From positions 124,001 through 188,000 of the forward strand of contig JAGNKX010000009.1 in assembly GCA_017999915.1 (NCBI GenBank): a DNA stretch of 64,000 bases, given 5' to 3'. How positions within the stretch are numbered: position 1 is the first letter of the stretch; each line of letters opens with the position of its first letter. The stretch comes from Spirochaetota bacterium (GTDB lineage: Bacteria; Spirochaetota; UBA4802; UBA5550). Below the pieces are notes generated by a model. The model was not told the origin of the DNA and made no database searches. It worked only from the letters and a program-made list of their open reading frames with translations. This document shows positions 1 to 64,000 of this stretch, piece by piece. The translations under genes were made by a program, and so were the position numbers.

Positions 1-156
1 AATGCATGTTGCGGCGCAAGGAACGTCTCCGATCTCCTCCACGATATATTTTCCGGCTTCACCGCGGACTTGGAGGTAAATCGAAACCAGGACGGCCTGG
101 GAAAGGATCAGCAGGACGGCAGCTATGCCGAGTAGTATCTTAAACTTTTTCATCAT
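1..156 (-). CDS. Secreted or membrane-anchored protein, N-terminal fragment (runs off left edge)
   Basis: An open frame on the minus strand starts at ATG 156 (or ATG 153) and continues to base 1 without a stop, so only the first 52 residues are visible. They read MMKKFKILLGIAAVLLILSQ and onward: two lysines followed by about 20 hydrophobic residues, a typical signal peptide or membrane anchor. Two cysteines lie near residues 47-51. It is divergent from the PadR gene at 337. The family cannot be recognised from so short a piece. Confidence 0.55.
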   Translation of the reverse strand, partial: MMKKFKILLGIAAVLLILSQAVLVSIYLQVRGEAGKYIVEEIGDVPCAATCI

Positions 157-301
157 TCGCCATGATTCATATTTGAGGCTTTGTCATTTCCACTGTTAAC
201 CCTATCATCGGCACCGTAAAAAATTGCAAGATGAAAAAGCATCTCCGGCGCATGACAGAGCGGCGGCAAAAACATGCTTGACAGGAAATGCCAGATGCCT
301 G

Positions 302-325
302 ATATATCTTATAAGTAAGGTATAT
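302..325. promoter_or_regulatory. Inverted repeat, probable PadR autoregulatory operator
   Basis: ATATATCTTA, a TAAG spacer and TAAGGTATAT form two 10-base arms matching at 9 of 10 positions. The dyad ends 11 bases before the padR start codon, between two divergent genes. PadR-type repressors commonly bind AT-rich dyads in their own promoters. Assigning this site to this PadR is inference from position. Confidence 0.5.
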
Positions 326-336
326 CGGATATATAT

Positions 337-912
337 ATGTCGACAAAACACATGATACTGGGAGCGCTGATGAGCGGCCCCGCCCACGGATACAGCCTGA
401 GGTCTGAAGGCACGATAAAGGTGCTGGAGGAATTCGGCATCAACGACGGGCAGCTCTATCCCCTTCTCAAAAAGATGACCGGTGAGGGCCTCATAAAAAA
501 GGAAATCGAATACCGGGAATCGGGCCCCAACCGGCACAATTATCACATCACCCCGGCGGGACGGAAGGAATTCACCTCCTGGCTCACCGGCGCCGAGGGA
601 GAGGAGCGCGCCTTCCGGTACGAGATGATACGGAAGGACGAGTTCCTGAACAAGTGCATGTACTTCCGCTTCCTGGACGCCGCGGCTTCAGCGGATAAGC
701 TCAGGGGCCAGATCGCCGAGACCGAAGTGACCATCGGGGATTTCCAGAACGCCTACGACGACATGAAGAGCCGGAATTTCGAAGAGCTACACCTGATGAT
801 CGTCAGGTACTGCATCATGAGCCTGGAGACGCGGGTGCGCTGGCTCAGGGAGATGGAGGGATTCTTTGCGCCCTCCGGGAACAACAGGAAAAGAGTGAAA
901 GCAAAACAATGA
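337..912 (+). CDS. PadR-family transcriptional regulator
   Basis: 191 residues. The N-terminal winged helix covers about residues 1-85 and has the PadR hallmarks: MILGALMSGPAHGY at the start, then the DGQLYPLLKKMTGEGLI recognition-helix region and the wing ending in ITPAGRKEF. The remaining ~100 residues are helical and match the Vir/AphA-like C-terminal dimerisation domain. The start overlaps the edge of an AT-rich dyad at 302-325, and there is no strong Shine-Dalgarno sequence immediately before it. PadR proteins are ligand-responsive repressors. The molybdate-binding lipoprotein and molybdopterin enzyme just downstream on the same strand are candidate targets, but that is inference. Confidence 0.85.
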   Translation: MSTKHMILGALMSGPAHGYSLRSEGTIKVLEEFGINDGQLYPLLKKMTGEGLIKKEIEYRESGPNRHNYHITPAGRKEFTSWLTGAEGEERAFRYEMIRKDEFLNKCMYFRFLDAAASADKLRGQIAETEVTIGDFQNAYDDMKSRNFEELHLMIVRYCIMSLETRVRWLREMEGFFAPSGNNRKRVKAKQ

Positions 913-999
913 ACACGATCTTCGGCGAGGCATATTCCCTCGCAGACGGTGACACCTGCCCTGCAAGATATTATAAAAGACAGGATTGAATCTAAAACC

Positions 1000-1755
1000 A
1001 TGAATAAAGTAATAACGGCACTGGTCACGATAATCCTCATCACGGGATGCCAGAAGGAGTCGGCGAATAAAAAATTCGCCATTGCCGCCGCGTCCAGCAT
1101 GAAACACGCAACCGAGATGCTCGTGGAGGAATTCGTGAAGACCCATCCCGGACTGACCATCGATATCATACCGTCGGCAAGCGACACGCTGACGGCGCAG
1201 ATACTGAACGGCGCTCCCTATGATATATTCCTGGCCGCGGACATGGAGCGCCCCGGAAGGGTCTACGACAGGGGATTCGCCGTCAAGGCCCCGGTGATAT
1301 ACGCCCGGGGACGATTGATCCTTTTCAGCAAAAAAGGGATTCGCGGCACCAGCCGCGCCTTTCTTTCAGAAAACAGTGGGTCCCTCATCGCAATCGCCAA
1401 TCCCCGCACCGCTCCCTACGGAACGGCTGCGATCGAGACCCTGAAAAACATGGGCATCGGCACGCCTAAAAGGCTCATTACCACCGAAAACGTCATGCAG
1501 GCCGCGTCGCTGGCCCTCGGATCCGCGGACGCGGGGCTCATATCCATGTCCGCCCTTTACACGCCGGCAATGAAAAAATACCGGAATGGAAAATACTGGG
1601 TCGAGATCGATCCGGTCCTCCACTCCCCCATCGAGCACGGAATGGTGATCCTCAAAAATGGGCGCGGCAACAAGCCATGCGGGGAATTCCATAATTTCGT
1701 GTTATCGCCAAAAGGCAAATCAATCCTGAAGGAGAACGGCTTCGGCGTCGACTGA
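1000..1755 (+). CDS. modA: Molybdate/tungstate ABC transporter substrate-binding lipoprotein
   Basis: 251 residues. The start at 1000 is chosen because it gives a clean lipoprotein signal (MNKVITALVTIILITGC); the frame stays open further upstream without a signal. After the lipobox Cys the ModA fold begins with AAASSMKHATEMLVEEF, then the oxyanion-binding region SASDTLTAQILNGAPYDIFLAAD. It should bind molybdate or tungstate outside the cytoplasmic membrane. No permease or ATPase gene follows; the next gene is a molybdopterin oxidoreductase 91 bp downstream, which would use the metal. Whether it prefers Mo or W cannot be told from sequence. Confidence 0.85.
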   Translation: MNKVITALVTIILITGCQKESANKKFAIAAASSMKHATEMLVEEFVKTHPGLTIDIIPSASDTLTAQILNGAPYDIFLAADMERPGRVYDRGFAVKAPVIYARGRLILFSKKGIRGTSRAFLSENSGSLIAIANPRTAPYGTAAIETLKNMGIGTPKRLITTENVMQAASLALGSADAGLISMSALYTPAMKKYRNGKYWVEIDPVLHSPIEHGMVILKNGRGNKPCGEFHNFVLSPKGKSILKENGFGVD

Positions 1756-1846
1756 GCATGCAGGCAATGAACACGGCATCGCTGCGGGGAAGGGAGAAAA
1801 TCCCCGATTACTATACGCTGTTAAAAAACCATGACAGGAGAATAAT

Positions 1847-4093
1847 ATGAGCACCTGGCACAAAACCGGATGCATTCTCTGCGCGCAAAACTGCGGACTC
1901 GAGGTTGAGATCGAGAACAACCGCATAGTGAAAGTCAAGGGCGACAGGGACAATCCCCGGAGCAGGGGCTACGTCTGCCGCAAGGGGATGAAGATCGCCC
2001 ACCACCAGCACCATGAGGACAGGCTGAAGTTTCCCCTGAAGCGGACGGAGCGAGGCTTTGAGCGCATATCATGGGACCAGGCGATAGACGAAATCGCCGC
2101 GAAGCTGAAGGATATAACAGGAAAGAACGGCCCGCACTCCTATGCCTACATGGGGGGCGGCGGCCAGGGCTGCCACTTCGAGGCCGCCTCCGGCGTGACC
2201 CTGATGAAATCGATCGGTTCGAGGTATCACTACAACGCCCTCGGCCAGGAGCTAACCGGCCTCTTCTGGGCCTACGGCCGGGCCACGGGCAAGCAGTACA
2301 AGTTCGCCATACCGGACGAGCACAACTGCGACATGTTCGTCGGTATCGGCTGGAACGGCATGGTGAGCCACCAGCTGCCGCGGGCCCCGCTCTTCCTCCG
2401 GGAATTTTCTAAGAATCCGGACAAGCTCCTGGTGATAATCGATCCGCGAAAGACCGAAACTGCCGAGATCGCCGACATACACCTGGCCGTCAGGCCGGGG
2501 ACCGACGCCCTGCTCACCAAGGCAATGATCGCCATCGTGATCGATGAGGGATGGACCGACGAAGAATATATCCGGGACCACGTATCCGGCTATGAGGAGA
2601 TCAAAGGCTGGTTCGCCGGCTTTAACGCCCGGGCGGCCGTCGAATTCTGCGGCCTTGATTACGAACAGGTGAAAGAAGTCTGCAGGCAGCTGAGACTGAG
2701 GAAGGCCTGCTGCCACCCGGACCTGGGCGTATACATGAACCGCCACAGCACACTGACGCTCTATCTTGAAATAATCCTTTTCACCATAACCGGAAACCTG
2801 TGCGTTCCCGGTGGGAATGTCATCCCCGGAATGCTCATGCCCATCGTGGGCCACAGCGACGAGCGGGACGAGAAGACCTGGCGCACCCGTAAAACCGGGT
2901 ATCCCGCCCTGGCGGGGGTCTTCCCGCCGAACGTGATGCCGGAAGAGATACTGAGCGATGGACCGGACAGGCTCCGCGCTGTCCTGTGCACCCAGTGCAA
3001 TCCTCTCCGCTCCTTCGCGGACACGACCGCCTACGAGAAGGCCTTCTCGAAGCTGGAGCTCCTGGTGGTATTCGAAGTCGCCATGACGGAAACCGCGAAG
3101 CTCGCCCATTACGTGCTGCCGGCAAGGACCGGGTACGAGTCATGGGACTCCACGTTCTTTACCTGGACCTGGCCGGAGATCTACTTCCAGATGAGGCGGC
3201 CCGTGGTGGAGCCCGATGGTGAATGCCTTGAGCTCGGCGAGATCCACCTGCGCATAGCCGATAAAATGGGACTCATCCCGGAGATACCGGAAGCCCTTTA
3301 TGCCGCCGCGAAGGAGAACAGGCTCAAGTTCGGCATGGAGCTGATGAACTTCGCCAAGGCCAATCCGGCCGCCCTGAAAGCAATGCCCTTTATCGTGGCA
3401 AAAACCCTGGGAAAAGAGATGGGGTCCGGGAACCTTGCCAATCTCTGGGCAATGCTCATGGCCGCGCCGGGTAGCTTCAAGAAGTGCGCGGTCCGGGCCG
3501 GCTTCGCCAAGGGCCCCCTCATGGGAGAGGAGATATTCAAGGCCATCATGGACCATCCCGAAGGGCTCTGGATAGGCAAATCAGACCCGGAGGACAACTT
3601 CTCAGACCTGAGCACCGAGGACAAGAAGATCAATGTCCATGCTCCTGAAATGAAGGAGTGGCTCTCGGAGATCGAGACAGAGAGGGAGAGGCGGGAGCTG
3701 GAACTCGACGCGCAGTATCCCTTCATCCTCTCGTCGGGACGGCACATGCCCTATAACGCCAACACCATCATGCGCGATCCGGCATGGAACGAGGGGAAGC
3801 GGGCCTGCACTTGCATTATGAATCCCGCCGACGCGGATAAGCTCTCCCTCAAAGACGGCGACATGGTGAGAGTATCCACCGAGGCGGGGTCCGTCGAGGT
3901 CGAGCTCGAAGTGACGGACCAGACATGTAAAAGATACGTGATGATCCCCCACGGCTTCGGACTCGAGTACCAGGGGAAGGCCTGCGGCGCCAACGCCAAC
4001 CGGCTCTCCAGCGGCTCCCACAGGGACCGGTTCGCCGGAACACCGTTCCACCGGTATATTCCGTGCAGGGTGGAGAAGATTCAGGGAGGTTAA
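1847..4093 (+). CDS. Molybdopterin (bis-MGD) oxidoreductase catalytic subunit
   Basis: 748 residues, usual size for a single-subunit member of the DMSO-reductase superfamily. The N-terminus carries the 4Fe-4S motif C-x2-C-x3-C (GCILCAQNC, ~residues 9-16) with the fourth Cys in YVCRKG near 43. Molybdopterin-binding segments follow (VGIGWNGM, VIIDPRKTETAEIADIHLAVRPGTDALL). The C-terminal molybdopterin dinucleotide-binding domain begins near 620 (LSSGRHMPYNANTIMRDP) and ends with HGFG. No twin-arginine signal is visible, so it is probably cytoplasmic. I could not identify the metal-ligand residue with confidence. Formate dehydrogenase-like, nitrate-reductase-like and hydratase-type functions are all possible. 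The AGGAG 7 bases before ATG supports the start. Upstream modA fits its cofactor need. Confidence 0.85.
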   Translation: MSTWHKTGCILCAQNCGLEVEIENNRIVKVKGDRDNPRSRGYVCRKGMKIAHHQHHEDRLKFPLKRTERGFERISWDQAIDEIAAKLKDITGKNGPHSYAYMGGGGQGCHFEAASGVTLMKSIGSRYHYNALGQELTGLFWAYGRATGKQYKFAIPDEHNCDMFVGIGWNGMVSHQLPRAPLFLREFSKNPDKLLVIIDPRKTETAEIADIHLAVRPGTDALLTKAMIAIVIDEGWTDEEYIRDHVSGYEEIKGWFAGFNARAAVEFCGLDYEQVKEVCRQLRLRKACCHPDLGVYMNRHSTLTLYLEIILFTITGNLCVPGGNVIPGMLMPIVGHSDERDEKTWRTRKTGYPALAGVFPPNVMPEEILSDGPDRLRAVLCTQCNPLRSFADTTAYEKAFSKLELLVVFEVAMTETAKLAHYVLPARTGYESWDSTFFTWTWPEIYFQMRRPVVEPDGECLELGEIHLRIADKMGLIPEIPEALYAAAKENRLKFGMELMNFAKANPAALKAMPFIVAKTLGKEMGSGNLANLWAMLMAAPGSFKKCAVRAGFAKGPLMGEEIFKAIMDHPEGLWIGKSDPEDNFSDLSTEDKKINVHAPEMKEWLSEIETERERRELELDAQYPFILSSGRHMPYNANTIMRDPAWNEGKRACTCIMNPADADKLSLKDGDMVRVSTEAGSVEVELEVTDQTCKRYVMIPHGFGLEYQGKACGANANRLSSGSHRDRFAGTPFHRYIPCRVEKIQGG

Positions 4094-4142
4094 TATTAAT
4101 AACAGTTGCAATTTATCCAGCCGCTTCTATTTGTTAATACTC

Positions 4143-4240
4143 TTGACAAATTCCGATAAAGCATATCAGTAAACAATAGACTTGGTGTATAACTGTTAAA
4201 AATTAATTCAGCCAATCATCAGTATTGCAGCAAGTCTATT
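4143..4240. promoter_or_regulatory. Putative promoter element and long-spaced inverted repeat upstream of tetR
   Basis: A consensus -35 hexamer TTGACA is at 4143-4148; no equally good -10 was found. AATAGACTTG (4175-4184) is exactly mirrored by CAAGTCTATT (4231-4240) across a 46-base spacer, close to the start at 4265. It could be two half-operators for the TetR protein or an mRNA stem. Confidence 0.35.
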
Positions 4241-4264
4241 ATTTATCAACAGCAACACTGGATA

Positions 4265-4885
4265 ATGAAAAAGAAAATATCAGCCGGTACTGCCAGCCCC
4301 TTCGCCTCCATGAAAATCCAGGAAAGGAAAGTGCGCCAGGAGCATATCATTCAGGCGGCTGAGCGCGTCTTTGCGAACAAGCCTTTCAACCAGGTGAGTA
4401 TCAGGGACATCGCCCGTGAGGCCGGCATTTCCCACGCCGCGATATACCGATATTTTCCCGACCAGCAGACACTCTTCGTCGAGGCCTTTATCAGGGGCGG
4501 AGAGAAGATAATCAGCTTCTTCGGCGACCTCATAGACAATAACGAAAAGGTCAGCATTGAGGCAATAACCGACCAGTTCATCACCTATCTCATCGAAGAC
4601 GACCAGTATTTCAGAATGATGACACACTTCATGCTCGACGGGTCCCTTAACGCGAAATTATTAAAGAGGCTCAACACGACCGAGAGATTGCTATTGGACC
4701 AGCTGGAAAAACTTTTCGCCAAGCTCAACGTCAAGGGCGACAAGAGGATGCTCTCTCACGCCTTCTTCGCATCAATGAACGGCGTTCTCATTACCTTCAG
4801 GAATTATCCGGGGAGAAGCAAGAAAGACGTGGCGCTCCATATGAGAAAAATAGGGAAAATAATAGCGTCAAAATTTAAAGATTGA
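4265..4885 (+). CDS. TetR/AcrR-family transcriptional regulator
   Basis: 206 residues. A basic N-terminal tail leads into the TetR helix-turn-helix at about residues 25-75: RQEHIIQAAERVFANKPFNQ, then VSIRDIAREAGISHAAIYRYF and DQQTLFVEAF. The rest is helical ligand-binding domain without a family-specific motif. The gene is convergent with the acyl-CoA dehydrogenase at 5000-6580, whose promoter holds two ACCATTGGT sites. Regulators next to acyl-CoA dehydrogenases often sense acyl-CoA, so control of that gene is a reasonable inference, not shown. Confidence 0.85.
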   Translation: MKKKISAGTASPFASMKIQERKVRQEHIIQAAERVFANKPFNQVSIRDIAREAGISHAAIYRYFPDQQTLFVEAFIRGGEKIISFFGDLIDNNEKVSIEAITDQFITYLIEDDQYFRMMTHFMLDGSLNAKLLKRLNTTERLLLDQLEKLFAKLNVKGDKRMLSHAFFASMNGVLITFRNYPGRSKKDVALHMRKIGKIIASKFKD

Positions 4886-4901
4886 TCCCAGCGCGCGCAA
4901 C

Positions 4902-4928
4902 CCCCGTAGCTTACTGCGGGGTATTTTA
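4902..4928 (+). terminator. Rho-independent terminator after tetR
   Basis: CCCCGTAG, loop CTTA and CTGCGGGG form an 8-bp stem with one G-U pair, followed by TATTTT. It begins 16 bases after the tetR stop codon. Confidence 0.7.
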
Positions 4929-4935
4929 ACCAGTC

Positions 4936-4972
4936 GTTCGCTCCCCGCTGTTCACGACCGCGGGGAGTGAAC
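4936..4972. terminator. Hairpin between convergent genes
   Basis: GTTCGCTCCCCGC and GCGGGGAGTGAAC pair at 12 of 13 positions around an 11-base loop, 27 bp beyond the stop codon of the acyl-CoA dehydrogenase. There is no clear T-run on either side, so termination activity is uncertain. Confidence 0.5.
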
Positions 4973-4999
4973 CAGAATCATTGACTTATACACAACTCA

Positions 5000-6580
5000 T
5001 CAATTCTTCCCTTCAACTTCAGCCAGCGCCATGTCCTGGTAGGCGTGGAACAAGCGATGGCAAAAATTGTCCCAGCTTCGGCAGACCTCCAGCGTCTTCT
5101 CGTCCGGCTGGAAAAGATTGGGATGCGACAGGAGCGATACGGCTTCAGCCGCGAATTTTTTAACGGTGGCGGCGTCCGAATCGGATAACAGGTCGGAAAT
5201 GAATTCAGCCGGCCCGTACCAGCCTGCGGCTTTTTTAAGGTCGTTGAATATCTGGGTCAGGAGCACATTCCGTGGTCCCTCCCAGAGCTCGTTGATGGCC
5301 GAATCCCTGTAAAGCCGCGGCAGGGAGGAAAAATCCTCCATCACGCCGTGGCCCCCGAAGATCGACATGGCCGTTCTGATGACGTCGGTCGAATCCCAGG
5401 CGGCGGCTATTTTTTGAAGCATGATAAGCTCGCGGACCTTGAATTTTCTTTTCTTTTGTTCCATGGAATCGCCCGCATCATTATCAAGGCCCAGGAATTC
5501 ATTATAGAGCTTGAACGCGCCGGCCGAGGTCCTTTTTGTAGCGTTCTCAATATCCCGTAGCTGGACCCTGACGAGGGGGAAATTACCCACAGCCATGCCG
5601 AAAGCCTCCCTGAATTCACTGTACTTCTTCGCTTCCCTTGACGCCCGTGACATGAACGCCGCGGCGCTGAGACCGACGGTAAGCCTGGAATAGGTCAGCA
5701 CGATGCCGACCACATTGGCGACCCCCCTGTCCAGGGGCCCGACGGGATAGGCGACAGCCCCGTTGAAGGTCAGCTCCCCCGTTGTCAGTTCGCTGGTGCC
5801 AATTTTCCATTTTATCCTGTCGATCGTGTAGCCGTTGCGGATCTCTTTTTCTTTATTGCCCGGAAGCCACGAAGGCATGACGAAAAGCGCCACCTTTTCA
5901 GAGCCGGAAGGCTTGGCCGTTACCACGACATAGTCAGCGTGGGTCGCGGAACAGAAGAACTTGGCGCCGTAGAGTCGCCAGGTATCGCCCTCCTTGACCG
6001 CCTCGAGCACATTGGCCGGGACATCGGAGCCGCCGTGTATTTCGGAAAGGTACTGGGCGCCGATGGCCAAATCGCCGTCAATGCCCTCTTTGCAGTGCCG
6101 GAGAATCTGATTTGTCTCAGGCGTATCCGCGTATTTCTCAAGGAGCTTCACCAGCCCTTCCGTGCAGGTAACCGGACAGGCGATGCAGGCCTCCCCGTTC
6201 TGATAGATGATCATCATTCGAATGAGCTTCACCCAGGGGGAAAACTCGTCGGAAAACAGTTTCTCCCCGAACACTTCCTTTTCCATGATCTCTGTTTCAC
6301 GGGGACGTACGATCCTGTCGATCCTGTTGTGATGACCGTCGTAATGCGTCATGAACGGCCTTTTTTCAGGAACGGCGATCGACACGGCCATGTCACGCCA
6401 CCGGAATGACGCTTTTTTCGAAGTCTTTCTCGCTTCACGGTCCGCCTCCTCCCAGGCGGCGCCGGAATAGTGCCTGAGGACTTTCTGCAAGAATAGATCG
6501 TCGGCGTAATAATCGACGCCGTTTCTCCATTCCAGGAATGTATTAAAGTCGTATGGATTGTTTCTGTTTGGGAATGACAT
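5000..6580 (-). CDS. Acyl-CoA dehydrogenase, AidB-like
   Basis: 526 residues, longer than the usual ~380 and typical of the AidB-like branch. The start at 6580 is chosen over an upstream ATG because AAGGAG lies seven bases before it. The FAD/substrate core is visible: LSEIHGGSDVPANVLEAV (the loop that contacts flavin), FFCSATHADYVVVTA, then the helical C-terminal domain (MSIFGGHGVMEDFSSLPRLYRDSAINELWEGPRNVLL), where GHG and ELWEG are family signatures. It should dehydrogenate an acyl-CoA or act as an AidB-like flavoprotein, cytoplasmic. No etfAB is nearby. Its promoter overlaps a two-site operator (6599-6641). Confidence 0.88.
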   Translation of the reverse strand: MSFPNRNNPYDFNTFLEWRNGVDYYADDLFLQKVLRHYSGAAWEEADREARKTSKKASFRWRDMAVSIAVPEKRPFMTHYDGHHNRIDRIVRPRETEIMEKEVFGEKLFSDEFSPWVKLIRMMIIYQNGEACIACPVTCTEGLVKLLEKYADTPETNQILRHCKEGIDGDLAIGAQYLSEIHGGSDVPANVLEAVKEGDTWRLYGAKFFCSATHADYVVVTAKPSGSEKVALFVMPSWLPGNKEKEIRNGYTIDRIKWKIGTSELTTGELTFNGAVAYPVGPLDRGVANVVGIVLTYSRLTVGLSAAAFMSRASREAKKYSEFREAFGMAVGNFPLVRVQLRDIENATKRTSAGAFKLYNEFLGLDNDAGDSMEQKKRKFKVRELIMLQKIAAAWDSTDVIRTAMSIFGGHGVMEDFSSLPRLYRDSAINELWEGPRNVLLTQIFNDLKKAAGWYGPAEFISDLLSDSDAATVKKFAAEAVSLLSHPNLFQPDEKTLEVCRSWDNFCHRLFHAYQDMALAEVEGKN

Positions 6581-6598
6581 TTTATTCTCCTTGATGAT

Positions 6599-6641
6599 AA
6601 CCATTGGTCACTATTGTTACCATTGGTTATTTTTTTGTCAA
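6599..6641 (-). promoter_or_regulatory. Sigma-70-like promoter with overlapping two-site operator for the acyl-CoA dehydrogenase
   Basis: Read on the minus strand, TTGACA (6641-6636) is followed after 17 bases by AACAAT (6618-6613). AACCATTGGT (6599-6608) and ACCATTGGTT (6619-6628) are 9/10 inverted and also direct repeats. One lies in the -35/-10 spacer and one just after the -10. A bound repressor would block the polymerase. The TetR at 4265 is the nearest candidate. Confidence 0.6.
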
Positions 6642-6894
6642 ACTAAAATTTTGCCATTTAATATTGTAATATCCTTGGATTTTCAAATACCCCGCAGCAA
6701 GCTGTCATGTATTGTGCCGCTTAATGTTTTGCGCGCAATCCGCCCGATAATACTTTTTACATTGACAGAATAACCTTCATTAATAATCTCTATAACGGTT
6801 TATTCAGCATTTATCGCCATCAAGATCTTCCATGAAACGAGGAGCGTGTCATGAAAATAAATTGTATCGTGGTGTTTGGCGAGGTCCAGTGCGA

Positions 6895-8694
6895 ATGACG
6901 GAAAACAGCTTCGATAAAAAGGCGGTGAAACGCTTTTACATACTCTTCAACCTGTTCACGGAAGGCATCAGCTTTTTCGTGGTGGTCCCTGTTGTGCTCT
7001 TCTACGTGTGGTCCAACATCCAGCTTACACCGGAGCAGCTTGCTCTCTTCAACAGGGTATGGCCCCCCTTTTTCGTCTTCGGCATCGTCTTCGTGCTGGT
7101 GAACAACCTCATTGTCCTGGCGCCGGTCCTCAGGTATTTCAAGAAAGCCTCCCGGGGACTGGATGTCCCGGAGGAGGAATACGATCGGGCGCGCAAGCGC
7201 TTCTTCAGGCTCCCGATGATTCACGCCGTCGGCGCCCTGTTCCGGTGGCTGCTGCTCCTGTCGCTCCCGGTCCTCGTGTTCAACATCCTTGCCGACCTCA
7301 CGGTTCCCCAGGCGGTCAACATGTGGCTGGGGCCGCCCCTCTGCTCGATGCTCGGCGTCATGTCCTACTTCACGATAACGGAGCTGTACGTTCAGAGCGT
7401 CATCAACAGGGGCGTCTTCGCCGGGAAAAGCGGCGCCGATCACTCGTCCCGCCTGAGCCTGGTGCGGCGGCTCACGGTGCTCTCCGTATCGGCCGTGCTT
7501 CTGCCGGTGTTCCTGCTCTTTCTCTTCATTTACATCACGATGGAAACCAACAATATCGGCACCACCCTCCTCTACGTGCGGGTCGGCATCATCATAGGCA
7601 TCTCGATCCTGTTCGGGCTCTTCACGCCGATCCTCCTCAACCTGGCCATCAGGGATCGGATGAACACCGTGACGGATTTCCTGAAGCGCATCGGCGGCGG
7701 CAACCTCGACGCCGCGCCGCGGGAGCTCGTGTCCCATGACGAGTTCAGCGATGTCATCGCCGAGGTGGACGACATGAGGAAGAGGCTCGGCACGGCCCGG
7801 GACCTCCTCATCGACATGAACGTCAACCTGGAAAAGAAAGTGGCGGAGCGGACCGAGGAGCTGGAAGCGGCCATGAGCGAGCTGGAGGCCATGAACGACA
7901 ACCTGATGCGGGTCAACAGGGAGCTCGAGGACACGGAGCGTATCCGAAAAAAAGACATGGCCCTGGCGGCGAGCATTCAGAGCGATTTCCTGCCGAAGGA
8001 GCCTCCCTCCTGCAGGTCCTATGACATCGCCTTCGCCTATAATCCCTGGAGCGAGGTATCGGGCGACTTCTTCGATTTTTACGGGAGTGACGGCGAGCTG
8101 AAGGGTGCCGGCATTTTCGACGTGTCCGGCCACGGCCTCTCCTCCGGACTCCTGACCCTCCTCTCGAAATCGATCATTTCACGGCATTTTTATTTCCAGA
8201 AAGACCGGCCCCTGAGCGTCATCATTGAAAGCATCAACAACGAGATGATCGGGGAATTCGGCCAGATCGACAACTTCATCACGGGAATCCTGCTGAGGTT
8301 CATGGATGACCGCGTGGAGTACGTCAACTGCGCCCATCCGGACATTGTCTTCAGGTCCGGGGTCTCCGGCAGGGTGGGGATGATCATGGCCAAATCGGGC
8401 GTCGAAAACAAGTCCTCCTTCATCGGCGTGGCCGGCGTCAGCCAGACGTTCCCCTCCCTTTCCCTGAAGCTCGGCCCCGGCGACTGCCTCCTCCTCTATA
8501 CCGATTGCATGATCGAAACCGCCGGCGTCAGCGGCGAAACCTTCGGCGAATCGGGGATCATGGAGGCGCTGCGAACGGCCCCGAAAGGCTCGGCCCGGGA
8601 TATCCTGGACCACATCCTGAGGGCATTCGGCGACCACCGCGGCGGCGCTCCCCTCAAGGATGACCTGACCGTTATCATCATACAACGAAAATAG
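6895..8694 (+). CDS. Membrane-bound RsbU/SpoIIE-type PP2C phosphatase with HAMP
   Basis: 599 residues with the start at 6895 (GAGG ten bases upstream). About six transmembrane segments fill residues 15-245 (FTEGISFFVVVPVVLFYVWS is the first). A HAMP-like linker follows (TVTDFLKRIGGGNLDAAPREL), then a coiled coil of ~60 residues and the PP2C/SpoIIE domain from ~355 (LAASIQSDFLPKEPP, VSGDFFDFYG, FDVSGHGLSSGLL, LLLYTD, DDLTVIIIQRK). Metal-binding Asp residues of GDFFD, FDVSGHG and the terminal DD are present. Such enzymes dephosphorylate anti-sigma-factor antagonists. The sensor half is shared with the chemoreceptor that follows at 8833. Confidence 0.88.
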   Translation: MTENSFDKKAVKRFYILFNLFTEGISFFVVVPVVLFYVWSNIQLTPEQLALFNRVWPPFFVFGIVFVLVNNLIVLAPVLRYFKKASRGLDVPEEEYDRARKRFFRLPMIHAVGALFRWLLLLSLPVLVFNILADLTVPQAVNMWLGPPLCSMLGVMSYFTITELYVQSVINRGVFAGKSGADHSSRLSLVRRLTVLSVSAVLLPVFLLFLFIYITMETNNIGTTLLYVRVGIIIGISILFGLFTPILLNLAIRDRMNTVTDFLKRIGGGNLDAAPRELVSHDEFSDVIAEVDDMRKRLGTARDLLIDMNVNLEKKVAERTEELEAAMSELEAMNDNLMRVNRELEDTERIRKKDMALAASIQSDFLPKEPPSCRSYDIAFAYNPWSEVSGDFFDFYGSDGELKGAGIFDVSGHGLSSGLLTLLSKSIISRHFYFQKDRPLSVIIESINNEMIGEFGQIDNFITGILLRFMDDRVEYVNCAHPDIVFRSGVSGRVGMIMAKSGVENKSSFIGVAGVSQTFPSLSLKLGPGDCLLLYTDCMIETAGVSGETFGESGIMEALRTAPKGSARDILDHILRAFGDHRGGAPLKDDLTVIIIQRK

Positions 8695-8832
8695 GGAGAG
8701 GGCGCCAGGTTTAAATAATCCTGTGAAAAAAATAATTAATGATTGAAATATATTATTTGCATAATGCAATTAGTCAACATAGGGCAGAAGTGCGGGGGGG
8801 TCGTCATATCAGCTCGCAGGAGGAGATATACA

Positions 8833-10668
8833 ATGACTGACCCAAAAGATGACAAAAAAACGATTAAGAGCTTTGCTTTAAAGTTCAATATCCGGACCGA
8901 GGGACTAAGCTATTTCATCATAGTCCCCCTTATCCTTTTCTACATCTGGTCCAATCTCAGTTTCACCGGCGAGCAGCTCAGCCTGTTAATCAAGGTGGTC
9001 GCCATTATCGCCGTGGCATCCGTCTTCACAACGCAGATAAACAACACTATCGCGATACGGCCCATTGTCCGCTACTTCAACAAGATCCTGCGCGGCGACG
9101 AATGCACCGATGATGAGTATCAAAAGGCTCATCGCCGCCTGCTCTACCTTCCCCTTATCCACAGCATCGGAGCCTTTTTCAGATGGGTTTTCGCCCTCGG
9201 CGGAGTGGTCATACCCATGCAGATCCTGGGCAATACGTCGCCGCAGCAGGATTTCGGCATGTGGATGATGATCGTCATCAACGCCCCCCTGGGGGCCGTC
9301 CTCTACTATTTGCTGACCGAGCTCTTCGTCCAGAAGATTCTCCAGACCAATTGCTTCCCGCGGTGGCCCCGGGATAAGATAAAAAACAGGATGAGCCTCC
9401 TCACCAAGCTCACCCTGTCTATCCTTATGATATCGTTCCTTCCCTTCTCAATCCTCCTGACATATTTCGTGGGCTTCATGGCGAGCTTCAACGTGGACAC
9501 GACCATGGTGTACCTGAAGCTCTCCTTCATGGGCCTCATCGGCCTGGGCGGAGCGATCCTTGTCGCCTCGGTGCTCAACAGGACCATCATCAACAAGGTC
9601 GCCATCATCCTCAGGTTCCTGAAAAAAGTCGGCGACGGCGACCTCGTGGCCGCGTCCGAAAAAATCGCCATCATGGACGAGCTGACCCTCATCAACATGT
9701 CGGTGTTCAAGATGAGGAACAACCTGAAGTCCCTGGTCGAGGCGATCTCCGAAACGGTCGAAACCCTCGATCAATCCAGCGGCGGGCTGGTCAGATCATC
9801 GTACAACCAGTCCGACCGGGCCCGCGAGCTGGCGGCCATTATCGAGGAGCTGACCAGCTCCTTCGAGGAAATGGCGGCATCGTCGGAATCGAACATGACC
9901 AGCGTCATGAGACAGGTCGAGCAATCGATGTCGGTCAAAAACGACATATCCCTTATAAGCGAGAAGAGCAACATGCTGGCTAAAGAGACCTGGACCCTGA
10001 GCGAAAAGGCGAAGGAATCGGTTTCGATCGCGGAGGAAGGAGAAAAGCAGATCAACAAGTCGGTCACCACCATCTCGAACCTCATCGGGTACATGGACAC
10101 CATTGACCAGACGGCGGGCATGATCAACGACATCGCGGACCAGATCAACCTCCTCGCCCTCAACGCGGCCATCGAGGCGGCGCGGGCCGGGGAGCACGGC
10201 AAGGGATTCGCCGTCGTCGCCGACGAGGTCAACAAGCTGGCGGACAGGACCACGGAGCTCGCGAAGATCATAAAAAAAGAGATAAGCGAGCACACGAAGA
10301 ACATCAATACCGAGCTCTCGCAGATGAGCGGATCTGTGGACACCTTTCACAGCATGAAGGCGAGCATCGGCGCCATCGACCTCGTGATAGGGAAGGTATT
10401 CGACTTCACGCAGGACCTCATGAAGATGAACGAGGAGATCAAGCTCAAGATAGACGAGCTGAACGGGATCTCCAGCGACATAAAGAATTCATCGCAGGAA
10501 CAAAAACACACCAACGACGAGCTCATGAAATCGGTCACCTCGATCAACGCCATTTCACAGTCGACGGCCGAAGAGGCCGCGATAATCCAGGACGCCGCGG
10601 CGAAGTTCGGGGACAACTCGAAAGAGCTCCGGTCGGTCGTGTCCCGCTTCAAGATCAAAAACGACTGA
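8833..10668 (+). CDS. Methyl-accepting chemotaxis protein with the same sensor as its neighbour
   Basis: 611 residues. The start at 8833 has AGGAGGAGA seven bases upstream; the frame is open for 90 bases further but without a ribosome site. About six membrane segments fill residues 20-250, with no large periplasmic ligand domain. A HAMP-like segment follows ([20 protein letters not shown]). The signalling domain contains the chemoreceptor hairpin tip [36 protein letters not shown] near 440-475. The membrane half aligns along its whole length with the PP2C protein before it (FTEGISFFVVVPVVLFYVWS versus [20 protein letters not shown]). No CheW-binding partners are encoded nearby. Confidence 0.93.
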
Positions 10669-10678
10669 GGCCGGGCAC

Positions 10679-11596
10679 CTACACGATCTCGAAGCCGCCG
10701 AAGAAGGAGCGTATTCGGCCCATCCTCTCCCGGTCGATCCAGCCCCGCATGTCCGCGGTGCCGGCTGCGGCGCGGCCCAGTATTTCGTTCTTTTCAAACC
10801 AGAGTGGATTGTTCTGCAGCAGGCCCACCCTGCGCGCGCCCTGCTCCCTCAGAAAAGCGGCGATGGCGGAAAGGTTTTCATCCGTGGCCGTGCGGCCCGG
10901 GATGAGGGGCACCCGGGGCAGCACGGGTATCCCGCCATCCAGGAAGGCGCCGTGCAGTCTCCTGAAATTCTCCAGTATCACGTCATTGGGCCGGCCGCAG
11001 AGGCGGCGGTGCTCGTCCGGGTCGATTATCTTGATATCAAAAAAAATCATCTCCAGGTGCGGATAGATACGCTCCATGAAAGCGTCGCGGTTGAAGTGGC
11101 CGCAGGTTTCCAGGAGCACGGCGATGCCGCTCTTCCGGAGCTCGCCGGCCAGGCGCGCGGTGAAGTCCATGAACAGGGTCGGCTCTCCCCCTGAAAGGGT
11201 GACGCCGCCGCCGGAATTCGCAAAGAAGGGGATGTCTTTCTCCGCGATCCGGACGATCTCCTCCACGGACATCGCCTGTCCCACCGCGGACAGGGCGCCG
11301 GAGGGACAGGCGTCGGCGCAGGCCATGCAGAGGGAGCACTTGCCCCGGTCGATAAAATAGGGGTTCTTACGATCCAGCGCCTTTTCCGGGCAGAGGCCGA
11401 CGCAGGTATCGCAGGCGACGCACTTTTTGCCTTCGAAGGAAAGCTCGATCTCCCGCCGCTGGCTCTCCGGGTTGTGGCACCATTCGCAGGAGAGGGGGCA
11501 CCCCTTGAAAAAGACCACGGTGCGGATCCCCGGGCCGTCGTCCAGGGAATTCCCTTTTATTTCGAAGATGAGAGGAGCGGGTACTGTCGTATTCAT
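10679..11596 (-). CDS. Glycyl-radical enzyme activating enzyme (radical SAM, PflA-like)
   Basis: 305 residues. The radical-SAM motif C-x3-C-x2-C is in FFKGCPLSCEWCHNPESQ (~30-47). The insert typical of activases for the non-PFL glycyl-radical enzymes follows, with two 4Fe-4S motifs (CVACDTCVGLCP and CSLCMACADACP, ~58-105). GGGVTLSGGEPTLF is the SAM-binding strand. It should use SAM to place the glycyl radical on a partner enzyme. No glycyl-radical enzyme is adjacent; the only one in the window is at 20576-23539, 9 kb away on the same strand, and is the probable partner. It converges on the chemoreceptor with only 10 bp between stops. Confidence 0.9.
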   Translation of the reverse strand: MNTTVPAPLIFEIKGNSLDDGPGIRTVVFFKGCPLSCEWCHNPESQRREIELSFEGKKCVACDTCVGLCPEKALDRKNPYFIDRGKCSLCMACADACPSGALSAVGQAMSVEEIVRIAEKDIPFFANSGGGVTLSGGEPTLFMDFTARLAGELRKSGIAVLLETCGHFNRDAFMERIYPHLEMIFFDIKIIDPDEHRRLCGRPNDVILENFRRLHGAFLDGGIPVLPRVPLIPGRTATDENLSAIAAFLREQGARRVGLLQNNPLWFEKNEILGRAAAGTADMRGWIDRERMGRIRSFFGGFEIV

Positions 11597-11826
11597 GTTT
11601 CTCTTGAAGATACATTCAAGGTTTTTACCGCTTCATCGGGTACTGTAACGGTGGAACGATCCGTATTATCCGCTAAAACTTTTGCCCATGTCAACAGGAA
11701 AAATGCTGGACGGGGGCTTCACCATTTGATCTACAATAATAGTTCACGTTAGGTCCATTGTATCCCGTGGGCTTTTACTGATAAGGGGATTTTCCCATAT
11801 ATTAACAATAATACAGGTCAAACTCG

Positions 11827-12702
11827 ATGCTTAAGGGCGAACAGCTGATAAAAAAAATCTCCAATTATATCGACCGCATGCCGCCGCTGCCTACCAGTAT
11901 CGGCAAAATACTGGAGATATGCCAGAACCCGGCCACGAATCCCAACGACTTGAACAAGGTGATCTCGCTGGACCCGGTGCTCCTGGCGCGGGTGATGAAG
12001 CTCATTAACTCGGCCTACTACTCCCTGCCTAACGAGATCACCTCCCTGGTAAGGGCCATCATCATGCTGGGGCTGAACACCATCAAAAACCTGGCCCTCT
12101 CCACTGCCGTCCTGGCCAACTCGGGGCTTTCATCAGGCAAAGAACAGGTCATCGACATGGAGGAGTTCTGGCGCCATTCCCTCGGCGTAGGCGTCACCAC
12201 GAAGTTCATCGCCAGGACGCGTAAAATAGACTCGAAGGAAGAGGAAAACTATTTCATCTGCGGCCTCCTTCACGATATCGGCAAGATCCCGCTGAACAAC
12301 CAGACGCCAGAATCGTTCCAGGCGGCCCTCGACAAGGCGGACCATGGATTCATCTCGCTGTACCAGGCGGAAATATCGGTCATGGAATTCAACCACTCCA
12401 TGGCGGGCGGTCTTATCATGGAGGCCTGGAAACTCGGCGATGAGATCCTCGACTCGGCCCGTTTTCATCACAATGTCGGTGAATACCAGGGACGTTTCAA
12501 GGATGTCGTTTATACCGTGGCCCTCGCCAACTATTTCGTCAACATAATGGAAATCGGGTTCGCGGGCGACCGCTACCCCGTCAAGCCTCCCGATGAAGTG
12601 TTCCGGTATCTGGGAGTGACGTGGGAATCCATCACCGCCCTCGAACCGCAGGTAAAGCAGGAGATCGAGCGGGCAAAGATCTTCCTGAAAATAGCATCCT
12701 GA
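11827..12702 (+). CDS. HDOD-domain signalling protein
   Basis: 291 residues. The HDOD domain covers about 10-215: MPPLPTSIGKILEICQNPAT, LSLDPVLLARVMKLINSAYYSLPNEITSLVRAI, LGLNTIKNLALST. HD-type residues appear in ICGLLHDIGKIPLNNQ and FNHSMAGGLIMEAW, so some metal-binding positions remain. HDOD proteins act in signalling downstream of second messengers or chemosensory inputs; the molecular activity of most is unknown. It is followed after 15 bp by a metallo-beta-lactamase-fold gene, probably co-transcribed. Confidence 0.88.
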   Translation: MLKGEQLIKKISNYIDRMPPLPTSIGKILEICQNPATNPNDLNKVISLDPVLLARVMKLINSAYYSLPNEITSLVRAIIMLGLNTIKNLALSTAVLANSGLSSGKEQVIDMEEFWRHSLGVGVTTKFIARTRKIDSKEEENYFICGLLHDIGKIPLNNQTPESFQAALDKADHGFISLYQAEISVMEFNHSMAGGLIMEAWKLGDEILDSARFHHNVGEYQGRFKDVVYTVALANYFVNIMEIGFAGDRYPVKPPDEVFRYLGVTWESITALEPQVKQEIERAKIFLKIAS

Positions 12703-12717
12703 CGAAGGGAGGAGCGC

Positions 12718-13632
12718 GTGAAGATCATCATGTGGGGGACCAGGGGCTCCATTCCCTCCCCCGGTCCGGAAACCGCGAAATACGGCGGGAACACGACCTG
12801 CATCGAGCTCCGGTTCGATCCGGGAAACCGTCTCGTCATTATCGACGCGGGCAGCGGCATACGGCCGCTGGGCGGGAAAATCATGGGGACCGATTTCAAA
12901 CAAGGCCCCATCAAGGCCCAGATATTCGTATCCCACACGCACTGGGACCACATCATGGGGTTCCCCTTTTTCACGCCGATCTATATTCCCACCACCAGGC
13001 TCGAGATTTTCGGCCCCGTCACCTTCGAGGACGAGCCGCTGGACAGGGTGATCGGGGGCCAACTCCAGTACCGCTATTTCCCGGTCGCATCCGCGGAGCT
13101 CGCGGCCCAGCTAAGCTGGCACCGCCTCCAGGAAACCGAGCTCCATCTTGGAGACGGCATTACGATGAAATCAAAATACCTGAACCATCCGATCGCCTGC
13201 CTCGGCTACCGGTTCACCCAGAATGGAAAGACCCTGGTCACCCTCTTCGACCATGAGCCGTTTCGCAATCTCTTCATCACCGATCCCGCCCATCCCGACT
13301 ACGACGCCGTGGCCGCCGAAGAGGGGAAGAAGGTCGCGGACGAGCAGAACCGGAAAGTGATCGAATTCATGGGCGGCGCGGACATCGTGATCCACGACGC
13401 CCAGTACACGCACAAGGAATACCTCGCGGGCAAGCTCGGATGGGGACACTCGTCCTACGAGGTTGCCATCAACTCCGCCGCGAAGGCGGGGGTGAAAACG
13501 CTGGTCCTCACCCATCACGACCCGGAGCGGACGGACGCGCAGCTCGACGAGCTCGAGGCGCGCTACCGTGAAATGGCGCGCGGAAAGACCGAAATGAACA
13601 TACTCTTCGCGAAGGAAGGGATGGAGTTGTAA
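12718..13632 (+). CDS. Metallo-beta-lactamase-fold hydrolase
   Basis: 304 residues, GTG start preceded by AAGGGAGGAG. The N-terminus MWGTRGSIPSPGPETAKYGG and the HxHxDH-type signature SHTHWDHIMG (~77-86) are those of the PhnP/RNase Z-like branch of the fold. Later metal ligands are visible in LFDHEP (~178), IVIHDAQYTHKEY and LVLTHHDPERTD (~265). It is a soluble, di-metal hydrolase; in signalling contexts such proteins may be cyclic-nucleotide phosphodiesterases. Lying directly after the HDOD gene, it may serve the same pathway (inference). Confidence 0.85.
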   Translation: MKIIMWGTRGSIPSPGPETAKYGGNTTCIELRFDPGNRLVIIDAGSGIRPLGGKIMGTDFKQGPIKAQIFVSHTHWDHIMGFPFFTPIYIPTTRLEIFGPVTFEDEPLDRVIGGQLQYRYFPVASAELAAQLSWHRLQETELHLGDGITMKSKYLNHPIACLGYRFTQNGKTLVTLFDHEPFRNLFITDPAHPDYDAVAAEEGKKVADEQNRKVIEFMGGADIVIHDAQYTHKEYLAGKLGWGHSSYEVAINSAAKAGVKTLVLTHHDPERTDAQLDELEARYREMARGKTEMNILFAKEGMEL

Positions 13633-13643
13633 CGGCCCTGCAG

Positions 13644-13982
13644 TTAAAAACACCCCACTCGTAGCGAAACCTTGGTGCCGTCGCCCCAGGGCCACCATGC
13701 GCCGAAGAAAACGGAATCGCCTTCAAGGGCCGTGAAAAGCAGCTGTCCTTTTTGAATGCCCCCGAAGGACTTTGCGGCTGCTTTCTCGGGCTTAGATGCC
13801 TTGCCAAGGGACGATGAGTCCCATATGTTGCCAAACAGCCCGGCAATACTTTCCTTTATTTTTTCCGAATCACTTATATTTATGACAACAAGCCACGCAT
13901 TCATTCTGTCGTCCCTTTCCCATTTATATGAGGAAGGTATCTGCCCGCGCACTTTTTCAAGAAAAGCTTCAAAGTTATCCAT
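13644..13982 (-). CDS. Hypothetical protein, small and soluble
   Basis: 112 residues, family not recognised. It has no signal or membrane segment and is mixed charged at the N-terminus (MDNFEAFLEKVRGQIPSSYK). A VVINISDSEKIKESIAGLF segment follows, and the end is glycine/tryptophan-rich (ALEGDSVFFGAWWPWGDG). AAGGA lies about 12 bases before the ATG. It converges on the metallo-beta-lactamase gene with 11 bp between stops. Confidence 0.6.
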   Translation of the reverse strand: MDNFEAFLEKVRGQIPSSYKWERDDRMNAWLVVINISDSEKIKESIAGLFGNIWDSSSLGKASKPEKAAAKSFGGIQKGQLLFTALEGDSVFFGAWWPWGDGTKVSLRVGCF

Positions 13983-14234
13983 ATGACGTATCCTTGTTTA
14001 TTAATTTTTTTACTTTCCTATCAGCATCGGCATAGGGGACAACATGACTCTTATCTGAATCAGTTTATGACAGATGACGGATAATTTCAACACAAAAAGA
14101 TTTGGCCGGGGGCATTGATGCTTCCGGGCCAAGCGGGTCATAAACGGCCTTACGCGCCCTATTTTTATCTTGCCAATTTCGGCGAACGGCCTTAACATCA
14201 TTCACGGTTTACGAATTGTCACACGGAGGGCCCC

Positions 14235-14660
14235 ATGAAAAAACTGCTGCTGTCCGTTCTGTTGATCCTCCCCGTATTCCTCATGGCCCATAAGGCGTAC
14301 CAGAAGGGTCATGATGAGATCATCGAGGAAGCCGACCTGGTCATGACCGCAAAGGTCTCGAAGATAAAAACCTCATCGGGAACATGCTCGACAAGCCACA
14401 GCATAGAGCTGGTCCCCGTTGAGATCAGGAAGGGATCGTTCACGAAAAACAGGATAACATTTTCCTACAGCGTCCATTTCTGGAGGCGTGGCATGGGATG
14501 CCGCAGCGTTCATTACATCCTCCCTCCGGTCCCGAAGGGCCTCGCCGAGGGACAGGTGGTTATCGCCGCATTTAAAAAGCATGGGGGAGTCCCGGGAGGC
14601 TTATGGGGGACGGGAATCTTTGAAACCGGCGAAGCGGATACAGGGAAAAAACCGGATTGA
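14235..14660 (+). CDS. Hypothetical secreted protein
   Basis: 141 residues. A signal peptide is evident (MKKLLLSVLLILPVFLMAHK). The mature part has cysteines near 53 and 87 that could form a disulfide, and a beta-strand-rich pattern (ADLVMTAKVSKIK, HSIELVPVEIRKGSF, RITFSYSVHFW) resembling secreted proteins of the type that bind or transport small ligands, but no family is recognised. GGAGGG precedes the ATG. It stands alone between gaps on both sides. Confidence 0.7.
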   Translation: MKKLLLSVLLILPVFLMAHKAYQKGHDEIIEEADLVMTAKVSKIKTSSGTCSTSHSIELVPVEIRKGSFTKNRITFSYSVHFWRRGMGCRSVHYILPPVPKGLAEGQVVIAAFKKHGGVPGGLWGTGIFETGEADTGKKPD

Positions 14661-14765
14661 TATACTTTGGGACCCGGGGTTCCGGATAAGTTTCTCGAAA
14701 TTTGATATTCACTCGCTTTATTGCTACTATTAAAGTAATCCCATGTTTAAAGTACGGGGTGCCAT

Positions 14766-15773
14766 ATGCCGTGGGTAAAGGATCTCCTTTCTGAAAACAA
14801 CGAAATCTATCAGCAGATGTTTCTTCAGCATAAGGCGATAATGCTCCTGATTGAGCCCGACTCAGGCAGAATTTTATACGCCAATCACGCCGCCGAGAAT
14901 TTCTACGGGTACTCAATCGAACAACTCCGCGGCATGTCCATTGCTCAAATAAATATACTGCCGCCGGATGAGGTTAAAGAGGAGCTGATGAGAGCGGTAT
15001 CGGAAGAAAGGAATTATTTCGAGTTCCCCCATAAACTCGCCAATGGAGAGGTTCATACCGTGGAGGTATACTCCTCCCCCGTCACCATAAAGGGTCAGTC
15101 GTTGCTCTTCTCCGTGATTCACGACATTTCCGAACGGAAAAGGATGGAGAAAAAAATCAACGCGCTTCTTGAGGAGAAGGAGCTCATTCTAAGGGAGGTT
15201 CATCACCGTATTAAAAACAACATGGGCGCCATTAAAGGCATGATTGCACTGCAGATAAACACCCTGCATGATCAGGAAGCCATTTCCGCGCTACGGGCCG
15301 CCGAAAGCCGCATACAGAGCATGGTGGTTCTGTATGACAAGCTTCACATGACGCACTACACGCGCGAATTGAATATCAGTGATTATTTTTCCGACCTCGT
15401 GGATGAAATAGTAAGCCTATTCCCGCATAGCGGGTCTGTTAGAGTCCAGAAAGAGATAGAAGACTTCTCCCTTGAGCAAAATCACATTTTTATCATAGGC
15501 ATCATAATAAACGAGCTCATCACGAACATAATGAAATATGCTTTCATTCCCGATGCGCCGGGGACAATACGATTCAAGGCGAGTGTCAGGGACGCCCATG
15601 TTGTGATAGAGATCTCCGACAACGGCCGCGGTTTGCCCGAATCATTCAGCCTGAACAAGCCGCAAGGTTTCGGTCTGCAGCTCATTGTGATGCTGACAGA
15701 ACAGATGGGGGGAACCATCAAGGCGGAATCCGGCAACGGCTCACGGTTCATTCTGGATTTCCCCCGGGGGTGA
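14766..15773 (+). CDS. PAS-domain sensor histidine kinase (HisKA_2 type)
   Basis: 335 residues, cytoplasmic. A PAS domain spans ~20-125 (AIMLLIEPDSGRILYANHAA, GYSIEQLRGMS, FSVIHDISERKRME). The kinase core is the HisKA_2/HWE-like type: LILREVHHRIKNNMGAIKGM carries the phospho-accepting His near 144. The ATPase domain shows the N box IINELITNIMKYAF, the G1 box EISDNGRGLP and GFGLQLIVMLTEQMGG. No response regulator follows, so it is an orphan whose partner is elsewhere. Confidence 0.9.
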   Translation: MPWVKDLLSENNEIYQQMFLQHKAIMLLIEPDSGRILYANHAAENFYGYSIEQLRGMSIAQINILPPDEVKEELMRAVSEERNYFEFPHKLANGEVHTVEVYSSPVTIKGQSLLFSVIHDISERKRMEKKINALLEEKELILREVHHRIKNNMGAIKGMIALQINTLHDQEAISALRAAESRIQSMVVLYDKLHMTHYTRELNISDYFSDLVDEIVSLFPHSGSVRVQKEIEDFSLEQNHIFIIGIIINELITNIMKYAFIPDAPGTIRFKASVRDAHVVIEISDNGRGLPESFSLNKPQGFGLQLIVMLTEQMGGTIKAESGNGSRFILDFPRG

Positions 15774-15859
15774 ACGTTCCGACACTTCAAACAGCTTCTG
15801 CCCCCGGTGATTTCAGGCGGCGCGGCCCACAACGCTCTGGCGCATGCCATGCCAGGGAG

Positions 15860-16750
15860 CTACATGAGCCGTCTGCTGATAAGCGGCTCCAGGGAGGCCA
15901 GCGGCTTTCCCCTATGGAAGATGGTGAGCCTGCCCGTGCTTTCGGAAACGACAACGGACACGGCCGCGGTTTCAAGCGTGATCCCGGCACCAGCGCGGTG
16001 CCTCGCCCCGAGTCCCCGGAATGAGCTCGACTTCTTTCCTCCCGCATCGAGATGGCGCCCCGCCGCCTCAACTTTTCCGTCGGCAGAAACCACAATCGCC
16101 CCATCGAGCTTGGCGAGCTCCTTGAGACTCTCCACGACCTCGGGCCGCGAGATCATCCTTTCTTTCTTATCATAGCCCCTGAACGGATTAAAGACCGCCT
16201 GGTGCGAATGCTTCATCACCGTATTGGAATCCCCTATCACGAAAATCGTGCCGACGGGTTTCCCTTCCCTGCCCAGGGCCCCCACATCGAGGGCAATGTC
16301 GATCACGGCCATGATCGTATGGAAAAAACCGGTGTCAAACAGCGGTTTCACTTCGAACGGAAATTCCTCGCTCCACGAGAGTGAAAGATCATGTATCGTA
16401 ACGGTATCGAGATGGCTTTTGCCCGATGGCCCCAGGACGCAGACAATCCTGTCCTCCGGCGTGATAACCCCGTCGTAAACCCCCTGGAGAAAGGCGTACT
16501 TTATGCGGGAAAAGCGGCTCTGGTTGCCCGGCCAGTTCCTGATCACCCCGGAGGCCTTTTTCGCAAGCGCCTTTTCGCTAAAGGCCAGGGCGCGCGGAAC
16601 CACGACCGCCATTCGGCTGTCTCCGTAAAATTTCTGCCGTGAAAACCATTTGCAGTCCGATACGGTATCGAGAAAAATGAATATATGCCCGCACCCGGCC
16701 TTTTCGGCGATACCGATCGCGCTTTCCACCATGACGCTCCGCTGGTCCAT
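15860..16750 (-). CDS. Diadenylate cyclase, DacZ-like (DisA_N domain)
   Basis: 296 residues. The C-terminal ~140 residues hold the diadenylate cyclase signatures: LDGAIVVSADGKVEAAGRHL (DGA motif) and FRGLGARHRAGAGITLETAA (RHR motif), then VSVVVSESTGRL. The N-terminal ~150 residues are an alpha/beta domain that resembles the pyruvate-kinase C-terminal-like domain found in archaeal DacZ enzymes, rather than DisA helices or CdaA membrane segments. It should make c-di-AMP from two ATP in the cytoplasm. The start is ambiguous: ATG 16750 follows GGAGGATTG closely; TTG 16753 and ATG 16732 are alternatives. Confidence 0.82.
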   Translation of the reverse strand: MDQRSVMVESAIGIAEKAGCGHIFIFLDTVSDCKWFSRQKFYGDSRMAVVVPRALAFSEKALAKKASGVIRNWPGNQSRFSRIKYAFLQGVYDGVITPEDRIVCVLGPSGKSHLDTVTIHDLSLSWSEEFPFEVKPLFDTGFFHTIMAVIDIALDVGALGREGKPVGTIFVIGDSNTVMKHSHQAVFNPFRGYDKKERMISRPEVVESLKELAKLDGAIVVSADGKVEAAGRHLDAGGKKSSSFRGLGARHRAGAGITLETAAVSVVVSESTGRLTIFHRGKPLASLEPLISRRLM

Positions 16751-16998
16751 CAATCCTCCAAACAGGGGCAGTATGCATACATCACTGAATTATGTAAATT
16801 ATTTAACCGGATGAACCGTTACAGGCGGGTAATATTTTGAGAACCCCACAATAGGATCATTGATCTAACGGTATGAGGCTTGAATGCGCCCAAGGGGGAC
16901 AGTATAAAAGTGCTTTTAATTCCGGCAGTCCCCTGATACAATAGCTCAGCCTGACGGTGTCATATCATCCATTATAATAAAGTATTGGAGCATGCACT

Positions 16999-18849
16999 AT
17001 GAAAACCACGTTGTCCATACTGTTGATAATGCTGGCCCTGTATGCCGGGATCGGCCGCCATCCCCTGGTCCGGGCGGAACAGAAGCGAGAAGTAACGCCG
17101 GTCTCGAAGGTGGACCGCGTCATGGTCTACCATGACCGCGCCCTGGTGACGCGCGTGGCTCCGTGCGGCGACCTGGAGGCAGGGGCCTACGAGATCCTGT
17201 TCAACAACATGCCGTCCCTGCTCCTGGACGACAGCGTCCGGGCGAGGTCGACCCGGGGCGACGTCAAGATCCTGGATGTCGAGGTGCGCACCAGCCACCT
17301 GGAACAATCGCCCGACAGCGACGTGTTAAAGGCCCAGCAGCATCTTCAGGAGCTTGAGTACAGGCGAAAAACGGCGGATAACCGCATTGCCGTGCTAAAA
17401 CGCGCGGCGGAATACCTCGACGGCGTGAGTGAAAGCTTCCTCGGGGTTCCGGCGCACGCCGCCAAGGGAGGCGGCGCCAGGGCCCTGGGACTGCAGTATA
17501 AGACAAGGCTGGCGGTCGAGGATTACGACCGCATGCTATCCTACCTCCAGAAGAAGCAGATGGAGAACGCCGCGGCGCTCCAGTCGGAGGAGCAGGCCCT
17601 GGACGGCCTGGATAAAAAGATCGCCCTGGCGAAGGAAAAGCTCACAAAAATGCAGGGCGCCTTCAATACCCTGACACGAAAAAAGTTCATCAAGGTGACC
17701 GTTGAAGTGCAGCAGCGGGGGCCCGTTATCATGGAAGTGTCATACCTCAACCGGAACATCTCCTGGAACCCGGGATACGATATCCGCGTTTTCACCGAGG
17801 AGAAAAGGACCGATTTTACCGGATACGGGGTCGTCGCGCAAAGCAGCGGTGAATCATGGGAAAACGCGAAAATTTCCTTTTCAACGGCGCAGCCCGCGGT
17901 GCGGGGCTATCTCCCGGAGCTGATACCGGTGTACGCCACGCTCTCATCGAAAATGCCTCAGGGGTCTTCCCGCAAGGGCAGGGACCGCTACGCTTCCCAG
18001 CAGCAGCTCAACAAGGCCATCCTTGACAATATCGACGGGATGGGCGGCAAAAGCGGGAAACGGGGCGACGAGGCGATCAGCGACACGTCTCCTGAACGGG
18101 GCGCGGAGCGCAAGGTGGGATCCCTTGTTTTTCATGTCCCCAAGCGCGCCGATATCCCGAGCGACGGGTCCCCCCACCGGACCCCCATCAGCAGGCATGC
18201 GCTGCCGGTGAAATTCGAGTACCTCTGCATCCCGAAACTGAACACCCACGCGTTTCTCCAGGCGGTGGGATCCAACACGCTGGACACGCCGATCCTCAGG
18301 GGCGACCTCAACATCTTCATGGGGAATGATTTCGTCGGGTCCTCGTTCACCGACAATATCCTTCCGGGCCAGAATTTCGAGCTGATCCTGAGCGTCAACG
18401 AAAACATCCGGGTCACCCGCTCGCTGGAGGAAAAGGAGGAGATAGAGCCGGGGTTCCTGGGCAACACGAAAAAGATCAATTACAGGTTCTTGATCAAGAT
18501 CGAAAATTACAGCGGCGGCGACATCACCATGAACATCTTCGACCAGCTGCCGGTGAGCAGGACCAGCGAGATCGAGATAAAGAACGTCGAGTTCTCCCAC
18601 GCGCCGCAGGTGCGGGACAAGAAGGGCATCTGCAAGTGGCAATTCCCGATGAAATCGAAAGAGACGGTGAACCTTAATTTCTCGTTCACGGTCACGGTCC
18701 CCAAGGGCCAGGAAGCGGCGTTCTTCCGGACCCACCTGGCCCCTTCGACCTATCTGGAGCAGCTGTCCCGGGGCGCGGCGGAGGAATATGACGCTGAAGA
18801 ATACCAGAAGCAGGAAAAGGCGCCGGCCCTGAGGACGAAGAAGTACTGA
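16999..18849 (+). CDS. DUF4139 / mucoidy-inhibitor-like secreted protein
   Basis: 616 residues. A signal peptide (MKTTLSILLIMLALYAGIG) is followed by the DUF4140-like N-terminal beta domain (VSKVDRVMVYHDRALVTRVA). A long coiled coil runs ~100-215 (VLKAQQHLQELEYRRK). The DUF4139 domain covers ~230-590: VEVSYLNRNISWNPGYDIRVF, WENAKISFSTAQP, IKIENYSGGDITMNIFDQLP. Family members are periplasmic or surface proteins of unknown biochemical role. The last ~25 residues are charged (EEYDAEEYQKQEKAPALRTK). That 3' end and the bases after the stop recur as a decayed copy at 42089-42259. Confidence 0.85.
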   Translation: MKTTLSILLIMLALYAGIGRHPLVRAEQKREVTPVSKVDRVMVYHDRALVTRVAPCGDLEAGAYEILFNNMPSLLLDDSVRARSTRGDVKILDVEVRTSHLEQSPDSDVLKAQQHLQELEYRRKTADNRIAVLKRAAEYLDGVSESFLGVPAHAAKGGGARALGLQYKTRLAVEDYDRMLSYLQKKQMENAAALQSEEQALDGLDKKIALAKEKLTKMQGAFNTLTRKKFIKVTVEVQQRGPVIMEVSYLNRNISWNPGYDIRVFTEEKRTDFTGYGVVAQSSGESWENAKISFSTAQPAVRGYLPELIPVYATLSSKMPQGSSRKGRDRYASQQQLNKAILDNIDGMGGKSGKRGDEAISDTSPERGAERKVGSLVFHVPKRADIPSDGSPHRTPISRHALPVKFEYLCIPKLNTHAFLQAVGSNTLDTPILRGDLNIFMGNDFVGSSFTDNILPGQNFELILSVNENIRVTRSLEEKEEIEPGFLGNTKKINYRFLIKIENYSGGDITMNIFDQLPVSRTSEIEIKNVEFSHAPQVRDKKGICKWQFPMKSKETVNLNFSFTVTVPKGQEAAFFRTHLAPSTYLEQLSRGAAEEYDAEEYQKQEKAPALRTKKY

Positions 18850-18945
18850 TACGGGCTTGGTAGTAACGGCAAAAATCTGAAAAAGCGCTTGTCCGAAACG
18901 TTTTGCTTGCAATGGGGCTTCAGTAGCGCCATAATCATTTCAGAC
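18768..18945 (+). repeat. Segment shared with 42089-42259 (reads there on the minus strand)
   Basis: From the last codons of the DUF4139 gene to about 95 bases past its stop, this segment aligns with the minus strand of 42259-42089. The strongest stretches are GCAGGAAAAGG followed by CTGAGGA.GAAGAAGTACTGA, and GGGCTTCAGTA then GCCATAATCATTTCAGA. The part after the stop is as well conserved as the coding part. Confidence 0.7.
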
Positions 18946-18970
18946 AATGCCCATTGCGTCACGTGCTACC

Positions 18971-18985
18971 TGGTAGCACAAGGGC
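18971..18985 (+). repeat. 15-bp direct repeat, left copy
   Basis: TGGTAGCACAAGGGC occurs here and again at 19679-19693, each followed by TTTT-rich sequence. The pair brackets an AT-rich segment with a toxin-antitoxin-like remnant, as a target or recombination duplication would. Confidence 0.6.
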
Positions 18986-19063
18986 CTTTTCCTATATTAC
19001 GATTTTATCAGATAATCTTTGATACAGACAACAGTTGAGGGCTTGAATTCAGGAAATAACCGA

Positions 19064-19285
19064 TTATGCGGAAACTTTTTCGATTTGCAATGAAATACCA
19101 CTGATTCTGTTGTCTTCAGGCTTATATGACAAGAGCTCAATGCCTATGGGTTCATTAGTATCAGAGTCCTTGATCAAAATAATTCCATCATCCAATTCAG
19201 TGCATAGCTGATTCTTTCTGGGAGTTTGCCAGAAAATGGTCATGAGCTCAGTTTCAGGTTCAAAAAACACCTTTATTTCCGCCAT
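19064..19285 (-). CDS. DUF2283-like small protein, probable antitoxin-type partner
   Basis: 73 residues. The pattern MAEIKVFFEPETELMTIFWQ then ELDDGIILIKDSDTNEPIGIELLSY matches DUF2283, a small beta-rich family often encoded with a DUF4258/RelE-like toxin-type protein. Its start codon at 19285 overlaps the end of the upstream frame (stop at 19273) by 13 bases, typical of a coupled pair. The upstream partner is broken (19273-19557), so this gene is probably a relic or solitary antitoxin. The surrounding DNA is AT-rich compared with the flanks. Confidence 0.65.
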   Translation of the reverse strand: MAEIKVFFEPETELMTIFWQTPRKNQLCTELDDGIILIKDSDTNEPIGIELLSYKPEDNRISGISLQIEKVSA

Positions 19286-19557
19286 ACAGTTTCCCCTTCT
19301 TTGATTCTATCAGTAATATACGCAGTAACAAGGAAACCTTCAAGTCCAATTCTTTTTGTTACCGCGCAAAGCCAATATTTTTCACTTTCAGAATAGAATA
19401 AAAAGATCAGTTCGTCCCGTTTGCTTTTTCATATTTCAGTCGGTTTTTGGATCGTATTTTTAATATCGTCTAATTTTCCTTCAAGTTCCGGATGTTTTCT
19501 CAGTAATTTGTGCCAATATTCACCGGTCGTGTGAATAGTAAATTTAAGCGGTGTCAT
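19273..19557 (-). pseudogene. Toxin-type partner of the DUF2283 gene, interrupted by an in-frame TGA
   Basis: Reading from ATG 19557, 42 codons (MTPLKFTIHTTGEYWHKLLR and on to IQKPTEI) are followed by TGA at 19431-19429. The same frame then continues for 51 codons with conserved-looking sequence (KSKRDELIFLFYSESEKYW, then FLVTAYITDRIKEGETVW) to TAA at 19273. The two halves together give a ~94-residue protein like those found beside DUF2283. A single CGA-to-TGA change would explain the break. No restart codon follows the TGA. Confidence 0.6.
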
Positions 19558-19678
19558 TATTTCAAAAAGATATACATCCATACATGCCCACGTTCATTGT
19601 TGGTGAATTTTAAATATATTCCCAAGATATTATAAAAAATCAAGTAAAAATATTTATGAAAATCATTCAATGATTGGG

Positions 19679-19693
19679 TGGTAGCACAAGGGC
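19679..19693 (+). repeat. 15-bp direct repeat, right copy
   Basis: TGGTAGCACAAGGGC, identical to 18971-18985. Immediately after it the base composition returns to GC-rich. Confidence 0.6.
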
Positions 19694-19704
19694 TTTTATA
19701 CCGG

Positions 19705-19785
19705 ATGATGAACCTGAAGGGCGCTCCCATTACCTTCATCAGCGCGGGGATGGTCGCCCTGGGTTCTGCGGATTTTCGGGAATGA
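19705..19785 (+). other. Short GC-rich coding remnant
   Basis: A 26-codon frame (MMNLKGAPITFISAGMVALG and six more residues) stands directly after the right direct repeat in otherwise AT-rich DNA. It has no ribosome site and looks like a piece of a lost gene; its family is not recognisable. Confidence 0.3.
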
Positions 19786-19794
19786 AGATATAGA

Positions 19795-19995
19795 TTAGTC
19801 CTTAACTACTTCATCGGTGTTTGCAGTTTCATCAATATTTTCGGAAGGTATATCGGTGTCTGATTTTTTGTTTAATCTTTTCTGCCGTTTTTCATCCTGC
19901 TTTTTTTTCTTGGCAATATCTTTCTGTCGTTTTTCATACTGATAGTTGTTTCTGGCCAATGTCTTAATCCTTAATTTTAATATTACTGATGCCAT
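19795..19995 (-). CDS. Small highly basic protein
   Basis: 66 residues starting MASVILKLRIKTLARNNYQY, then a lysine/arginine-rich helix with repeating EKRQK and KKKKQ units, and an acidic tail (DIPSENIDETANTDEVVKD). The start at 19995 is preferred over ATG 20037 because the sequence before it is not conserved in style. It follows the RRM gene on the same strand and could be co-transcribed. The composition suggests nucleic-acid or ribosome binding; no family is named. Confidence 0.5.
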   Translation of the reverse strand: MASVILKLRIKTLARNNYQYEKRQKDIAKKKKQDEKRQKRLNKKSDTDIPSENIDETANTDEVVKD

Positions 19996-20048
19996 TCCGG
20001 AAAATTGGGTAATTCTCCGGAAGGGAAATAATAGCATGCATCAGCTTG

Positions 20049-20321
20049 TTAATACCGCTGGGTCCTGCGCGGCCTATCTTCTTTGGGCTTGGCAATATTA
20101 ACATTAATGCTTCTCCCCTCGATTTCTTTTCCATTCAACTGCCTGATGGCCTCCTCGCCCTCAGCCTGGTTCGGCATTTCAACAAATCCAAATCCCTTTG
20201 AACGACCGGTGTCTCTGTCGCTGACAATTTTACTTTCCGCAACCGTCCCGAAATCACTGAACAATTTCCTGAGATCTTCATCCGTCATCTTGTACGACAG
20301 GTTTCCCACATAGATATTCAT
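20049..20321 (-). CDS. RNA-binding protein with a single RRM domain
   Basis: 90 residues. It begins MNIYVGNLSYKMTDEDLRKL (RNP2 = IYVGNL) and has RNP1 as KGFGFVEM near residue 46, with a short basic tail (PKEDRPRRTQRY). The start at 20321 is chosen because GGAG lies nine bases upstream and it opens directly on the RRM; ATG 20327 is possible. Small bacterial RRM proteins are often cold- or stress-induced RNA chaperones. A second RRM protein is at 59936. Confidence 0.9.
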   Translation of the reverse strand: MNIYVGNLSYKMTDEDLRKLFSDFGTVAESKIVSDRDTGRSKGFGFVEMPNQAEGEEAIRQLNGKEIEGRSINVNIAKPKEDRPRRTQRY

Positions 20322-20575
20322 CTTCATTTTCTCCATACGTGTATTTCTGATCAAATTTTAAGGCCCCTGTCCAGAACCTTTTCTATTGACATGGGGGTAT
20401 TGTAGTTCAGATAAGGCTCATTGTCTCATATCATGCCTGAAAGTGCAAGTACCTTTTTCCCGGATGATTGATTAAGCTGACATCAGGGCTGTCGTATTGT
20501 TACATCGAAGGGGGCCTCACGGCATCCGGCTTTCCTATTCAATTGGGACAACATCCTGCGGGCAGGCGGCAATCC

Positions 20576-23539
20576 TCACACCCCGTACTCCGCCCGCTCG
20601 ATCAGCTCGATCTGCATCTCCCGGTTGAGAGTCACGAAATAGGCGTTGTAGCCCGATATGCGCACGATGAGGTTCCGGTAGTTCTCCGGGTGGGCCATGG
20701 CGTCGCGCAGGACCGCCGAGGAGACCACGTTCATCTGCATCTGCATCCCCCCCAGGTCGAAGTAGGTCCTCACGTAGGAGAACATGTTGTTCACCATGGC
20801 CTCGTGGGTGTCGCTCGGGCCCGGCACGATCTTCACGTTGAAGGCGATGTTGTTGTTCATGGTCTTCGGGTCGAGGCGCGCCACGTCGCGGATGTTGTCC
20901 AGGAGGCTCTTCGACGCGTTCGGCTCCGGCGTGAGACCCGGCGTGAAGGCCTTGCCCGCGAGCCTTCCCGACGGGAGGGCGCCGGTCATGTTGCCGAAAA
21001 TCACGTGGTTCGACATGGACCAGAAACCGGCCGTGTAGCGGCCTCCCCGGTAGTTCTCATGGGCGAAGTACGCGTCATGGGCGAACCGCGCCACGCGCTG
21101 GGCCATGGCCAGGGCCTCTTCGCTGCCTGAACCGAAGCGCGGCACCCGGCTCATCACCATGGCATGCACCTGGGGATATCCCTCGTAGTTCGCGTCGATG
21201 GCCTCCTTGAATTCCGGGAGCGTGATCCTCTTCTCTTCGTACACCAGTGTCTTCACCGCCATGAGAGAATCGGTGATGTCCGCCAGGCCGATGCAGGCCG
21301 CGCCGGAACTGTTGTAGGTGGCCCCGCCCTTTGTCACGTCGACTCCCTTTGTAATGGGTCCCTCGATCAGAGCCGATAGCAGGGGCGTCGGCCGCAGGTA
21401 CTGGTGGGCCTTCCCGAGCATGTTGTTGTATTCGATGGAATTGTCGATGAGGAACTTGAACTGTTTCGTGAAGGCGCCGTAGAAATCCTCGAAGGTCCCG
21501 AAGCTCCCGGTCTCAACCGCGCCGGTGGCGGGCCCCGCCTTCCAGTTCATGAGGGGATGGCGGCCGTCGTTCAGGGCCATCTCCAGGGCCGCCACCATGT
21601 TCATCATCATGCAGTTGGTGTGGCCGATGTGCCTGCCCGACAGGGTGGGCTCCACGCACCCGGTGGCGGACCAGTCGCGCAGGTGCCGGGGATCGTAGTT
21701 GAACTCCTCCAGGGAGGCCATGACCGCCGTGTCGCTGTGGAGGGACGGTGTGGCCGTCGTCATCAGGTTAACCTCGCAGAGGCGCTTCAGGTAAGCCTCG
21801 CTGTTCTTCTCCCGGTTGAAGCGGGCGTTCACGTTGGGGTCCCTGATGCTGAGCATCTCCGTCACCTTCAGGAAGATGTAGGTCATGTCACAGACCGCGT
21901 CCCCGCCGTCCGGCGTGACGCCGCCCAGGGTGATGGCCTGGTCCGAGGAGCTGCCGCCGAAGAGGTAGTTGCCGATGTCCGGCACCAGGGGGAGATGGTC
22001 GGTGCAGCGCATGTAGAAGCACCCGACGAGATCGATGGCCCTCCTGACACAGGCGTCGCGCTCCTCCCTGGTCGCGCACTTCGCCATGTCCGCCTCGAAA
22101 TAGGGCTGGAACCACTGGTCCATCCTTCCCAGGGAGAGGCCGGCGTTGGTGCTCTCCATGTGGAGCCCCACCCACCCGATCCACGCCGCGTTGACAGCCT
22201 CGTCCAGGGTGTCGCAGGGCCGCTCCGACACCTTCACGCAAATCTCGGCAAGGCGGAGCAGCTCCTTTTTCCGCGCGGGGTCCTTCTCCGCGCCAGCCTC
22301 CAGCGCCGCCTGCTTCGACAGGTTCTTCGCATAGGCTGCAAGGCCCTCCAGGCAGAGGATCATGGCCTCCAGTAGATTTTTCTTGGCGCTATCAGATGGC
22401 GGCGTCTTCGCCATCTCGGCGCGGATCTCATCGATATATCCGCTTGTCCCGACCCTGAGGAGCTTCGGGAAATCGGCTATGGTGTGGGACAGGGCCACGG
22501 TCTTCCAGAGGAAATACACGGCAAAGCGCTCGTCGATGCGCTGGCACAGGGGATTGCCGTACTCCTTCCGCACCCACTCCCGGAAATTGCGATCCACCCA
22601 GAAGGGGAACACCTCCCGGTGCAGTATCCGCCTCGACTCCTCCGAGATAGCGTAGGAGTTGAGCTCCCGGTCCCCCACGTTGCCGAGCTCGCTCCAGAGC
22701 ATGGTGCCCACCGCGTCAGGATAGATGATGACGCCGATCTCCCTCATGGTGGAGGTGCCGGCCACAAGGTCGTCCTTCCTGATGATGGGCATTCGGTTCT
22801 CCATCATGTACCTATAGGCATGGGCCTGGCGGAGCTCCGGCGGCCACTCGGCGCCGTCCATTTTCTTCTCGAAGCCGTTCTCGCGAAACCACCGGGTCAT
22901 GAGCAGCGCCCGCTCGTGGCAGATCTCCGGCTTGGTGGTGAAATGCAGGTCCAGGAATTTCTTCAGGCGGGGAAAATCGGCCAGCGAATATTCGGGAAGA
23001 TACTGGTCCTCAAGGCACTTGACGCCGGGGTCCCGGGCCGGGGCCTTCAGCATCCCCTCGCGCACCTTCTTCTCCGCCGGCGCAGGCCTGATGTCACTCT
23101 TCATGGAATCGGCCAGCTTCTGGCGGCCGTGGTCCCGGATCAATTTATCCTGCATCTTTTTATGCTTTTTATACAGGAGCTGCGAGATCAGAAAATTGAA
23201 GACATTGGGATACACGAAGTTCCCCTCGATGCGGAGGCGGCCCTTGATTAAAAATAAAACCATTTCATTGGGGGGCAGATTGATCGCCTCCCTGATGGAG
23301 GCGCCGTCCTTGAAGACCAGGACCGAATCAGCGTCGGCGGGAATGCCCTTCATGACCGTGACCGATCCATCCCGAAACCTGATGGCGCTCTCCACGGCTG
23401 CGTCCTCGGTGCGCACCCCGATGGTGAAGTTAATCCATCCGTCATCGCTTCCCAGGAGGGCCCGCTTCGTAGGCTGCCGGTTGTAGATCGCCGCCATCAT
23501 GTGGAGCAGGAACCTGACAAGGATGTTGGTGGAATTCAT
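20576..23539 (-). CDS. Glycyl-radical enzyme with N-terminal SCP2-like lipid-binding domain
   Basis: 987 residues, against ~780-850 for most family members. The start at 23539 has GAGG eight bases upstream. Residues ~1-130 resemble an SCP2 sterol-carrier domain (SAIRFRDGSVTVMKGIPADA then DSVLVFKDGASIREAI and LFLIKGRLRIEGNF). A ~40-residue linker leads to the PFL-like barrel from ~170 (KPEICHERALLMTRWFRENG). The thiyl Cys lies in SATGCVEPTLSGRHIGHTNC near 640, and the glycyl loop is VRISGYNAYF near the C-terminus. GCVEP, with its Glu, is the pattern of dehydratases and choline lyase rather than of pyruvate formate-lyase. Substrate unknown; the lipid domain suggests something hydrophobic. The activase at 10679 is the likely partner. 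Confidence 0.88.
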   Translation of the reverse strand: MNSTNILVRFLLHMMAAIYNRQPTKRALLGSDDGWINFTIGVRTEDAAVESAIRFRDGSVTVMKGIPADADSVLVFKDGASIREAINLPPNEMVLFLIKGRLRIEGNFVYPNVFNFLISQLLYKKHKKMQDKLIRDHGRQKLADSMKSDIRPAPAEKKVREGMLKAPARDPGVKCLEDQYLPEYSLADFPRLKKFLDLHFTTKPEICHERALLMTRWFRENGFEKKMDGAEWPPELRQAHAYRYMMENRMPIIRKDDLVAGTSTMREIGVIIYPDAVGTMLWSELGNVGDRELNSYAISEESRRILHREVFPFWVDRNFREWVRKEYGNPLCQRIDERFAVYFLWKTVALSHTIADFPKLLRVGTSGYIDEIRAEMAKTPPSDSAKKNLLEAMILCLEGLAAYAKNLSKQAALEAGAEKDPARKKELLRLAEICVKVSERPCDTLDEAVNAAWIGWVGLHMESTNAGLSLGRMDQWFQPYFEADMAKCATREERDACVRRAIDLVGCFYMRCTDHLPLVPDIGNYLFGGSSSDQAITLGGVTPDGGDAVCDMTYIFLKVTEMLSIRDPNVNARFNREKNSEAYLKRLCEVNLMTTATPSLHSDTAVMASLEEFNYDPRHLRDWSATGCVEPTLSGRHIGHTNCMMMNMVAALEMALNDGRHPLMNWKAGPATGAVETGSFGTFEDFYGAFTKQFKFLIDNSIEYNNMLGKAHQYLRPTPLLSALIEGPITKGVDVTKGGATYNSSGAACIGLADITDSLMAVKTLVYEEKRITLPEFKEAIDANYEGYPQVHAMVMSRVPRFGSGSEEALAMAQRVARFAHDAYFAHENYRGGRYTAGFWSMSNHVIFGNMTGALPSGRLAGKAFTPGLTPEPNASKSLLDNIRDVARLDPKTMNNNIAFNVKIVPGPSDTHEAMVNNMFSYVRTYFDLGGMQMQMNVVSSAVLRDAMAHPENYRNLIVRISGYNAYFVTLNREMQIELIERAEYGV

Positions 23540-23579
23540 GGAAGTACCTCTATTTTCAGAATCAGATTCATAATCCCTA

Positions 23580-23726
23580 TCATTGCGAGGAGCCCCTCGA
23601 CAGGCTCGGGATAAACTCCGCGACGAAGTATGCCTCGACAGTTCGACAGGCTCACTGCATCGCTCCGCTTGGCAACCAGCTGTACCCCGAGCGAAGTCGA
23701 GGGGCGCTTCGCTGTGCTCGCGATGA
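23580..23726. repeat. Long palindromic intergenic element
   Basis: TCATTGCGAG at the left end mirrors CTCGCGATGA at the right (9/10). Inside, GCCCCTCGACAGGCTCGGG pairs with CCCCGAGCGAAGTCGAGGGGC. It could fold into a large branched stem. Elements of this look, starting CATTGCGAGGAG and ending CGCGATGAC, are dispersed in many bacterial genomes; only this copy is in the window. The following 290 bases to 24021 are AT-rich and otherwise empty. Confidence 0.65.
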
Positions 23727-24021
23727 CACAACCAATAAAAACAGCTTTCCTACTAAATCACTGATATAATAATTATACCCAAGGCTAAATATTAATCGAC
23801 CGTAATTATAAAGTCATACTATTTTTTGCACAAGTTAAAATTTCATTCTCCCCTCGATAGGTACCTGCCTGAAGATTTCAGCCTTACGATTCAAAAGTCT
23901 TGACAAAAAACTAAACCGGGTTGTAATAATAGATAAAAGACGATTATGGTGAAGTTACTTTCATCCTTTTCGTCTTTTCCCCTTCCAAATAAATATATAT
24001 ATAAAGTCTTCCGGAGGTCTC

Positions 24022-25164
24022 ATGAAATCTCAATTAAAACCGATTTCCATACTACTGCTGTGCGTCGCCCTTGGATTCATCTCATGCGATAAGGAAAAAA
24101 AGGACGACACGAAAAATCTCTTCATGGCGCTCCTTCTCAACTCACCGCGGGTCTATGGCCAGTCCGGCAACTTAACCACCAGTGATGAGAACAAGGGCGG
24201 AGTGACTCCCAACAGTCTCAATAGTCCCTATGGTGTTGCCGTCGACGCCGGCGGGGTCTATATTACGGATTCGGGCAACAACCGCGTGTTGTATTATGCC
24301 TGGTCAAGCACCACGGCGACCCGCGTTTACGGCCAGCCGGATTTTGTCAGCAGTACATCCAATAACGGCGGTGTAAGCGCTACCAGTTTGAGTATTCCCC
24401 GCGGCATTGCGGTCGATGCCGGCGGTGTGTATATTGCGGACAGCCCCAACAACCGCGTGTTATACTATGCCGGCACAAGCACCACGGCGACCCGCGTCTA
24501 TGGCCAGCCCAATTTTACGAGTAACACCGCCAACAGGGGTGGAGCGAACCCGGACGCAGACAGTTTATCCGGTCCCTACGGTGTAGAGGTCGATGCGAGT
24601 GGGGTGTATATTACCGAATATTGGAACAATCGCGTACTCTATTATCCAGGCACAAGCACCACGGCAATCCGTGTCTATGGACAGGGCGGGGACTTTACCA
24701 CCGCTGTTGAAAATAAGGGCGGGTTGAGTGCAAACAGCTTAAGACGCCCCTATGGCGTGGCGGTCGATGCAGGCGGGGTGTACATTGCCGATTCGCAAAA
24801 CAGCCGTATGCTCTACTATGAAGGTACAAGTACAACTGCGACCCGCGTCTATGGACAACCAAATTTTACCAGCAACACTGTCAATAACGGCGGGATAGGC
24901 GCGGGCAGCTTAAATACCCCCTCTGACGTATTTGTTGCCGCCGGCGGGATCTATATCTCAGATGGCGTCAACCATCGCGTGTTATATTACGCAGGCACAA
25001 GCACCACGGCTACCCGCGTCTATGGCCAGCCCGACTTTATCAGTAATACTGCAAATAACGGCGGGATCAGCGCAACCAGCTTAAATTGGCCCTATGGCCT
25101 GGTTCTCGGCTGGGGAAGGCTGTTTATCGCGGATTACAGCAACAACCGGGTGATCATGTATTAA
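24022..25164 (+). CDS. NHL-repeat lipoprotein
   Basis: 380 residues. Signal peptide ending in the lipobox LGFISC (Cys ~25), then a charged linker and six tandem units of ~56 residues. Each unit has the pattern RVYGQPxFxSNTxNNGG, SLNxPxGVAVDAGGVYIADS and NNRVLYYAGTSTTAT. They are NHL-type blades and together would form one beta-propeller. The units are very alike at the DNA level too, showing recent tandem duplication. It is probably anchored to a membrane and faces the periplasm or outside. GGAGG precedes the start. Ligand unknown. Confidence 0.9.
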   Translation: MKSQLKPISILLLCVALGFISCDKEKKDDTKNLFMALLLNSPRVYGQSGNLTTSDENKGGVTPNSLNSPYGVAVDAGGVYITDSGNNRVLYYAWSSTTATRVYGQPDFVSSTSNNGGVSATSLSIPRGIAVDAGGVYIADSPNNRVLYYAGTSTTATRVYGQPNFTSNTANRGGANPDADSLSGPYGVEVDASGVYITEYWNNRVLYYPGTSTTAIRVYGQGGDFTTAVENKGGLSANSLRRPYGVAVDAGGVYIADSQNSRMLYYEGTSTTATRVYGQPNFTSNTVNNGGIGAGSLNTPSDVFVAAGGIYISDGVNHRVLYYAGTSTTATRVYGQPDFISNTANNGGISATSLNWPYGLVLGWGRLFIADYSNNRVIMY

Positions 25165-25185
25165 TGATGCGCCCCCTGTCGCGCC

Positions 25186-26340
25186 TCAGAGGGCCGCGTT
25201 GACGATGCCGGCCAGCTCAGCGGCCGTGAGCTGCACCGGGTTGGCCTTCATGCTGCTGGCCTTCCGGGCCTGCTCCACGATGGCGCTCACATGGTCCGCG
25301 GTGACGCCGTAGCGCGACAGCCCCGGTATGGCCAGGTCCGCGCAGAGGGACCCGAGCCAGTCGACAGCGTCCTCCACGGCGCCATGGGGGTCGCCGGTGA
25401 GGATCGCCGCCGCTTCCCGGAACTTTTCCAAAACTTCGGCCGATCCGTGGTTGCGGGCCCCGCGCCAGTTGGCGAGGAACACCCGGGGAAGCAGTACCGC
25501 GCACACCGCGCCATGGGGCGATGCGGGGAACATGCCGCCGATCACAGCGGCCAGGCCGTGGACCGCTCCGAGGCCGGCGTTGGCCAGGGCCATGCCGCTC
25601 ATGAGGGAAGCCAGGGCCATGTCCCTGCGCGCGTCCCGATCGCTCCCGTCCTCATAGGCGATGTGAAGGGACGATGCGGCGAGGACCATGCCCTCGCGGC
25701 AGAGGGAGTCCGTCAGGGCATTGGCCCGGGACGACAGGAAAGGCTCGATGAGCTGGGTCAGGGCATCGAGGCCGCAGGCGGCGGTCTCCTCCGGCGGAAG
25801 CGAATAGGTCAGCTCCGGGTCCACCACCGTGACCCGGGGGATGATATGAAGACTCCGAAGGCTTACCTTGATCCGGCGCTCCGGCGACGCGATCACGGAA
25901 TTTTTGGTCACCTCCGAGCCGGTCCCGGCGGTGGTGGGCACGGCGATGCAGGGGATCCCGGGCCGCTCCAGGGGCCGGGCCCCGCCGATCACCTCCAGGT
26001 GGTCCATGAGGTCGCCGCCGTTGGTAACGAAGGCCGCCACTGCCTTGGCCGCATCGATGACGCTGCCGCCGCCGATACCGATAACTATCGCAGGCGAGAA
26101 CTTCCGCGCCGCCTCGATCCCTTCCCGCACTATGTCCACGGTGGGCTCGCCCCGTACCGGGAACAGCTCAACGTGGATGCCGGCGGCGCCGAGGGACTTG
26201 ACCAGGCCGTCGTGGCGCCCCGGTGTCTTGCCGGTGACCACGAAGGCCCTGTTCCCATAGGACGACGCCATCTCCGGCACCTGGCGTACGGTCCCCTCGC
26301 CGAAGAGGACCCGGCCGGCCGTGGAAAACTCGAAGGTCAT
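25186..26340 (-). CDS. Iron-containing alcohol dehydrogenase
   Basis: 384 residues, the family's usual length. The start at 26340 is chosen because it overlaps the upstream gene's stop by 4 bases (ATGA) and opens on [19 protein letters not shown]-binding [17 protein letters not shown] (~90) and [17 protein letters not shown] (~135) are present. The metal-binding histidines lie in [14 protein letters not shown] and [13 protein letters not shown] (~255-285). It should interconvert an alcohol and an aldehyde, or reduce maleylacetate-like substrates, in the cytoplasm. It is translationally coupled to the monooxygenase-fold protein upstream. Confidence 0.92.
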
Positions 26341-26651
26341 GCCGTGGCCCAGCCGTTGTCGTCGGGATACACTCCATAATATTTCACGCTGCTCCGCGGC
26401 TCCGCCATCATGGGGGCCACGGCATCGCGCCATGCAGCGTAATGGGCCGTTTCCTTGTGGCGCGCCGTGGCGTCGCTGTCGCGATAGACCTCCACCAGTA
26501 CAAACCGCGTCGGGTCGTCCTCTTTCTGGACCACATCGAACCGGGCTATCCCCGGCTCGCGCACGCTCTCGGAGGCGTTCTGTATGGAGGCCATCTTGAA
26601 TTCTTCGATACGCTCTGGTTTTACGTGGACATTGACATGGACGATAAGCAT
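26337..26651 (-). CDS. Antibiotic-biosynthesis-monooxygenase (ABM/LsrG-like) domain protein
   Basis: 104 residues. [20 protein letters not shown] opens the ferredoxin-like ABM fold. [34 protein letters not shown] is the central strand-helix pattern with the usual His. The start at 26651 has GGGAGG six bases upstream. Such proteins form dimers and act on quinones or autoinducer-like compounds; some only assist a partner enzyme. Its stop overlaps the alcohol dehydrogenase start, so the two probably act in one step. Confidence 0.85.
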
Positions 26652-26852
26652 CGGGATCCTCCCTGCATGATTGGTATTTCCATCATCACAACAGTACGGC
26701 AATGCAAAGCCACGGCAAAAAGACGGTTTAATAATTGACAAAGGGAAATTATAACGGCACTGTAACTGGACTTTTTTCAACTATATACGCTGTCAATCCA
26801 GGTAACAATTGTATTGATCCCAGGTCAAATATCAACATATTTTTTATGTCCT

Positions 26853-29807
26853 ATGACGCATATCAATGTTACAAATCTTCGTAAATCGATTTCGATTCTC
26901 ATTGCCTGTATTATCCTCATGATTGGGGGCAATACACCGGTGATGGCCATCGGCGCCGACCAGAACCCCATCGGCATCAAGTGGCGGGTCATCCTGACGC
27001 CCCACTTCAAGGTCATCTATCCGGAAGAGATCGAAAAGGACGCCCGGCGGGTGGCCGCGACCCTGGAGCACGCTTATCCACATGTCACAAAGTCCCTGAA
27101 GTTCAAGCCGAAGCGCCTCCCGGTGCTCCTCTACACGCAGTCGGTCGAATCGAACGGCATGGCGACCTACATGCCCCGGCGAACCCAGTGGTGGAACACG
27201 CCGTCCCAGGAATCCTTCGCCGGGGCCAACGACTGGTATACCGAGCTGGCTATCCACGAGTTCCGGCACATCGTGCAGATCGACGGCATGGACCGGGGCT
27301 TCAACAAGTTCCTCCACGTCCTCTTCGGCGAGCAGGGAGTGCTGGCCATGCAGGACCTCTCCGTGCCCTGGTGGTTCTTCGAGGGCGACGCGGTGGGCGT
27401 GGAAACGGCCCTCACTTCGAGCGGCCGCGGCAGGGTTCCTGAATTCGACGTGGAGCTGCGGGCCCTTCTACTCTCGGGAAAGCGGTACAAGTATTTCAAG
27501 GCCCTGTTCGGATCCTACAAGGACTGGGACCCCCTGAGCTCGCCCTATCTCCTGGGCTACTACATGACGACCCACGTGAAGAGAAAATACGGCCCCGACG
27601 TCTGGGCCAGCATGATGGTGCGGGCCACGTGGTTCCCCGTGTTTCCGCACTGGTTCGACTTCATGCTGATCAGGGAGACCGGCAGCAGCGCCTACTCCCT
27701 TTACAAAGACACCATGGACGAGATGGAGGTCCTATGGAAGGCGCAGCTCGACGGCCTCGCTTTCACCGACGCCAGGCCGCTTCATAAGACCACGCCGAAG
27801 TACTGGACCTACAACAACGCGCCCCAGTACGGGCCGGACGGGAGCGTCATAACCCTGCGCTACGGCATGAGGGACATCTATTCGCTGATGAGGATAGACC
27901 CTGTCACGGGAAAGGAAACCAGGCTCTGCTACCCGGGGAAGATCAATTACACCGCTCCCTCCGTGGGGGGCGGCCGCATCGCCTGGTCGGAGCAGATACC
28001 GGACCTCCGGTGGGGCCAGCGCAGCTACTCCGTCATCGTAACCTACGACTTCGCAACGAAAAAAAAGCGGACCCTCACGCGGAACACGAAGCTCTTCGCT
28101 CCCGCCCTGTCGCCGGACGGGACGAGGATCGCCGCGGTAGAATACACCCCGGAGAATGAATGCTCCCTGGTGATCATCGACGCGGACACCGGCAAGGAAA
28201 CGGCGCGCTACGCCGCCGGAGAAAGGGAATTCATCCAGACGCCGCACTGGTCCCTGGACGGGAAATCGATCGTGTACATGAGGATAGACCGCCTCAGGGG
28301 AAAGGCCATCGCTCTCATGGACGCCGGCAGCGGAACATCGGCCGACATCGTGCCCTATACCAACAAGAATTTATATTATCCCGTTTCCGACGGCAGGCAT
28401 ATCTTTTTCGTTTCGCCCCACTCCGGCATCGACAACATCTACGCGGTCAATATCGCGACGAGGAGGATATACCAGGTGACGAGCAGGAAGTTCGGCGCCT
28501 ATTATCCCTCCCTCTCACCGGACGGCAAGAAGCTCGCTTTCAACGACGTCACCGCCGACGGATACACCGCAGCGGAAATGGACCTTGATCCGGCGAAGTG
28601 GACCCCCATCGAGAAAGTGCTGGACCGGAGCGTCCGCTACTACGAGCCCCTCATCTCCCAGGAGGCGGGGGGCGACATCACGAAGGAGATCCCCGAGGAA
28701 ACCTACGAGTCGAAGAAATTCAACCACTTCACGCACCTCTTTAACATACACAGCTGGCTCCCCATGGCGGACCCTTTGTCGCAGGACCTCTCCCTGACGG
28801 TCTCGTCCCTGAACCTCCTGGGCACCACGGAGATATCGGCCGGGTACAACTACAACTGGAACGAGCGCACCCACGCAGGCACGGCCGCAGTGAGCTACGC
28901 AGGATTGTACCCGGTCATAGACGCCACCGTCTTCTATGGGAGCCGCGCCTCCACCTACGACACGTCCTATTATTACGGAATGATACAACAGACTCACCGC
29001 TACCAGTGGAGGGAGCTGCGGCCCTCCCTGGGGCTCAGGGTGCCCCTGAACCTGTCCCGGAGCCGCTTCGACACCTATCTCACCCTGGGGGTGCGCGGGA
29101 GCTACACCATGGTGTACGCTATGAGTTACCCGACGGATTACAACACGCCGAACCGGAACCATAACGGGCAGTTCATCCCGATCACCTATTACGCGAGCTT
29201 CTACAACGGCTACCAGTGGTTTGCCGACATCCACCCGGTCATCGGCCAGTCAATCGACATTATCTACCGCCATACGCCCTTCAGGGGCGCCACGAGGGGA
29301 AGCCTCCTGTCGGTGAGCGGGACCTTTTATTTCCCCGGCATCCTTCCGCACCACAGCCTCTTCCTGCAGGGCGCCTACGAGAGCCAGGCCCCCAATGATT
29401 ACCGCTTCGCCAGCCAGGTGCTCTTCGCGCGGGGCTACGACTATGAATTCTCGAAGTACATCGCCAAGGGAGGCGTCAACTACACCTTCCCGATCTTCAA
29501 CCCGGACTGGAACCTGCTCCACGTGCTCCACTTCAAGCGGTTCTACGCCAATATGTTCGGCGACTACGCCGTGGCCATGCACGGATCGGAGAAGAAGCTC
29601 CACGTGACCCAATACTACCGCTCCGCCGGACTGGAGCTCTACGCCGAACTCTATCTCTTCACCATCGAGGTCCCCGTCATACTGGGAGTGCGCGGCTACT
29701 ACCGCTTCGACCAGCATGACGTATACGTCCGCCCCTACGGGTTCGAATTCCTCTTCGGCATAGGCTCGGATTTCATGACGGTTTTCCGGAGAAGGAATTA
29801 CCAGTGA
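26853..29807 (+). CDS. Surface or periplasmic metallopeptidase-like protein with TolB-type propeller and C-terminal barrel
   Basis: About 984 residues. A signal peptide (SISILIACIILMIGGNTPVMA) is followed by a gluzincin-like domain: ELAIHEFRHIVQ (~135, HExxH) with the downstream Glu in PWWFFEGDAVGVET (~180). Residues ~330-600 hold PD40/WD-like propeller strands (APALSPDGTRIAAVEYT, TPHWSLDGKSIVYM, YPSLSPDGKKLAFND). The last ~330 residues alternate aromatic strands typical of an outer-membrane barrel, ending in a long run of beta strands. The start is uncertain; ATG 26853 gives the best signal and lacks a clear ribosome site. Substrate unknown. Confidence 0.82.
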   Translation: MTHINVTNLRKSISILIACIILMIGGNTPVMAIGADQNPIGIKWRVILTPHFKVIYPEEIEKDARRVAATLEHAYPHVTKSLKFKPKRLPVLLYTQSVESNGMATYMPRRTQWWNTPSQESFAGANDWYTELAIHEFRHIVQIDGMDRGFNKFLHVLFGEQGVLAMQDLSVPWWFFEGDAVGVETALTSSGRGRVPEFDVELRALLLSGKRYKYFKALFGSYKDWDPLSSPYLLGYYMTTHVKRKYGPDVWASMMVRATWFPVFPHWFDFMLIRETGSSAYSLYKDTMDEMEVLWKAQLDGLAFTDARPLHKTTPKYWTYNNAPQYGPDGSVITLRYGMRDIYSLMRIDPVTGKETRLCYPGKINYTAPSVGGGRIAWSEQIPDLRWGQRSYSVIVTYDFATKKKRTLTRNTKLFAPALSPDGTRIAAVEYTPENECSLVIIDADTGKETARYAAGEREFIQTPHWSLDGKSIVYMRIDRLRGKAIALMDAGSGTSADIVPYTNKNLYYPVSDGRHIFFVSPHSGIDNIYAVNIATRRIYQVTSRKFGAYYPSLSPDGKKLAFNDVTADGYTAAEMDLDPAKWTPIEKVLDRSVRYYEPLISQEAGGDITKEIPEETYESKKFNHFTHLFNIHSWLPMADPLSQDLSLTVSSLNLLGTTEISAGYNYNWNERTHAGTAAVSYAGLYPVIDATVFYGSRASTYDTSYYYGMIQQTHRYQWRELRPSLGLRVPLNLSRSRFDTYLTLGVRGSYTMVYAMSYPTDYNTPNRNHNGQFIPITYYASFYNGYQWFADIHPVIGQSIDIIYRHTPFRGATRGSLLSVSGTFYFPGILPHHSLFLQGAYESQAPNDYRFASQVLFARGYDYEFSKYIAKGGVNYTFPIFNPDWNLLHVLHFKRFYANMFGDYAVAMHGSEKKLHVTQYYRSAGLELYAELYLFTIEVPVILGVRGYYRFDQHDVYVRPYGFEFLFGIGSDFMTVFRRRNYQ

Positions 29808-29904
29808 CCGGCGCAATTTATCACTTGACTATTTTATTAATTTTATTATCCTCAAAAACGGCGGCGGATATACGCGTCGATAAAAAACCAAGGAGACCGG
29901 ACAG

Positions 29905-30225
29905 ATGAAAATGCTAAGAAACATTGCCATTCTTATAGTTGTCGGATTTGTCATGACGATCGCATTCGGCTGCAAGGGTAAGAACTACGTGAAACAGCTG
30001 GGCGATATTGAAGCCAAAACCTGCGCATGCGCGGACAAAGCCTGCGCCGAGGCCGCCTTCAAGGACTTCATGGCCGTTGTGGAGGACATGAAAAAAACGG
30101 AGGCCAAGGTGACGAACGAGGACGGCCAGAAGCTCGGTACCAGCACCGCCAGCATCGTGAAATGCCTCATGGCCAAGGGCGTTTCTCCCCTCACGATCCA
30201 GCAGGAAATGCAGAAGTTCAAATAG
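29905..30225 (+). CDS. Small lipoprotein
   Basis: 106 residues. The signal MKMLRNIAILIVVGFVMTIA ends in the lipobox FGC (Cys ~23). The mature part is helical and contains CACADKACAEAAF (~38-50), a Cys-rich stretch, and one more Cys near 87. AAGGAGACC precedes the ATG. No family recognised; the similar pattern occurs in small spirochaetal and deltaproteobacterial lipoproteins of unknown role. A strong terminator follows. Confidence 0.75.
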   Translation: MKMLRNIAILIVVGFVMTIAFGCKGKNYVKQLGDIEAKTCACADKACAEAAFKDFMAVVEDMKKTEAKVTNEDGQKLGTSTASIVKCLMAKGVSPLTIQQEMQKFK

Positions 30226-30252
30226 GGATATCGAATCATAACCATTGATGAA

Positions 30253-30275
30253 AAAAGCCCCTGCCCGGGGCTTTT
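30253..30275. terminator. Bidirectional terminator
   Basis: AAAAGCCCC, loop TGCCC and GGGGCTTTT form a perfect 9-bp stem with an A-tract on the left and a T-tract on the right, so it can end both the lipoprotein transcript and the convergent cheD transcript. Confidence 0.85.
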
Positions 30276-30290
30276 CGATTTTAATAGAAC

Positions 30291-30875
30291 CTAAAAAATC
30301 CGCACGTCCCCTGTCTTGCCTTTGTCCTTGAAGACGGATTCGATGTATTCCGCTTCCAGCCTCATGAAGAGCGCCGCGTCATCGCTGCTGATCGATTCCT
30401 TGCGGACGGTCCCGGTCTTCGGCTCAAAAACGATCTTTTTCCGGTCTGAGCCGCCCAGGTCCTTGTCCTCGACCGCTATTTTTTCCAGGTTGAAGTACTG
30501 TTCCACGAACTGGACGTTTCCCCGGGCTATGTCGTTCAGGCGCTGGTCGCCGCTGCTGACCGAGCCCGACCCGTACAGCTTCGCCTTGAGACGCTTCCGG
30601 TCGCCGCCCAGCTTGACGATATCCCCGAGGAGATATTCCATGCTGGCCACGCCGTGACGGGCGATCTCGTCGGCGACGATCCCCTCGGTGCCGATGGTCC
30701 CCGGAACGATGAAGTGGCACATGCCGCCGATGCCCTTATCCATGTCGTAGAGGCACACCACGACGCTGGAACCGGTTACGGTGCCGATTATGCGGTCGCT
30801 CGACGTGGCGAAGAACTCTCCCGGCTTCAGAACGTGCAGCCCGTCATCGAACAGCTTCTTGCCTTGATCTGCCAT
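30291..30875 (-). CDS. cheD: CheD-family protein with Ser at the catalytic Cys position
   Basis: 194 residues. CheD landmarks are clear: TVTGSSVVVCLYD, GGMCHFIVP (catalytic His), ASMEYLLGDIVKLG, LKAKLYGSGSV, and DLGGSDRKKIVFEPKTGTV. CheD normally deamidates chemoreceptor glutamines using a Cys in the LGSC motif; here that motif reads TGSS, while the Thr and His of the triad are retained. It may be an inactive CheD used as a regulator (as CheD does with CheC), or it may use Ser. GAGG precedes the ATG by seven bases. A second CheD-like gene at 55422 keeps the Cys. Confidence 0.85.
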   Translation of the reverse strand: MADQGKKLFDDGLHVLKPGEFFATSSDRIIGTVTGSSVVVCLYDMDKGIGGMCHFIVPGTIGTEGIVADEIARHGVASMEYLLGDIVKLGGDRKRLKAKLYGSGSVSSGDQRLNDIARGNVQFVEQYFNLEKIAVEDKDLGGSDRKKIVFEPKTGTVRKESISSDDAALFMRLEAEYIESVFKDKGKTGDVRIF

Positions 30876-31133
30876 ATCATACCTCGCTCTTTCTTAATCG
30901 TGCAACGAACAAAACTGTCATGATGCTCTGAGACGTCACCATGGATGCCGGAAGGGCCCAGGGCCAGCGCCGGGAAAACTACGAAGCTTGCTCAACATAT
31001 TGCGGCGGTAATTCTTGATATTAATAATAATGAATTTTTCTGATTTTGTCAATTACATTACATGGGCAGGGGCGTATATCCATCTGTTTTACGAAGTTAA
31101 AGGCTCAAGTTCTTCTTGACCAGACTATCTTTT

Positions 31134-31940
31134 TTACTGATCCGATATCCTTTCCTCATGAGAGTACACGTTGATATCATTCCCCCTGGCAAATCCCACG
31201 ACCGTGATACCCAGTTGATCCGCCAGGTCGAGGGCGAGGCCGGTGGGCGCTTTACTGGAGATAACGACCGGCACGCCCACCCGCGCCGATTTGATCAGCA
31301 TCTCGGACGATATGCGGCCGCTGAGAAGGACCGCCATGTTTGAAGTGTCCATGGAATTGAGAAAAACATGGCCCATGATGCGGTCAAGGGCATTGTGACG
31401 GCCTATGTCCTCATAGAGCGCCACAATAGCTTCTCCCGCCGCCAATGCCGCGGTATGGACACCCCGGGTCATGTGAAATATTTTAGAGGCCCCATCAAGC
31501 TGTTTGGCAAGCTCGAGCACCTGGCGTACTGAAAACACGGCATTCCCTTCGATGGGATTGACCTGTGACGCGTCATTGGCGTAGTAGAGGGAGGGGCGTC
31601 CTTTCCCGCAGCAGCTTGTGAAATTCCTGCAGAGGAATCCCTCGGTTTGAAGCTCCTTTTCGCGTGTTTCGATCCAGGCCACCCCCTGGCCCTCGCGCAG
31701 GAAAAAGTCCTGTATGTCATCAGGCTGTTTCAGTATTCCCTCGCCGGCAAGGAAGCCGACGATGAGCTCTTTCTCAAACCCGGGCGAGCAGACAAGGGTG
31801 GCGAATTCTTCGTTATTAAGCATGATCGTCAGGGGCACTTCTTTAACGACCGGATCGTCCTCGATACGAGACCCGCTGCCGCGTATTTTCTTGACCTTCC
31901 TCAGGTCAAAGATAGTGTTCAATGTTTCCATGTCATCCAT
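31134..31940 (-). CDS. fdhD: Formate dehydrogenase accessory sulfurtransferase
   Basis: 268 residues. VPLTIMLNNEEFATLVCSPG FEKELIVGFLAGEGIL is the FdhD N-terminal pattern. FTSCCGKGRPSLYY covers the Cys region, GVHTAALA and YEDIGRHNALDRIMGHVFLN the cofactor-binding core, SGRISSEMLIKSARVGVPVV the end. It sulfurates the molybdenum cofactor of formate dehydrogenases before insertion. The usual C-x2-C reads C-G-K-G here, so only the first Cys is kept (with a second one just before it). The molybdopterin oxidoreductase at 1847 is the only candidate client in the window. Confidence 0.92.
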   Translation of the reverse strand: MDDMETLNTIFDLRKVKKIRGSGSRIEDDPVVKEVPLTIMLNNEEFATLVCSPGFEKELIVGFLAGEGILKQPDDIQDFFLREGQGVAWIETREKELQTEGFLCRNFTSCCGKGRPSLYYANDASQVNPIEGNAVFSVRQVLELAKQLDGASKIFHMTRGVHTAALAAGEAIVALYEDIGRHNALDRIMGHVFLNSMDTSNMAVLLSGRISSEMLIKSARVGVPVVISSKAPTGLALDLADQLGITVVGFARGNDINVYSHEERISDQ

Positions 31941-32062
31941 CCCGTCAACGGAGCGCTCCTCCGGTAATGACTATTATTAAAGGGTCCTGATGATCCGGCT
32001 GCCGTCGCCGGCGTCGAATCGAGGCCGCCTGATAATAACGCTTTTGCTATCAGCTCATCGCT

Positions 32063-32512
32063 TCAAATCGAAAAATCGTTGTTTCCCGCATCGGAAATTT
32101 TCTTGTCTTTATACTTCCGAATCAGGTCTTCGAGGGTAAAGGTATCGAGAAAATCCAGCAGGAGGGAGCTCATTTCGGCCCATACTTCGCGGGTGGCGCA
32201 ATCCGTCGATCGATTGCAGACCTCGGCCTTCGTCACGCAGTCGACCAGGCAGAGGTCGCCTTCGAGGGGCTCGATTATTTCCCTGAGCCTGATCTCCGAC
32301 GCGGGCCTGCTCAGGATATAGCCGCCGTGGGCGCCCCTGAAGGTCGTCACCAGCCCCTTCGCTTTCAAAGGAATAATTATCTGGCTCAGGTATTTTTCGG
32401 ATATCTCCTCGGCGCGCGCTATGTCTTTAAGAAAGATCGGATCCTTTTTCTCGCTGGCACCCAGGGCCAGCATCAGCCTGACACCATACCGTGAACGAGT
32501 GGACAGCCTCAT
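32063..32512 (-). CDS. Rrf2-family transcriptional regulator (IscR/CymR type)
   Basis: 149 residues. MRLSTRSRYGVRLMLALGAS and IARAEEISEKYLSQIIIPLKAKGLV form the winged helix, with FRGAHGGYILSRP as the wing. CLVDCVTKAEVCNRSTDCAT (~88-107) supplies Cys residues spaced as in cluster-binding members. The neighbours on the same strand, upstream, are cysK and metY, so it probably controls cysteine or sulfur metabolism. Its promoter carries a 25-bp dyad (32534-32558), whose half-site recurs before metY. Confidence 0.92.
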   Translation of the reverse strand: MRLSTRSRYGVRLMLALGASEKKDPIFLKDIARAEEISEKYLSQIIIPLKAKGLVTTFRGAHGGYILSRPASEIRLREIIEPLEGDLCLVDCVTKAEVCNRSTDCATREVWAEMSSLLLDFLDTFTLEDLIRKYKDKKISDAGNNDFSI

Positions 32513-32533
32513 TGGCGGATCTCCGTAAAGTGT

Positions 32534-32582
32534 ATATACTACTAATTCAGTAGTGTATCAAAAGCATACCCCTTTTTGTCAA
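32534..32582 (-). promoter_or_regulatory. Rrf2 gene promoter with overlapping dyad operator
   Basis: ATATACTACT, AATTC and AGTAGTGTAT (32534-32558) match at 9 of 10 arm positions. On the minus strand TTGACA (32582-32577) is followed after 17 bases by GATACA (32559-32554), so the -10 lies inside the dyad, an arrangement expected for autorepression. Confidence 0.6.
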
Positions 32583-32765
32583 CATTTTTTATTTTTCCTT
32601 GGTCCGTGCGAAACCTGTTAACAGTATAATTTTTTTTGGGGGGGGGCATGGAGCCATCCCGGCGAGCAGGCGACATGGACGTCGCCGATTCCACCGAGTC
32701 TACAGGATGTAATACGAGGCGGACGAGCGGGATGGCCCAAGCCCCCTCACTTTACAACTGCTACC

Positions 32766-33818
32766 CTAAACTTTCAGCATCAGGTCAACGATCCGGTTTG
32801 CATAGCCCCATTCATTATCGAACCAGAGGAAAAGCCTGAAGAGCCTCTTTTCATTTTTCATGTTGGCCCGAAGGGACAAGGGCGAGTCGTAGAGGGATGA
32901 TCGTGCCTCGCCGATGACATCGGTGGAAACCAGCTCCTCGTCGCTTGTGCCGACGATATCTTTGAGATATGTTGCCGATGCCGACCGTAAAGCCTCATCC
33001 ACCGCGGCGAACGAAGAATCCCTTTGGGTCACGAATGAAAAATCCAACAGCGAAGCCTCCGCCACGGGAACCCGCAAGGCGACTTCACCTATTCTGCCTT
33101 TCAGGGAAGGGAAAAATTCATCTATCACCGTTGACGTCTTTGCCGTGGACGGGATAATATTCATGGCTGCGGACCTCCCGTCGCGAAGGCCCCTGGGCGA
33201 ATAGGCATCGACTATTTTTCGTGAAGCCGTGAAAGGGAGCAGCACCGCCATGTGGCCCGATTCAACGGGGATGCCTGATTTTTCCAGGGCATGGATAACG
33301 GGCACTATGCAGTTCGTCGTACAAGAGGCCCCTGACAGGACATGGTGCCTCTCCCGGTCATAGTTATTGTCATTGACCCCGCCGATTATGGTCTTAACGC
33401 CGGGGTCCCCGGTAATGTTAGAAACTATCACCTTTTTCGCGCCCGCCTTGAGATGGCGCGAAGCGTCTTCGAAGGTCACGCACAGCCCCGTCGCGTCGAG
33501 GACGATGTCGATTTCATGGTCCTTCCATGGAAGCAGCGCGGCGTCCTGAACAGCCGGGATGATCCTGATCGAGGAGCCGTTCAGGACGATCATGTCATCC
33601 TTCTCTCCGCAGGTCTCGCTTTTCCCGGAATGGACGGAGGCGTCAAGCCTTCTATGGACCGAATCGTGCTTTAGCTGGTACGCGTAATACCGCGCGTCGT
33701 CGGGAAAATCGGCAATGGCCGCCACGCTGATTGTTTCTCCCGGCACACCCCGCGCGCAGAGCGCCCGCAGCACCATTTTACCTACCCGGCCGAACCCATT
33801 GATTGCCACGCGTTTCAT
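32766..33818 (-). CDS. Glyceraldehyde-3-phosphate dehydrogenase-like protein, non-canonical active site
   Basis: 350 residues. VAINGFGRVGKMVLRAL is the NAD-binding start, and HVLSGASCTTNCIVPVIHAL holds the catalytic Cys. In GAPDH the base His is in TVHAYT; counting back from the conserved RSAAMNIIPSTA, that position here is Pro (LLPFTASRKIVDAY). The canonical TPN-x3-VDLT strand reads VPVAEASLLDFSF. The C-terminal LWFDNEWGYANRIVDL is normal. The start at 33818 removes a short non-conserved prefix. It could be a divergent dehydrogenase with another substrate, or a paralogue with a sensing role. It follows cysK after 165 bp. Confidence 0.8.
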   Translation of the reverse strand: MKRVAINGFGRVGKMVLRALCARGVPGETISVAAIADFPDDARYYAYQLKHDSVHRRLDASVHSGKSETCGEKDDMIVLNGSSIRIIPAVQDAALLPWKDHEIDIVLDATGLCVTFEDASRHLKAGAKKVIVSNITGDPGVKTIIGGVNDNNYDRERHHVLSGASCTTNCIVPVIHALEKSGIPVESGHMAVLLPFTASRKIVDAYSPRGLRDGRSAAMNIIPSTAKTSTVIDEFFPSLKGRIGEVALRVPVAEASLLDFSFVTQRDSSFAAVDEALRSASATYLKDIVGTSDEELVSTDVIGEARSSLYDSPLSLRANMKNEKRLFRLFLWFDNEWGYANRIVDLMLKV

Positions 33819-33983
33819 GATCGATACACACCCGCACAATAATTATCATTCCCCGGTCCGGCAGCCGCGTAACACCGCGCGGACCGGCATCGCCGGGCCG
33901 GGGTTCGACGTATACTCCTCAGGAAGCGCCGCGCCAATGCAACACAAAAATAAAAAATCATTCCACCGCGTCATCCGCGATCG

Positions 33984-34922
33984 CTACCGGGCGCCGTTGC
34001 CGCCGAAGAGCCAGGTGGAAAGATACCGCTCCCCGGTATCGGGAAGCAGCACCACGATGGTCTTGCCCGCCGATTCTTTCCGCTTCGCCACCTTCAGCGC
34101 CGCCCAGAGCGCGGCCCCGCCCGATATGCCGGCAAGGATCCCCTCCTCCCGCGCGAGGCGGCGGGATGTTTCCCCCGCGTCCGTGTGCGCAACGGTTATG
34201 ATCTCATCGACAGCGTCCCTGTTGAATATCTGCGGGACAAAGCCCGCACCGAGCCCCTGGATCTTATGCGGTCCGGCACTGCCGCCGGACAGCACCGGCG
34301 AATCCGCCGGCTCTACCGCGATGATCCTGACCGAGAGCTTTTTCTTTTTAAGCGCCTCGCCCACGCCGGTCACGGTCCCGCCGGTGCCCACGCCGCCGAT
34401 GAAGATATCGACGGCGCCGCCGGTGTCGCTCCATATCTCCTCGGCCGTGGTCCTGCGATGGATCTCCGGGTTGGCCGGATTGTTGAACTGCTGCGGCATG
34501 AAGCTGTTCGGCGTGGTTTTCACCAGCTCTTCGGCCCTGGCGATGGCGCCCTTCATGCCCAGCGACCCTTCGGTGAGAACCAGCTCCGCCCCGAGGATCT
34601 GCAGCAGCTGCCGCCGCTCCACGCTCATGGTGTCGGGCATGGTGAGGATCAGCCGGTATCCCCGGGCCGCGCATACAAAGGCCAGGGCTATGCCGGTATT
34701 GCCGCTCGTGGGCTCGATGATGACCGTTGTGTCATCGATCTTCCCCTCTTTTTCAGCGGCCTCTATCATCGCGAGGCCTATCCGGTCCTTCACGCTCGAC
34801 AGGGGATTGAACGATTCCAGCTTGGCCAGGACGACCGCCTCATTGGGATTATTCAGCCTGTTGAGCCTTACCAGCGGCGTATTTCCTATTGTCTCCGTGA
34901 TATCATTGTATATTCTGCTCAT
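33984..34922 (-). CDS. cysK: Cysteine synthase A (O-acetylserine sulfhydrylase)
   Basis: 312 residues, standard length. [16 protein letters not shown] opens the fold; [16 protein letters not shown] has the PLP-binding Lys (~45); [19 protein letters not shown] is the substrate loop; [18 protein letters not shown] binds the PLP phosphate; [20 protein letters not shown] completes it. It makes cysteine from O-acetylserine and sulfide in the cytoplasm. AAAGGAGG precedes the ATG. It lies 39 bp after metY in a probable operon under Rrf2 control. Confidence 0.95.
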
Positions 34923-34961
34923 ATGCGCCTCCTTTCAATTCAAAAATTCCATATAACTCCA

Positions 34962-36336
<1,375 letters not shown>

Positions 36337-36366
36337 TAATAAATAATAGAATTATTGCGAAACTGC

Positions 36367-36423
36367 GTCTCGCCCTCGCAGGATAGCCCCTGCGGTGGGC
36401 TTTTAAGGGGCTTCGCCCCTTAA
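36367..36423. repeat. Intergenic stem-loop element
   Basis: TTAAGGGGC, loop TTC and GCCCCTTAA make a perfect 9-bp stem at 36403-36423, preceded by a weaker GCCCCTGCGGTGGGC stem. The GC-rich stretch in an AT-rich gap resembles dispersed intergenic hairpins seen in many genomes. No other copy was seen in the window. Confidence 0.5.
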
Positions 36424-36479
36424 CCCCGATTAAAAGAATCAGATTTGCAACAACTCGAATATTTATTTAAAAATATTAC

Positions 36480-36493
36480 CCGATAGTTATCGG
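36480..36493. promoter_or_regulatory. Palindrome CCGATAGTTATCGG
   Basis: CCGATA and TATCGG flank GT. It lies about 104 bp before the FlgM-like gene, and two further full palindromes plus two weaker relatives lie at 56193-56386. The recurrence suggests one regulator. Confidence 0.5.
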
Positions 36494-36596
36494 TTGAATA
36501 CTAAAATTATTTATGCTATACAAAAAATAGCTAAACATTTGTGTGTACTAACCGATACTAATTATGTCAATACTTAAGTAAAAAAGGAGCACCTTC

Positions 36597-36986
36597 ATGA
36601 TGATCAACAAAACCACTGAATACTGGAACTACCGTCAGCCGCTGCAGGCCGGACCGGAGCGGGCGCCGCGTTTTCTCCGCAGGGACACGACCACGGCCAA
36701 AGGCGCCGATGTCGTTGATATTTCCGATGCGGCCCGGAGGCGGATGCTTGAGAAAAACAGCACTCCCCTGGTAAAATCTATCATGAGCTTTTCCCGCGAG
36801 ATAGGGGAGATGGTGCGGACTTCAGAAAAGGATTACGATAACAATCGCGCCGCCAGGATCGAAGCGCTGCACAGGCGGGTCCGTGAAGGGTCCTATGATT
36901 TCGAGGATGGCTCCACGATGGAAGCGACGGCCTCCTCCCTCATGGCCCGGATGAATTCCCGGAAGAACAGCCCTGATTGCGCCTGA
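36597..36986 (+). CDS. FlgM-like anti-sigma factor candidate
   Basis: 129 residues. VVDISDAARRRMLEKN (~39-54) resembles the FlgM motif at the start of its sigma-binding helices, and ARIEALHRRVREGSYDFEDG STMEATASSLMARM matches the FlgM C-terminal pattern (IxxLKxxVxxGxYxV then IAxxLL). The first 35 residues are disordered. AAAAAGGAG precedes ATG-ATG. FlgM holds the flagellar sigma factor until the hook is complete; no flagellar genes are adjacent, so the call rests on sequence alone. Confidence 0.55.
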   Translation: MMINKTTEYWNYRQPLQAGPERAPRFLRRDTTTAKGADVVDISDAARRRMLEKNSTPLVKSIMSFSREIGEMVRTSEKDYDNNRAARIEALHRRVREGSYDFEDGSTMEATASSLMARMNSRKNSPDCA

Positions 36987-37054
36987 AATGACTGGACATC
37001 AATGGCCCTGGCCCTATACTGTTTCCCGGCCCGGAAAAACCGGGACAGGGAATC

Positions 37055-38233
37055 ATGAAATTCGATTTTGACAGGATCATCGACCGCACCGGAACAGGCT
37101 CCTTCAAGTGGGACCTGGCGGACTCTATCTTCAAGGGATCGGGACTCCTCCCCCTCTGGGTCGCGGATATGGACTTTGAATCGCCCCCGGAGGTGGTGGC
37201 CGCCCTGGAAGAGCGGGCGCGCCACGGCGTGTTCGGATACACGGCGCCGATGCCGGAATACTTCCGGGCCGTGACGGACTGGTTCGAAAGGCGCCACGGA
37301 TGGAGGATCGCGCCGGATTGGATCGTCCCCGCCCCCGGCGTGGTGCCGGCGCTGAACCTCCTCATCCAGACCTTCACCGAACCGGGCGACGGCGTCATCG
37401 TGCAGAAGCCGGTCTACTATCCCTTCATGGGCGCGATAAAGAACAACGGCCGGGTGATCATCAACAATCCCCTGAAGCTCGAGGATAAGGCCTACCGCGT
37501 CGATTATGATGACCTGGAGCAGAAGGCAAGGGATCCCAGGGCTCGGATGCTGATCCTCTGTAGCCCCCATAACCCGGTGGGACGCCTCTGGACGAAGGAA
37601 GAGCTGAAGAGCATCGGCGACATCTGCGCCGCCCATGATCTCCTCGTCATATCTGACGAGATCCACTGTGACCTGACATTCAAGGGCAATCGCCATGTTC
37701 CCTTCGGGTCCATCAGCCCCGGTTTTCTCATGAAATCCATCACCTGCACGGCGCCTAGCAAGACCTTCAACCTGGCCGGTCTCCAGACCGCAAACCTGGT
37801 CATAGCAAACCCTGAATTGAGGAAGCGCTACAACCGCACCATAGAATGCCTCGGCCTCAAGTGGCCCAATCTCTTCGGCGCAGAAGCCCTCATCGCCGCC
37901 TACCGCCACGGCGATGAATGGCTCGACCAGCTGATGGATTACCTCGACGGGAACCTCACCTTCCTCAAGGAGTTCATCGTGGAGAAGCTGCCCCGGGTGA
38001 AGGTGATCGAGCCCGAGGCCACCTACCTGGTGTGGCTCGACTTCAGGGAGTACGGCCTTGGCAATGAAAATCTCAAGAAGCTTCTCCGCGACCAGGCCCG
38101 CCTCGCCCTGGACGACGGTTACATCTTCGGCTCCCCCGAAGGGGACGGCTTCGAACGGATCAATATCGCCTGCCCCAGGGCGATACTGGAGGAGGCGATG
38201 GAGAGGATGCGGGGAGCTCTGGAAGGACTCTAA
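37055..38233 (+). CDS. MalY/PatB-family PLP-dependent C-S lyase or aminotransferase
   Basis: 392 residues. MKFDFDRIIDRTGTGSFKWD and LPLWVADMDFESPPEVVAAL are the characteristic MalY/PatB opening. CSPHNPVGRLWTKEEL binds the cofactor, ISDEIHCDLTFKGNRHVPFG has the PLP Asp, and TAPSKTFNLAGLQTANLVIANP carries the PLP Lys (~230). Members cleave cystathionine or transaminate. The location after the sulfur genes makes beta-cystathionase activity (cystathionine to homocysteine) plausible. The ribosome site is weak. Confidence 0.9.
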   Translation: MKFDFDRIIDRTGTGSFKWDLADSIFKGSGLLPLWVADMDFESPPEVVAALEERARHGVFGYTAPMPEYFRAVTDWFERRHGWRIAPDWIVPAPGVVPALNLLIQTFTEPGDGVIVQKPVYYPFMGAIKNNGRVIINNPLKLEDKAYRVDYDDLEQKARDPRARMLILCSPHNPVGRLWTKEELKSIGDICAAHDLLVISDEIHCDLTFKGNRHVPFGSISPGFLMKSITCTAPSKTFNLAGLQTANLVIANPELRKRYNRTIECLGLKWPNLFGAEALIAAYRHGDEWLDQLMDYLDGNLTFLKEFIVEKLPRVKVIEPEATYLVWLDFREYGLGNENLKKLLRDQARLALDDGYIFGSPEGDGFERINIACPRAILEEAMERMRGALEGL

Positions 38234-38373
38234 CGTATTCGGTGCACAATCCCCTCATCCCCCGGCTCCTTTTTATCCTCACCCGGAACTATTTGACAGA
38301 GGAACCATAACCGATTACATTTAATATAGAGATATTTTTCCTGCGCATCATCCAGATAAAAGGAGGCGCACAA

Positions 38374-39204
38374 ATGAAACTGGCGGCGATAACCGGATGC
38401 GACAGCGGGATCGGCAAATCCCTCGCCGGCCTCTTCGCCGGCGCCGGCTACACGGTCATCGCGTCATATCTCGAGCAGAATCCCTTCCCGGGCAGGAACA
38501 ACATCATGGCGCACAGGCTCGACCTTCGCGACGAATCGTCGATCATCTCCTTCGCGACCCTGGTCAACCGCTACTGCAGCGAGGGGCATCGCCTGGAATT
38601 CTTCATCAACAACGCCGGCGTCGCACTGGGGGGCCCCTTCGAGAACCTGCCCCTCGAATCGTACCGCGCGGTGATGGAGATAAATTTCCTCGGCCTGGCG
38701 GCCCTCACCCAGAAGATCCTTCCCTGCCTCATCAGGAGCAGGGGCCGTCTCGTGGTGAACGGCTCCCTCGCGGGAAGGATCGCCCTGCCCTTTCTCTCCC
38801 CCTACACGGCGTCGAAATTCGCCCTCGAGGGATGGTGCGATTCCGTACGGCGGGAGCTGAATCCCATGGGAGTGAAGACAATCCTTCTCGAGCCGGCGGG
38901 GATCGCCACCCCGATCTGGAACAAGGCCCTTAACCAGGACTCCTCCTTCGCTGACCAGAAATACCGGGAAAGCCTCCGGGCTTTCAGGGAGAATTTCATC
39001 GCCGGCGGCACCAGGGGCATGGAAACCGAAAAGGCGGCGGCGCAGATCTACCGGTTCATCACCAAAGCGCGCCCCCGGGAGCGGTACATCATCGCCCGCA
39101 ACCGATTTCTCTCGCGGCTGGAAACACTCCTTCCCAACCGGCTTCTCGACGCGCTGGTGGTGAAAATGTTTTCCATGCGTTACGGCGATAAAAAAAGCCG
39201 CTGA
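38374..39204 (+). CDS. Short-chain dehydrogenase/reductase
   Basis: 276 residues, classical SDR. The coenzyme motif ITGCDSGIGKSLAGLFAGAG is at the N-terminus; INNAGVALGGPF (NNAG) is near 88; NGSLAGRIALPFLSPYTASKFAL has the Ser and YxxxK catalytic residues (~130-150). LLEPAGIATPIW is the usual loop after them. The NAD(H)/NADP(H) preference and substrate are unknown. AGGAGG precedes the ATG by 8 bases. Its stop codon lies within the terminator stem. Confidence 0.92.
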   Translation: MKLAAITGCDSGIGKSLAGLFAGAGYTVIASYLEQNPFPGRNNIMAHRLDLRDESSIISFATLVNRYCSEGHRLEFFINNAGVALGGPFENLPLESYRAVMEINFLGLAALTQKILPCLIRSRGRLVVNGSLAGRIALPFLSPYTASKFALEGWCDSVRRELNPMGVKTILLEPAGIATPIWNKALNQDSSFADQKYRESLRAFRENFIAGGTRGMETEKAAAQIYRFITKARPRERYIIARNRFLSRLETLLPNRLLDALVVKMFSMRYGDKKSR

Positions 39205-39214
39205 GAGCGGCTTT
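39194..39214 (+). terminator. Rho-independent terminator overlapping the SDR stop codon
   Basis: AAAGCCGCT, loop GAG and AGCGGCTTT form a 9-bp stem. The TGA stop of the SDR gene (39202-39204) is inside it, and A and T runs flank it. Confidence 0.75.
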
Positions 39215-39290
39215 AAATCTTTGCTGCAGTTGCGACACGAACGTTTCGTGATCGTTTGGACATTACTGTTTTCAAGTCATCATTGATTTA

Positions 39291-40193
39291 TTATTTTGAA
39301 GCGGGAACAAGCTCATGAATATCCAGGGGCAGGGCCTTCTCATCCCGCCTGACCATTGTGATGGCGCCCTCGGGGCATGCTTCAGCGCAGTTCCCGCATC
39401 CCATGCAAAGGCTCGGATGGACCTCCGGGATTGATTTTTCATTATTCCTCGTAATGGCCCCGAAGGGGCAGATGGATACGCACTCGCCATGGCCCTTGCA
39501 TTTCGCGGCATTTATTGACATGCCGTAGCCCGAATGGGCCAGGGAGCTTTCCATGATATCCAGCGACCCGAAGAGCTTATGGGCCGAAATGGAAACGCAG
39601 CATTCGGGGCAGCAGTTGCAGATCGCGTACATGCGGTCGCCGGCCCCGTCCTTGCAGTAGGCGTTTGTCACGTAACCCTTTTCCTTGCACAGCGCGAGAA
39701 GATCAAGGGCCTCGTCACGGGTAAGCTTGATAGGGTTCGCGCCCTTGTTATGCTCCAGCATGAATGAAGAGAAAGGCTCGCCGATGATCATGCACTTGTT
39801 CGCCGGCTGGCAGTCGTGCTTCCTGGCGTTGCGGCAGGCGCATTCCACCGCGACGATGGAATCGGGGTTCTGGAAAATGATCTGATGCGCCATGTCATAG
39901 GGAATGACTGATTTGGCGAGGTCCCGCGGAACAGCCACGTCCTTGTCAAGCTTGACGATTTTTCTGGCGTCCTGCACAAGCATTATCTTGCCGTGGTACC
40001 TGCTGGTGAGGAATCTGATAATGGGAATAAAGAGAAATTTATTCCCTTTATTGATTATCTTCCCCACGATAGTGAAGGCCCTCGCGATTATCCCTACGTA
40101 TACAGATATATACTTCAGGTAGAGATATCCGTCTATTTTCAAATAGAGATTTTTTCCATGGAGATTGAACAACTGTTCCGTCGATGATTTCAT
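39291..40193 (-). CDS. Polyferredoxin-like 4Fe-4S protein A (His variant)
   Basis: 300 residues. The first ~60 are aromatic and hydrophobic (YLKYISVYVGIIARAF), suggesting membrane contact. A middle Cys region contains VECACR, KCMIIG and YAICNCCPECCVSI. The C-terminus has two ferredoxin motifs: CKGHGECVSICPFGA, where the second Cys of C-x2-C-x2-C-x3-C is His, and a canonical CMGCGNCAEACPEGA. It should carry electrons for a redox enzyme. Paralogues B, C and D are at 44883, 47260 and 49542. GGGAGG precedes the start. Two TetR-type operators lie 231-300 bp upstream (40424, 40493), like those before ferredoxin B. Confidence 0.85.
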   Translation of the reverse strand: MKSSTEQLFNLHGKNLYLKIDGYLYLKYISVYVGIIARAFTIVGKIINKGNKFLFIPIIRFLTSRYHGKIMLVQDARKIVKLDKDVAVPRDLAKSVIPYDMAHQIIFQNPDSIVAVECACRNARKHDCQPANKCMIIGEPFSSFMLEHNKGANPIKLTRDEALDLLALCKEKGYVTNAYCKDGAGDRMYAICNCCPECCVSISAHKLFGSLDIMESSLAHSGYGMSINAAKCKGHGECVSICPFGAITRNNEKSIPEVHPSLCMGCGNCAEACPEGAITMVRRDEKALPLDIHELVPASK

Positions 40194-40423
40194 GTAACTA
40201 CCCCTCCCGGTCTATTTTTTGTTAAACAGCCGAACAGGGAATAATCCCTCCGGCTGCTTGATAGTTTGCTCCGAGTTCAGCGGATGCCATGGCATATCGC
40301 AACCCAGCATCCATGTGCTTTGAACGCCTTTTGCCCAGAGGCACGACGCTTTTTCATCGAAACATTTGTGGATTCTCTAGTACTCTGACCCGACTGTATG
40401 GTAATATAAACAGTATAATATTA

Positions 40424-40439
40424 ACCTGACGTGTCATGT
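40424..40439. promoter_or_regulatory. Operator, degenerate copy (regulon 1, ferredoxin A)
   Basis: ACCTGACGTGTCATGT matches the palindrome ACCTGACGCGTCAGGT at 14 of 16 positions. It is 69 bp from the perfect copy at 40493. Confidence 0.65.
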
Positions 40440-40492
40440 CAGAATAAAGAATTTATATACTCATTGCCATATGTTATTGTGTTTCTTAATGG

Positions 40493-40508
40493 ACCTGACG
40501 CGTCAGGT
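40493..40508. promoter_or_regulatory. Operator, perfect palindrome (regulon 1, ferredoxin A)
   Basis: ACCTGACGCGTCAGGT is a perfect 16-bp palindrome, identical to that at 45925-45940. The divergent TetR at 46538 is the best candidate to bind it. The 449-bp gap from 40194 to 40643 otherwise holds no gene. Confidence 0.7.
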
Positions 40509-40643
40509 TTTTATCAAAATAGTTATATTCACTTGAAAAAGTCAATAAAAATATATCAATAATTGGGTGATAGGGTGAATATTATCTGTTTGGTATCACA
40601 GACAACTCCGAAGTGGTCCTTTTTTTCTTACCTGTCCGGTCAA

Positions 40644-42011
40644 CTACTTTGTTTCCATCATAACGATACAAACATCATCGTTAATTGCCATAGTACCGCA
40701 GAAATCGAATAATCCCTGTATGATGGTTTGCACAAGTTCAGATATCGGCCGGTCCCTGTGTTTCAGAATAATATCGTTCATTAACGTATTCTCAAATTCC
40801 TCCTGCCGGGAATTCCTGGCCTCCATGAGGCCATCCGTGTAAAAGAGAATTCTATCGCCCGGGTTGAGCACCGTCTCTCCCTCGGTGAAGGCGATTCCAG
40901 CCTTAACGCCAAGGAGAATGCCTTCAGAACGGAGCTCCTCCATCGCACCCCCCGCTCGCAGAAGGTAGGGATAGGGGTGGCCACCTCGGGCATACCGGAA
41001 GATCCTCGTTCCCGTGTCATAGATTCCGTAAAATGCCGTAAGGAAATTATCCTTCGTGAGACCGATGATTTTATTATTGATGCACGCCATGAATTCACTG
41101 CATGAGTGTTTTTCCTGGCCGGCTGTATGCACCAGGGTCTTCACCATGCTGCTTATAAGGGCAGCGGCGACACCGTGTCCCGACACGTCGCTGATGAACA
41201 CACCGATGCGATTGTCTTCGCCAAACCTTATGAAATCATAAAAATCGCCCCCCAGTTCAGCCAGGGGAATGAAGGATGAATAAAATTCGGCACCATCCAC
41301 GACAGGCGGTTCCTGGGGAAACAGGTTAATCTGTATTGACCGGGCGAGGAGCAGGTCATGGAAAATCTGGTCGTTTTTTTGCTCGATATAGCGGTAATTC
41401 TCCTCAAGCTCACGGGTCTGTGAATCGATTACCGCAGCCTGCCTGAATCGGTTGTAGCGCATCCTGTTCTGGCTTATGGCGAGGGCAACGCAGATGGCCG
41501 ATACCACGAAGGGCATGGTCAGGAATACCATCCGGGCAACGGCGATTTCAATAGTGAGCAGTATATGGATGGCAAGAACAAGAAGCGGAGCAAGAAGCAT
41601 CAGCGCGAGGGTCATGACCTCCCCGCGGTAACCCAGGAACACCAGGAAGATCACAATAACGAGCCATAAAACCGCCGCGTCATAGAATTCGGAGCCGGCG
41701 GTGATCATGACAATGCCGTTCATCATTAAAACTGAGCTCAATAGAAGAAGTATATAAATGGTCCGCACCAGGGCATGGTGTTTTGGCGGAGCGTTTTTTA
41801 TCATTACAAGAAACAGTAACGCAAACACAAAGGGAGGTGTCCTAAAAAAAATAATCTGCCAGGGAAGCGAGAAGACAAGCAGGTCCAATAACGCGAAAAC
41901 AGGAATCAATAGCAGTGCAATGATAGCCCCGATCCGCCCGAGATGTATCATGCGCGAATAGACATATTCTCTGAACCTGCTGTCAATGTCTGTATTGTTG
42001 CGTTCATGCAT
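40644..42011 (-). CDS. Membrane RsbU/SpoIIE-type PP2C phosphatase
   Basis: 455 residues. Six or so transmembrane segments occupy ~20-195 (IGAIIALLLIPVFALLDLLV, LWLVIVIFLVFLGY). A short coiled coil leads to the PP2C domain from ~220: LLLARSIQINLFPQEPP, LGGDFYDFIRFG, FISDVSGHGVAAALISSMVK, RILFYTDGLMEARNS, DDVCIVMME. The Asp residues that hold Mn are present. It should act on a phosphorylated anti-sigma antagonist. The sensor differs from that of the phosphatase at 6895. It sits between the two redox-module parts and may or may not be connected to them. Confidence 0.88.
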   Translation of the reverse strand: MHERNNTDIDSRFREYVYSRMIHLGRIGAIIALLLIPVFALLDLLVFSLPWQIIFFRTPPFVFALLFLVMIKNAPPKHHALVRTIYILLLLSSVLMMNGIVMITAGSEFYDAAVLWLVIVIFLVFLGYRGEVMTLALMLLAPLLVLAIHILLTIEIAVARMVFLTMPFVVSAICVALAISQNRMRYNRFRQAAVIDSQTRELEENYRYIEQKNDQIFHDLLLARSIQINLFPQEPPVVDGAEFYSSFIPLAELGGDFYDFIRFGEDNRIGVFISDVSGHGVAAALISSMVKTLVHTAGQEKHSCSEFMACINNKIIGLTKDNFLTAFYGIYDTGTRIFRYARGGHPYPYLLRAGGAMEELRSEGILLGVKAGIAFTEGETVLNPGDRILFYTDGLMEARNSRQEEFENTLMNDIILKHRDRPISELVQTIIQGLFDFCGTMAINDDVCIVMMETK

Positions 42012-42049
42012 AGATTGATTTTTTATGATCCCCTCACCTGAAGCCGGGA

Positions 42050-42283
42050 TTACTCATCAGGGCCGATAAAAGCGATATACCGGGCCTTATCTGAAATGAT
42101 TATGGCATTACTGAAGCCCATGGCAAGCAAAAAGTTCCGGACAGGTGCTTTTACTTCTGTGCCGCTTCCACAGGACCCGGTCAGTACTTCTTCTTCCTCA
42201 GGAACGGCACCTTTTCCTGCTTGCGGTATACGTATCATATTCATCCGCAGCGCCCCGGTGATGTTTAAAGAAAATGGCGGCAA
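42050..42283 (-). pseudogene. Decayed copy of the 3' end of a DUF4139 gene
   Basis: The minus strand of 42259-42089 aligns with 18768-18945, the end of the DUF4139 gene and its downstream bases. A 77-codon open frame here (ending NAIIISDKARYIAFIGPDE) runs in a different frame from the parental protein. The parental frame, read through RGAADEYDTYTASRKR, stops at once. It is therefore better read as a fossil fragment than as a gene. It lies between divergent genes (phosphatase and cyclase) where no intact member of the family remains. Confidence 0.6.
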
Positions 42284-42436
42284 CTACAATTTTATGCGAA
42301 TAACTATGCAGGAATTGAATAAATGGGCCTGGCATGTCGGATAATTTTTTCTCTTTATGATGCTTTTTTACTTGATTGCTGAGATACTTTGGTGTAATTT
42401 TCGCATACAAAATACAGAATACCATGATTATTTACT

Positions 42437-43411
42437 ATGGTCACAATTGATCTGACACTAACTAAAGACCTGACGGAAATGCTGGCAAAAAGCCTTCTCT
42501 TCCGTGATCTGGAGGCCATCGGTTCTTATTTGTTAAAGGACTACAGCGCTCATTTATATGGCAGCATACCGAAACATATTACCATTGCGCCGCTGAAAGC
42601 GGCAACCATTCTTGTTTCCGAATGTCAATCACGGGGCAAAATCAAGGATCTTCTATCATTTGTAATCGAGTTGGACGGCACGCTGCTCAACGGGAATATC
42701 GTCAAGCTTATAGGGCTTGAAAATATTCTCTACCGCCTGTCCCGAACCGGCGTTTATTTTGACTTCATGAAACGGAAATTCATTTCGTCCCATGAGAACA
42801 AGGATATAATGCCAGGCTGGGGAGTGCTCCGCGAAGGCAAGGAATATCAGATCATTATCGCATCGATAGACATATGCGGCAACTCCAAGCTTGTTCAGAA
42901 GCACAGTCCCTCTGCGATGGAAAAGGTTTATTATAAATTCAACAATTTTTTAAATAAAAGCTTATATCATTATAACGGCCGGGTGTGGTTCTGGGCCGGC
43001 GATGGCGGCATAATCGCGTTTCGGAAAGATGACGGCATCAACAACGCGGTGGCATGCTGCATAGAGGTGCTTTTCACGCTGCCATTATTCAATTCAATGC
43101 CCGATAAACCGATCGAGGATAACATCGAGCTCCGCATCGGGATGGATGCCAATACCATCAAGTTTTTTAACGATACAGGGCGAATCGTTTCCGATGTCAT
43201 CAACTATGCCTCGCATCTTGAGAAACAGGGCACATGCCCCAACGGGCTGAGCATATCCCAGGACATCTACAATGAGCTTTCCCGGGGTTTGAAGAGCATG
43301 TTCAATCAGGAAATAAAGTTTAAAGATAGAACCGCTTATACCATGTCATACGATTATTTTAAGGCTCTTGAAAACAAGAAAAAGCGCCAGCCAGTGGCGG
43401 GACAGCAGTGA
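42437..43411 (+). CDS. Class III nucleotide-cyclase-domain protein with unknown N-terminal domain
   Basis: 324 residues. Residues ~1-95 are helical (LTEMLAKSLLFRDLEAIGSY then KAATILVSECQSRGKIKDLL), reminiscent of death-fold-like effector-associated domains, but this is only resemblance. The cyclase homology domain runs ~135-300. IIIASIDICGNSKL has the first metal Asp, VWFWAGDGGIIAF the second, and GRIVSDVINYASHLEK the transition-state region. There the usual N-x-A-x-R becomes N-x-A-x-H, so Arg is replaced by His. It may have weak or altered activity, or bind a nucleotide only. No signal or membrane segment. Confidence 0.72.
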   Translation: MVTIDLTLTKDLTEMLAKSLLFRDLEAIGSYLLKDYSAHLYGSIPKHITIAPLKAATILVSECQSRGKIKDLLSFVIELDGTLLNGNIVKLIGLENILYRLSRTGVYFDFMKRKFISSHENKDIMPGWGVLREGKEYQIIIASIDICGNSKLVQKHSPSAMEKVYYKFNNFLNKSLYHYNGRVWFWAGDGGIIAFRKDDGINNAVACCIEVLFTLPLFNSMPDKPIEDNIELRIGMDANTIKFFNDTGRIVSDVINYASHLEKQGTCPNGLSISQDIYNELSRGLKSMFNQEIKFKDRTAYTMSYDYFKALENKKKRQPVAGQQ

Positions 43412-43484
43412 GGGACGGGAAACCGTTCGTTTAGTCCCTTGAATAATGCTCATGAGAGACTTCCCCCGGAAGGGGGACTTTGTA

Positions 43485-43520
43485 TTTTGAAAGCGCGGTC
43501 GCGTGACCGCGCTTTCAAAA
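43485..43520. terminator. Perfect 16-bp stem hairpin between convergent genes
   Basis: TTTTGAAAGCGCGGTC, loop GCGT and GACCGCGCTTTCAAAA pair without mismatch. It lies between the cyclase (stop 43411) and the convergent GMC gene (stop 43574); A/T runs are part of the stem, so it may terminate both transcripts. Confidence 0.7.
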
Positions 43521-43573
43521 AGGCCGCCTCCACCCGTGAGGGTTTGGGAGGCGGGACAGCTCCAACCATATCA

Positions 43574-44869
43574 TTACTTAAGCCGCGCATCCAGGTGCTT
43601 TGAAAGCCTCTTGCCGAGGGACACCACGGTCCAGACCACGGGCGCGCCCAGGGACGACGGGAACACGCTGGCGTCGCAGCAGTAAAGGTCCTTGATCTGC
43701 GTCTCCAGGTTGGTGTCCAGCACATGGCCGATGCGGCAGGTCGCGGACGGATGGGCGCCGGCGGCCTTCATCGGATAGACGCTGCTCTCCTTGGCGCCGG
43801 CCTTCTTGAAGATCTTCGTGATGATCTCCACGCCCTTGTCGATCTTCTTCTGGTCGTTGGCCGTGAGGGGCTTGGAAAAGGCCCTCCCCTTTTTGATCTC
43901 GCCGGTGGTATCGTCCTGCACCTTCACCATGATGCTGGTATACCGCATGAAGTTGGCCATCTTCAAAAGATGCGTGGGTCCCGACAGCGCGATAATCCCC
44001 AGGAAGAGCGCCCAGTTCGGGGCCACCGGCAGGATGCAGAGGCCGTCCTCGTCATAGTGCTCGATGGTACCCACGCTCATCGGCGTGGCCCCCAGGGAGT
44101 TGGTGCCGGGGATGATCCCCTGCACGAAGGAGAGCCAGTCGCAGCAGAGGCCCTTGCCCGCCTCCTCGATGCCGGCGCCCCGGAGCATATGCACGTTGTT
44201 CAGGCCCCCCGAGGAGAGGACCACCGCCTTGCCGTAGTACCGCTCGCCGTTCTTCAGGGCAACGCCCACGGCCCTGCCGTTCTCCACGATCACGTCCTTC
44301 ACGTTGGCGTGGAGCTTCAGGTCCGCGCCGCCGGCCACCGCCTCGTCGCCGAAGACGCGGCCGGTCCACTTCGCCCCGGTCTTGCACCCGAGCATGCAGT
44401 TGCCGGAGCCGCTGCACTTGCCCGGATCGATGAACTTCTCCACCTTCTGCCAGTGGTAGCCCAGGCTGTTGGCCGCCTCCAGCAGGCGCATGTTGTTCTC
44501 GCCGATCAGCTCGTCCGGCATCGGCTGGATCCACATCTCGCTCTTCGCCTCGGCCGCCTCTTTAGCAAGGTCGATCCCCAGGGGGGCGAATATCTTCTTG
44601 GGCGGCGGCACCGCGCACCCGGCGGCTATGTTCGAGGCGCCGCCGTAGTTGTTCACGAAAATGACTATATCCTTGTAGTTGCGCAGCAGGGTCGGCAGGT
44701 CGATCATGGTCGCCACCGTGGCCGTATTGCCCAGCCACTCCATGCGGCCGCCCTTCTCGAGGAGAAGGACCTTCTTTCCCTTCTTCGTCATCTCCCGGGC
44801 CACGGTGCAGCCGGCGGCCCCGCTCCCCACTACGATCACGTCGTATTGCTTCTTCTGTTCCTTTTTCAT
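43574..44869 (-). CDS. GMC-type FAD oxidoreductase, copy 1
   Basis: 431 residues. DVIVVGSGAAGCTVAREMTK KGKKVLLLEKGG is the FAD-binding motif; GGASNIAAGCAVPPPKK and NSLGYHWQKVEKF follow. CSGSGNCMLGCKTGAKWT (~152) has Cys residues that may hold a cluster or disulfide. SSGGLNNVHMLRGAG closes the GMC core. The C-terminal HPSATCRIGHVLDTNL and DLYCCDASVFPSSLGAPVVWT match the GMC_oxred_C domain. Substrate unknown. It follows ferredoxin B by 13 bp (same operon), so electrons may go to or from the Fe-S partner. It differs from copy 2 (48225) only at the two ends. Confidence 0.88.
   Translation of the reverse strand: MKKEQKKQYDVIVVGSGAAGCTVAREMTKKGKKVLLLEKGGRMEWLGNTATVATMIDLPTLLRNYKDIVIFVNNYGGASNIAAGCAVPPPKKIFAPLGIDLAKEAAEAKSEMWIQPMPDELIGENNMRLLEAANSLGYHWQKVEKFIDPGKCSGSGNCMLGCKTGAKWTGRVFGDEAVAGGADLKLHANVKDVIVENGRAVGVALKNGERYYGKAVVLSSGGLNNVHMLRGAGIEEAGKGLCCDWLSFVQGIIPGTNSLGATPMSVGTIEHYDEDGLCILPVAPNWALFLGIIALSGPTHLLKMANFMRYTSIMVKVQDDTTGEIKKGRAFSKPLTANDQKKIDKGVEIITKIFKKAGAKESSVYPMKAAGAHPSATCRIGHVLDTNLETQIKDLYCCDASVFPSSLGAPVVWTVVSLGKRLSKHLDARLK
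43605..44847 (-). repeat. 1.24-kb duplicated DNA block, copy 1
   Basis: Bases 43605-44847 correspond to 48256-49498 at a constant offset of 4651. Reading them side by side I found no difference. Translations of this block in the other frames are identical too, so synonymous sites are also identical. Outside these limits the sequences diverge at once. Confidence 0.88.
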
Positions 44870-44882
44870 TGTATGGCTCCTT

Positions 44883-45794
44883 TTAGTTTCTCAGCGCGTA
44901 TGCGGATTTTCTGGCGTGTTCCCTGACCAGATCCAGGTCGAGGGGTCTGGATTTATCAGGATCGGCATACAGCCGTATGGCTTTATTGGGACAATTCTCG
45001 ACACAAAGTTCGCAGCCATGACATTTTCCCTTGTCATAGGACCAGCCCCGGCCATTGATGCTGACAGCGCCGAAATGGCAGGTCTGTACGCAGGTGCCGC
45101 ATTTCCTGCATTTTTTGATATCATGTTCCACGGAATAGCCGGAGACCTCTGTCATGTAGGTTTTCGGGTCGATTTTCCTGGTCAGGGCGGTTGCCCTGAG
45201 GGATACGCAGGTGTCGGGGTGACAGTTGCAGATGACCCCGGTGCTGCCGCCGGTGGCCACTTTGAAAAATGCCTGGGTGATATACCCTTTCTTCCTGAAA
45301 GATTTTATTAGGTCCAGGGCTTCTTCCTGGGAGACCACACGGGGATTGTATTTTTTGCACCGGTCGAGCCAGAACTTGCCGGTGCCGCTGCCGACAAAGA
45401 GGCATGAATTAATGTGTTCATCCTTATCGCCGAGGGCCTTCTTGCAGGGACAGTCCATGACAACGATGAATTCAGGATCGGTGAAGAGGATCTTTCGTGC
45501 GTACTTGAACGGAACGATCTTTTTATTCTCTTCCCCATCAAAATTGATGTTTTCATTAAGTTCAAATATCTTTTTAGTGTCCGCCGCTGACAGGACCTTG
45601 CTGTGGTAGCGGCTGAAAATGAAGTTACCCGCATATTTCAGAGGCTTCAGCCATGTCAGGTACTCGAGAGGCTTGAAAGCCATAGAAACGGTTTTGACAT
45701 AAGGGTAATACCATGCGAAATATAGGTAATTATGGATTGCCCTGTCGATCCGCCAGCCATGCTTTTTCATTAATAATTTTGTCGATTCTCTCAT
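44883..45794 (-). CDS. Polyferredoxin-like 4Fe-4S protein B (canonical)
   Basis: 303 residues. A hydrophobic aromatic N-terminus (AIHNYLYFAWYYPYVKTVSM) is followed by the Cys region VMDCPCKKALGDKDE, NSCLFVG and GSTGVICNCHPDTCVSL. Two canonical ferredoxin motifs close it: CRKCGTCVQTCHFGA and CHGCELCVENCPNKA. It is the first gene of the operon with GMC copy 1. GGAGGGGG precedes the ATG. Two regulon-1 operators lie 57-146 bp upstream, and TetR1 is divergent. It resembles ferredoxins C and D much more than A. Confidence 0.86.
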   Translation of the reverse strand: MRESTKLLMKKHGWRIDRAIHNYLYFAWYYPYVKTVSMAFKPLEYLTWLKPLKYAGNFIFSRYHSKVLSAADTKKIFELNENINFDGEENKKIVPFKYARKILFTDPEFIVVMDCPCKKALGDKDEHINSCLFVGSGTGKFWLDRCKKYNPRVVSQEEALDLIKSFRKKGYITQAFFKVATGGSTGVICNCHPDTCVSLRATALTRKIDPKTYMTEVSGYSVEHDIKKCRKCGTCVQTCHFGAVSINGRGWSYDKGKCHGCELCVENCPNKAIRLYADPDKSRPLDLDLVREHARKSAYALRN

Positions 45795-45850
45795 GCTCTG
45801 ACCCCCTCCAAATTTGGTTTCATAAACTGATGGAAAAATTGGTTAAATTG

Positions 45851-45866
45851 ACCTGATGTGTCATGT
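45851..45866. promoter_or_regulatory. Operator, degenerate copy (regulon 1, ferredoxin B)
   Basis: ACCTGATGTGTCATGT matches the perfect palindrome at 13 of 16 positions and shares with 40424 the same two changes (GTGTCATG half). It is 74 bp from the perfect copy. Confidence 0.65.
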
Positions 45867-45924
45867 CTAATATTTGAAATTAAATTTCTTTATAAACATT
45901 ATTGATATTTATAAAAATAAATGT

Positions 45925-45940
45925 ACCTGACGCGTCAGGT
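45925..45940. promoter_or_regulatory. Operator, perfect palindrome (regulon 1, ferredoxin B)
   Basis: ACCTGACGCGTCAGGT, identical to 40493-40508. The 743-bp divergent gap (45795-46537) is AT-rich. Beyond these sites, no gene or further dyad was seen in it. Confidence 0.7.
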
Positions 45941-46537
45941 CTATTTTAATACTACAATTTCAACTATATAAGTCAATAAAAATTATAACAACCAGACGGT
46001 TGAACAGTAATTAATTGTTATTTAATCTTTTCGTAAAAATTTAATTATACATTTTTTACAATATATTCATATTAAGATTTTTAAATACTGATATTCTTTG
46101 AATAATACATTAGTTTATAACACTATCACTTTAAACATAAGTAAAAAAGGCCATACAGGATCAGTAAAGCATCTATACCAGCCATGATGTAAATTATAAC
46201 CGGCTCTATGATTATTAAGAAAATTGGGAATCATGGATGCAGTGCTGTTCATCACTTTAGAGCTCCGGTATAAAAAACAGGTAACCTGCAAACCGGATTA
46301 TATACATCAATTTTCGGCTAACAGATGTTAGTATTTATATAAAAAGCATCCTGGTCTTGTAAAAAGCGTCATATCATTAATATGCAATAATGTCACAATT
46401 ATAATAAAGCTGCTCCATTGGGGCCACATCAAACTTTTTCTAATTGAAATGTCTGGCATAGCTTTATATACTGCCTCATGTCAGTGGCACAATCGATAAA
46501 GACAATATACAATTCTGTCCAGATCCAGGGAACAACG

Positions 46538-47167
46538 ATGCAGCTTAAAAAGAACGAAATTCGCAAACAACGTCTTATCGAAGCGGCAAAGAAATTATTT
46601 TCGGAAAAAGGCTTTTACAGCACCTATGTCGATGAAATCATTAAGGAAGCCGGCGTCGGCAAAGGCACCTTTTACAGAAATTTCAAGAACAAGGAGGATA
46701 TTTTCGTATCGCTTCTCTTCATGTTCCTCAATGACTGGCAGAGTTCCGTTTCCATCGGCATAGATAAAAACATATCCACGTCCTATATCGATTACATCAA
46801 AAAAGTCGCGCTGGAAAGCTTTATCTTTTTTAAAAAAAACGAAGAGCTGTCAAACCTCTACTTTCGCATAGCCCCCGGCCTGAGCGCAATCATCGAGCCC
46901 TATTTAAAGAATTTCGAAATCCAGATGCTCGATTACATCATCAAAGATCTTGAAAAAGCGCGCGACCTCGGATATCTCGACAAATCCTTCAATGTCAAAC
47001 TGGCGGCGAATATCGTGGCAGGGGCTTTTTTCCGGGTTCATTATTACTATTTTACCCTTAAAAGCGACGAAGCGGCATCGTCGAACATTGAAGAGCTGGT
47101 GAACGAGTTTTTCAACATGCTGTTTTTCGGCGTCCTCTACAAGAACAGGCAGCCTGCGCAGTCCTGA
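46538..47167 (+). CDS. TetR-family regulator 1 (paralogue of TetR2)
   Basis: 209 residues. The start at 46538 has AGGGA eight bases upstream; an earlier ATG at 46478 adds a tail unlike the family. The helix-turn-helix is RKQRLIEAAKKLFSEKGFYS then YVDEIIKEAGVGKGTFYRNF and KNKEDIF. The ligand domain has a segment shared with TetR2 (LRIGPGL type: YFRIAPGLSAIIEPYLKNFE) and LAANIVAGAFFRVHYYYF. It is divergent from ferredoxin B, whose promoter has ACCTGACGCGTCAGGT. No matching site is visible directly before its own start. Confidence 0.88.
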   Translation: MQLKKNEIRKQRLIEAAKKLFSEKGFYSTYVDEIIKEAGVGKGTFYRNFKNKEDIFVSLLFMFLNDWQSSVSIGIDKNISTSYIDYIKKVALESFIFFKKNEELSNLYFRIAPGLSAIIEPYLKNFEIQMLDYIIKDLEKARDLGYLDKSFNVKLAANIVAGAFFRVHYYYFTLKSDEAASSNIEELVNEFFNMLFFGVLYKNRQPAQS

Positions 47168-47185
47168 ATCAGCACAAAATGCCCC

Positions 47186-47206
47186 GGTAAGGCTTCCTGC
47201 CTTACC
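47186..47206. terminator. Hairpin after TetR1, no T-run
   Basis: GGTAAGGC, TTCCT and GCCTTACC form a perfect 8-bp stem 18 bases past the stop. There is no T-tract on either strand, so terminator function is uncertain. Confidence 0.45.
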
Positions 47207-47259
47207 AGGGCTTCAATCGTTACATCCTATGTGGGGTTCTACAGGGCAATATGCCCGAC

Positions 47260-48147
47260 TCATGCCATCACTTTTTCTTTTATTCTGTCAAGGTCCAGCG
47301 GAAGCGGCTTGCCGGAATCGACGTACAATTCCAGAGCTCCATTAGGGCAGCTCTCAACGCAGAGCTCGCATCCCCTGCACTCAGCGCTGCCGTATTCCCG
47401 TTTCCCGCCGTTAAATGTAATCGAGCCAAAATGGCAGACCGTGGCGCAGGTGCCGCATTGTTTGCATTTCTTCGGATCGTGTTTCACGGAATAGCCCGAT
47501 GTGGTCGACACGGGCACCACGCCGTCGCCCAGCTTTTTGGTGAGCCGAGTCGCGATAAGGCTGAGGCAGTAATCGGGATGGCAGGTACATATGACGCCGG
47601 TGCTCCCGCCGGTGGCCACCTTGAAAAACGACTGGTTTATGTATTTCTTTTTTCTCAGCCGGGAAATTATCTCCAGCGCCTCCTTCTGGGTCACCCTTCG
47701 CGCGTTATACTTCTTGTTATCCAGCCAGAATTGAGCGGCCTTGCCGACCATGAAGCATGAGTTCAGGTCTTCCTGGGGGGCGCCGGTCGATTTTTTACAG
47801 GGACAATCCATCACCGCGATGAATTCTGGTTCCTGGAATATTATCTTCGTCGCATACTTATATGGTATAATCTGTTTGTTTTCATCTGAAATAAGACGAA
47901 GGTCCTGGTTCAGCTCGAATATCTTTCTCGTGTCCTTCATCGACAGGACTTTTGAATGATAGCGATGAAAGATGAAATTGGCCACCGGTTTCAGCGGCTT
48001 GAACCACATGAAGCGCTTCAGGGCGAGAACTCCGGTGGTGAGCGTTTTTATGTAAGGATAATAGTATCGAAAATAGATATAATTATGGATAGCCCTGTCA
48101 TAGCGGCGGCCATGCTTCTTAAAAATATCTTTCGTCGATTGTTTCAT
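47260..48147 (-). CDS. Polyferredoxin-like 4Fe-4S protein C (canonical)
   Basis: 295 residues. Same layout as B: HGRRYDRAIHNYIYFRYYYP near the N-terminus, VMDCPCKKSTG, NSCFMVG, GSTGVICTCHPDYCLSL. Two canonical ferredoxin motifs follow (CKQCGTCATVCHFGS and CRGCELCVESCPNGA). It is the last gene of the operon D-GMC2-C, separated from GMC2 by a hairpin with a T-rich tail (48167-48215), so it may be expressed at a lower level. GGAGG precedes the ATG. Confidence 0.86.
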   Translation of the reverse strand: MKQSTKDIFKKHGRRYDRAIHNYIYFRYYYPYIKTLTTGVLALKRFMWFKPLKPVANFIFHRYHSKVLSMKDTRKIFELNQDLRLISDENKQIIPYKYATKIIFQEPEFIAVMDCPCKKSTGAPQEDLNSCFMVGKAAQFWLDNKKYNARRVTQKEALEIISRLRKKKYINQSFFKVATGGSTGVICTCHPDYCLSLIATRLTKKLGDGVVPVSTTSGYSVKHDPKKCKQCGTCATVCHFGSITFNGGKREYGSAECRGCELCVESCPNGALELYVDSGKPLPLDLDRIKEKVMA

Positions 48148-48166
48148 GGTTCCTCCCGTCAGATAA

Positions 48167-48215
48167 TGCCAAAAACGACAAAGATGGCCAATCCCACTGT
48201 CAGGGATCGGCCATC
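48167..48215 (-). terminator. Intra-operon hairpin with T-rich tail between GMC2 and ferredoxin C
   Basis: GATGGCCAATCCC (48183-48195) pairs with GGGATCGGCCATC (48203-48215) at 12 of 13 positions. On the minus strand the hairpin is followed by TTTGTCGTTTTTGG. It looks like a partial terminator that lowers downstream expression. Confidence 0.55.
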
Positions 48216-48224
48216 CGGTATTAC

Positions 48225-49520
48225 CTATTTAAGCCTTTTATCCAGGTGCTTCGCGAGCCTCTTGCCGAGGGACACCACGGTCCAGACCACGGGCGCGCCC
48301 AGGGACGACGGGAACACGCTGGCGTCGCAGCAGTAAAGGTCCTTGATCTGCGTCTCCAGGTTGGTGTCCAGCACATGGCCGATGCGGCAGGTCGCGGACG
48401 GATGGGCGCCGGCGGCCTTCATCGGATAGACGCTGCTCTCCTTGGCGCCGGCCTTCTTGAAGATCTTCGTGATGATCTCCACGCCCTTGTCGATCTTCTT
48501 CTGGTCGTTGGCCGTGAGGGGCTTGGAAAAGGCCCTCCCCTTTTTGATCTCGCCGGTGGTATCGTCCTGCACCTTCACCATGATGCTGGTATACCGCATG
48601 AAGTTGGCCATCTTCAAAAGATGCGTGGGTCCCGACAGCGCGATAATCCCCAGGAAGAGCGCCCAGTTCGGGGCCACCGGCAGGATGCAGAGGCCGTCCT
48701 CGTCATAGTGCTCGATGGTACCCACGCTCATCGGCGTGGCCCCCAGGGAGTTGGTGCCGGGGATGATCCCCTGCACGAAGGAGAGCCAGTCGCAGCAGAG
48801 GCCCTTGCCCGCCTCCTCGATGCCGGCGCCCCGGAGCATATGCACGTTGTTCAGGCCCCCCGAGGAGAGGACCACCGCCTTGCCGTAGTACCGCTCGCCG
48901 TTCTTCAGGGCAACGCCCACGGCCCTGCCGTTCTCCACGATCACGTCCTTCACGTTGGCGTGGAGCTTCAGGTCCGCGCCGCCGGCCACCGCCTCGTCGC
49001 CGAAGACGCGGCCGGTCCACTTCGCCCCGGTCTTGCACCCGAGCATGCAGTTGCCGGAGCCGCTGCACTTGCCCGGATCGATGAACTTCTCCACCTTCTG
49101 CCAGTGGTAGCCCAGGCTGTTGGCCGCCTCCAGCAGGCGCATGTTGTTCTCGCCGATCAGCTCGTCCGGCATCGGCTGGATCCACATCTCGCTCTTCGCC
49201 TCGGCCGCCTCTTTAGCAAGGTCGATCCCCAGGGGGGCGAATATCTTCTTGGGCGGCGGCACCGCGCACCCGGCGGCTATGTTCGAGGCGCCGCCGTAGT
49301 TGTTCACGAAAATGACTATATCCTTGTAGTTGCGCAGCAGGGTCGGCAGGTCGATCATGGTCGCCACCGTGGCCGTATTGCCCAGCCACTCCATGCGGCC
49401 GCCCTTCTCGAGGAGAAGGACCTTCTTTCCCTTCTTCGTCATCTCCCGGGCCACGGTGCAGCCGGCGGCCCCGCTCCCCACTACGATCACGTCGTATTCC
49501 TTTCTTTGCTCCTTCTTCAT
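48225..49520 (-). CDS. GMC-type FAD oxidoreductase, copy 2
   Basis: 431 residues, identical to copy 1 at 43574 except at the ends (start MKKEQRKEYD instead of MKKEQKKQYD, end RLAKHLDKRLK instead of RLSKHLDARLK). FAD motif, Cys-rich segment and GMC C-terminal domain as there. It lies between ferredoxin D (21 bp upstream) and ferredoxin C (77 bp downstream), giving an operon of two Fe-S proteins around one flavoenzyme. GGAG precedes the ATG. Confidence 0.88.
   Translation of the reverse strand: MKKEQRKEYDVIVVGSGAAGCTVAREMTKKGKKVLLLEKGGRMEWLGNTATVATMIDLPTLLRNYKDIVIFVNNYGGASNIAAGCAVPPPKKIFAPLGIDLAKEAAEAKSEMWIQPMPDELIGENNMRLLEAANSLGYHWQKVEKFIDPGKCSGSGNCMLGCKTGAKWTGRVFGDEAVAGGADLKLHANVKDVIVENGRAVGVALKNGERYYGKAVVLSSGGLNNVHMLRGAGIEEAGKGLCCDWLSFVQGIIPGTNSLGATPMSVGTIEHYDEDGLCILPVAPNWALFLGIIALSGPTHLLKMANFMRYTSIMVKVQDDTTGEIKKGRAFSKPLTANDQKKIDKGVEIITKIFKKAGAKESSVYPMKAAGAHPSATCRIGHVLDTNLETQIKDLYCCDASVFPSSLGAPVVWTVVSLGKRLAKHLDKRLK
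48256..49498 (-). repeat. 1.24-kb duplicated DNA block, copy 2
   Basis: Counterpart of 43605-44847 at offset 4651. Edges fall inside the gene, not at its borders, as expected for gene conversion between paralogues. Confidence 0.88.
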
Positions 49521-49541
49521 GGTAATGCTCCAGATAAAAAA

Positions 49542-50447
49542 TTAATTAGGCGTGACAAATTCTTTTTTCACGATATCAATATCAAGGGGAACCGTTTTGG
49601 CCGCATCCCTGTAGAAGGAGAGGGCCTTTTCCGGGCAGCGCTCCACGCAGAGCTCGCAGCCGATACAGGCATCCTTGTCGTAGATCCATTTTTTGGAGGC
49701 CTTATCCACCTTGATCGCTCCAACGGGACACACCTCTTCACAGGTGCCGTGCCATTTGCATTTCTTCTCCTTGAACTCAACCGAGTATCCAGAATCCGCG
49801 TTCATGGTGAACTTATTGTCGAATTTCTTCGCGAATTTCGTGGCCAGGAGGGACACGCAAGTGTCGGGGTGGCAGTTGCAGATGACTCCGGTGCTGCCGC
49901 CGGTGGCCACCTTGAAGAACGCCTGGGTGAGATAACCCATCCCCCTGAATTTTTCTATCAGCGCCAGGGCATCCTTCTGGCTGATCTTCTTCGCGTTGTA
50001 CTTCTTCCCATGCTCCAGCCAGAAAGATGAGAGCCCCTTTCCGACTGCAAGGCAGGACAATATATTCTCATCCTTATCGCCCAGCGCGACCTTGCAGGGA
50101 CAGTCCATGACCGCGATATGCTCCGGTTCCATGAACAGGATCTTGTGGGCATATTTAAAGGGCACAATCTTTTTGTTCTGGGCGGATATGGCCGATATAT
50201 TCTCGTTCAGCGTGAATATCTTTTTTGTATCGCCGAAGGATAGAACTTTAGAGTGATACCGCGACAGGGCCATTGAGAGGATCAGGTTGAGGGGCTTGAA
50301 CCATGAAAGATACTTTGATAGGTATTTAAAGAGATAATAAACAAATTTCACATAGGGATGATAGAACTTGAAATAAATATAATTATGAATGAACCGATCA
50401 AATCTCCATCCATGCTTCTTCATCATAATCTTTGTTGATGCTTTCAT
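49542..50447 (-). CDS. Polyferredoxin-like 4Fe-4S protein D (His variant)
   Basis: 301 residues. IHNYIYFKFYHPYVKFVYYL, VMDCPCKVALGDKDEN, LSCLAVG and GSTGVICNCHPDTCVSL repeat the layout of B. The first ferredoxin motif is CKWHGTCEEVCPVGA, where the second Cys is His as in A. The second, CIGCELCVERCPEKA, is canonical. It opens the operon D-GMC2-C. TetR2 is divergent and two dyads lie between them. Overall it resembles B more than A, so the shared His is either convergent or anciently retained. Confidence 0.86.
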   Translation of the reverse strand: MKASTKIMMKKHGWRFDRFIHNYIYFKFYHPYVKFVYYLFKYLSKYLSWFKPLNLILSMALSRYHSKVLSFGDTKKIFTLNENISAISAQNKKIVPFKYAHKILFMEPEHIAVMDCPCKVALGDKDENILSCLAVGKGLSSFWLEHGKKYNAKKISQKDALALIEKFRGMGYLTQAFFKVATGGSTGVICNCHPDTCVSLLATKFAKKFDNKFTMNADSGYSVEFKEKKCKWHGTCEEVCPVGAIKVDKASKKWIYDKDACIGCELCVERCPEKALSFYRDAAKTVPLDIDIVKKEFVTPN

Positions 50448-50616
50448 GCTGTATCACTCCATATTTAATATTTTTCTTGTTGGACAATGATACTGATAGT
50501 GTCACTAATATTCATGATATTAAAATGTGTGCTTTTTCAATAATTTTGATTGGACAATCAACCAATCACTTAAATAACATATAAAATATCAATGTATACT
50601 GTCAACAAAAAATAAT

Positions 50617-50630
50617 CCGGACTCGTCCGG
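50617..50630. promoter_or_regulatory. Operator dyad of regulon 2
   Basis: CCGGAC, TC and GTCCGG form a perfect dyad in the 290-bp gap between ferredoxin D and TetR2. It differs clearly from the regulon-1 palindrome. Confidence 0.6.
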
Positions 50631-50644
50631 TCTGATATATATTA

Positions 50645-50706
50645 TTGACAAAATATGATTATTTCTATAAAATGTCAATAAAAAATACCGTCCGATCGGT
50701 ATTTTT
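50645..50706 (+). promoter_or_regulatory. TetR2 promoter with overlapping downstream operator
   Basis: TTGACA (50645-50650) and TAAAAT (50668-50673) are spaced by 17 bases. AAAAATACCG, TCCGAT and CGGTATTTTT (50681-50706) form a perfect inverted repeat with 10-base arms just after the expected start point. The long ATG frame beginning at 50645 thus starts inside the promoter. Confidence 0.7.
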
Positions 50707-50737
50707 CACAACATTTTCAGGAGTTTTTTACCCAATC

Positions 50738-51373
50738 ATGCAAAAAAGAATGAAAGGAGAACTCAGAAAGAATCAAATCCTTGAATGTTCAAAGAAAATA
50801 TTCTCAGAAAAAGGCTATTATGAGACATATGTAGAAGAAGTAATCAAGGAAGCCAAGGTCGGAAAAGGTACTTTTTACCTTTATTTTAAGAATAAAGAGG
50901 ATCTGTTTATATCCCTCCTCATCAAATTCCTCAAGGAATGGGAGGAAGTTGCTTCCATTGATATTTCAGAAATCAGGGAAGATAATATCCATGAAATGTT
51001 GAAGATTCTTATCAGGAGAAGCTTCAAATTTTTCAAAGAGAATGAGGATCTTTGCAATATATATCTCCGAATAGGGCCGGGACTCAATAAAATCTTCGAG
51101 CCTTACCTGGTTCGTTTTGAACAGCAGTTGTTGGATTATATCATGATTTATATCAAGGAAGGCATCAAACTGGGCATAGTGAAGCCGGATATTGATGTCG
51201 AACTCGCCGCCAACATCGCCGCAGGGGCCTTTCTCCGGGTTGATTATTACTATTTTGTGGTTAAAAAGAGCAATGGAGATGGGCTGCTCAATATTGAAAA
51301 AATGGCCGATGAGTTTTACCAGATTATCATGGGCGGCATTTTGGTCAGTCGTCTATCATCGCAACAGCCCTGA
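50738..51373 (+). CDS. TetR-family regulator 2 (paralogue of TetR1)
   Basis: 211 residues. The start at 50738 is the first ATG after the promoter and operator. The DNA-binding domain is RKNQILECSKKIFSEKGYYE then YVEEVIKEAKVGKGTFYLYF and KNKEDLF. The ligand domain holds IYLRIGPGLNKIFEPYLVRF and LAANIAAGAFLRVDYYYF, close to TetR1. The two paralogues have diverged enough to plausibly recognise different operators. Its 3' end overlaps the convergent cyclase-family gene by 29 bp. Confidence 0.88.
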   Translation: MQKRMKGELRKNQILECSKKIFSEKGYYETYVEEVIKEAKVGKGTFYLYFKNKEDLFISLLIKFLKEWEEVASIDISEIREDNIHEMLKILIRRSFKFFKENEDLCNIYLRIGPGLNKIFEPYLVRFEQQLLDYIMIYIKEGIKLGIVKPDIDVELAANIAAGAFLRVDYYYFVVKKSNGDGLLNIEKMADEFYQIIMGGILVSRLSSQQP

Positions 51374-52121
51374 TCCAACCAGCACTGGCGCCCTTGATTT
51401 TAATCGGAAAACAATGAAAGGTGAATCCTTGGGCCGGCAATTTGTCAAGATTCGTCAGTTTTTCAATATGACAGTATCCCTTTTCAATGCTTGCAAAATG
51501 CCCTTCCCAGATAATTGATGGATCCCGAGTTTCCTTGAATTCTTTAGCAATAAGCGGCAGGGGCCTGTCCCAGCTCCAGGCGTCGGTCCCTACAACATGT
51601 ATGCCGCGGTCGCATAGCCAAAGGGTGGCTTCCTTCCCCATGCCACAGCCCTTGAGCAGGTACTCCGGCTTTCCCCACCATTTGTCGGCGCCGGTATTCA
51701 CCAGCACGATTTCCCCTTCGGCAGGATCGTGGCCGATGTCCCTGAAGGCCTGTTCCATGTCCCTCGCCGTGATCAGGTAGCCGTCGCCAAAATGACGGAA
51801 ATCAAGCTTCACCCCGCGGCCGATACACCATTCCAGGGGAACCTCGTCGATCGTAAGGGATCGCACCCCCTTATCCATGGTGGGATGGTAATGCCAGGGC
51901 GCGTCAAGGTGAGTGCCCCCATGGGTGCTCAGAGTGACGATCTCGACAGCCCAGCCCTTGCCGCCGGGGAGGTCCTTTTTCGGATCGATATCGGGAAAGA
52001 AGAGCTTCATCTGTTCAGCGCCGGAATCATGACCCAGGTACTGTATCTTGGGAATCATCATCGGCGGATCCGAGGGAAGGTCGTTTTCTATGGCAATGCT
52101 GCAGTCGATAAGCTTCGGCAT
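51345..52121 (-). CDS. Cyclase-family (kynurenine-formamidase-like) metal hydrolase
   Basis: 258 residues. The start at 52121 has GGAG seven bases upstream. STHGGTHLDAPWHYHP (~65-80) is the HGGTHxDxPxH metal motif of the Cyclase/KynB family, and GAEQMKLFFPDIDP, VEIVTLSTHG and HVVGTDAWSWD support it. The family includes arylformamidase and other amide or lactone hydrolases. It lies at the 3' end of the group with the B12-radical SAM and HDAC-like genes; the substrate is unknown. Confidence 0.88.
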   Translation of the reverse strand: MPKLIDCSIAIENDLPSDPPMMIPKIQYLGHDSGAEQMKLFFPDIDPKKDLPGGKGWAVEIVTLSTHGGTHLDAPWHYHPTMDKGVRSLTIDEVPLEWCIGRGVKLDFRHFGDGYLITARDMEQAFRDIGHDPAEGEIVLVNTGADKWWGKPEYLLKGCGMGKEATLWLCDRGIHVVGTDAWSWDRPLPLIAKEFKETRDPSIIWEGHFASIEKGYCHIEKLTNLDKLPAQGFTFHCFPIKIKGASAGWIRAVAMIDD

Positions 52122-52171
52122 AATCATTCTCCTTTGATTTTTTATATCCTGCCGGCTTCAGATCCCCTGAT

Positions 52172-54100
52172 CTATCCGGAGGCCATATCGCGGGCGTATC
52201 GTTTCACGTGATCAAGGGCATCGAGCATTTCCCGCTCGAAACCGAAGGGCGGGGATTCGGGAAAAGCCAAGTCACCCGGCTCCAAGGCCCCGCGCGGTTT
52301 AGCCAGGCTCCTTTCACAGCACAGGGTGATATTCTCGCGCTGGACATCATCGAACTCTTCTATACTATCAAGGCGGTCCGAATAATCTATCATCGCGTCG
52401 AGGACTACGCGGTACAACTCTTCCATTGAGGAAGCCGACTGCCTGACGCGCAAATATGCAGTTCTGAATATATCCTTATAATGTTCACGAAAATTGGCGG
52501 ATAGGGGGACTTCCGGCGGCAGCACGGTTACGCCATCGGCATTGGCGCGCTCCCAGGCCGCCTGTTCCCGGGCGACAGCGATGCTGTGGGTATCTCGGAT
52601 CCGGTCCATGATATAGCGCGTGTACAGGAAGATCGCCTTCGGCACCAGGTGCCTCCCCCTGGACGATGCTGCCCGGAACAGGGTAAAAAAGGCCTCCCGG
52701 TCCTCCTTCGGAACTCCCGTCGAATAATATTTGAATACCCTGAAGAGCATCCCCCTGATGGACCAGAGGCCGCCCAGGCCGGGCTCCTTGACCCGTGGTT
52801 TCCGCGTAATGCCGCTGATAAACCCGATGGCGCGCGGCAGGTAGTGCTTCACGGCCGTCACGGTCTCCCAGTACCGCGCCATCCCTTCCATCATTTCAAC
52901 GCGAGTCATGTTTTTGGGGATGATATTGCTTGTTATATCGAGCTGGTCCTTAAGGCGGTCATCGGTCTCCACCAGCCGTCCCTGGCGCTTCAGCTCGTAC
53001 CAGAGCCTGGTACCCGGCGGCGCCATCAGGGGATGGCAGGAGTGGTGCGTGATATTGGCCGATCTCACAAACTCGGCCGTGCGGTCGAAGGTCGCCGTGG
53101 TATCGGCGTCGGAGCCGATGATAAGGTGGCTCTGCACCGCGATCCCGTAGGACTGGATGGTCCGGATCGCCTCCACGATGTCCAGGGTCAGGTTCTGCCT
53201 TTTGTTCATATGCTTCAGCGACTCCGCCTCGAAGGACTCGATGCCGATCTGGAGCTCGAAGAAATTGGAATCGGCCAGAAGCTCCAGGAGCTCCTTGTCC
53301 TGTGCGACCGTTATATCGACCTGGGTCATGAAGCTGAGAGGCATTTTCCGGGAATTGTTGTGGACCACGAGGTCGCGGAGGATTTCCTTCGCGTAGGCCC
53401 GGTTAGCGGTAAAATTATCGTCGGCGATCATGATCATCTTCGCGCCCAGGTCCATGAGGAGCCCGATCTCCCGGATAACCTGGGCCGGGGACTTGCTCCG
53501 GATTTTCCGTCCGTAGGTGTAGATCACGTCGCAGAAGCTGCAGTCGTGGGGGCACCCCCGGGATGTCTGCACGGACACGGCTCCGTACTTCGGGATGTCA
53601 GGGCTGATGAGGTCCCACCGGGGCGCCGGGGTTTTCTCCATGTCCGGTTTCGATATCTGCTGGTATGTTTTCTTGTGGGAGCCGGCCCGGAAGTCGCGGA
53701 TGAACTGCGGCCACGTTTCCTCCGCCTCTCCTATGAAGATGACATCGGCCAGGTCCTTGAGCTTCCGCATCACATTGGTCGTCCCGATCCCGCCGATGAC
53801 GAAGCAGCCTCCCACGCCCCTCCCCTTCACGAATTCGGCTATCTCCAGGGTCCGCCGGAGCTGGTTCGTGATCAGGGAAACGCCGATGATGTCAAAGGCC
53901 CCATTGATGATACTGTCATCGGCGGGGCCGCGCATATGCTCGTCATGGAGGACCAGATCATGGCCGGGAGGGGTGAGGGCAGCCACAGCCGCAAGGGCGT
54001 GGGGAGCGAAAAAGGCGCCGGAATCCATGTAGGGGATGTCCTTCACGGTCCTGCTTATGATATCATCCGTGCCGCTCGGGCTTATTAATAGTATCTTCAA
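52172..54100 (-). CDS. B12-binding-domain radical SAM protein
   Basis: 642 residues with a TTG start (54100) preceded by GGGG. The N-terminal ~140 residues form the B12-binding-type domain (LLISPSGTDDIISR, VGGCFVIGGIGTTNVMRKL). The radical-SAM Cys motif is in SRGCPHDCSFCDVIYTYG (~190), then LGAKMIMIADDNFTANRAYA and FELQIGIESFEAESLKHMN. The last ~200 residues are helical with no recognised domain. Chemistry of such enzymes is C-methylation or ring rearrangement; the substrate cannot be inferred. Adjacent HDAC-like and cyclase-family genes are possible partners. Confidence 0.88.
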   Translation of the reverse strand: MKILLISPSGTDDIISRTVKDIPYMDSGAFFAPHALAAVAALTPPGHDLVLHDEHMRGPADDSIINGAFDIIGVSLITNQLRRTLEIAEFVKGRGVGGCFVIGGIGTTNVMRKLKDLADVIFIGEAEETWPQFIRDFRAGSHKKTYQQISKPDMEKTPAPRWDLISPDIPKYGAVSVQTSRGCPHDCSFCDVIYTYGRKIRSKSPAQVIREIGLLMDLGAKMIMIADDNFTANRAYAKEILRDLVVHNNSRKMPLSFMTQVDITVAQDKELLELLADSNFFELQIGIESFEAESLKHMNKRQNLTLDIVEAIRTIQSYGIAVQSHLIIGSDADTTATFDRTAEFVRSANITHHSCHPLMAPPGTRLWYELKRQGRLVETDDRLKDQLDITSNIIPKNMTRVEMMEGMARYWETVTAVKHYLPRAIGFISGITRKPRVKEPGLGGLWSIRGMLFRVFKYYSTGVPKEDREAFFTLFRAASSRGRHLVPKAIFLYTRYIMDRIRDTHSIAVAREQAAWERANADGVTVLPPEVPLSANFREHYKDIFRTAYLRVRQSASSMEELYRVVLDAMIDYSDRLDSIEEFDDVQRENITLCCERSLAKPRGALEPGDLAFPESPPFGFEREMLDALDHVKRYARDMASG

Positions 54101-54161
54101 TGGTTCCCCGGTGTCATGATAACAAGATCGACGATTCAGATATCGCAGCCGCGGTGAACCG

Positions 54162-55331
54162 CTATCCTATGCCGTGAATGGGAAAAACGTTTTTTTTCAG
54201 ATATTCGACCATGTCCCGGGCATGAGCGGCGCATTTATCTTTAAGATTACCCGATATCGCATAGGGCTGGTCGCGGAGGGTACCTGAATGGGCCTCGGGA
54301 CCGTACATCATGCCGCCTATAATTCCCGCGTAAGTGTCCGCTGGCTCGAGGCCGCACAGGACTGCCCACGCGAGGGTCCAGAGGGCCGCCGTCTTGTACA
54401 CGTTGTACCCGCCCCCGCCGGCAACCAGGAGCTTCGGCGACAACCCGTTGATGATCCTGACAACCCTCTCGTAGCCGCCGCTGGTGACGTTCAGGTGACC
54501 CAGGAGGTCTTCCCGGTGCGTGTCCGCGCCGATGACGGCAACTACGATATCGGGCTTGAAGGATTCGACGAGGGGCGGCACCACGGATTCGAAGGCGCCG
54601 ATAAAAATCTCATCATCGCTCCCCTGCATGAGGGGTATATTGACGGTGTATCCTTTTCCCTTGCCTTCGCCGATTTCCTCGACAAAGCCCGTCCAGGGAT
54701 AGATGGTCATTCCCGATTCATGGATTGATACGCACAGCACGTCGCCGCGGTCCGCGAAGGCGTCGCTTACGCCATTGCCGAAATGGACATCGATATCGAT
54801 GTAGGCGACGCGGAGGCCCCGGCTTGTCAGGTCATTGATCGCAACGGCCAGGTCGTTGATATAACAGAATCCCTCGGCATGGGCGCGTCCTGCATGATGG
54901 AACCCCCCCAGGGGATTGAAGACCACCCGCGCCGATCCTTCCGCGAGCATGGCGGCGCCCAGGCATGTGCCGCTTGACGCGCCGATGCAGAAATCCCAGA
55001 GGCCGGGGACGATGGGACAGTCATCGGTCCCGAGACCCGCCTCGAGCATATCCATGGTGAATCCGCCCTGGTCCGCCTTTTTCAGGAGTCCGAGGTAGGC
55101 CCTGTCATGGAAACCGTAAAAGTGCTCTTCCAGAAACGGCTCTGGATCGACAATCAGCTGGTCTTTTTCATGGAGGAGCGAATACCGGGAGAGAAGATCC
55201 ATCATCTGCTTCGCCCTGGCCGGCTTGAAGGGATGGGTCGGGCCGAAATCAAAGCCGGCGAGCTTATCAGAATAAATCAGAACCTTCCTCAACCGGTCCG
55301 CGTTGTCATGGTCGTTCATGTTTGGCATCAT
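54162..55331 (-). CDS. Histone-deacetylase/AcuC-family amidohydrolase
   Basis: 389 residues. GGFHHAGRAHAEGFCYINDLA VAI has the HH motif and zinc-site residues; RVAYIDIDVHFGNGVSDAFA the DxDxHxGNG zinc and substrate motif; VSIHESGMTIYPWTGF follows. VVAVIGADTHREDLLGHLNV matches the family's GxDxHxxDxLG motif. It deacetylates a small N-acetylated substrate or protein. Start ambiguous (55331 or 55319). It is the first gene of the group with the radical SAM protein (61 bp gap). Confidence 0.9.
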   Translation of the reverse strand: MMPNMNDHDNADRLRKVLIYSDKLAGFDFGPTHPFKPARAKQMMDLLSRYSLLHEKDQLIVDPEPFLEEHFYGFHDRAYLGLLKKADQGGFTMDMLEAGLGTDDCPIVPGLWDFCIGASSGTCLGAAMLAEGSARVVFNPLGGFHHAGRAHAEGFCYINDLAVAINDLTSRGLRVAYIDIDVHFGNGVSDAFADRGDVLCVSIHESGMTIYPWTGFVEEIGEGKGKGYTVNIPLMQGSDDEIFIGAFESVVPPLVESFKPDIVVAVIGADTHREDLLGHLNVTSGGYERVVRIINGLSPKLLVAGGGGYNVYKTAALWTLAWAVLCGLEPADTYAGIIGGMMYGPEAHSGTLRDQPYAISGNLKDKCAAHARDMVEYLKKNVFPIHGIG

Positions 55332-55421
55332 GGGCCGCCTTGAACATTATCAGGACGCGCAGAATAAAAAATCAAATAGAATAAATAAAAAAATCGCCCC
55401 GGGAGCGATGAAGGACGGCGA

Positions 55422-56081
55422 TCAAACATTGGCCCTGTTCTTTTCACCGGTGATGAATACGATCGCGCCATGATCAACAAACTCCTCGAAGCCCCTGTTA
55501 CGCGGCTTCAGCGCGGACGCGGGCAGGCCTGACAGCTTCTGCAGATCAAGGGAAAAGAGCTTGTCCAGGTCAATGATATAAGACATATGGGTGTTTCCCA
55601 GCTTATCTTCTATGAACACCGACAAATCGCCGCCGCTGAGGGAATAGGTCGCGAAATAATAGCTCCGCGTATCGTCAAAGAGGGTGATTATATTTTTTTC
55701 CGACAGGACCAGCCTGGTCTCCTCGATATTCTCATCATGGACACGGAACGATGTATCATTCACCTTCTTCCCGGCCCCCACCACGTGGAGGCACCGGATC
55801 TCCTCGTCCGGGATCCGGAACTCTTCGTGGTAGGTGTTTAGGATCTCGTCTATCTGCTGGCGGGCGCTTTTCTTTGCTATTACCCCATAATTGCGCTCAC
55901 GGGCAATCATGATGTGATTGGCGGAAACGATATAGCCGCTGTTTCTTCCTATGAACACCGTGGAAATGCATGAGCCAAGGACCAGGGAAAGGGTTTGGCC
56001 TGCCACGGCAAATCGGACCTGGTCAGGGCCTGGCAATAAATACTTTTCCCGTGGATTGATGATATCACTCTTTCTTATCAT
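55422..56081 (-). CDS. CheD-like protein with conserved Cys and His
   Basis: 219 residues. VRFAVAGQTLSLVLGSCIST keeps the catalytic LGSC of CheD, and SANHIMIARER the His. CLHVVGAGKKVN and FRVHDENIEETRLVL fit the later CheD strands. The remaining ~50 residues are extra (FFS-type DKLFSLDLQKLSGLPASALK). It could deamidate chemoreceptors or another protein; the sequence is divergent from the cheD at 30291. No clear ribosome site before ATG 56081. Confidence 0.7.
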   Translation of the reverse strand: MIRKSDIINPREKYLLPGPDQVRFAVAGQTLSLVLGSCISTVFIGRNSGYIVSANHIMIARERNYGVIAKKSARQQIDEILNTYHEEFRIPDEEIRCLHVVGAGKKVNDTSFRVHDENIEETRLVLSEKNIITLFDDTRSYYFATYSLSGGDLSVFIEDKLGNTHMSYIIDLDKLFSLDLQKLSGLPASALKPRNRGFEEFVDHGAIVFITGEKNRANV

Positions 56082-56192
56082 GGATCATGAACTACACATG
56101 AATATGTATTAACCATCCAGGGAAAATGTCATCATTTTTTTATATTTGTAAAGATACACTCTGCGCAAGAACCGCAAAAATAGCGGTTTCCC

Positions 56193-56386
56193 TATAGTTA
56201 TCGGTACCTGTCAGGGTCCGGGTCAAAATTAATTAGGATCTCTAATGCAACCGGAGCACAGGCATCCCTGTTTCGGCATTTTGATTTCGATTATACCGAT
56301 AACAATCGGCAGCGGGTCTCGATAGTTATCGGTATGAAAGATGTTCTGTGCACGAAATGGCATTGGGATGGCCGATAGTTATCGGT
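56193..56386. repeat. Cluster of ATAGTTATCGGT palindromes
   Basis: TATAGTTATCGGTA (56193-56206), CGATAGTTATCGGTAT (56320-56335) and CGATAGTTATCGGT (56373-56386), plus the opposite-sense ACCGATAACAATCGG (56295-56309). They share the dyad CCGATA-GT-TATCGG with 36480-36493. They lie in the 315-bp gap upstream of the CheD-like gene (56081) and after the GNAT gene. Nothing else is recognised in the gap. Confidence 0.6.
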
Positions 56387-56397
56387 GTAGCCGCAAA

Positions 56398-56853
56398 TCA
56401 CTTCATTTCAAGAAACGTCATCCTGGGGAAAAACCCGTATCTCTGATAAAAGAGGAAGACCGATTCATGTCCATGGGCCACGCCAACCCTGATCTTTGCG
56501 CAGCCCCGTTCCCGCAACCAGGAAATACCGGTACGCATCAACATGTCACCAATCCCGTTGCCCCTGTGGTGATCGTCAACAAAGATAGAATCAATCTCAC
56601 CGACGCCATCCCGGTCAACAGTTGAAATGCAGTACCCCACCGGCGTGCGGTCGTCCGATTCGGCAACCTGTATCATGATCGACTCTTCGCCACAATCGGC
56701 GAACTTTGTTATCCTTTTCTCAAAAGTGAATGATGCAAAATGATCCTTGAAATAGATCGAGTCATCATGGTGGATATCATTCAACTTCGACCAGAGATTC
56801 TTGACAAGGAAGATATCATTTTTGTTGATACTTCGATATGTGTAATCCTTCAT
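56398..56853 (-). CDS. GNAT-family N-acetyltransferase
   Basis: 151 residues. RSINKNDIFLVKNLWSKLND is the N-terminal strand-helix; DGVGEIDSIFVDDHHRGNGI GDMLMRTGISWLRERG is the GNAT acetyl-CoA loop (HHRGNGIG). HESVFLFYQRYGFFPRMTFL ends the fold. The substrate is unknown. ATG 56853 is chosen; GTG 56865 is possible. No operon partner is obvious. Confidence 0.85.
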   Translation of the reverse strand: MKDYTYRSINKNDIFLVKNLWSKLNDIHHDDSIYFKDHFASFTFEKRITKFADCGEESIMIQVAESDDRTPVGYCISTVDRDGVGEIDSIFVDDHHRGNGIGDMLMRTGISWLRERGCAKIRVGVAHGHESVFLFYQRYGFFPRMTFLEMK

Positions 56854-56912
56854 TGCCTCTACCACTTTTAATTCATTACCCGCATAGGACCCTTCTTTAC
56901 CGGCAAGACCTA

Positions 56913-57524
56913 TCAGGTCCCTGGAAAATAGTTTCTCACCAGGTCCCTCGTTTCAGAGAGCCATTGGCTCCTCTGCTCCGCGGTGCTGGTCACGATGACG
57001 CGAAACATCTTTCTGTAAAAGACGCTGACACCGCAGAACTCGAAGATGCAGTTTCTCCAGAGGAGCTCGAGGGGATCGCCGAAAACCACCCGCTCGCGCT
57101 CCTCCGGAGTATTTGAGGTATTTAAGACCAGGGCGGTTTTACCGGCAAGCAATCCCACCGGCACTCCCTCGCCCGAATCGCCCTCCTCGAACTCATAGGC
57201 AGCGCCCGGGCGAATGACACGGTCAATCCATCCCTTCAGTATCGCCGGCGGCTGGCCCCACCAGTTCGGATGGATGATAATTATCCCGTCGCAGGATTGC
57301 AGTTCGCCGCAGTGCCTCAGGACCACCGGGTCAACATCTCCGTCCCTGGGAATCTCATTATCGGGAAGCAGCGGATCGAATTCCTCCCTGTACAGATCAT
57401 GGAATATAACCTCGTGACCAAGGTCGCGAAGCGCCGCGGCGGCGGTTTCAGCTATTGCGTGATTGAAGCTCCCTTCACGGGGATGCGCGACCATGACTAT
57501 AATCTTTTTCCTATAACATTCCAT
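56913..57524 (-). CDS. NAD(P)H-dependent flavoprotein (quinone-reductase-like)
   Basis: 203 residues. IIVMVAHPREGSFNHAIAET is the flavodoxin-like FMN/FAD entry; IIIIHPNWWGQPPAILKGWIDRVIRPGAAYEFE is the typical MdaB/NQO-like loop. VLNTSNTPEERERVVFG and FCGVSVFYRKMFRVIVTS complete it. Members reduce quinones or related electron acceptors with NAD(P)H. It is a solitary gene; no ribosome site is clear. Confidence 0.88.
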   Translation of the reverse strand: MECYRKKIIVMVAHPREGSFNHAIAETAAAALRDLGHEVIFHDLYREEFDPLLPDNEIPRDGDVDPVVLRHCGELQSCDGIIIIHPNWWGQPPAILKGWIDRVIRPGAAYEFEEGDSGEGVPVGLLAGKTALVLNTSNTPEERERVVFGDPLELLWRNCIFEFCGVSVFYRKMFRVIVTSTAEQRSQWLSETRDLVRNYFPGT

Positions 57525-57600
57525 GGTTATTGAATGATACCGGATTCACCGGTCGTCAAGCCAAATATGAAAGAGCTGCCCTCTGGCCGCGCCCGGCCAT

Positions 57601-57629
57601 AAAAAATCCCCCCTTTCATTAAGGGGGGA
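57601..57629 (-). terminator. Terminator of the amt-glnK transcript
   Basis: TCCCCCCTT, loop TCATT and AAGGGGGGA form a 9-bp stem. On the minus strand it is followed by TTTTTT. It lies about 55 bp after the glnK stop. Confidence 0.88.
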
Positions 57630-57682
57630 CTGCCACAGTTATTAAACAATACGCAAAGTGGAAAATTCAGGCGGCAACCGGT

Positions 57683-58024
57683 TTATCCAATGGCGGTCCC
57701 ACCCCGCTCGCCGGTCCTGAGCCGTATGCAATCCTTGAGATCGAACACGAATATTTTTCCGTCCCCGATCTCTCCTTCGCCGGCTCCGCGTGTTATGGCG
57801 CCAATGGTCTTCTCGAGAAAATCATCGTTTACGGCGATCTCAAGCTTCACTTTCCGCAGAAGGTTGTCCACTTCCTTCACTCCGCGGTATACCTCCGCGA
57901 TGCCCTTCTGTCTTCCGCACCCGAGGACTTCCGTGACGGTCATGAGGTGCACCTCTTCCTTTTCCAGCTCCGCCTTTACCGCTTCGAGCTTGTGCGGCTT
58001 AATTATCGCGATAACGTATTTCAT
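57683..58024 (-). CDS. glnK: PII nitrogen-regulatory protein
   Basis: 113 residues, normal length. [20 protein letters not shown] is the PII start, [14 protein letters not shown] is the T-loop with the modifiable Tyr (~51), and [22 protein letters not shown] the ATP-binding B-loop. It blocks the ammonium transporter when nitrogen is sufficient. It follows amtB by 12 bp in the same transcript, as in most bacteria, and is followed by a strong terminator. Confidence 0.95.
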
Positions 58025-58036
58025 GGTCTGTCCTCC

Positions 58037-59260
58037 TTATTCCATCACCGTATAGCCCGCTTCATGGTGCTGCGTAAGATCGAGACCGATATACTCATCC
58101 TTCGCATCAACCCTGAGGCCTATGGTCATATCTACCAGTTTAAAAATTATGAATGTTCCCACGGCGGCGAAAACAATCGCCACGGCGACCGCCAGGATCT
58201 GCACCAGCAGCTGCGACGGGTTCCCGTAGAGAAGACCGTCCGCGCCGGCGGGATTGATCTCCTTGGTGGCGAAAATGCCGGTCATGACTGCGCCGGTTAT
58301 GCCGGCCATGCCGTGAACGCCGAACACGTCAAGGGAGTCATCATATTTAAAGCGGGCCTTGATCTTTGTTACGAATATGAAGCCGACAATGCTTCCGGAG
58401 GCGCCAATGATTATGGCCGCCATGGGCTTCACGTACCCGGCCGCCGGCGTAATGGCCACCAGGCCCGCCACGATACCCGTTATCACGCCCAGCATGGTAG
58501 GCACCTTGTTCTCCATCCAGTCCAGGAGCATCCAGGTTACGCCCGCCGCCGCCGCCGCCGTGTTGGTGTTCAAAAAGGCCGACACGGTGACCGGCCCCAC
58601 CGCGAGGGCGCTCCCCGCGTTGAAACCGAACCACCCGAACCAGAGAAATCCCGCGCCGAGAACGGCCAGGGGCAGGTTGTGAGGCGCATGCCCGTTCGGA
58701 AGACCGCTCCTCCTGCCGAGCATGAGCGCCATGACCAGCGCGGAAACGCCCGCCAGGATATGGATGACGGTTCCCCCTGCGAAATCAAGGGCGCCCAGCT
58801 TCGCCAGCCATCCGTCCGGCGACCACACCCAGTGGGCCATCGGATCGTATATCAATGTCGTCCAGAGCAGGGCAAAGACGAGGAAGCCGCTGAACTTTAT
58901 CCGCTCGACAAAGGCCCCGATAATGAGGGCCGGGGTGATGACGGCGAACATCATCTGGAACAGCATGAAGACCTGGTGAGGTATCGTTTGGCCGGCTATC
59001 GGCTCCATGCCGACGCCGTTCAGTCCCGCGTAGCTGAGACTGCCGATCACGCGTCCCAGGTCAGGGCCGAAGGAAAGGCTGTATCCGAACAGGATCCACT
59101 GCAGGGAAATGACCGACAGGATCACAAAGGTCTGCATCAGCACCGAAAGAACATTCTTTTTTCGAACCAGCCCCCCGTAAAAAAAGGCCAGTGTCGGCGT
59201 CATGATCATTACCATGGCTGTCGCGATAAGCATCCACGCAGTGTCAATGTAATTTACCAT
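58037..59260 (-). CDS. amtB: Ammonium transporter
   Basis: 407 residues. The start at 59260 has GAGGAGG before it; the upstream-extended frame has no ribosome site. Eleven membrane segments are expected; visible family motifs are FFYGGLVRKKNVLSVL (~27), DPMAHWVWSPDGWLAKLGALDFAGGTVIHILAG (~145-180, with the pore His), and DVFGVHGMAGITGAVMTGIF (~300, second pore His). It imports ammonium across the inner membrane and is regulated by GlnK. Confidence 0.96.
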   Translation of the reverse strand: MVNYIDTAWMLIATAMVMIMTPTLAFFYGGLVRKKNVLSVLMQTFVILSVISLQWILFGYSLSFGPDLGRVIGSLSYAGLNGVGMEPIAGQTIPHQVFMLFQMMFAVITPALIIGAFVERIKFSGFLVFALLWTTLIYDPMAHWVWSPDGWLAKLGALDFAGGTVIHILAGVSALVMALMLGRRSGLPNGHAPHNLPLAVLGAGFLWFGWFGFNAGSALAVGPVTVSAFLNTNTAAAAAGVTWMLLDWMENKVPTMLGVITGIVAGLVAITPAAGYVKPMAAIIIGASGSIVGFIFVTKIKARFKYDDSLDVFGVHGMAGITGAVMTGIFATKEINPAGADGLLYGNPSQLLVQILAVAVAIVFAAVGTFIIFKLVDMTIGLRVDAKDEYIGLDLTQHHEAGYTVME

Positions 59261-59459
59261 GATAATCCTCCTCTTTGAAATATCTATCTGCCGGCACACA
59301 GGGCCGCAGACCACATGAAACACGGCAATTAATGCATAACAGTTGTTATTTTTTTATGCCGTTTTCGATGCTCATGGGTCAATAGTTAATAATTGCGCAA
59401 TCAATCGTCAAAAGTAAATTTTTCAAGATCATCCAATTCGGGCAAATTTAACATTCAAG

Positions 59460-59780
59460 TAACACCGCCGTAACACCGCCGTAACAAAACCGCCCTCGGC
59501 TCCGCTCGGGGAGCGCGTCTCTTTTATTTCCACCTCACTCCCAGCCCCTCTCCATAAATGGAGAGGGGAGAAATTTAAGAATTCATTTCCCCTGAAACCA
59601 TCTTCTTGCCAGGGAGAGACTCCCGACAGGAGGTCGCAGTGCCGAACGCGGCCAGGACGGCCAAAAAGCGTTCGGCGTGCGCATCGCGCGGGTGAGGTCT
59701 GCGTTCAAAATAAATCTTTCGAACTGCCGAAGGACGGGAACCGCGGAGCGAGGCCAGGCCCATGCCGATGATTTAGCATT
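59460..59780. repeat. Intergenic repeat-rich region upstream of the RRM gene
   Basis: TAACACCGCCG is repeated in tandem at 59460-59481. CCCCTCTCCAT, AA and ATGGAGAGGGG form an 11-bp stem at 59545-59568. A GC-rich stretch 59590-59765 follows, with no credible gene (short frames only). The style is that of dispersed intergenic repeats; no other copy was seen in the window. The rest of the 675-bp gap is AT-rich and empty. Confidence 0.45.
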
Positions 59781-59935
59781 ACTATAGAACAATGCCGAAA
59801 AAAGTTAGCGGGGATAATAAACGGAGATTCATTTTACATGGCTGTAATGTTTGTCATAATATTTGATTTGTCCCCATGAGCGTATATTCATATTTTTAAC
59901 TTGTTGCTGAATCATAAACCACAAGGAGACAGCAC

Positions 59936-60205
59936 ATGATAACAAACAGACTCATGGTGGAGAACCTGGATACCATGACAACGGAGAAGCACCTTGATAA
60001 TCTCTTTTCCATCTATGGTGACATCAAAAAGATCAGGATGAACAAGGGTTTTAGTTTTGTCGAAATGACATCCGTTTCAGAGGCAAAGCGGGCATGTAAA
60101 AAGCTAGATGGCTCCGTACTCTGGGGCAGATCGATGAAAATTCAGATCATGGATAACTCTCTGCAAAACCGCTTCATCTATCTGTTTGGCAGATTCTTCA
60201 AATAA
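59936..60205 (+). CDS. RNA-binding protein with a single RRM domain
   Basis: 89 residues. ITNRLMVENLDTMTTEKHLD NLF holds RNP2 (LMVENL), and NKGFSFVEMTSVSEAKRACK KLDG has RNP1 (KGFSFVEM). The C-terminal tail (NSLQNRFIYLFGRFFK) is hydrophobic, unlike the basic tail of the RRM protein at 20049. AAGGAGA precedes the ATG. Role in RNA folding or cold response is inferred from the family. Confidence 0.85.
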   Translation: MITNRLMVENLDTMTTEKHLDNLFSIYGDIKKIRMNKGFSFVEMTSVSEAKRACKKLDGSVLWGRSMKIQIMDNSLQNRFIYLFGRFFK

Positions 60206-60398
60206 TTTCTCCTTCCTATGTTCATGGCGGAGACGGGGATAGTATCGCCCTTTCAATCCACCATGCCGCAAACATCTCAAAATATTCCGAAATTCATTTT
60301 TTTATTGATTTTATGACCGCAGGCGATCTATCTGTTTGGTAGCGAAGACGGTTTTCAGCCGGATATCGCGACACCCACTTAACGACAGGTATACCGTC

Positions 60399-61121
60399 AT
60401 GAAACAGAGGATTAGTATTGCCATAATAACCATACCGGCGCTTCTCCTGGCCATGCTCATCGCTCGTCCCGCAGGCCTTTACGCAGCCGGCCTGACAGAT
60501 GATCAGGGCATCCTGACGGCCCAGTATATTTATGAGAAAGATGACAAAAAAAAGACCGTGCGGGATTTAGTGAATAAGGAGCCGGAGCCGAGATTCATCA
60601 TGGGTATCGCCGGGGGAGTCAATGCGCGGGAAGGCTTCGGCAGCGCCAGCTTCGGGATCCCGCTGGGAGTTCAGTACGGCCAATTCATCATGGTCTTTGA
60701 CACGACCCTTCACTATTCAAACGCGAAATCGCTTCGCAAGACCAAATCCAGCCTCCTTGACAGCATTCTGCGCACCAGGCTGAACGGCCATGTGGTGGAA
60801 TTCGACCTGCCCTTCAAATTCAGCTATTTGCTTCTCGATCTTGAGAAGTATCCGTACACGCCCTATTTTACCGCGGGTATCGGTTATGGCTACAGGAAGT
60901 TTTATCTTCGCGGGTCCACGTCCCTGGAGCGCATTGCCAGGGAATATGGCATAAATTCATTCACCACGCATTTCGGCTTCGGCTTCCTGGTCCGCACCTC
61001 GGAGGACACGCGGTTCAATGTTGGAATAACCGGCGTTTCCCACTTTGACAACAGGTCCGGCGAATTCAATTACGATACCACGGGAGTATCGATCGGGCTG
61101 GGCCTGCTCCTGATCTTCTGA
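60399..61121 (+). CDS. Outer-membrane beta-barrel protein
   Basis: 240 residues. The start at 60399 gives a signal peptide (ISIAIITIPALLLAMLIARP, cleaved near GLYAAG); the frame upstream lacks one. The mature part alternates in amphipathic strands (GFGSASFGIPLGVQYGQFIM, VVEFDLPFKFSYLLLDLEKY, TPYFTAGIGYGYRKFYL) and ends with VSIGLGLLLIF, an aromatic C-terminal residue usual for barrels. It fits a small 8-stranded barrel of unknown function. Confidence 0.8.
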   Translation: MKQRISIAIITIPALLLAMLIARPAGLYAAGLTDDQGILTAQYIYEKDDKKKTVRDLVNKEPEPRFIMGIAGGVNAREGFGSASFGIPLGVQYGQFIMVFDTTLHYSNAKSLRKTKSSLLDSILRTRLNGHVVEFDLPFKFSYLLLDLEKYPYTPYFTAGIGYGYRKFYLRGSTSLERIAREYGINSFTTHFGFGFLVRTSEDTRFNVGITGVSHFDNRSGEFNYDTTGVSIGLGLLLIF

Positions 61122-61144
61122 GGAAAAATCGCGGTCAATCCGCG

Positions 61145-61909
61145 TCAGTCGCAATCCTTCTGTATGGCGTTCACATAGGCGGGAGCCAGCTTTCCGGCGG
61201 CCTCGGAGCCGCAGAAGAGCCCTTTCTTTGAGAATGCCCCGGGATTCTTCCGATAGAGATCATTCCACTTGACGATGAAGACCTTTGACAGGGGGACATA
61301 GGACCAGTGCCATTTCTCTTCATTATATCCGGCGTTTCTCCCTGACGTGTAGGGCTGGCAGAAGCCGTAGCGCCCGGCATTTTTCAGGAGCCACTGGTAG
61401 AGCTGCTTTCCTTCGCCGGTCTCATAGTAACTGTTATTCAGCACATTGAGATCGAAATCCGTTCCCCAGTGGTGCCGCGATGTTCCGGGCATCGACGAAT
61501 ACTTGAGGATCTCAAGGGCGCGCTTCAGCGGGTCCCTGATCGTTTTATTGAGGGACACGTTCATCACCGTGATCGTGCCGTTCCACTTTCCGTCCCAGAT
61601 GCCCTTCTGGTCGTAGAAATTCCTGGTAGAGCTCTGGACCCAGAAGGGGGCCTTCGGATTTTCCTTCCTGAAGGCGTCATACATCTTCTTCAGCGCCTCG
61701 GCCGCCTCCCGCCGGAGAAGGTGGCGCCACTTGTTGGTGGGAATGCCCGTGTCGGCAAGGGAGACAAACATCTCTTGTTTTGATGGGTCGAACCTGCCGG
61801 TCACATAGTCATCCGGCTTGACCGCGCCATAGACCGCCTCGTCATCGGCGGCGTAGCAGCGGGAAAAGCAGCAGGCCAATCCCATCATTAAAATTATTAT
61901 CTTCTTCAT
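61145..61909 (-). CDS. D-alanyl-D-alanine carboxypeptidase, VanY-like (M15)
   Basis: 254 residues with a signal peptide (KKIIILMMGLACCFSRCYAA). The zinc site is in SRHHWGTDFDLN (~150) and EKWHWSYVP (~210), the M15 motifs SxHxxGxAxD and ExxHW. It trims peptidoglycan stem peptides in the periplasm. It sits next to rodA and mrdA on the same strand, which suits a wall role. Start 61909 or 61912, both after GGGGAG. Confidence 0.88.
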   Translation of the reverse strand: MKKIIILMMGLACCFSRCYAADDEAVYGAVKPDDYVTGRFDPSKQEMFVSLADTGIPTNKWRHLLRREAAEALKKMYDAFRKENPKAPFWVQSSTRNFYDQKGIWDGKWNGTITVMNVSLNKTIRDPLKRALEILKYSSMPGTSRHHWGTDFDLNVLNNSYYETGEGKQLYQWLLKNAGRYGFCQPYTSGRNAGYNEEKWHWSYVPLSKVFIVKWNDLYRKNPGAFSKKGLFCGSEAAGKLAPAYVNAIQKDCD

Positions 61910-61956
61910 CATGACTCCCCGCCGACCGGAGGGGCCGGACATTGAAAGGCGCCCGA

Positions 61957-63276
61957 TCAGTACACGAACTTCCGCGCCCGGATGTTAAGCATGATGCCCA
62001 CGCAGATCATGGACATCATCAGGTTTGATCCGCCATAGGACACGAAGCAGAGGGGGAGGCCCGTAACCGGCATGATGCCCACGGCCATTCCTATGTTGAT
62101 GAGGATATGAAAAAACAGGATCGTGGTGATGCCGCTCGCCAGGAGGGCGCCGAACTTGTCCTTGGACTCGAAGGCTGTCTGGACGCAGCGTAAGACGATG
62201 AACCCCAGGAGGCCGAGGAGGATAACGGAGCCGAAAAACCCCCATTCCTCCGCCACCACGGCAAAAATGAAGTCCGAGCTCTTCTCAGGAAGGAAGCCCA
62301 GCTGCGCCTGGGAGCCTTTAAGGAAGCCCTTGCCGAAGAAGCCGCCGGAGCCGATGGCTATCTTTGACTGGATGATGTTGTACCCCGATCCCTGCGGGTC
62401 AAGGTCCGGATTGAGGAAAACCAGGATCCTCCGCTTCTGATACACCTTGAAGAGCTTCTGGATGACGACCGACGTCATGAGGCCCAGCGATATGATGATG
62501 CCGGGCACGTAGATCTTCCGCAAGAACTTTTTCACGGAAAAAAAGTGAAGCACGAAGGTCACCAGCGTGATCGCGAGGAGGACGCCCGACACGATGAGGA
62601 GAAGGTTCACATCCTGGAAGAAATCGAGGAGGAAATTCGATCCTTCCGCCCCGATCCATTCACGGTACGTGAGCACCATGGGTACGACCATGGCGATCGT
62701 CGCGATCAGCACGATGGCGACAAGGTGGGAGATATCGGCGCCGCCCACGAAGAGCATGGTCAACAGGATCGGGATGAATATGATGGCGGTCCCGAAATCG
62801 GGCTGCTTGAGTATGATGAGCATCGGTATGAAGGTAAGCAAAGCCGGGACGACCAGCTCGCGGAGCTTGTTGATGTCCCGCTCGCGCAGTTCAAGGTACT
62901 TGGCCAGGATGATGACCAGGGCGAGCTTCATGAACTCCGACGGCTGTATGGAAAAGACGCCGAAGTTGAGCCACGCCCGGGTATTACGTACCGGCGTCCC
63001 GAAAATGGTCGTTATGATCAGCAGGACAACAAGCACGACGTAGATATGGAGCGAAAACTCCCCCAGCGACTGGTAGTTGAGGATGGTCAGCCCGAGCATG
63101 AGTATAAAGCCGAAAATGAACCAGAGGATCTGCTTCCGGTACAGGCCGTTGTTCACCTTGTCGATGGGATCGAAGCCGGCGCTGTAGATCATCAGGATCC
63201 CTATGATAACGGTCACAATCACCGCAATGACAAGGGTATAATCTATCTTGCTCAATCCCTCTTTACTGATCAGCAT
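61957..63276 (-). CDS. rodA: Rod-shape peptidoglycan polymerase RodA (SEDS family)
   Basis: 439 residues with about ten membrane segments. LVIAVIVTVIIGILMIYSAG is the SEDS N-terminus. NTRAWLNFGVFSIQPSEFMKLALVIILA is the SEDS signature, followed by KQPDFGTAIIFIPILLTMLF. SGGFFGKGFLKGSQAQLGFLPEKSSDFIFAVVAEEWGFFG and PLCFVSYGGSNLMMSMICVG complete the family hallmarks. It makes glycan strands with PBP2, encoded immediately upstream (23 bp). GAGGGA precedes the ATG. Confidence 0.95.
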   Translation of the reverse strand: MLISKEGLSKIDYTLVIAVIVTVIIGILMIYSAGFDPIDKVNNGLYRKQILWFIFGFILMLGLTILNYQSLGEFSLHIYVVLVVLLIITTIFGTPVRNTRAWLNFGVFSIQPSEFMKLALVIILAKYLELRERDINKLRELVVPALLTFIPMLIILKQPDFGTAIIFIPILLTMLFVGGADISHLVAIVLIATIAMVVPMVLTYREWIGAEGSNFLLDFFQDVNLLLIVSGVLLAITLVTFVLHFFSVKKFLRKIYVPGIIISLGLMTSVVIQKLFKVYQKRRILVFLNPDLDPQGSGYNIIQSKIAIGSGGFFGKGFLKGSQAQLGFLPEKSSDFIFAVVAEEWGFFGSVILLGLLGFIVLRCVQTAFESKDKFGALLASGITTILFFHILINIGMAVGIMPVTGLPLCFVSYGGSNLMMSMICVGIMLNIRARKFVY

Positions 63277-63299
63277 ACAATCCCTCGTTCAACACGTGC

Positions 63300-64000
63300 T
63301 TATCGCACCTTGATAATGTCACCCGGCCTGGCGGGCGCCGGCGGCGCCATGCCCCGGGATGCGGCGCCGTCCCTCTTCAATGGGAGCTGCGGAGCCAGGA
63401 CCTGTTTTTTCCCGGCAGGCTCGTTCTTCTTCGTATCCGGCTGCGCCAGTATCGGGACGGCCCCGGTAAAATAGCCCAGATCGTTCAGCTTGGTGTAGAC
63501 CCTCTCGGCGATCGGAACGGCGCTTGCCGCACCGGCGACGCCGTACTCGACAAGGACCACCGTGACGATGGAGCTTTCAGGTGTGCCCTCGTAGGGTGCA
63601 TATCCCACGAACCAGGCATGCTGCGAATATTTCTCCTGCCGAATGGACCTGGTCTGGGCCGTGCCGGTCTTCCCCGCCACCGGCACCTTCAGGTATCCCA
63701 GCCGTCCCGACGTTCCGCTCATGACACCCATGCGCATGCCCTTCTTGACCGCCTCCAGGGTAAGGGGAGACAGCGGGATTTCCCGTATCTTCTTCCGGGG
63801 GAAGGTCTTGAGTACCCGGCTGTTGTCGTTGGTGCGGATCTCCTTGATCAGATGGGGCCGGTACACGATGCCGTTGTTGACCAGGGCGGATACGAATTCG
63901 CACATTCCCATCGGGGTAACGTGGAGGAAGCCCTGGCCGATGGACATGTTGACCGTGTCGCCGTCGAACCAGGGCTGCCCGAAGGCCTTGTATTTCCACT
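63300..64000 (-). CDS. mrdA: Penicillin-binding protein 2, C-terminal part (runs off right edge)
   Basis: About 233 residues are visible, the 5' part being beyond 64000. SIGQGFLHVTPMGMCEFVSALVNNG and VAGKTGTAQTRS (KTG triad) are the PBP2 transpeptidase motifs, and HAWFVGYAPYEG follows. The C-terminal ~40 residues are proline/alanine-rich (PVLAQPDTKKNEPAGKKQVL). It crosslinks peptidoglycan in the periplasm with RodA, which follows directly. The catalytic Ser-x-x-Lys motif is outside the window. Confidence 0.93.
   Translation of the reverse strand, partial: WKYKAFGQPWFDGDTVNMSIGQGFLHVTPMGMCEFVSALVNNGIVYRPHLIKEIRTNDNSRVLKTFPRKKIREIPLSPLTLEAVKKGMRMGVMSGTSGRLGYLKVPVAGKTGTAQTRSIRQEKYSQHAWFVGYAPYEGTPESSIVTVVLVEYGVAGAASAVPIAERVYTKLNDLGYFTGAVPILAQPDTKKNEPAGKKQVLAPQLPLKRDGAASRGMAPPAPARPGDIIKVR

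Follow-up and report, generated by a model that had tools for sequence, protein, structure and literature searches.

The window analyzed here is a stretch of 64,000 nucleotides from a Spirochaetota bacterium (assembly GCA_017999915.1, contig JAGNKX010000009.1, positions 124,001 to 188,000 of the forward strand). On its minus strand, from 20576 to 23539, the ORF call and Pfam define a gene for a 987-aa protein that starts with an ATG at 23539 and has a GAGG upstream. The protein contains a PFL-like glycyl-radical enzyme (GRE) barrel at residues 201-849 (20993-22939, minus strand; Pfam E 2.7e-165, with a Foldseek match to 5i2g) and a Gly_radical domain at residues 865-969 (20633-20947, minus strand; Pfam E 7.7e-25), and with a catalytic cysteine in the barrel and a C-terminal Gly-radical loop it belongs to the GRE superfamily of oxygen-sensitive radical enzymes. 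The cysteine loop reads GCVEP (residues 627-631) and holds a CXE motif, C628-V629-E630, with the thiyl residue Cys628 and Glu630 (21650-21658, minus strand). The radical glycine, Gly963 (20651-20653, minus strand), assigned from the sequence and its relatives, lies in RISGYNAYF (residues 960-968). Cys628 and Glu630 are invariant in 82 relatives and Gly963 is kept in essentially all of them, and the first-pass annotation was correct in describing both sites as intact. His352 (22484-22486, minus strand), which in alignments takes the position of HypD His160 and of the diol-dehydratase His, is kept in 81 of the 82.

The protein is also unusually long, as had been noticed at first reading, exceeding the solved GREs (776-850 aa) by about 140-200 residues. 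Since the solved enzymes begin at about query residue 190, some 185 N-terminal residues are extra. Immediately upstream of the gene, positions 23570-23745 resemble a dispersed GC-rich repeat (CGACTTCGCTCGGGG...), and because of this repeat-like region the ORF appears to be 1051 aa, longer than the gene.

The first-pass annotation had proposed that the extension is SCP2-like and could be checked with the Pfam SCP2 profile (PF02036). For the window protein alone, that profile gives no match above the gathering score; among 64 aligned homologous N-termini, it matches 30 individually (best E 5e-5), so the profile recognizes the domain in relatives and not in the window sequence itself. No other Pfam family matches more than two of the 64. 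When PDB sequences were searched with a profile of the domain, only rabbit SCP2 was matched, and weakly (E of 1). An AlphaFold2 model built from the 64-sequence alignment has a pLDDT of 84, and the pTM of 0.91 is a value that alone does not fix the placement of the SCP2 domain relative to the barrel. Foldseek matches the predicted domain best to UbiJ (UbiJ-SCP2; E 3.8e-6) and further to A. fulgidus SCP2, to the SCP2 domains of alkylsulfatases and to human SCP2. With VIA-align, its best match is the SCP2 domain of the alkylsulfatase Pisa1 (Z 14.0, rmsd 2.1, 105 residues), and human SCP2-like 1ikt scores Z 12.9. Together with the Pfam matches of the homologues, these predictions assign an SCP2 fold, and a putative lipid-carrier domain, to residues 1-122 (23174-23539, minus strand), as had been expected of the extension. 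The model and the identity among relatives place the domain's C-terminal helix and a variable linker at residues 123-187 (22979-23173, minus strand); in the model the helix spans residues 123-146 and pLDDT is low near 150-160.

The alkylsulfatases SdsA1 and Pisa1 are likewise enzymes fused to an SCP2-fold domain and act on long-chain alkyl substrates, but their core is a metallo-hydrolase of unrelated chemistry and their SCP2 domain is C-terminal. UbiJ-SCP2 and the stand-alone SCP2 proteins share the fold and the Pfam signature but are separate carriers, with no fusion to a radical enzyme. SCP2 carriers look common in the genome from which the window derives, since it has eleven SCP2-domain matches above the cut-off, several of them as tandem copies or as parts of larger proteins.

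To place the gene in its surroundings, we compared the window with L009, a locus carrying an 86% identical GRE orthologue. There, a small ABM-domain protein, an iron-containing alcohol dehydrogenase (Fe-ADH), the GRE and, directly behind it, a radical-SAM activase that matches TIGR02494 follow one another on a single strand. The window has the same four genes on one strand, with about 9 kb of other genes between GRE and activase. The ABM-domain gene (26337-26780, minus strand; PF03992) heads the run and the Fe-ADH gene (25186-26433, minus strand; PF00465) lies upstream of the GRE; the starts of both are probably internal, the L009 orthologues being 112 and 388 aa long. An NHL-repeat-like ORF (24022-25164, plus strand) sits between GRE and Fe-ADH. 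The cognate activase (10679-11596, minus strand) is 79% identical to that of L009, and its presence in the window rules out a loss of the activase. Elsewhere in the window, 15860-16753 (minus strand) encodes a DacZ-like diadenylate cyclase for c-di-AMP synthesis, an enzyme of the type found in archaea and here encoded by a spirochaete-like bacterial genome. Inspection of the sequence also suggests a repeated unit, possibly a tandem duplication, at 43574-50447, with FAD-dependent oxidoreductase-like ORFs of equal length (43574-44869, 431 aa, and 48225-49520), three proteins of about 300 aa that seem to form one family, and TetR-like regulators.

Relatives were collected from GTDB-species contigs, which yielded 78 loci, most of them full length with the N-terminus included. 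In 46 loci an activase is encoded on the GRE's strand and no more than three genes away (p 9e-25), and in 20 loci a TetR regulator is. Clusters with an SDR or ADH at that distance and on that strand occur in 16 of 75 loci, and these oxidoreductases are enriched near the GRE compared with the rest of these loci (20/236 versus 6/581, p 3.5e-7). Their types in relatives are classical SDR, extended SDR (HpnA/OleD type) and Zn-ADH; a second copy in the window genome, 58% identical to the first, is preceded by a TetR gene and followed by a Zn-ADH gene. A Pfam and NCBIfam scan of the conserved neighbors found generic dehydrogenases only and no substrate-specific family, and most loci had no conserved lipid-metabolism gene beside the GRE. 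Such a neighborhood is consistent with an enzyme that yields an aldehyde or ketone, or with one that takes an alcohol as substrate, and it names no pathway.

The relatives come from Desulfobacterota, Spirochaetota, Actinomycetota, Chloroflexota, Myxococcota, SAR324 and other phyla, which rules out an extension peculiar to the window genome. The SCP2 domain occurs in each of the 82 relatives sampled at about 48% identity or higher. Likewise, among 296 genomes of the window's phylum, every match of at least 48% identity whose alignment extends to the N-terminal end has it, and the next match below (L130, 38% identical, 813 aa) begins at residue 189 and lacks the domain. A tree of the GRE core groups the 82 proteins in a single clade (support 0.99), to which L130 is sister. 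Beyond that clade, the closest GREs (about 38% identity) do not have the domain. Nor is the extension a non-lipid one that is common among known GREs. Copy number reaches four in the complete isolate genome of Desulfoluna limicola and in a Desulfosudis MAG, and three in another Desulfobacteraceae MAG. To judge from these sequences, the SCP2-GRE fusion defines a large, multi-phylum and previously unnamed enzyme family of anaerobic bacteria. The first-pass annotation had recognized neither this family nor the activase elsewhere in the window.

Other GREs were found alongside this family. In the window genome (C7:130743-133976; loci L007, L101 and L102), a 1114-aa ORF fuses a radical-SAM GRE activase (the first ~270 residues) to a GRE, and a GRE-encoding ORF nearly as long (1103 aa) occurs in a Smithella MAG (G296:C39:113124-115187). 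A second distinct GRE family, of 838 aa with a GCLEN cysteine loop (L035, 4685-7201; L066, 13994-16507; L047, 10533-13049), adjoins the SCP2-GRE in two Chloroflexi MAGs, where it has its own activase. In L047 the two GREs are near each other, and a member of this second family also occurs in the window genome (L006).

We next considered which class of GRE the core belongs to. The CXE motif is conserved among GRE eliminases, in which its Glu accepts the proton of the substrate hydroxyl, and the H160Q variant of HypD has no detectable activity (PMC7077986). By fold (Foldseek), the nearest solved structures to the window GRE are propanediol dehydratase, HypD, CutC and glycerol dehydratase, with MasD and BSS lower. 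Given its catalytic residues, the window enzyme groups by sequence with the GRE eliminases of dehydratase or lyase type, and not with the fumarate-adding hydrocarbon enzymes.

The best PDB sequence match of the window GRE is A. fulgidus PflD (AF1449, 2f3o; 377 bits), which shares the CXE motif and the His and has been suggested as an alkylsuccinate synthase (cited in PMC8163825). This match raises the alternative that the SCP2-GREs are fumarate-adding hydrocarbon enzymes of alkylsuccinate or benzylsuccinate synthase type, and the hosts do include Smithella and Desulfosudis, with AssA also present in one Smithella MAG. That AssA (G296; 1220 bits to MasD 9o8u), however, has the cysteine loop ACMSPCPTT..MRM, in which the Glu of CXE is missing, and carries an Arg where fumarate is expected to sit. 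Compared with the AssA proteins of L161 and L165, the SCP2-GREs likewise depart from the pattern of AssA, MasD and BssA, a cysteine loop devoid of that Glu and, after it, a loop with an Arg: they have GCVEP and no such Arg. Fumarate addition is therefore highly improbable, and we reject hydrocarbon activation by this route on the cysteine-loop residues. MasD and BSS are, moreover, distant in both sequence and fold, and the gene was not seen to have BSS-type beta or gamma subunits as neighbors. PflD itself differs from the SCP2-GREs in lacking the SCP2 domain and in having Asp where they have Asn642, and its own substrate is unproven.

Among the eliminases, the Roseburia inulinivorans 1,2-propanediol dehydratase (5i2a/5i2g) and glycerol dehydratase (1r8w) share GCVEP, the His at position 352 and the radical loop with the window GRE, and the barrel fold is like that of 5i2g (Foldseek E 1e-53, TM 0.92 by target). 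They differ in being only about 28-30% identical, in lacking an SCP2 domain and in having a His-Ser pair and an Asp, which we take to be their diol-binding pocket. In alignments, the His-Ser pair corresponds to Ala466-Gly467 of the SCP2-GREs and the Asp to Asn642, so that the window enzyme lacks the pocket residues of a 1,2-diol dehydratase. HypD (trans-4-hydroxyproline dehydratase, 6vxc) and CutC (choline lyase, 5fau) have the same eliminase core with CXE. HypD shares its His with the window GRE (His352) but has Asp278 at Ala466, and CutC shares its Thr502 (Thr641) but has Asp216 at His352; Asp533 takes the place of a Phe found in CutC and propanediol dehydratase. None of the curated NCBIfam eliminase subfamilies (HypD, CutC, HpsG/HpfG, PFL2-3) reaches its cut-off: TIGR01774 scores 493 against 678 and the others at most 395 against 1000-1100, HypD and CutC among them at 394-395 against 1100 and 1050. 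Beyond the catalytic residues, the predicted active site matches no characterized eliminase.

The TNxx and GLSLGR segments of the protein are CutC-like, and for one SDR that recurs in the neighborhood, 3-ketodihydrosphingosine reductase is a weak match, one of many SDRs. Both would suit a CutC-like C-N cleavage by radical elimination on an amino-alcohol lipid such as a sphingoid base. We nevertheless consider this quite improbable, given that the Asp of CutC (GGGD in CutC-like proteins) is His352 here, that the CutC Phe is Asp533 and that the SDR match is generic.

A different alternative leaves the chemistry ordinary and gives the SCP2-fold domain a structural, dimerization or membrane-docking role, so that the enzyme would be a usual GRE eliminase of a small polar substrate (a diol, an amino alcohol or a sugar derivative). 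The core clearly groups with small-molecule eliminases. Within the aligned active-site windows, Asn465, His601, Thr641 and Arg716 are polar and invariant in the 82 relatives, with Asn642 nearly so, and Trp840 is invariant in the family too; Asn465, His601, Arg716 and Asn642 hint at a defined polar head group on the substrate. SCP2 folds also occur where lipid is not the substrate, as in the Eis-type acetyltransferases, which match the predicted domain at a Z of about 7. Sequence identity to the window protein is about 40% in the SCP2 domain, 67% in the core and 29% in the linker, and this fast drift of the SCP2 domain is compatible with a loose hold on lipid and with a purely structural role as well. 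Despite that drift, however, the domain was never lost in the 82 relatives across phyla, its closest structural matches are SCP2s that bind lipids or alkyl chains, and the substrate-binding positions of propanediol and glycerol dehydratases are altered. On balance, we regard the structural role as unlikely, though it deserves to be weighed seriously.

We favor, with somewhat better than even confidence, a reading in which a lipid-carrier domain is part of a glycyl-radical eliminase, and the enzyme converts a hydrophobic alcohol or diol to an aldehyde or ketone on which a partner dehydrogenase then acts. That the substrate is hydrophobic is reasonable to infer from the SCP2 precedents (alkylsulfatases and UbiJ) and the redox neighbors. 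As its fold suggests, the SCP2 domain would take a hydrophobic or amphiphilic alcohol out of the membrane and pass it to the GRE barrel. By analogy with the GRE superfamily, the activase would place the radical on Gly963, from which it would move to Cys628. The carbinol carbon would then lose a hydrogen to the Cys628 thiyl, the hydroxyl proton would go to Glu630, which His352 would tune, and the adjacent leaving group (OH, possibly an amine) would be expelled. The resulting aldehyde or ketone may be reduced or oxidized by the partner dehydrogenase, Fe-ADH here and SDR, extended SDR or Zn-ADH in relatives. As a guess at the substrate type, we suggest a lipid vicinal diol, for example a monoalkylglycerol or a long-chain 1,2-diol; monoalkylglycerol is common in Desulfobacterota membranes.

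The first-pass annotation had held that no enzyme class is established for hydrophobic GRE substrates. This was too strong, given that alkylsuccinate and benzylsuccinate synthases are GREs that act on such substrates. To our knowledge, the characterized GRE eliminases all act on small hydrophilic molecules. A search of the open-access literature for GREs together with SCP2 or sterol carriers returned no relevant paper; subscription journals may already report the fusion. The chemistry is of a known kind, and the fusion, the clade and the pocket are not described in the searchable, open-access literature. More tentatively, and a little short of even confidence, we propose that the SCP2-fused eliminases form a new functional class of GREs, which would dehydrate or deaminate membrane-derived lipids (alkylglycerols, long-chain diols) without O2 in several anaerobic phyla and are multicopy in some sulfate-reducing Desulfobacterota. 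The family offers a concrete, expressible target with a known activase, and its four paralogues in Desulfoluna limicola are in a cultured organism. A lipid-carrier domain kept on a widespread eliminase family would extend glycyl-radical chemistry to lipids, and it might account for an oxygenase-independent breakdown of hydroxylated or ether lipids by anaerobes.
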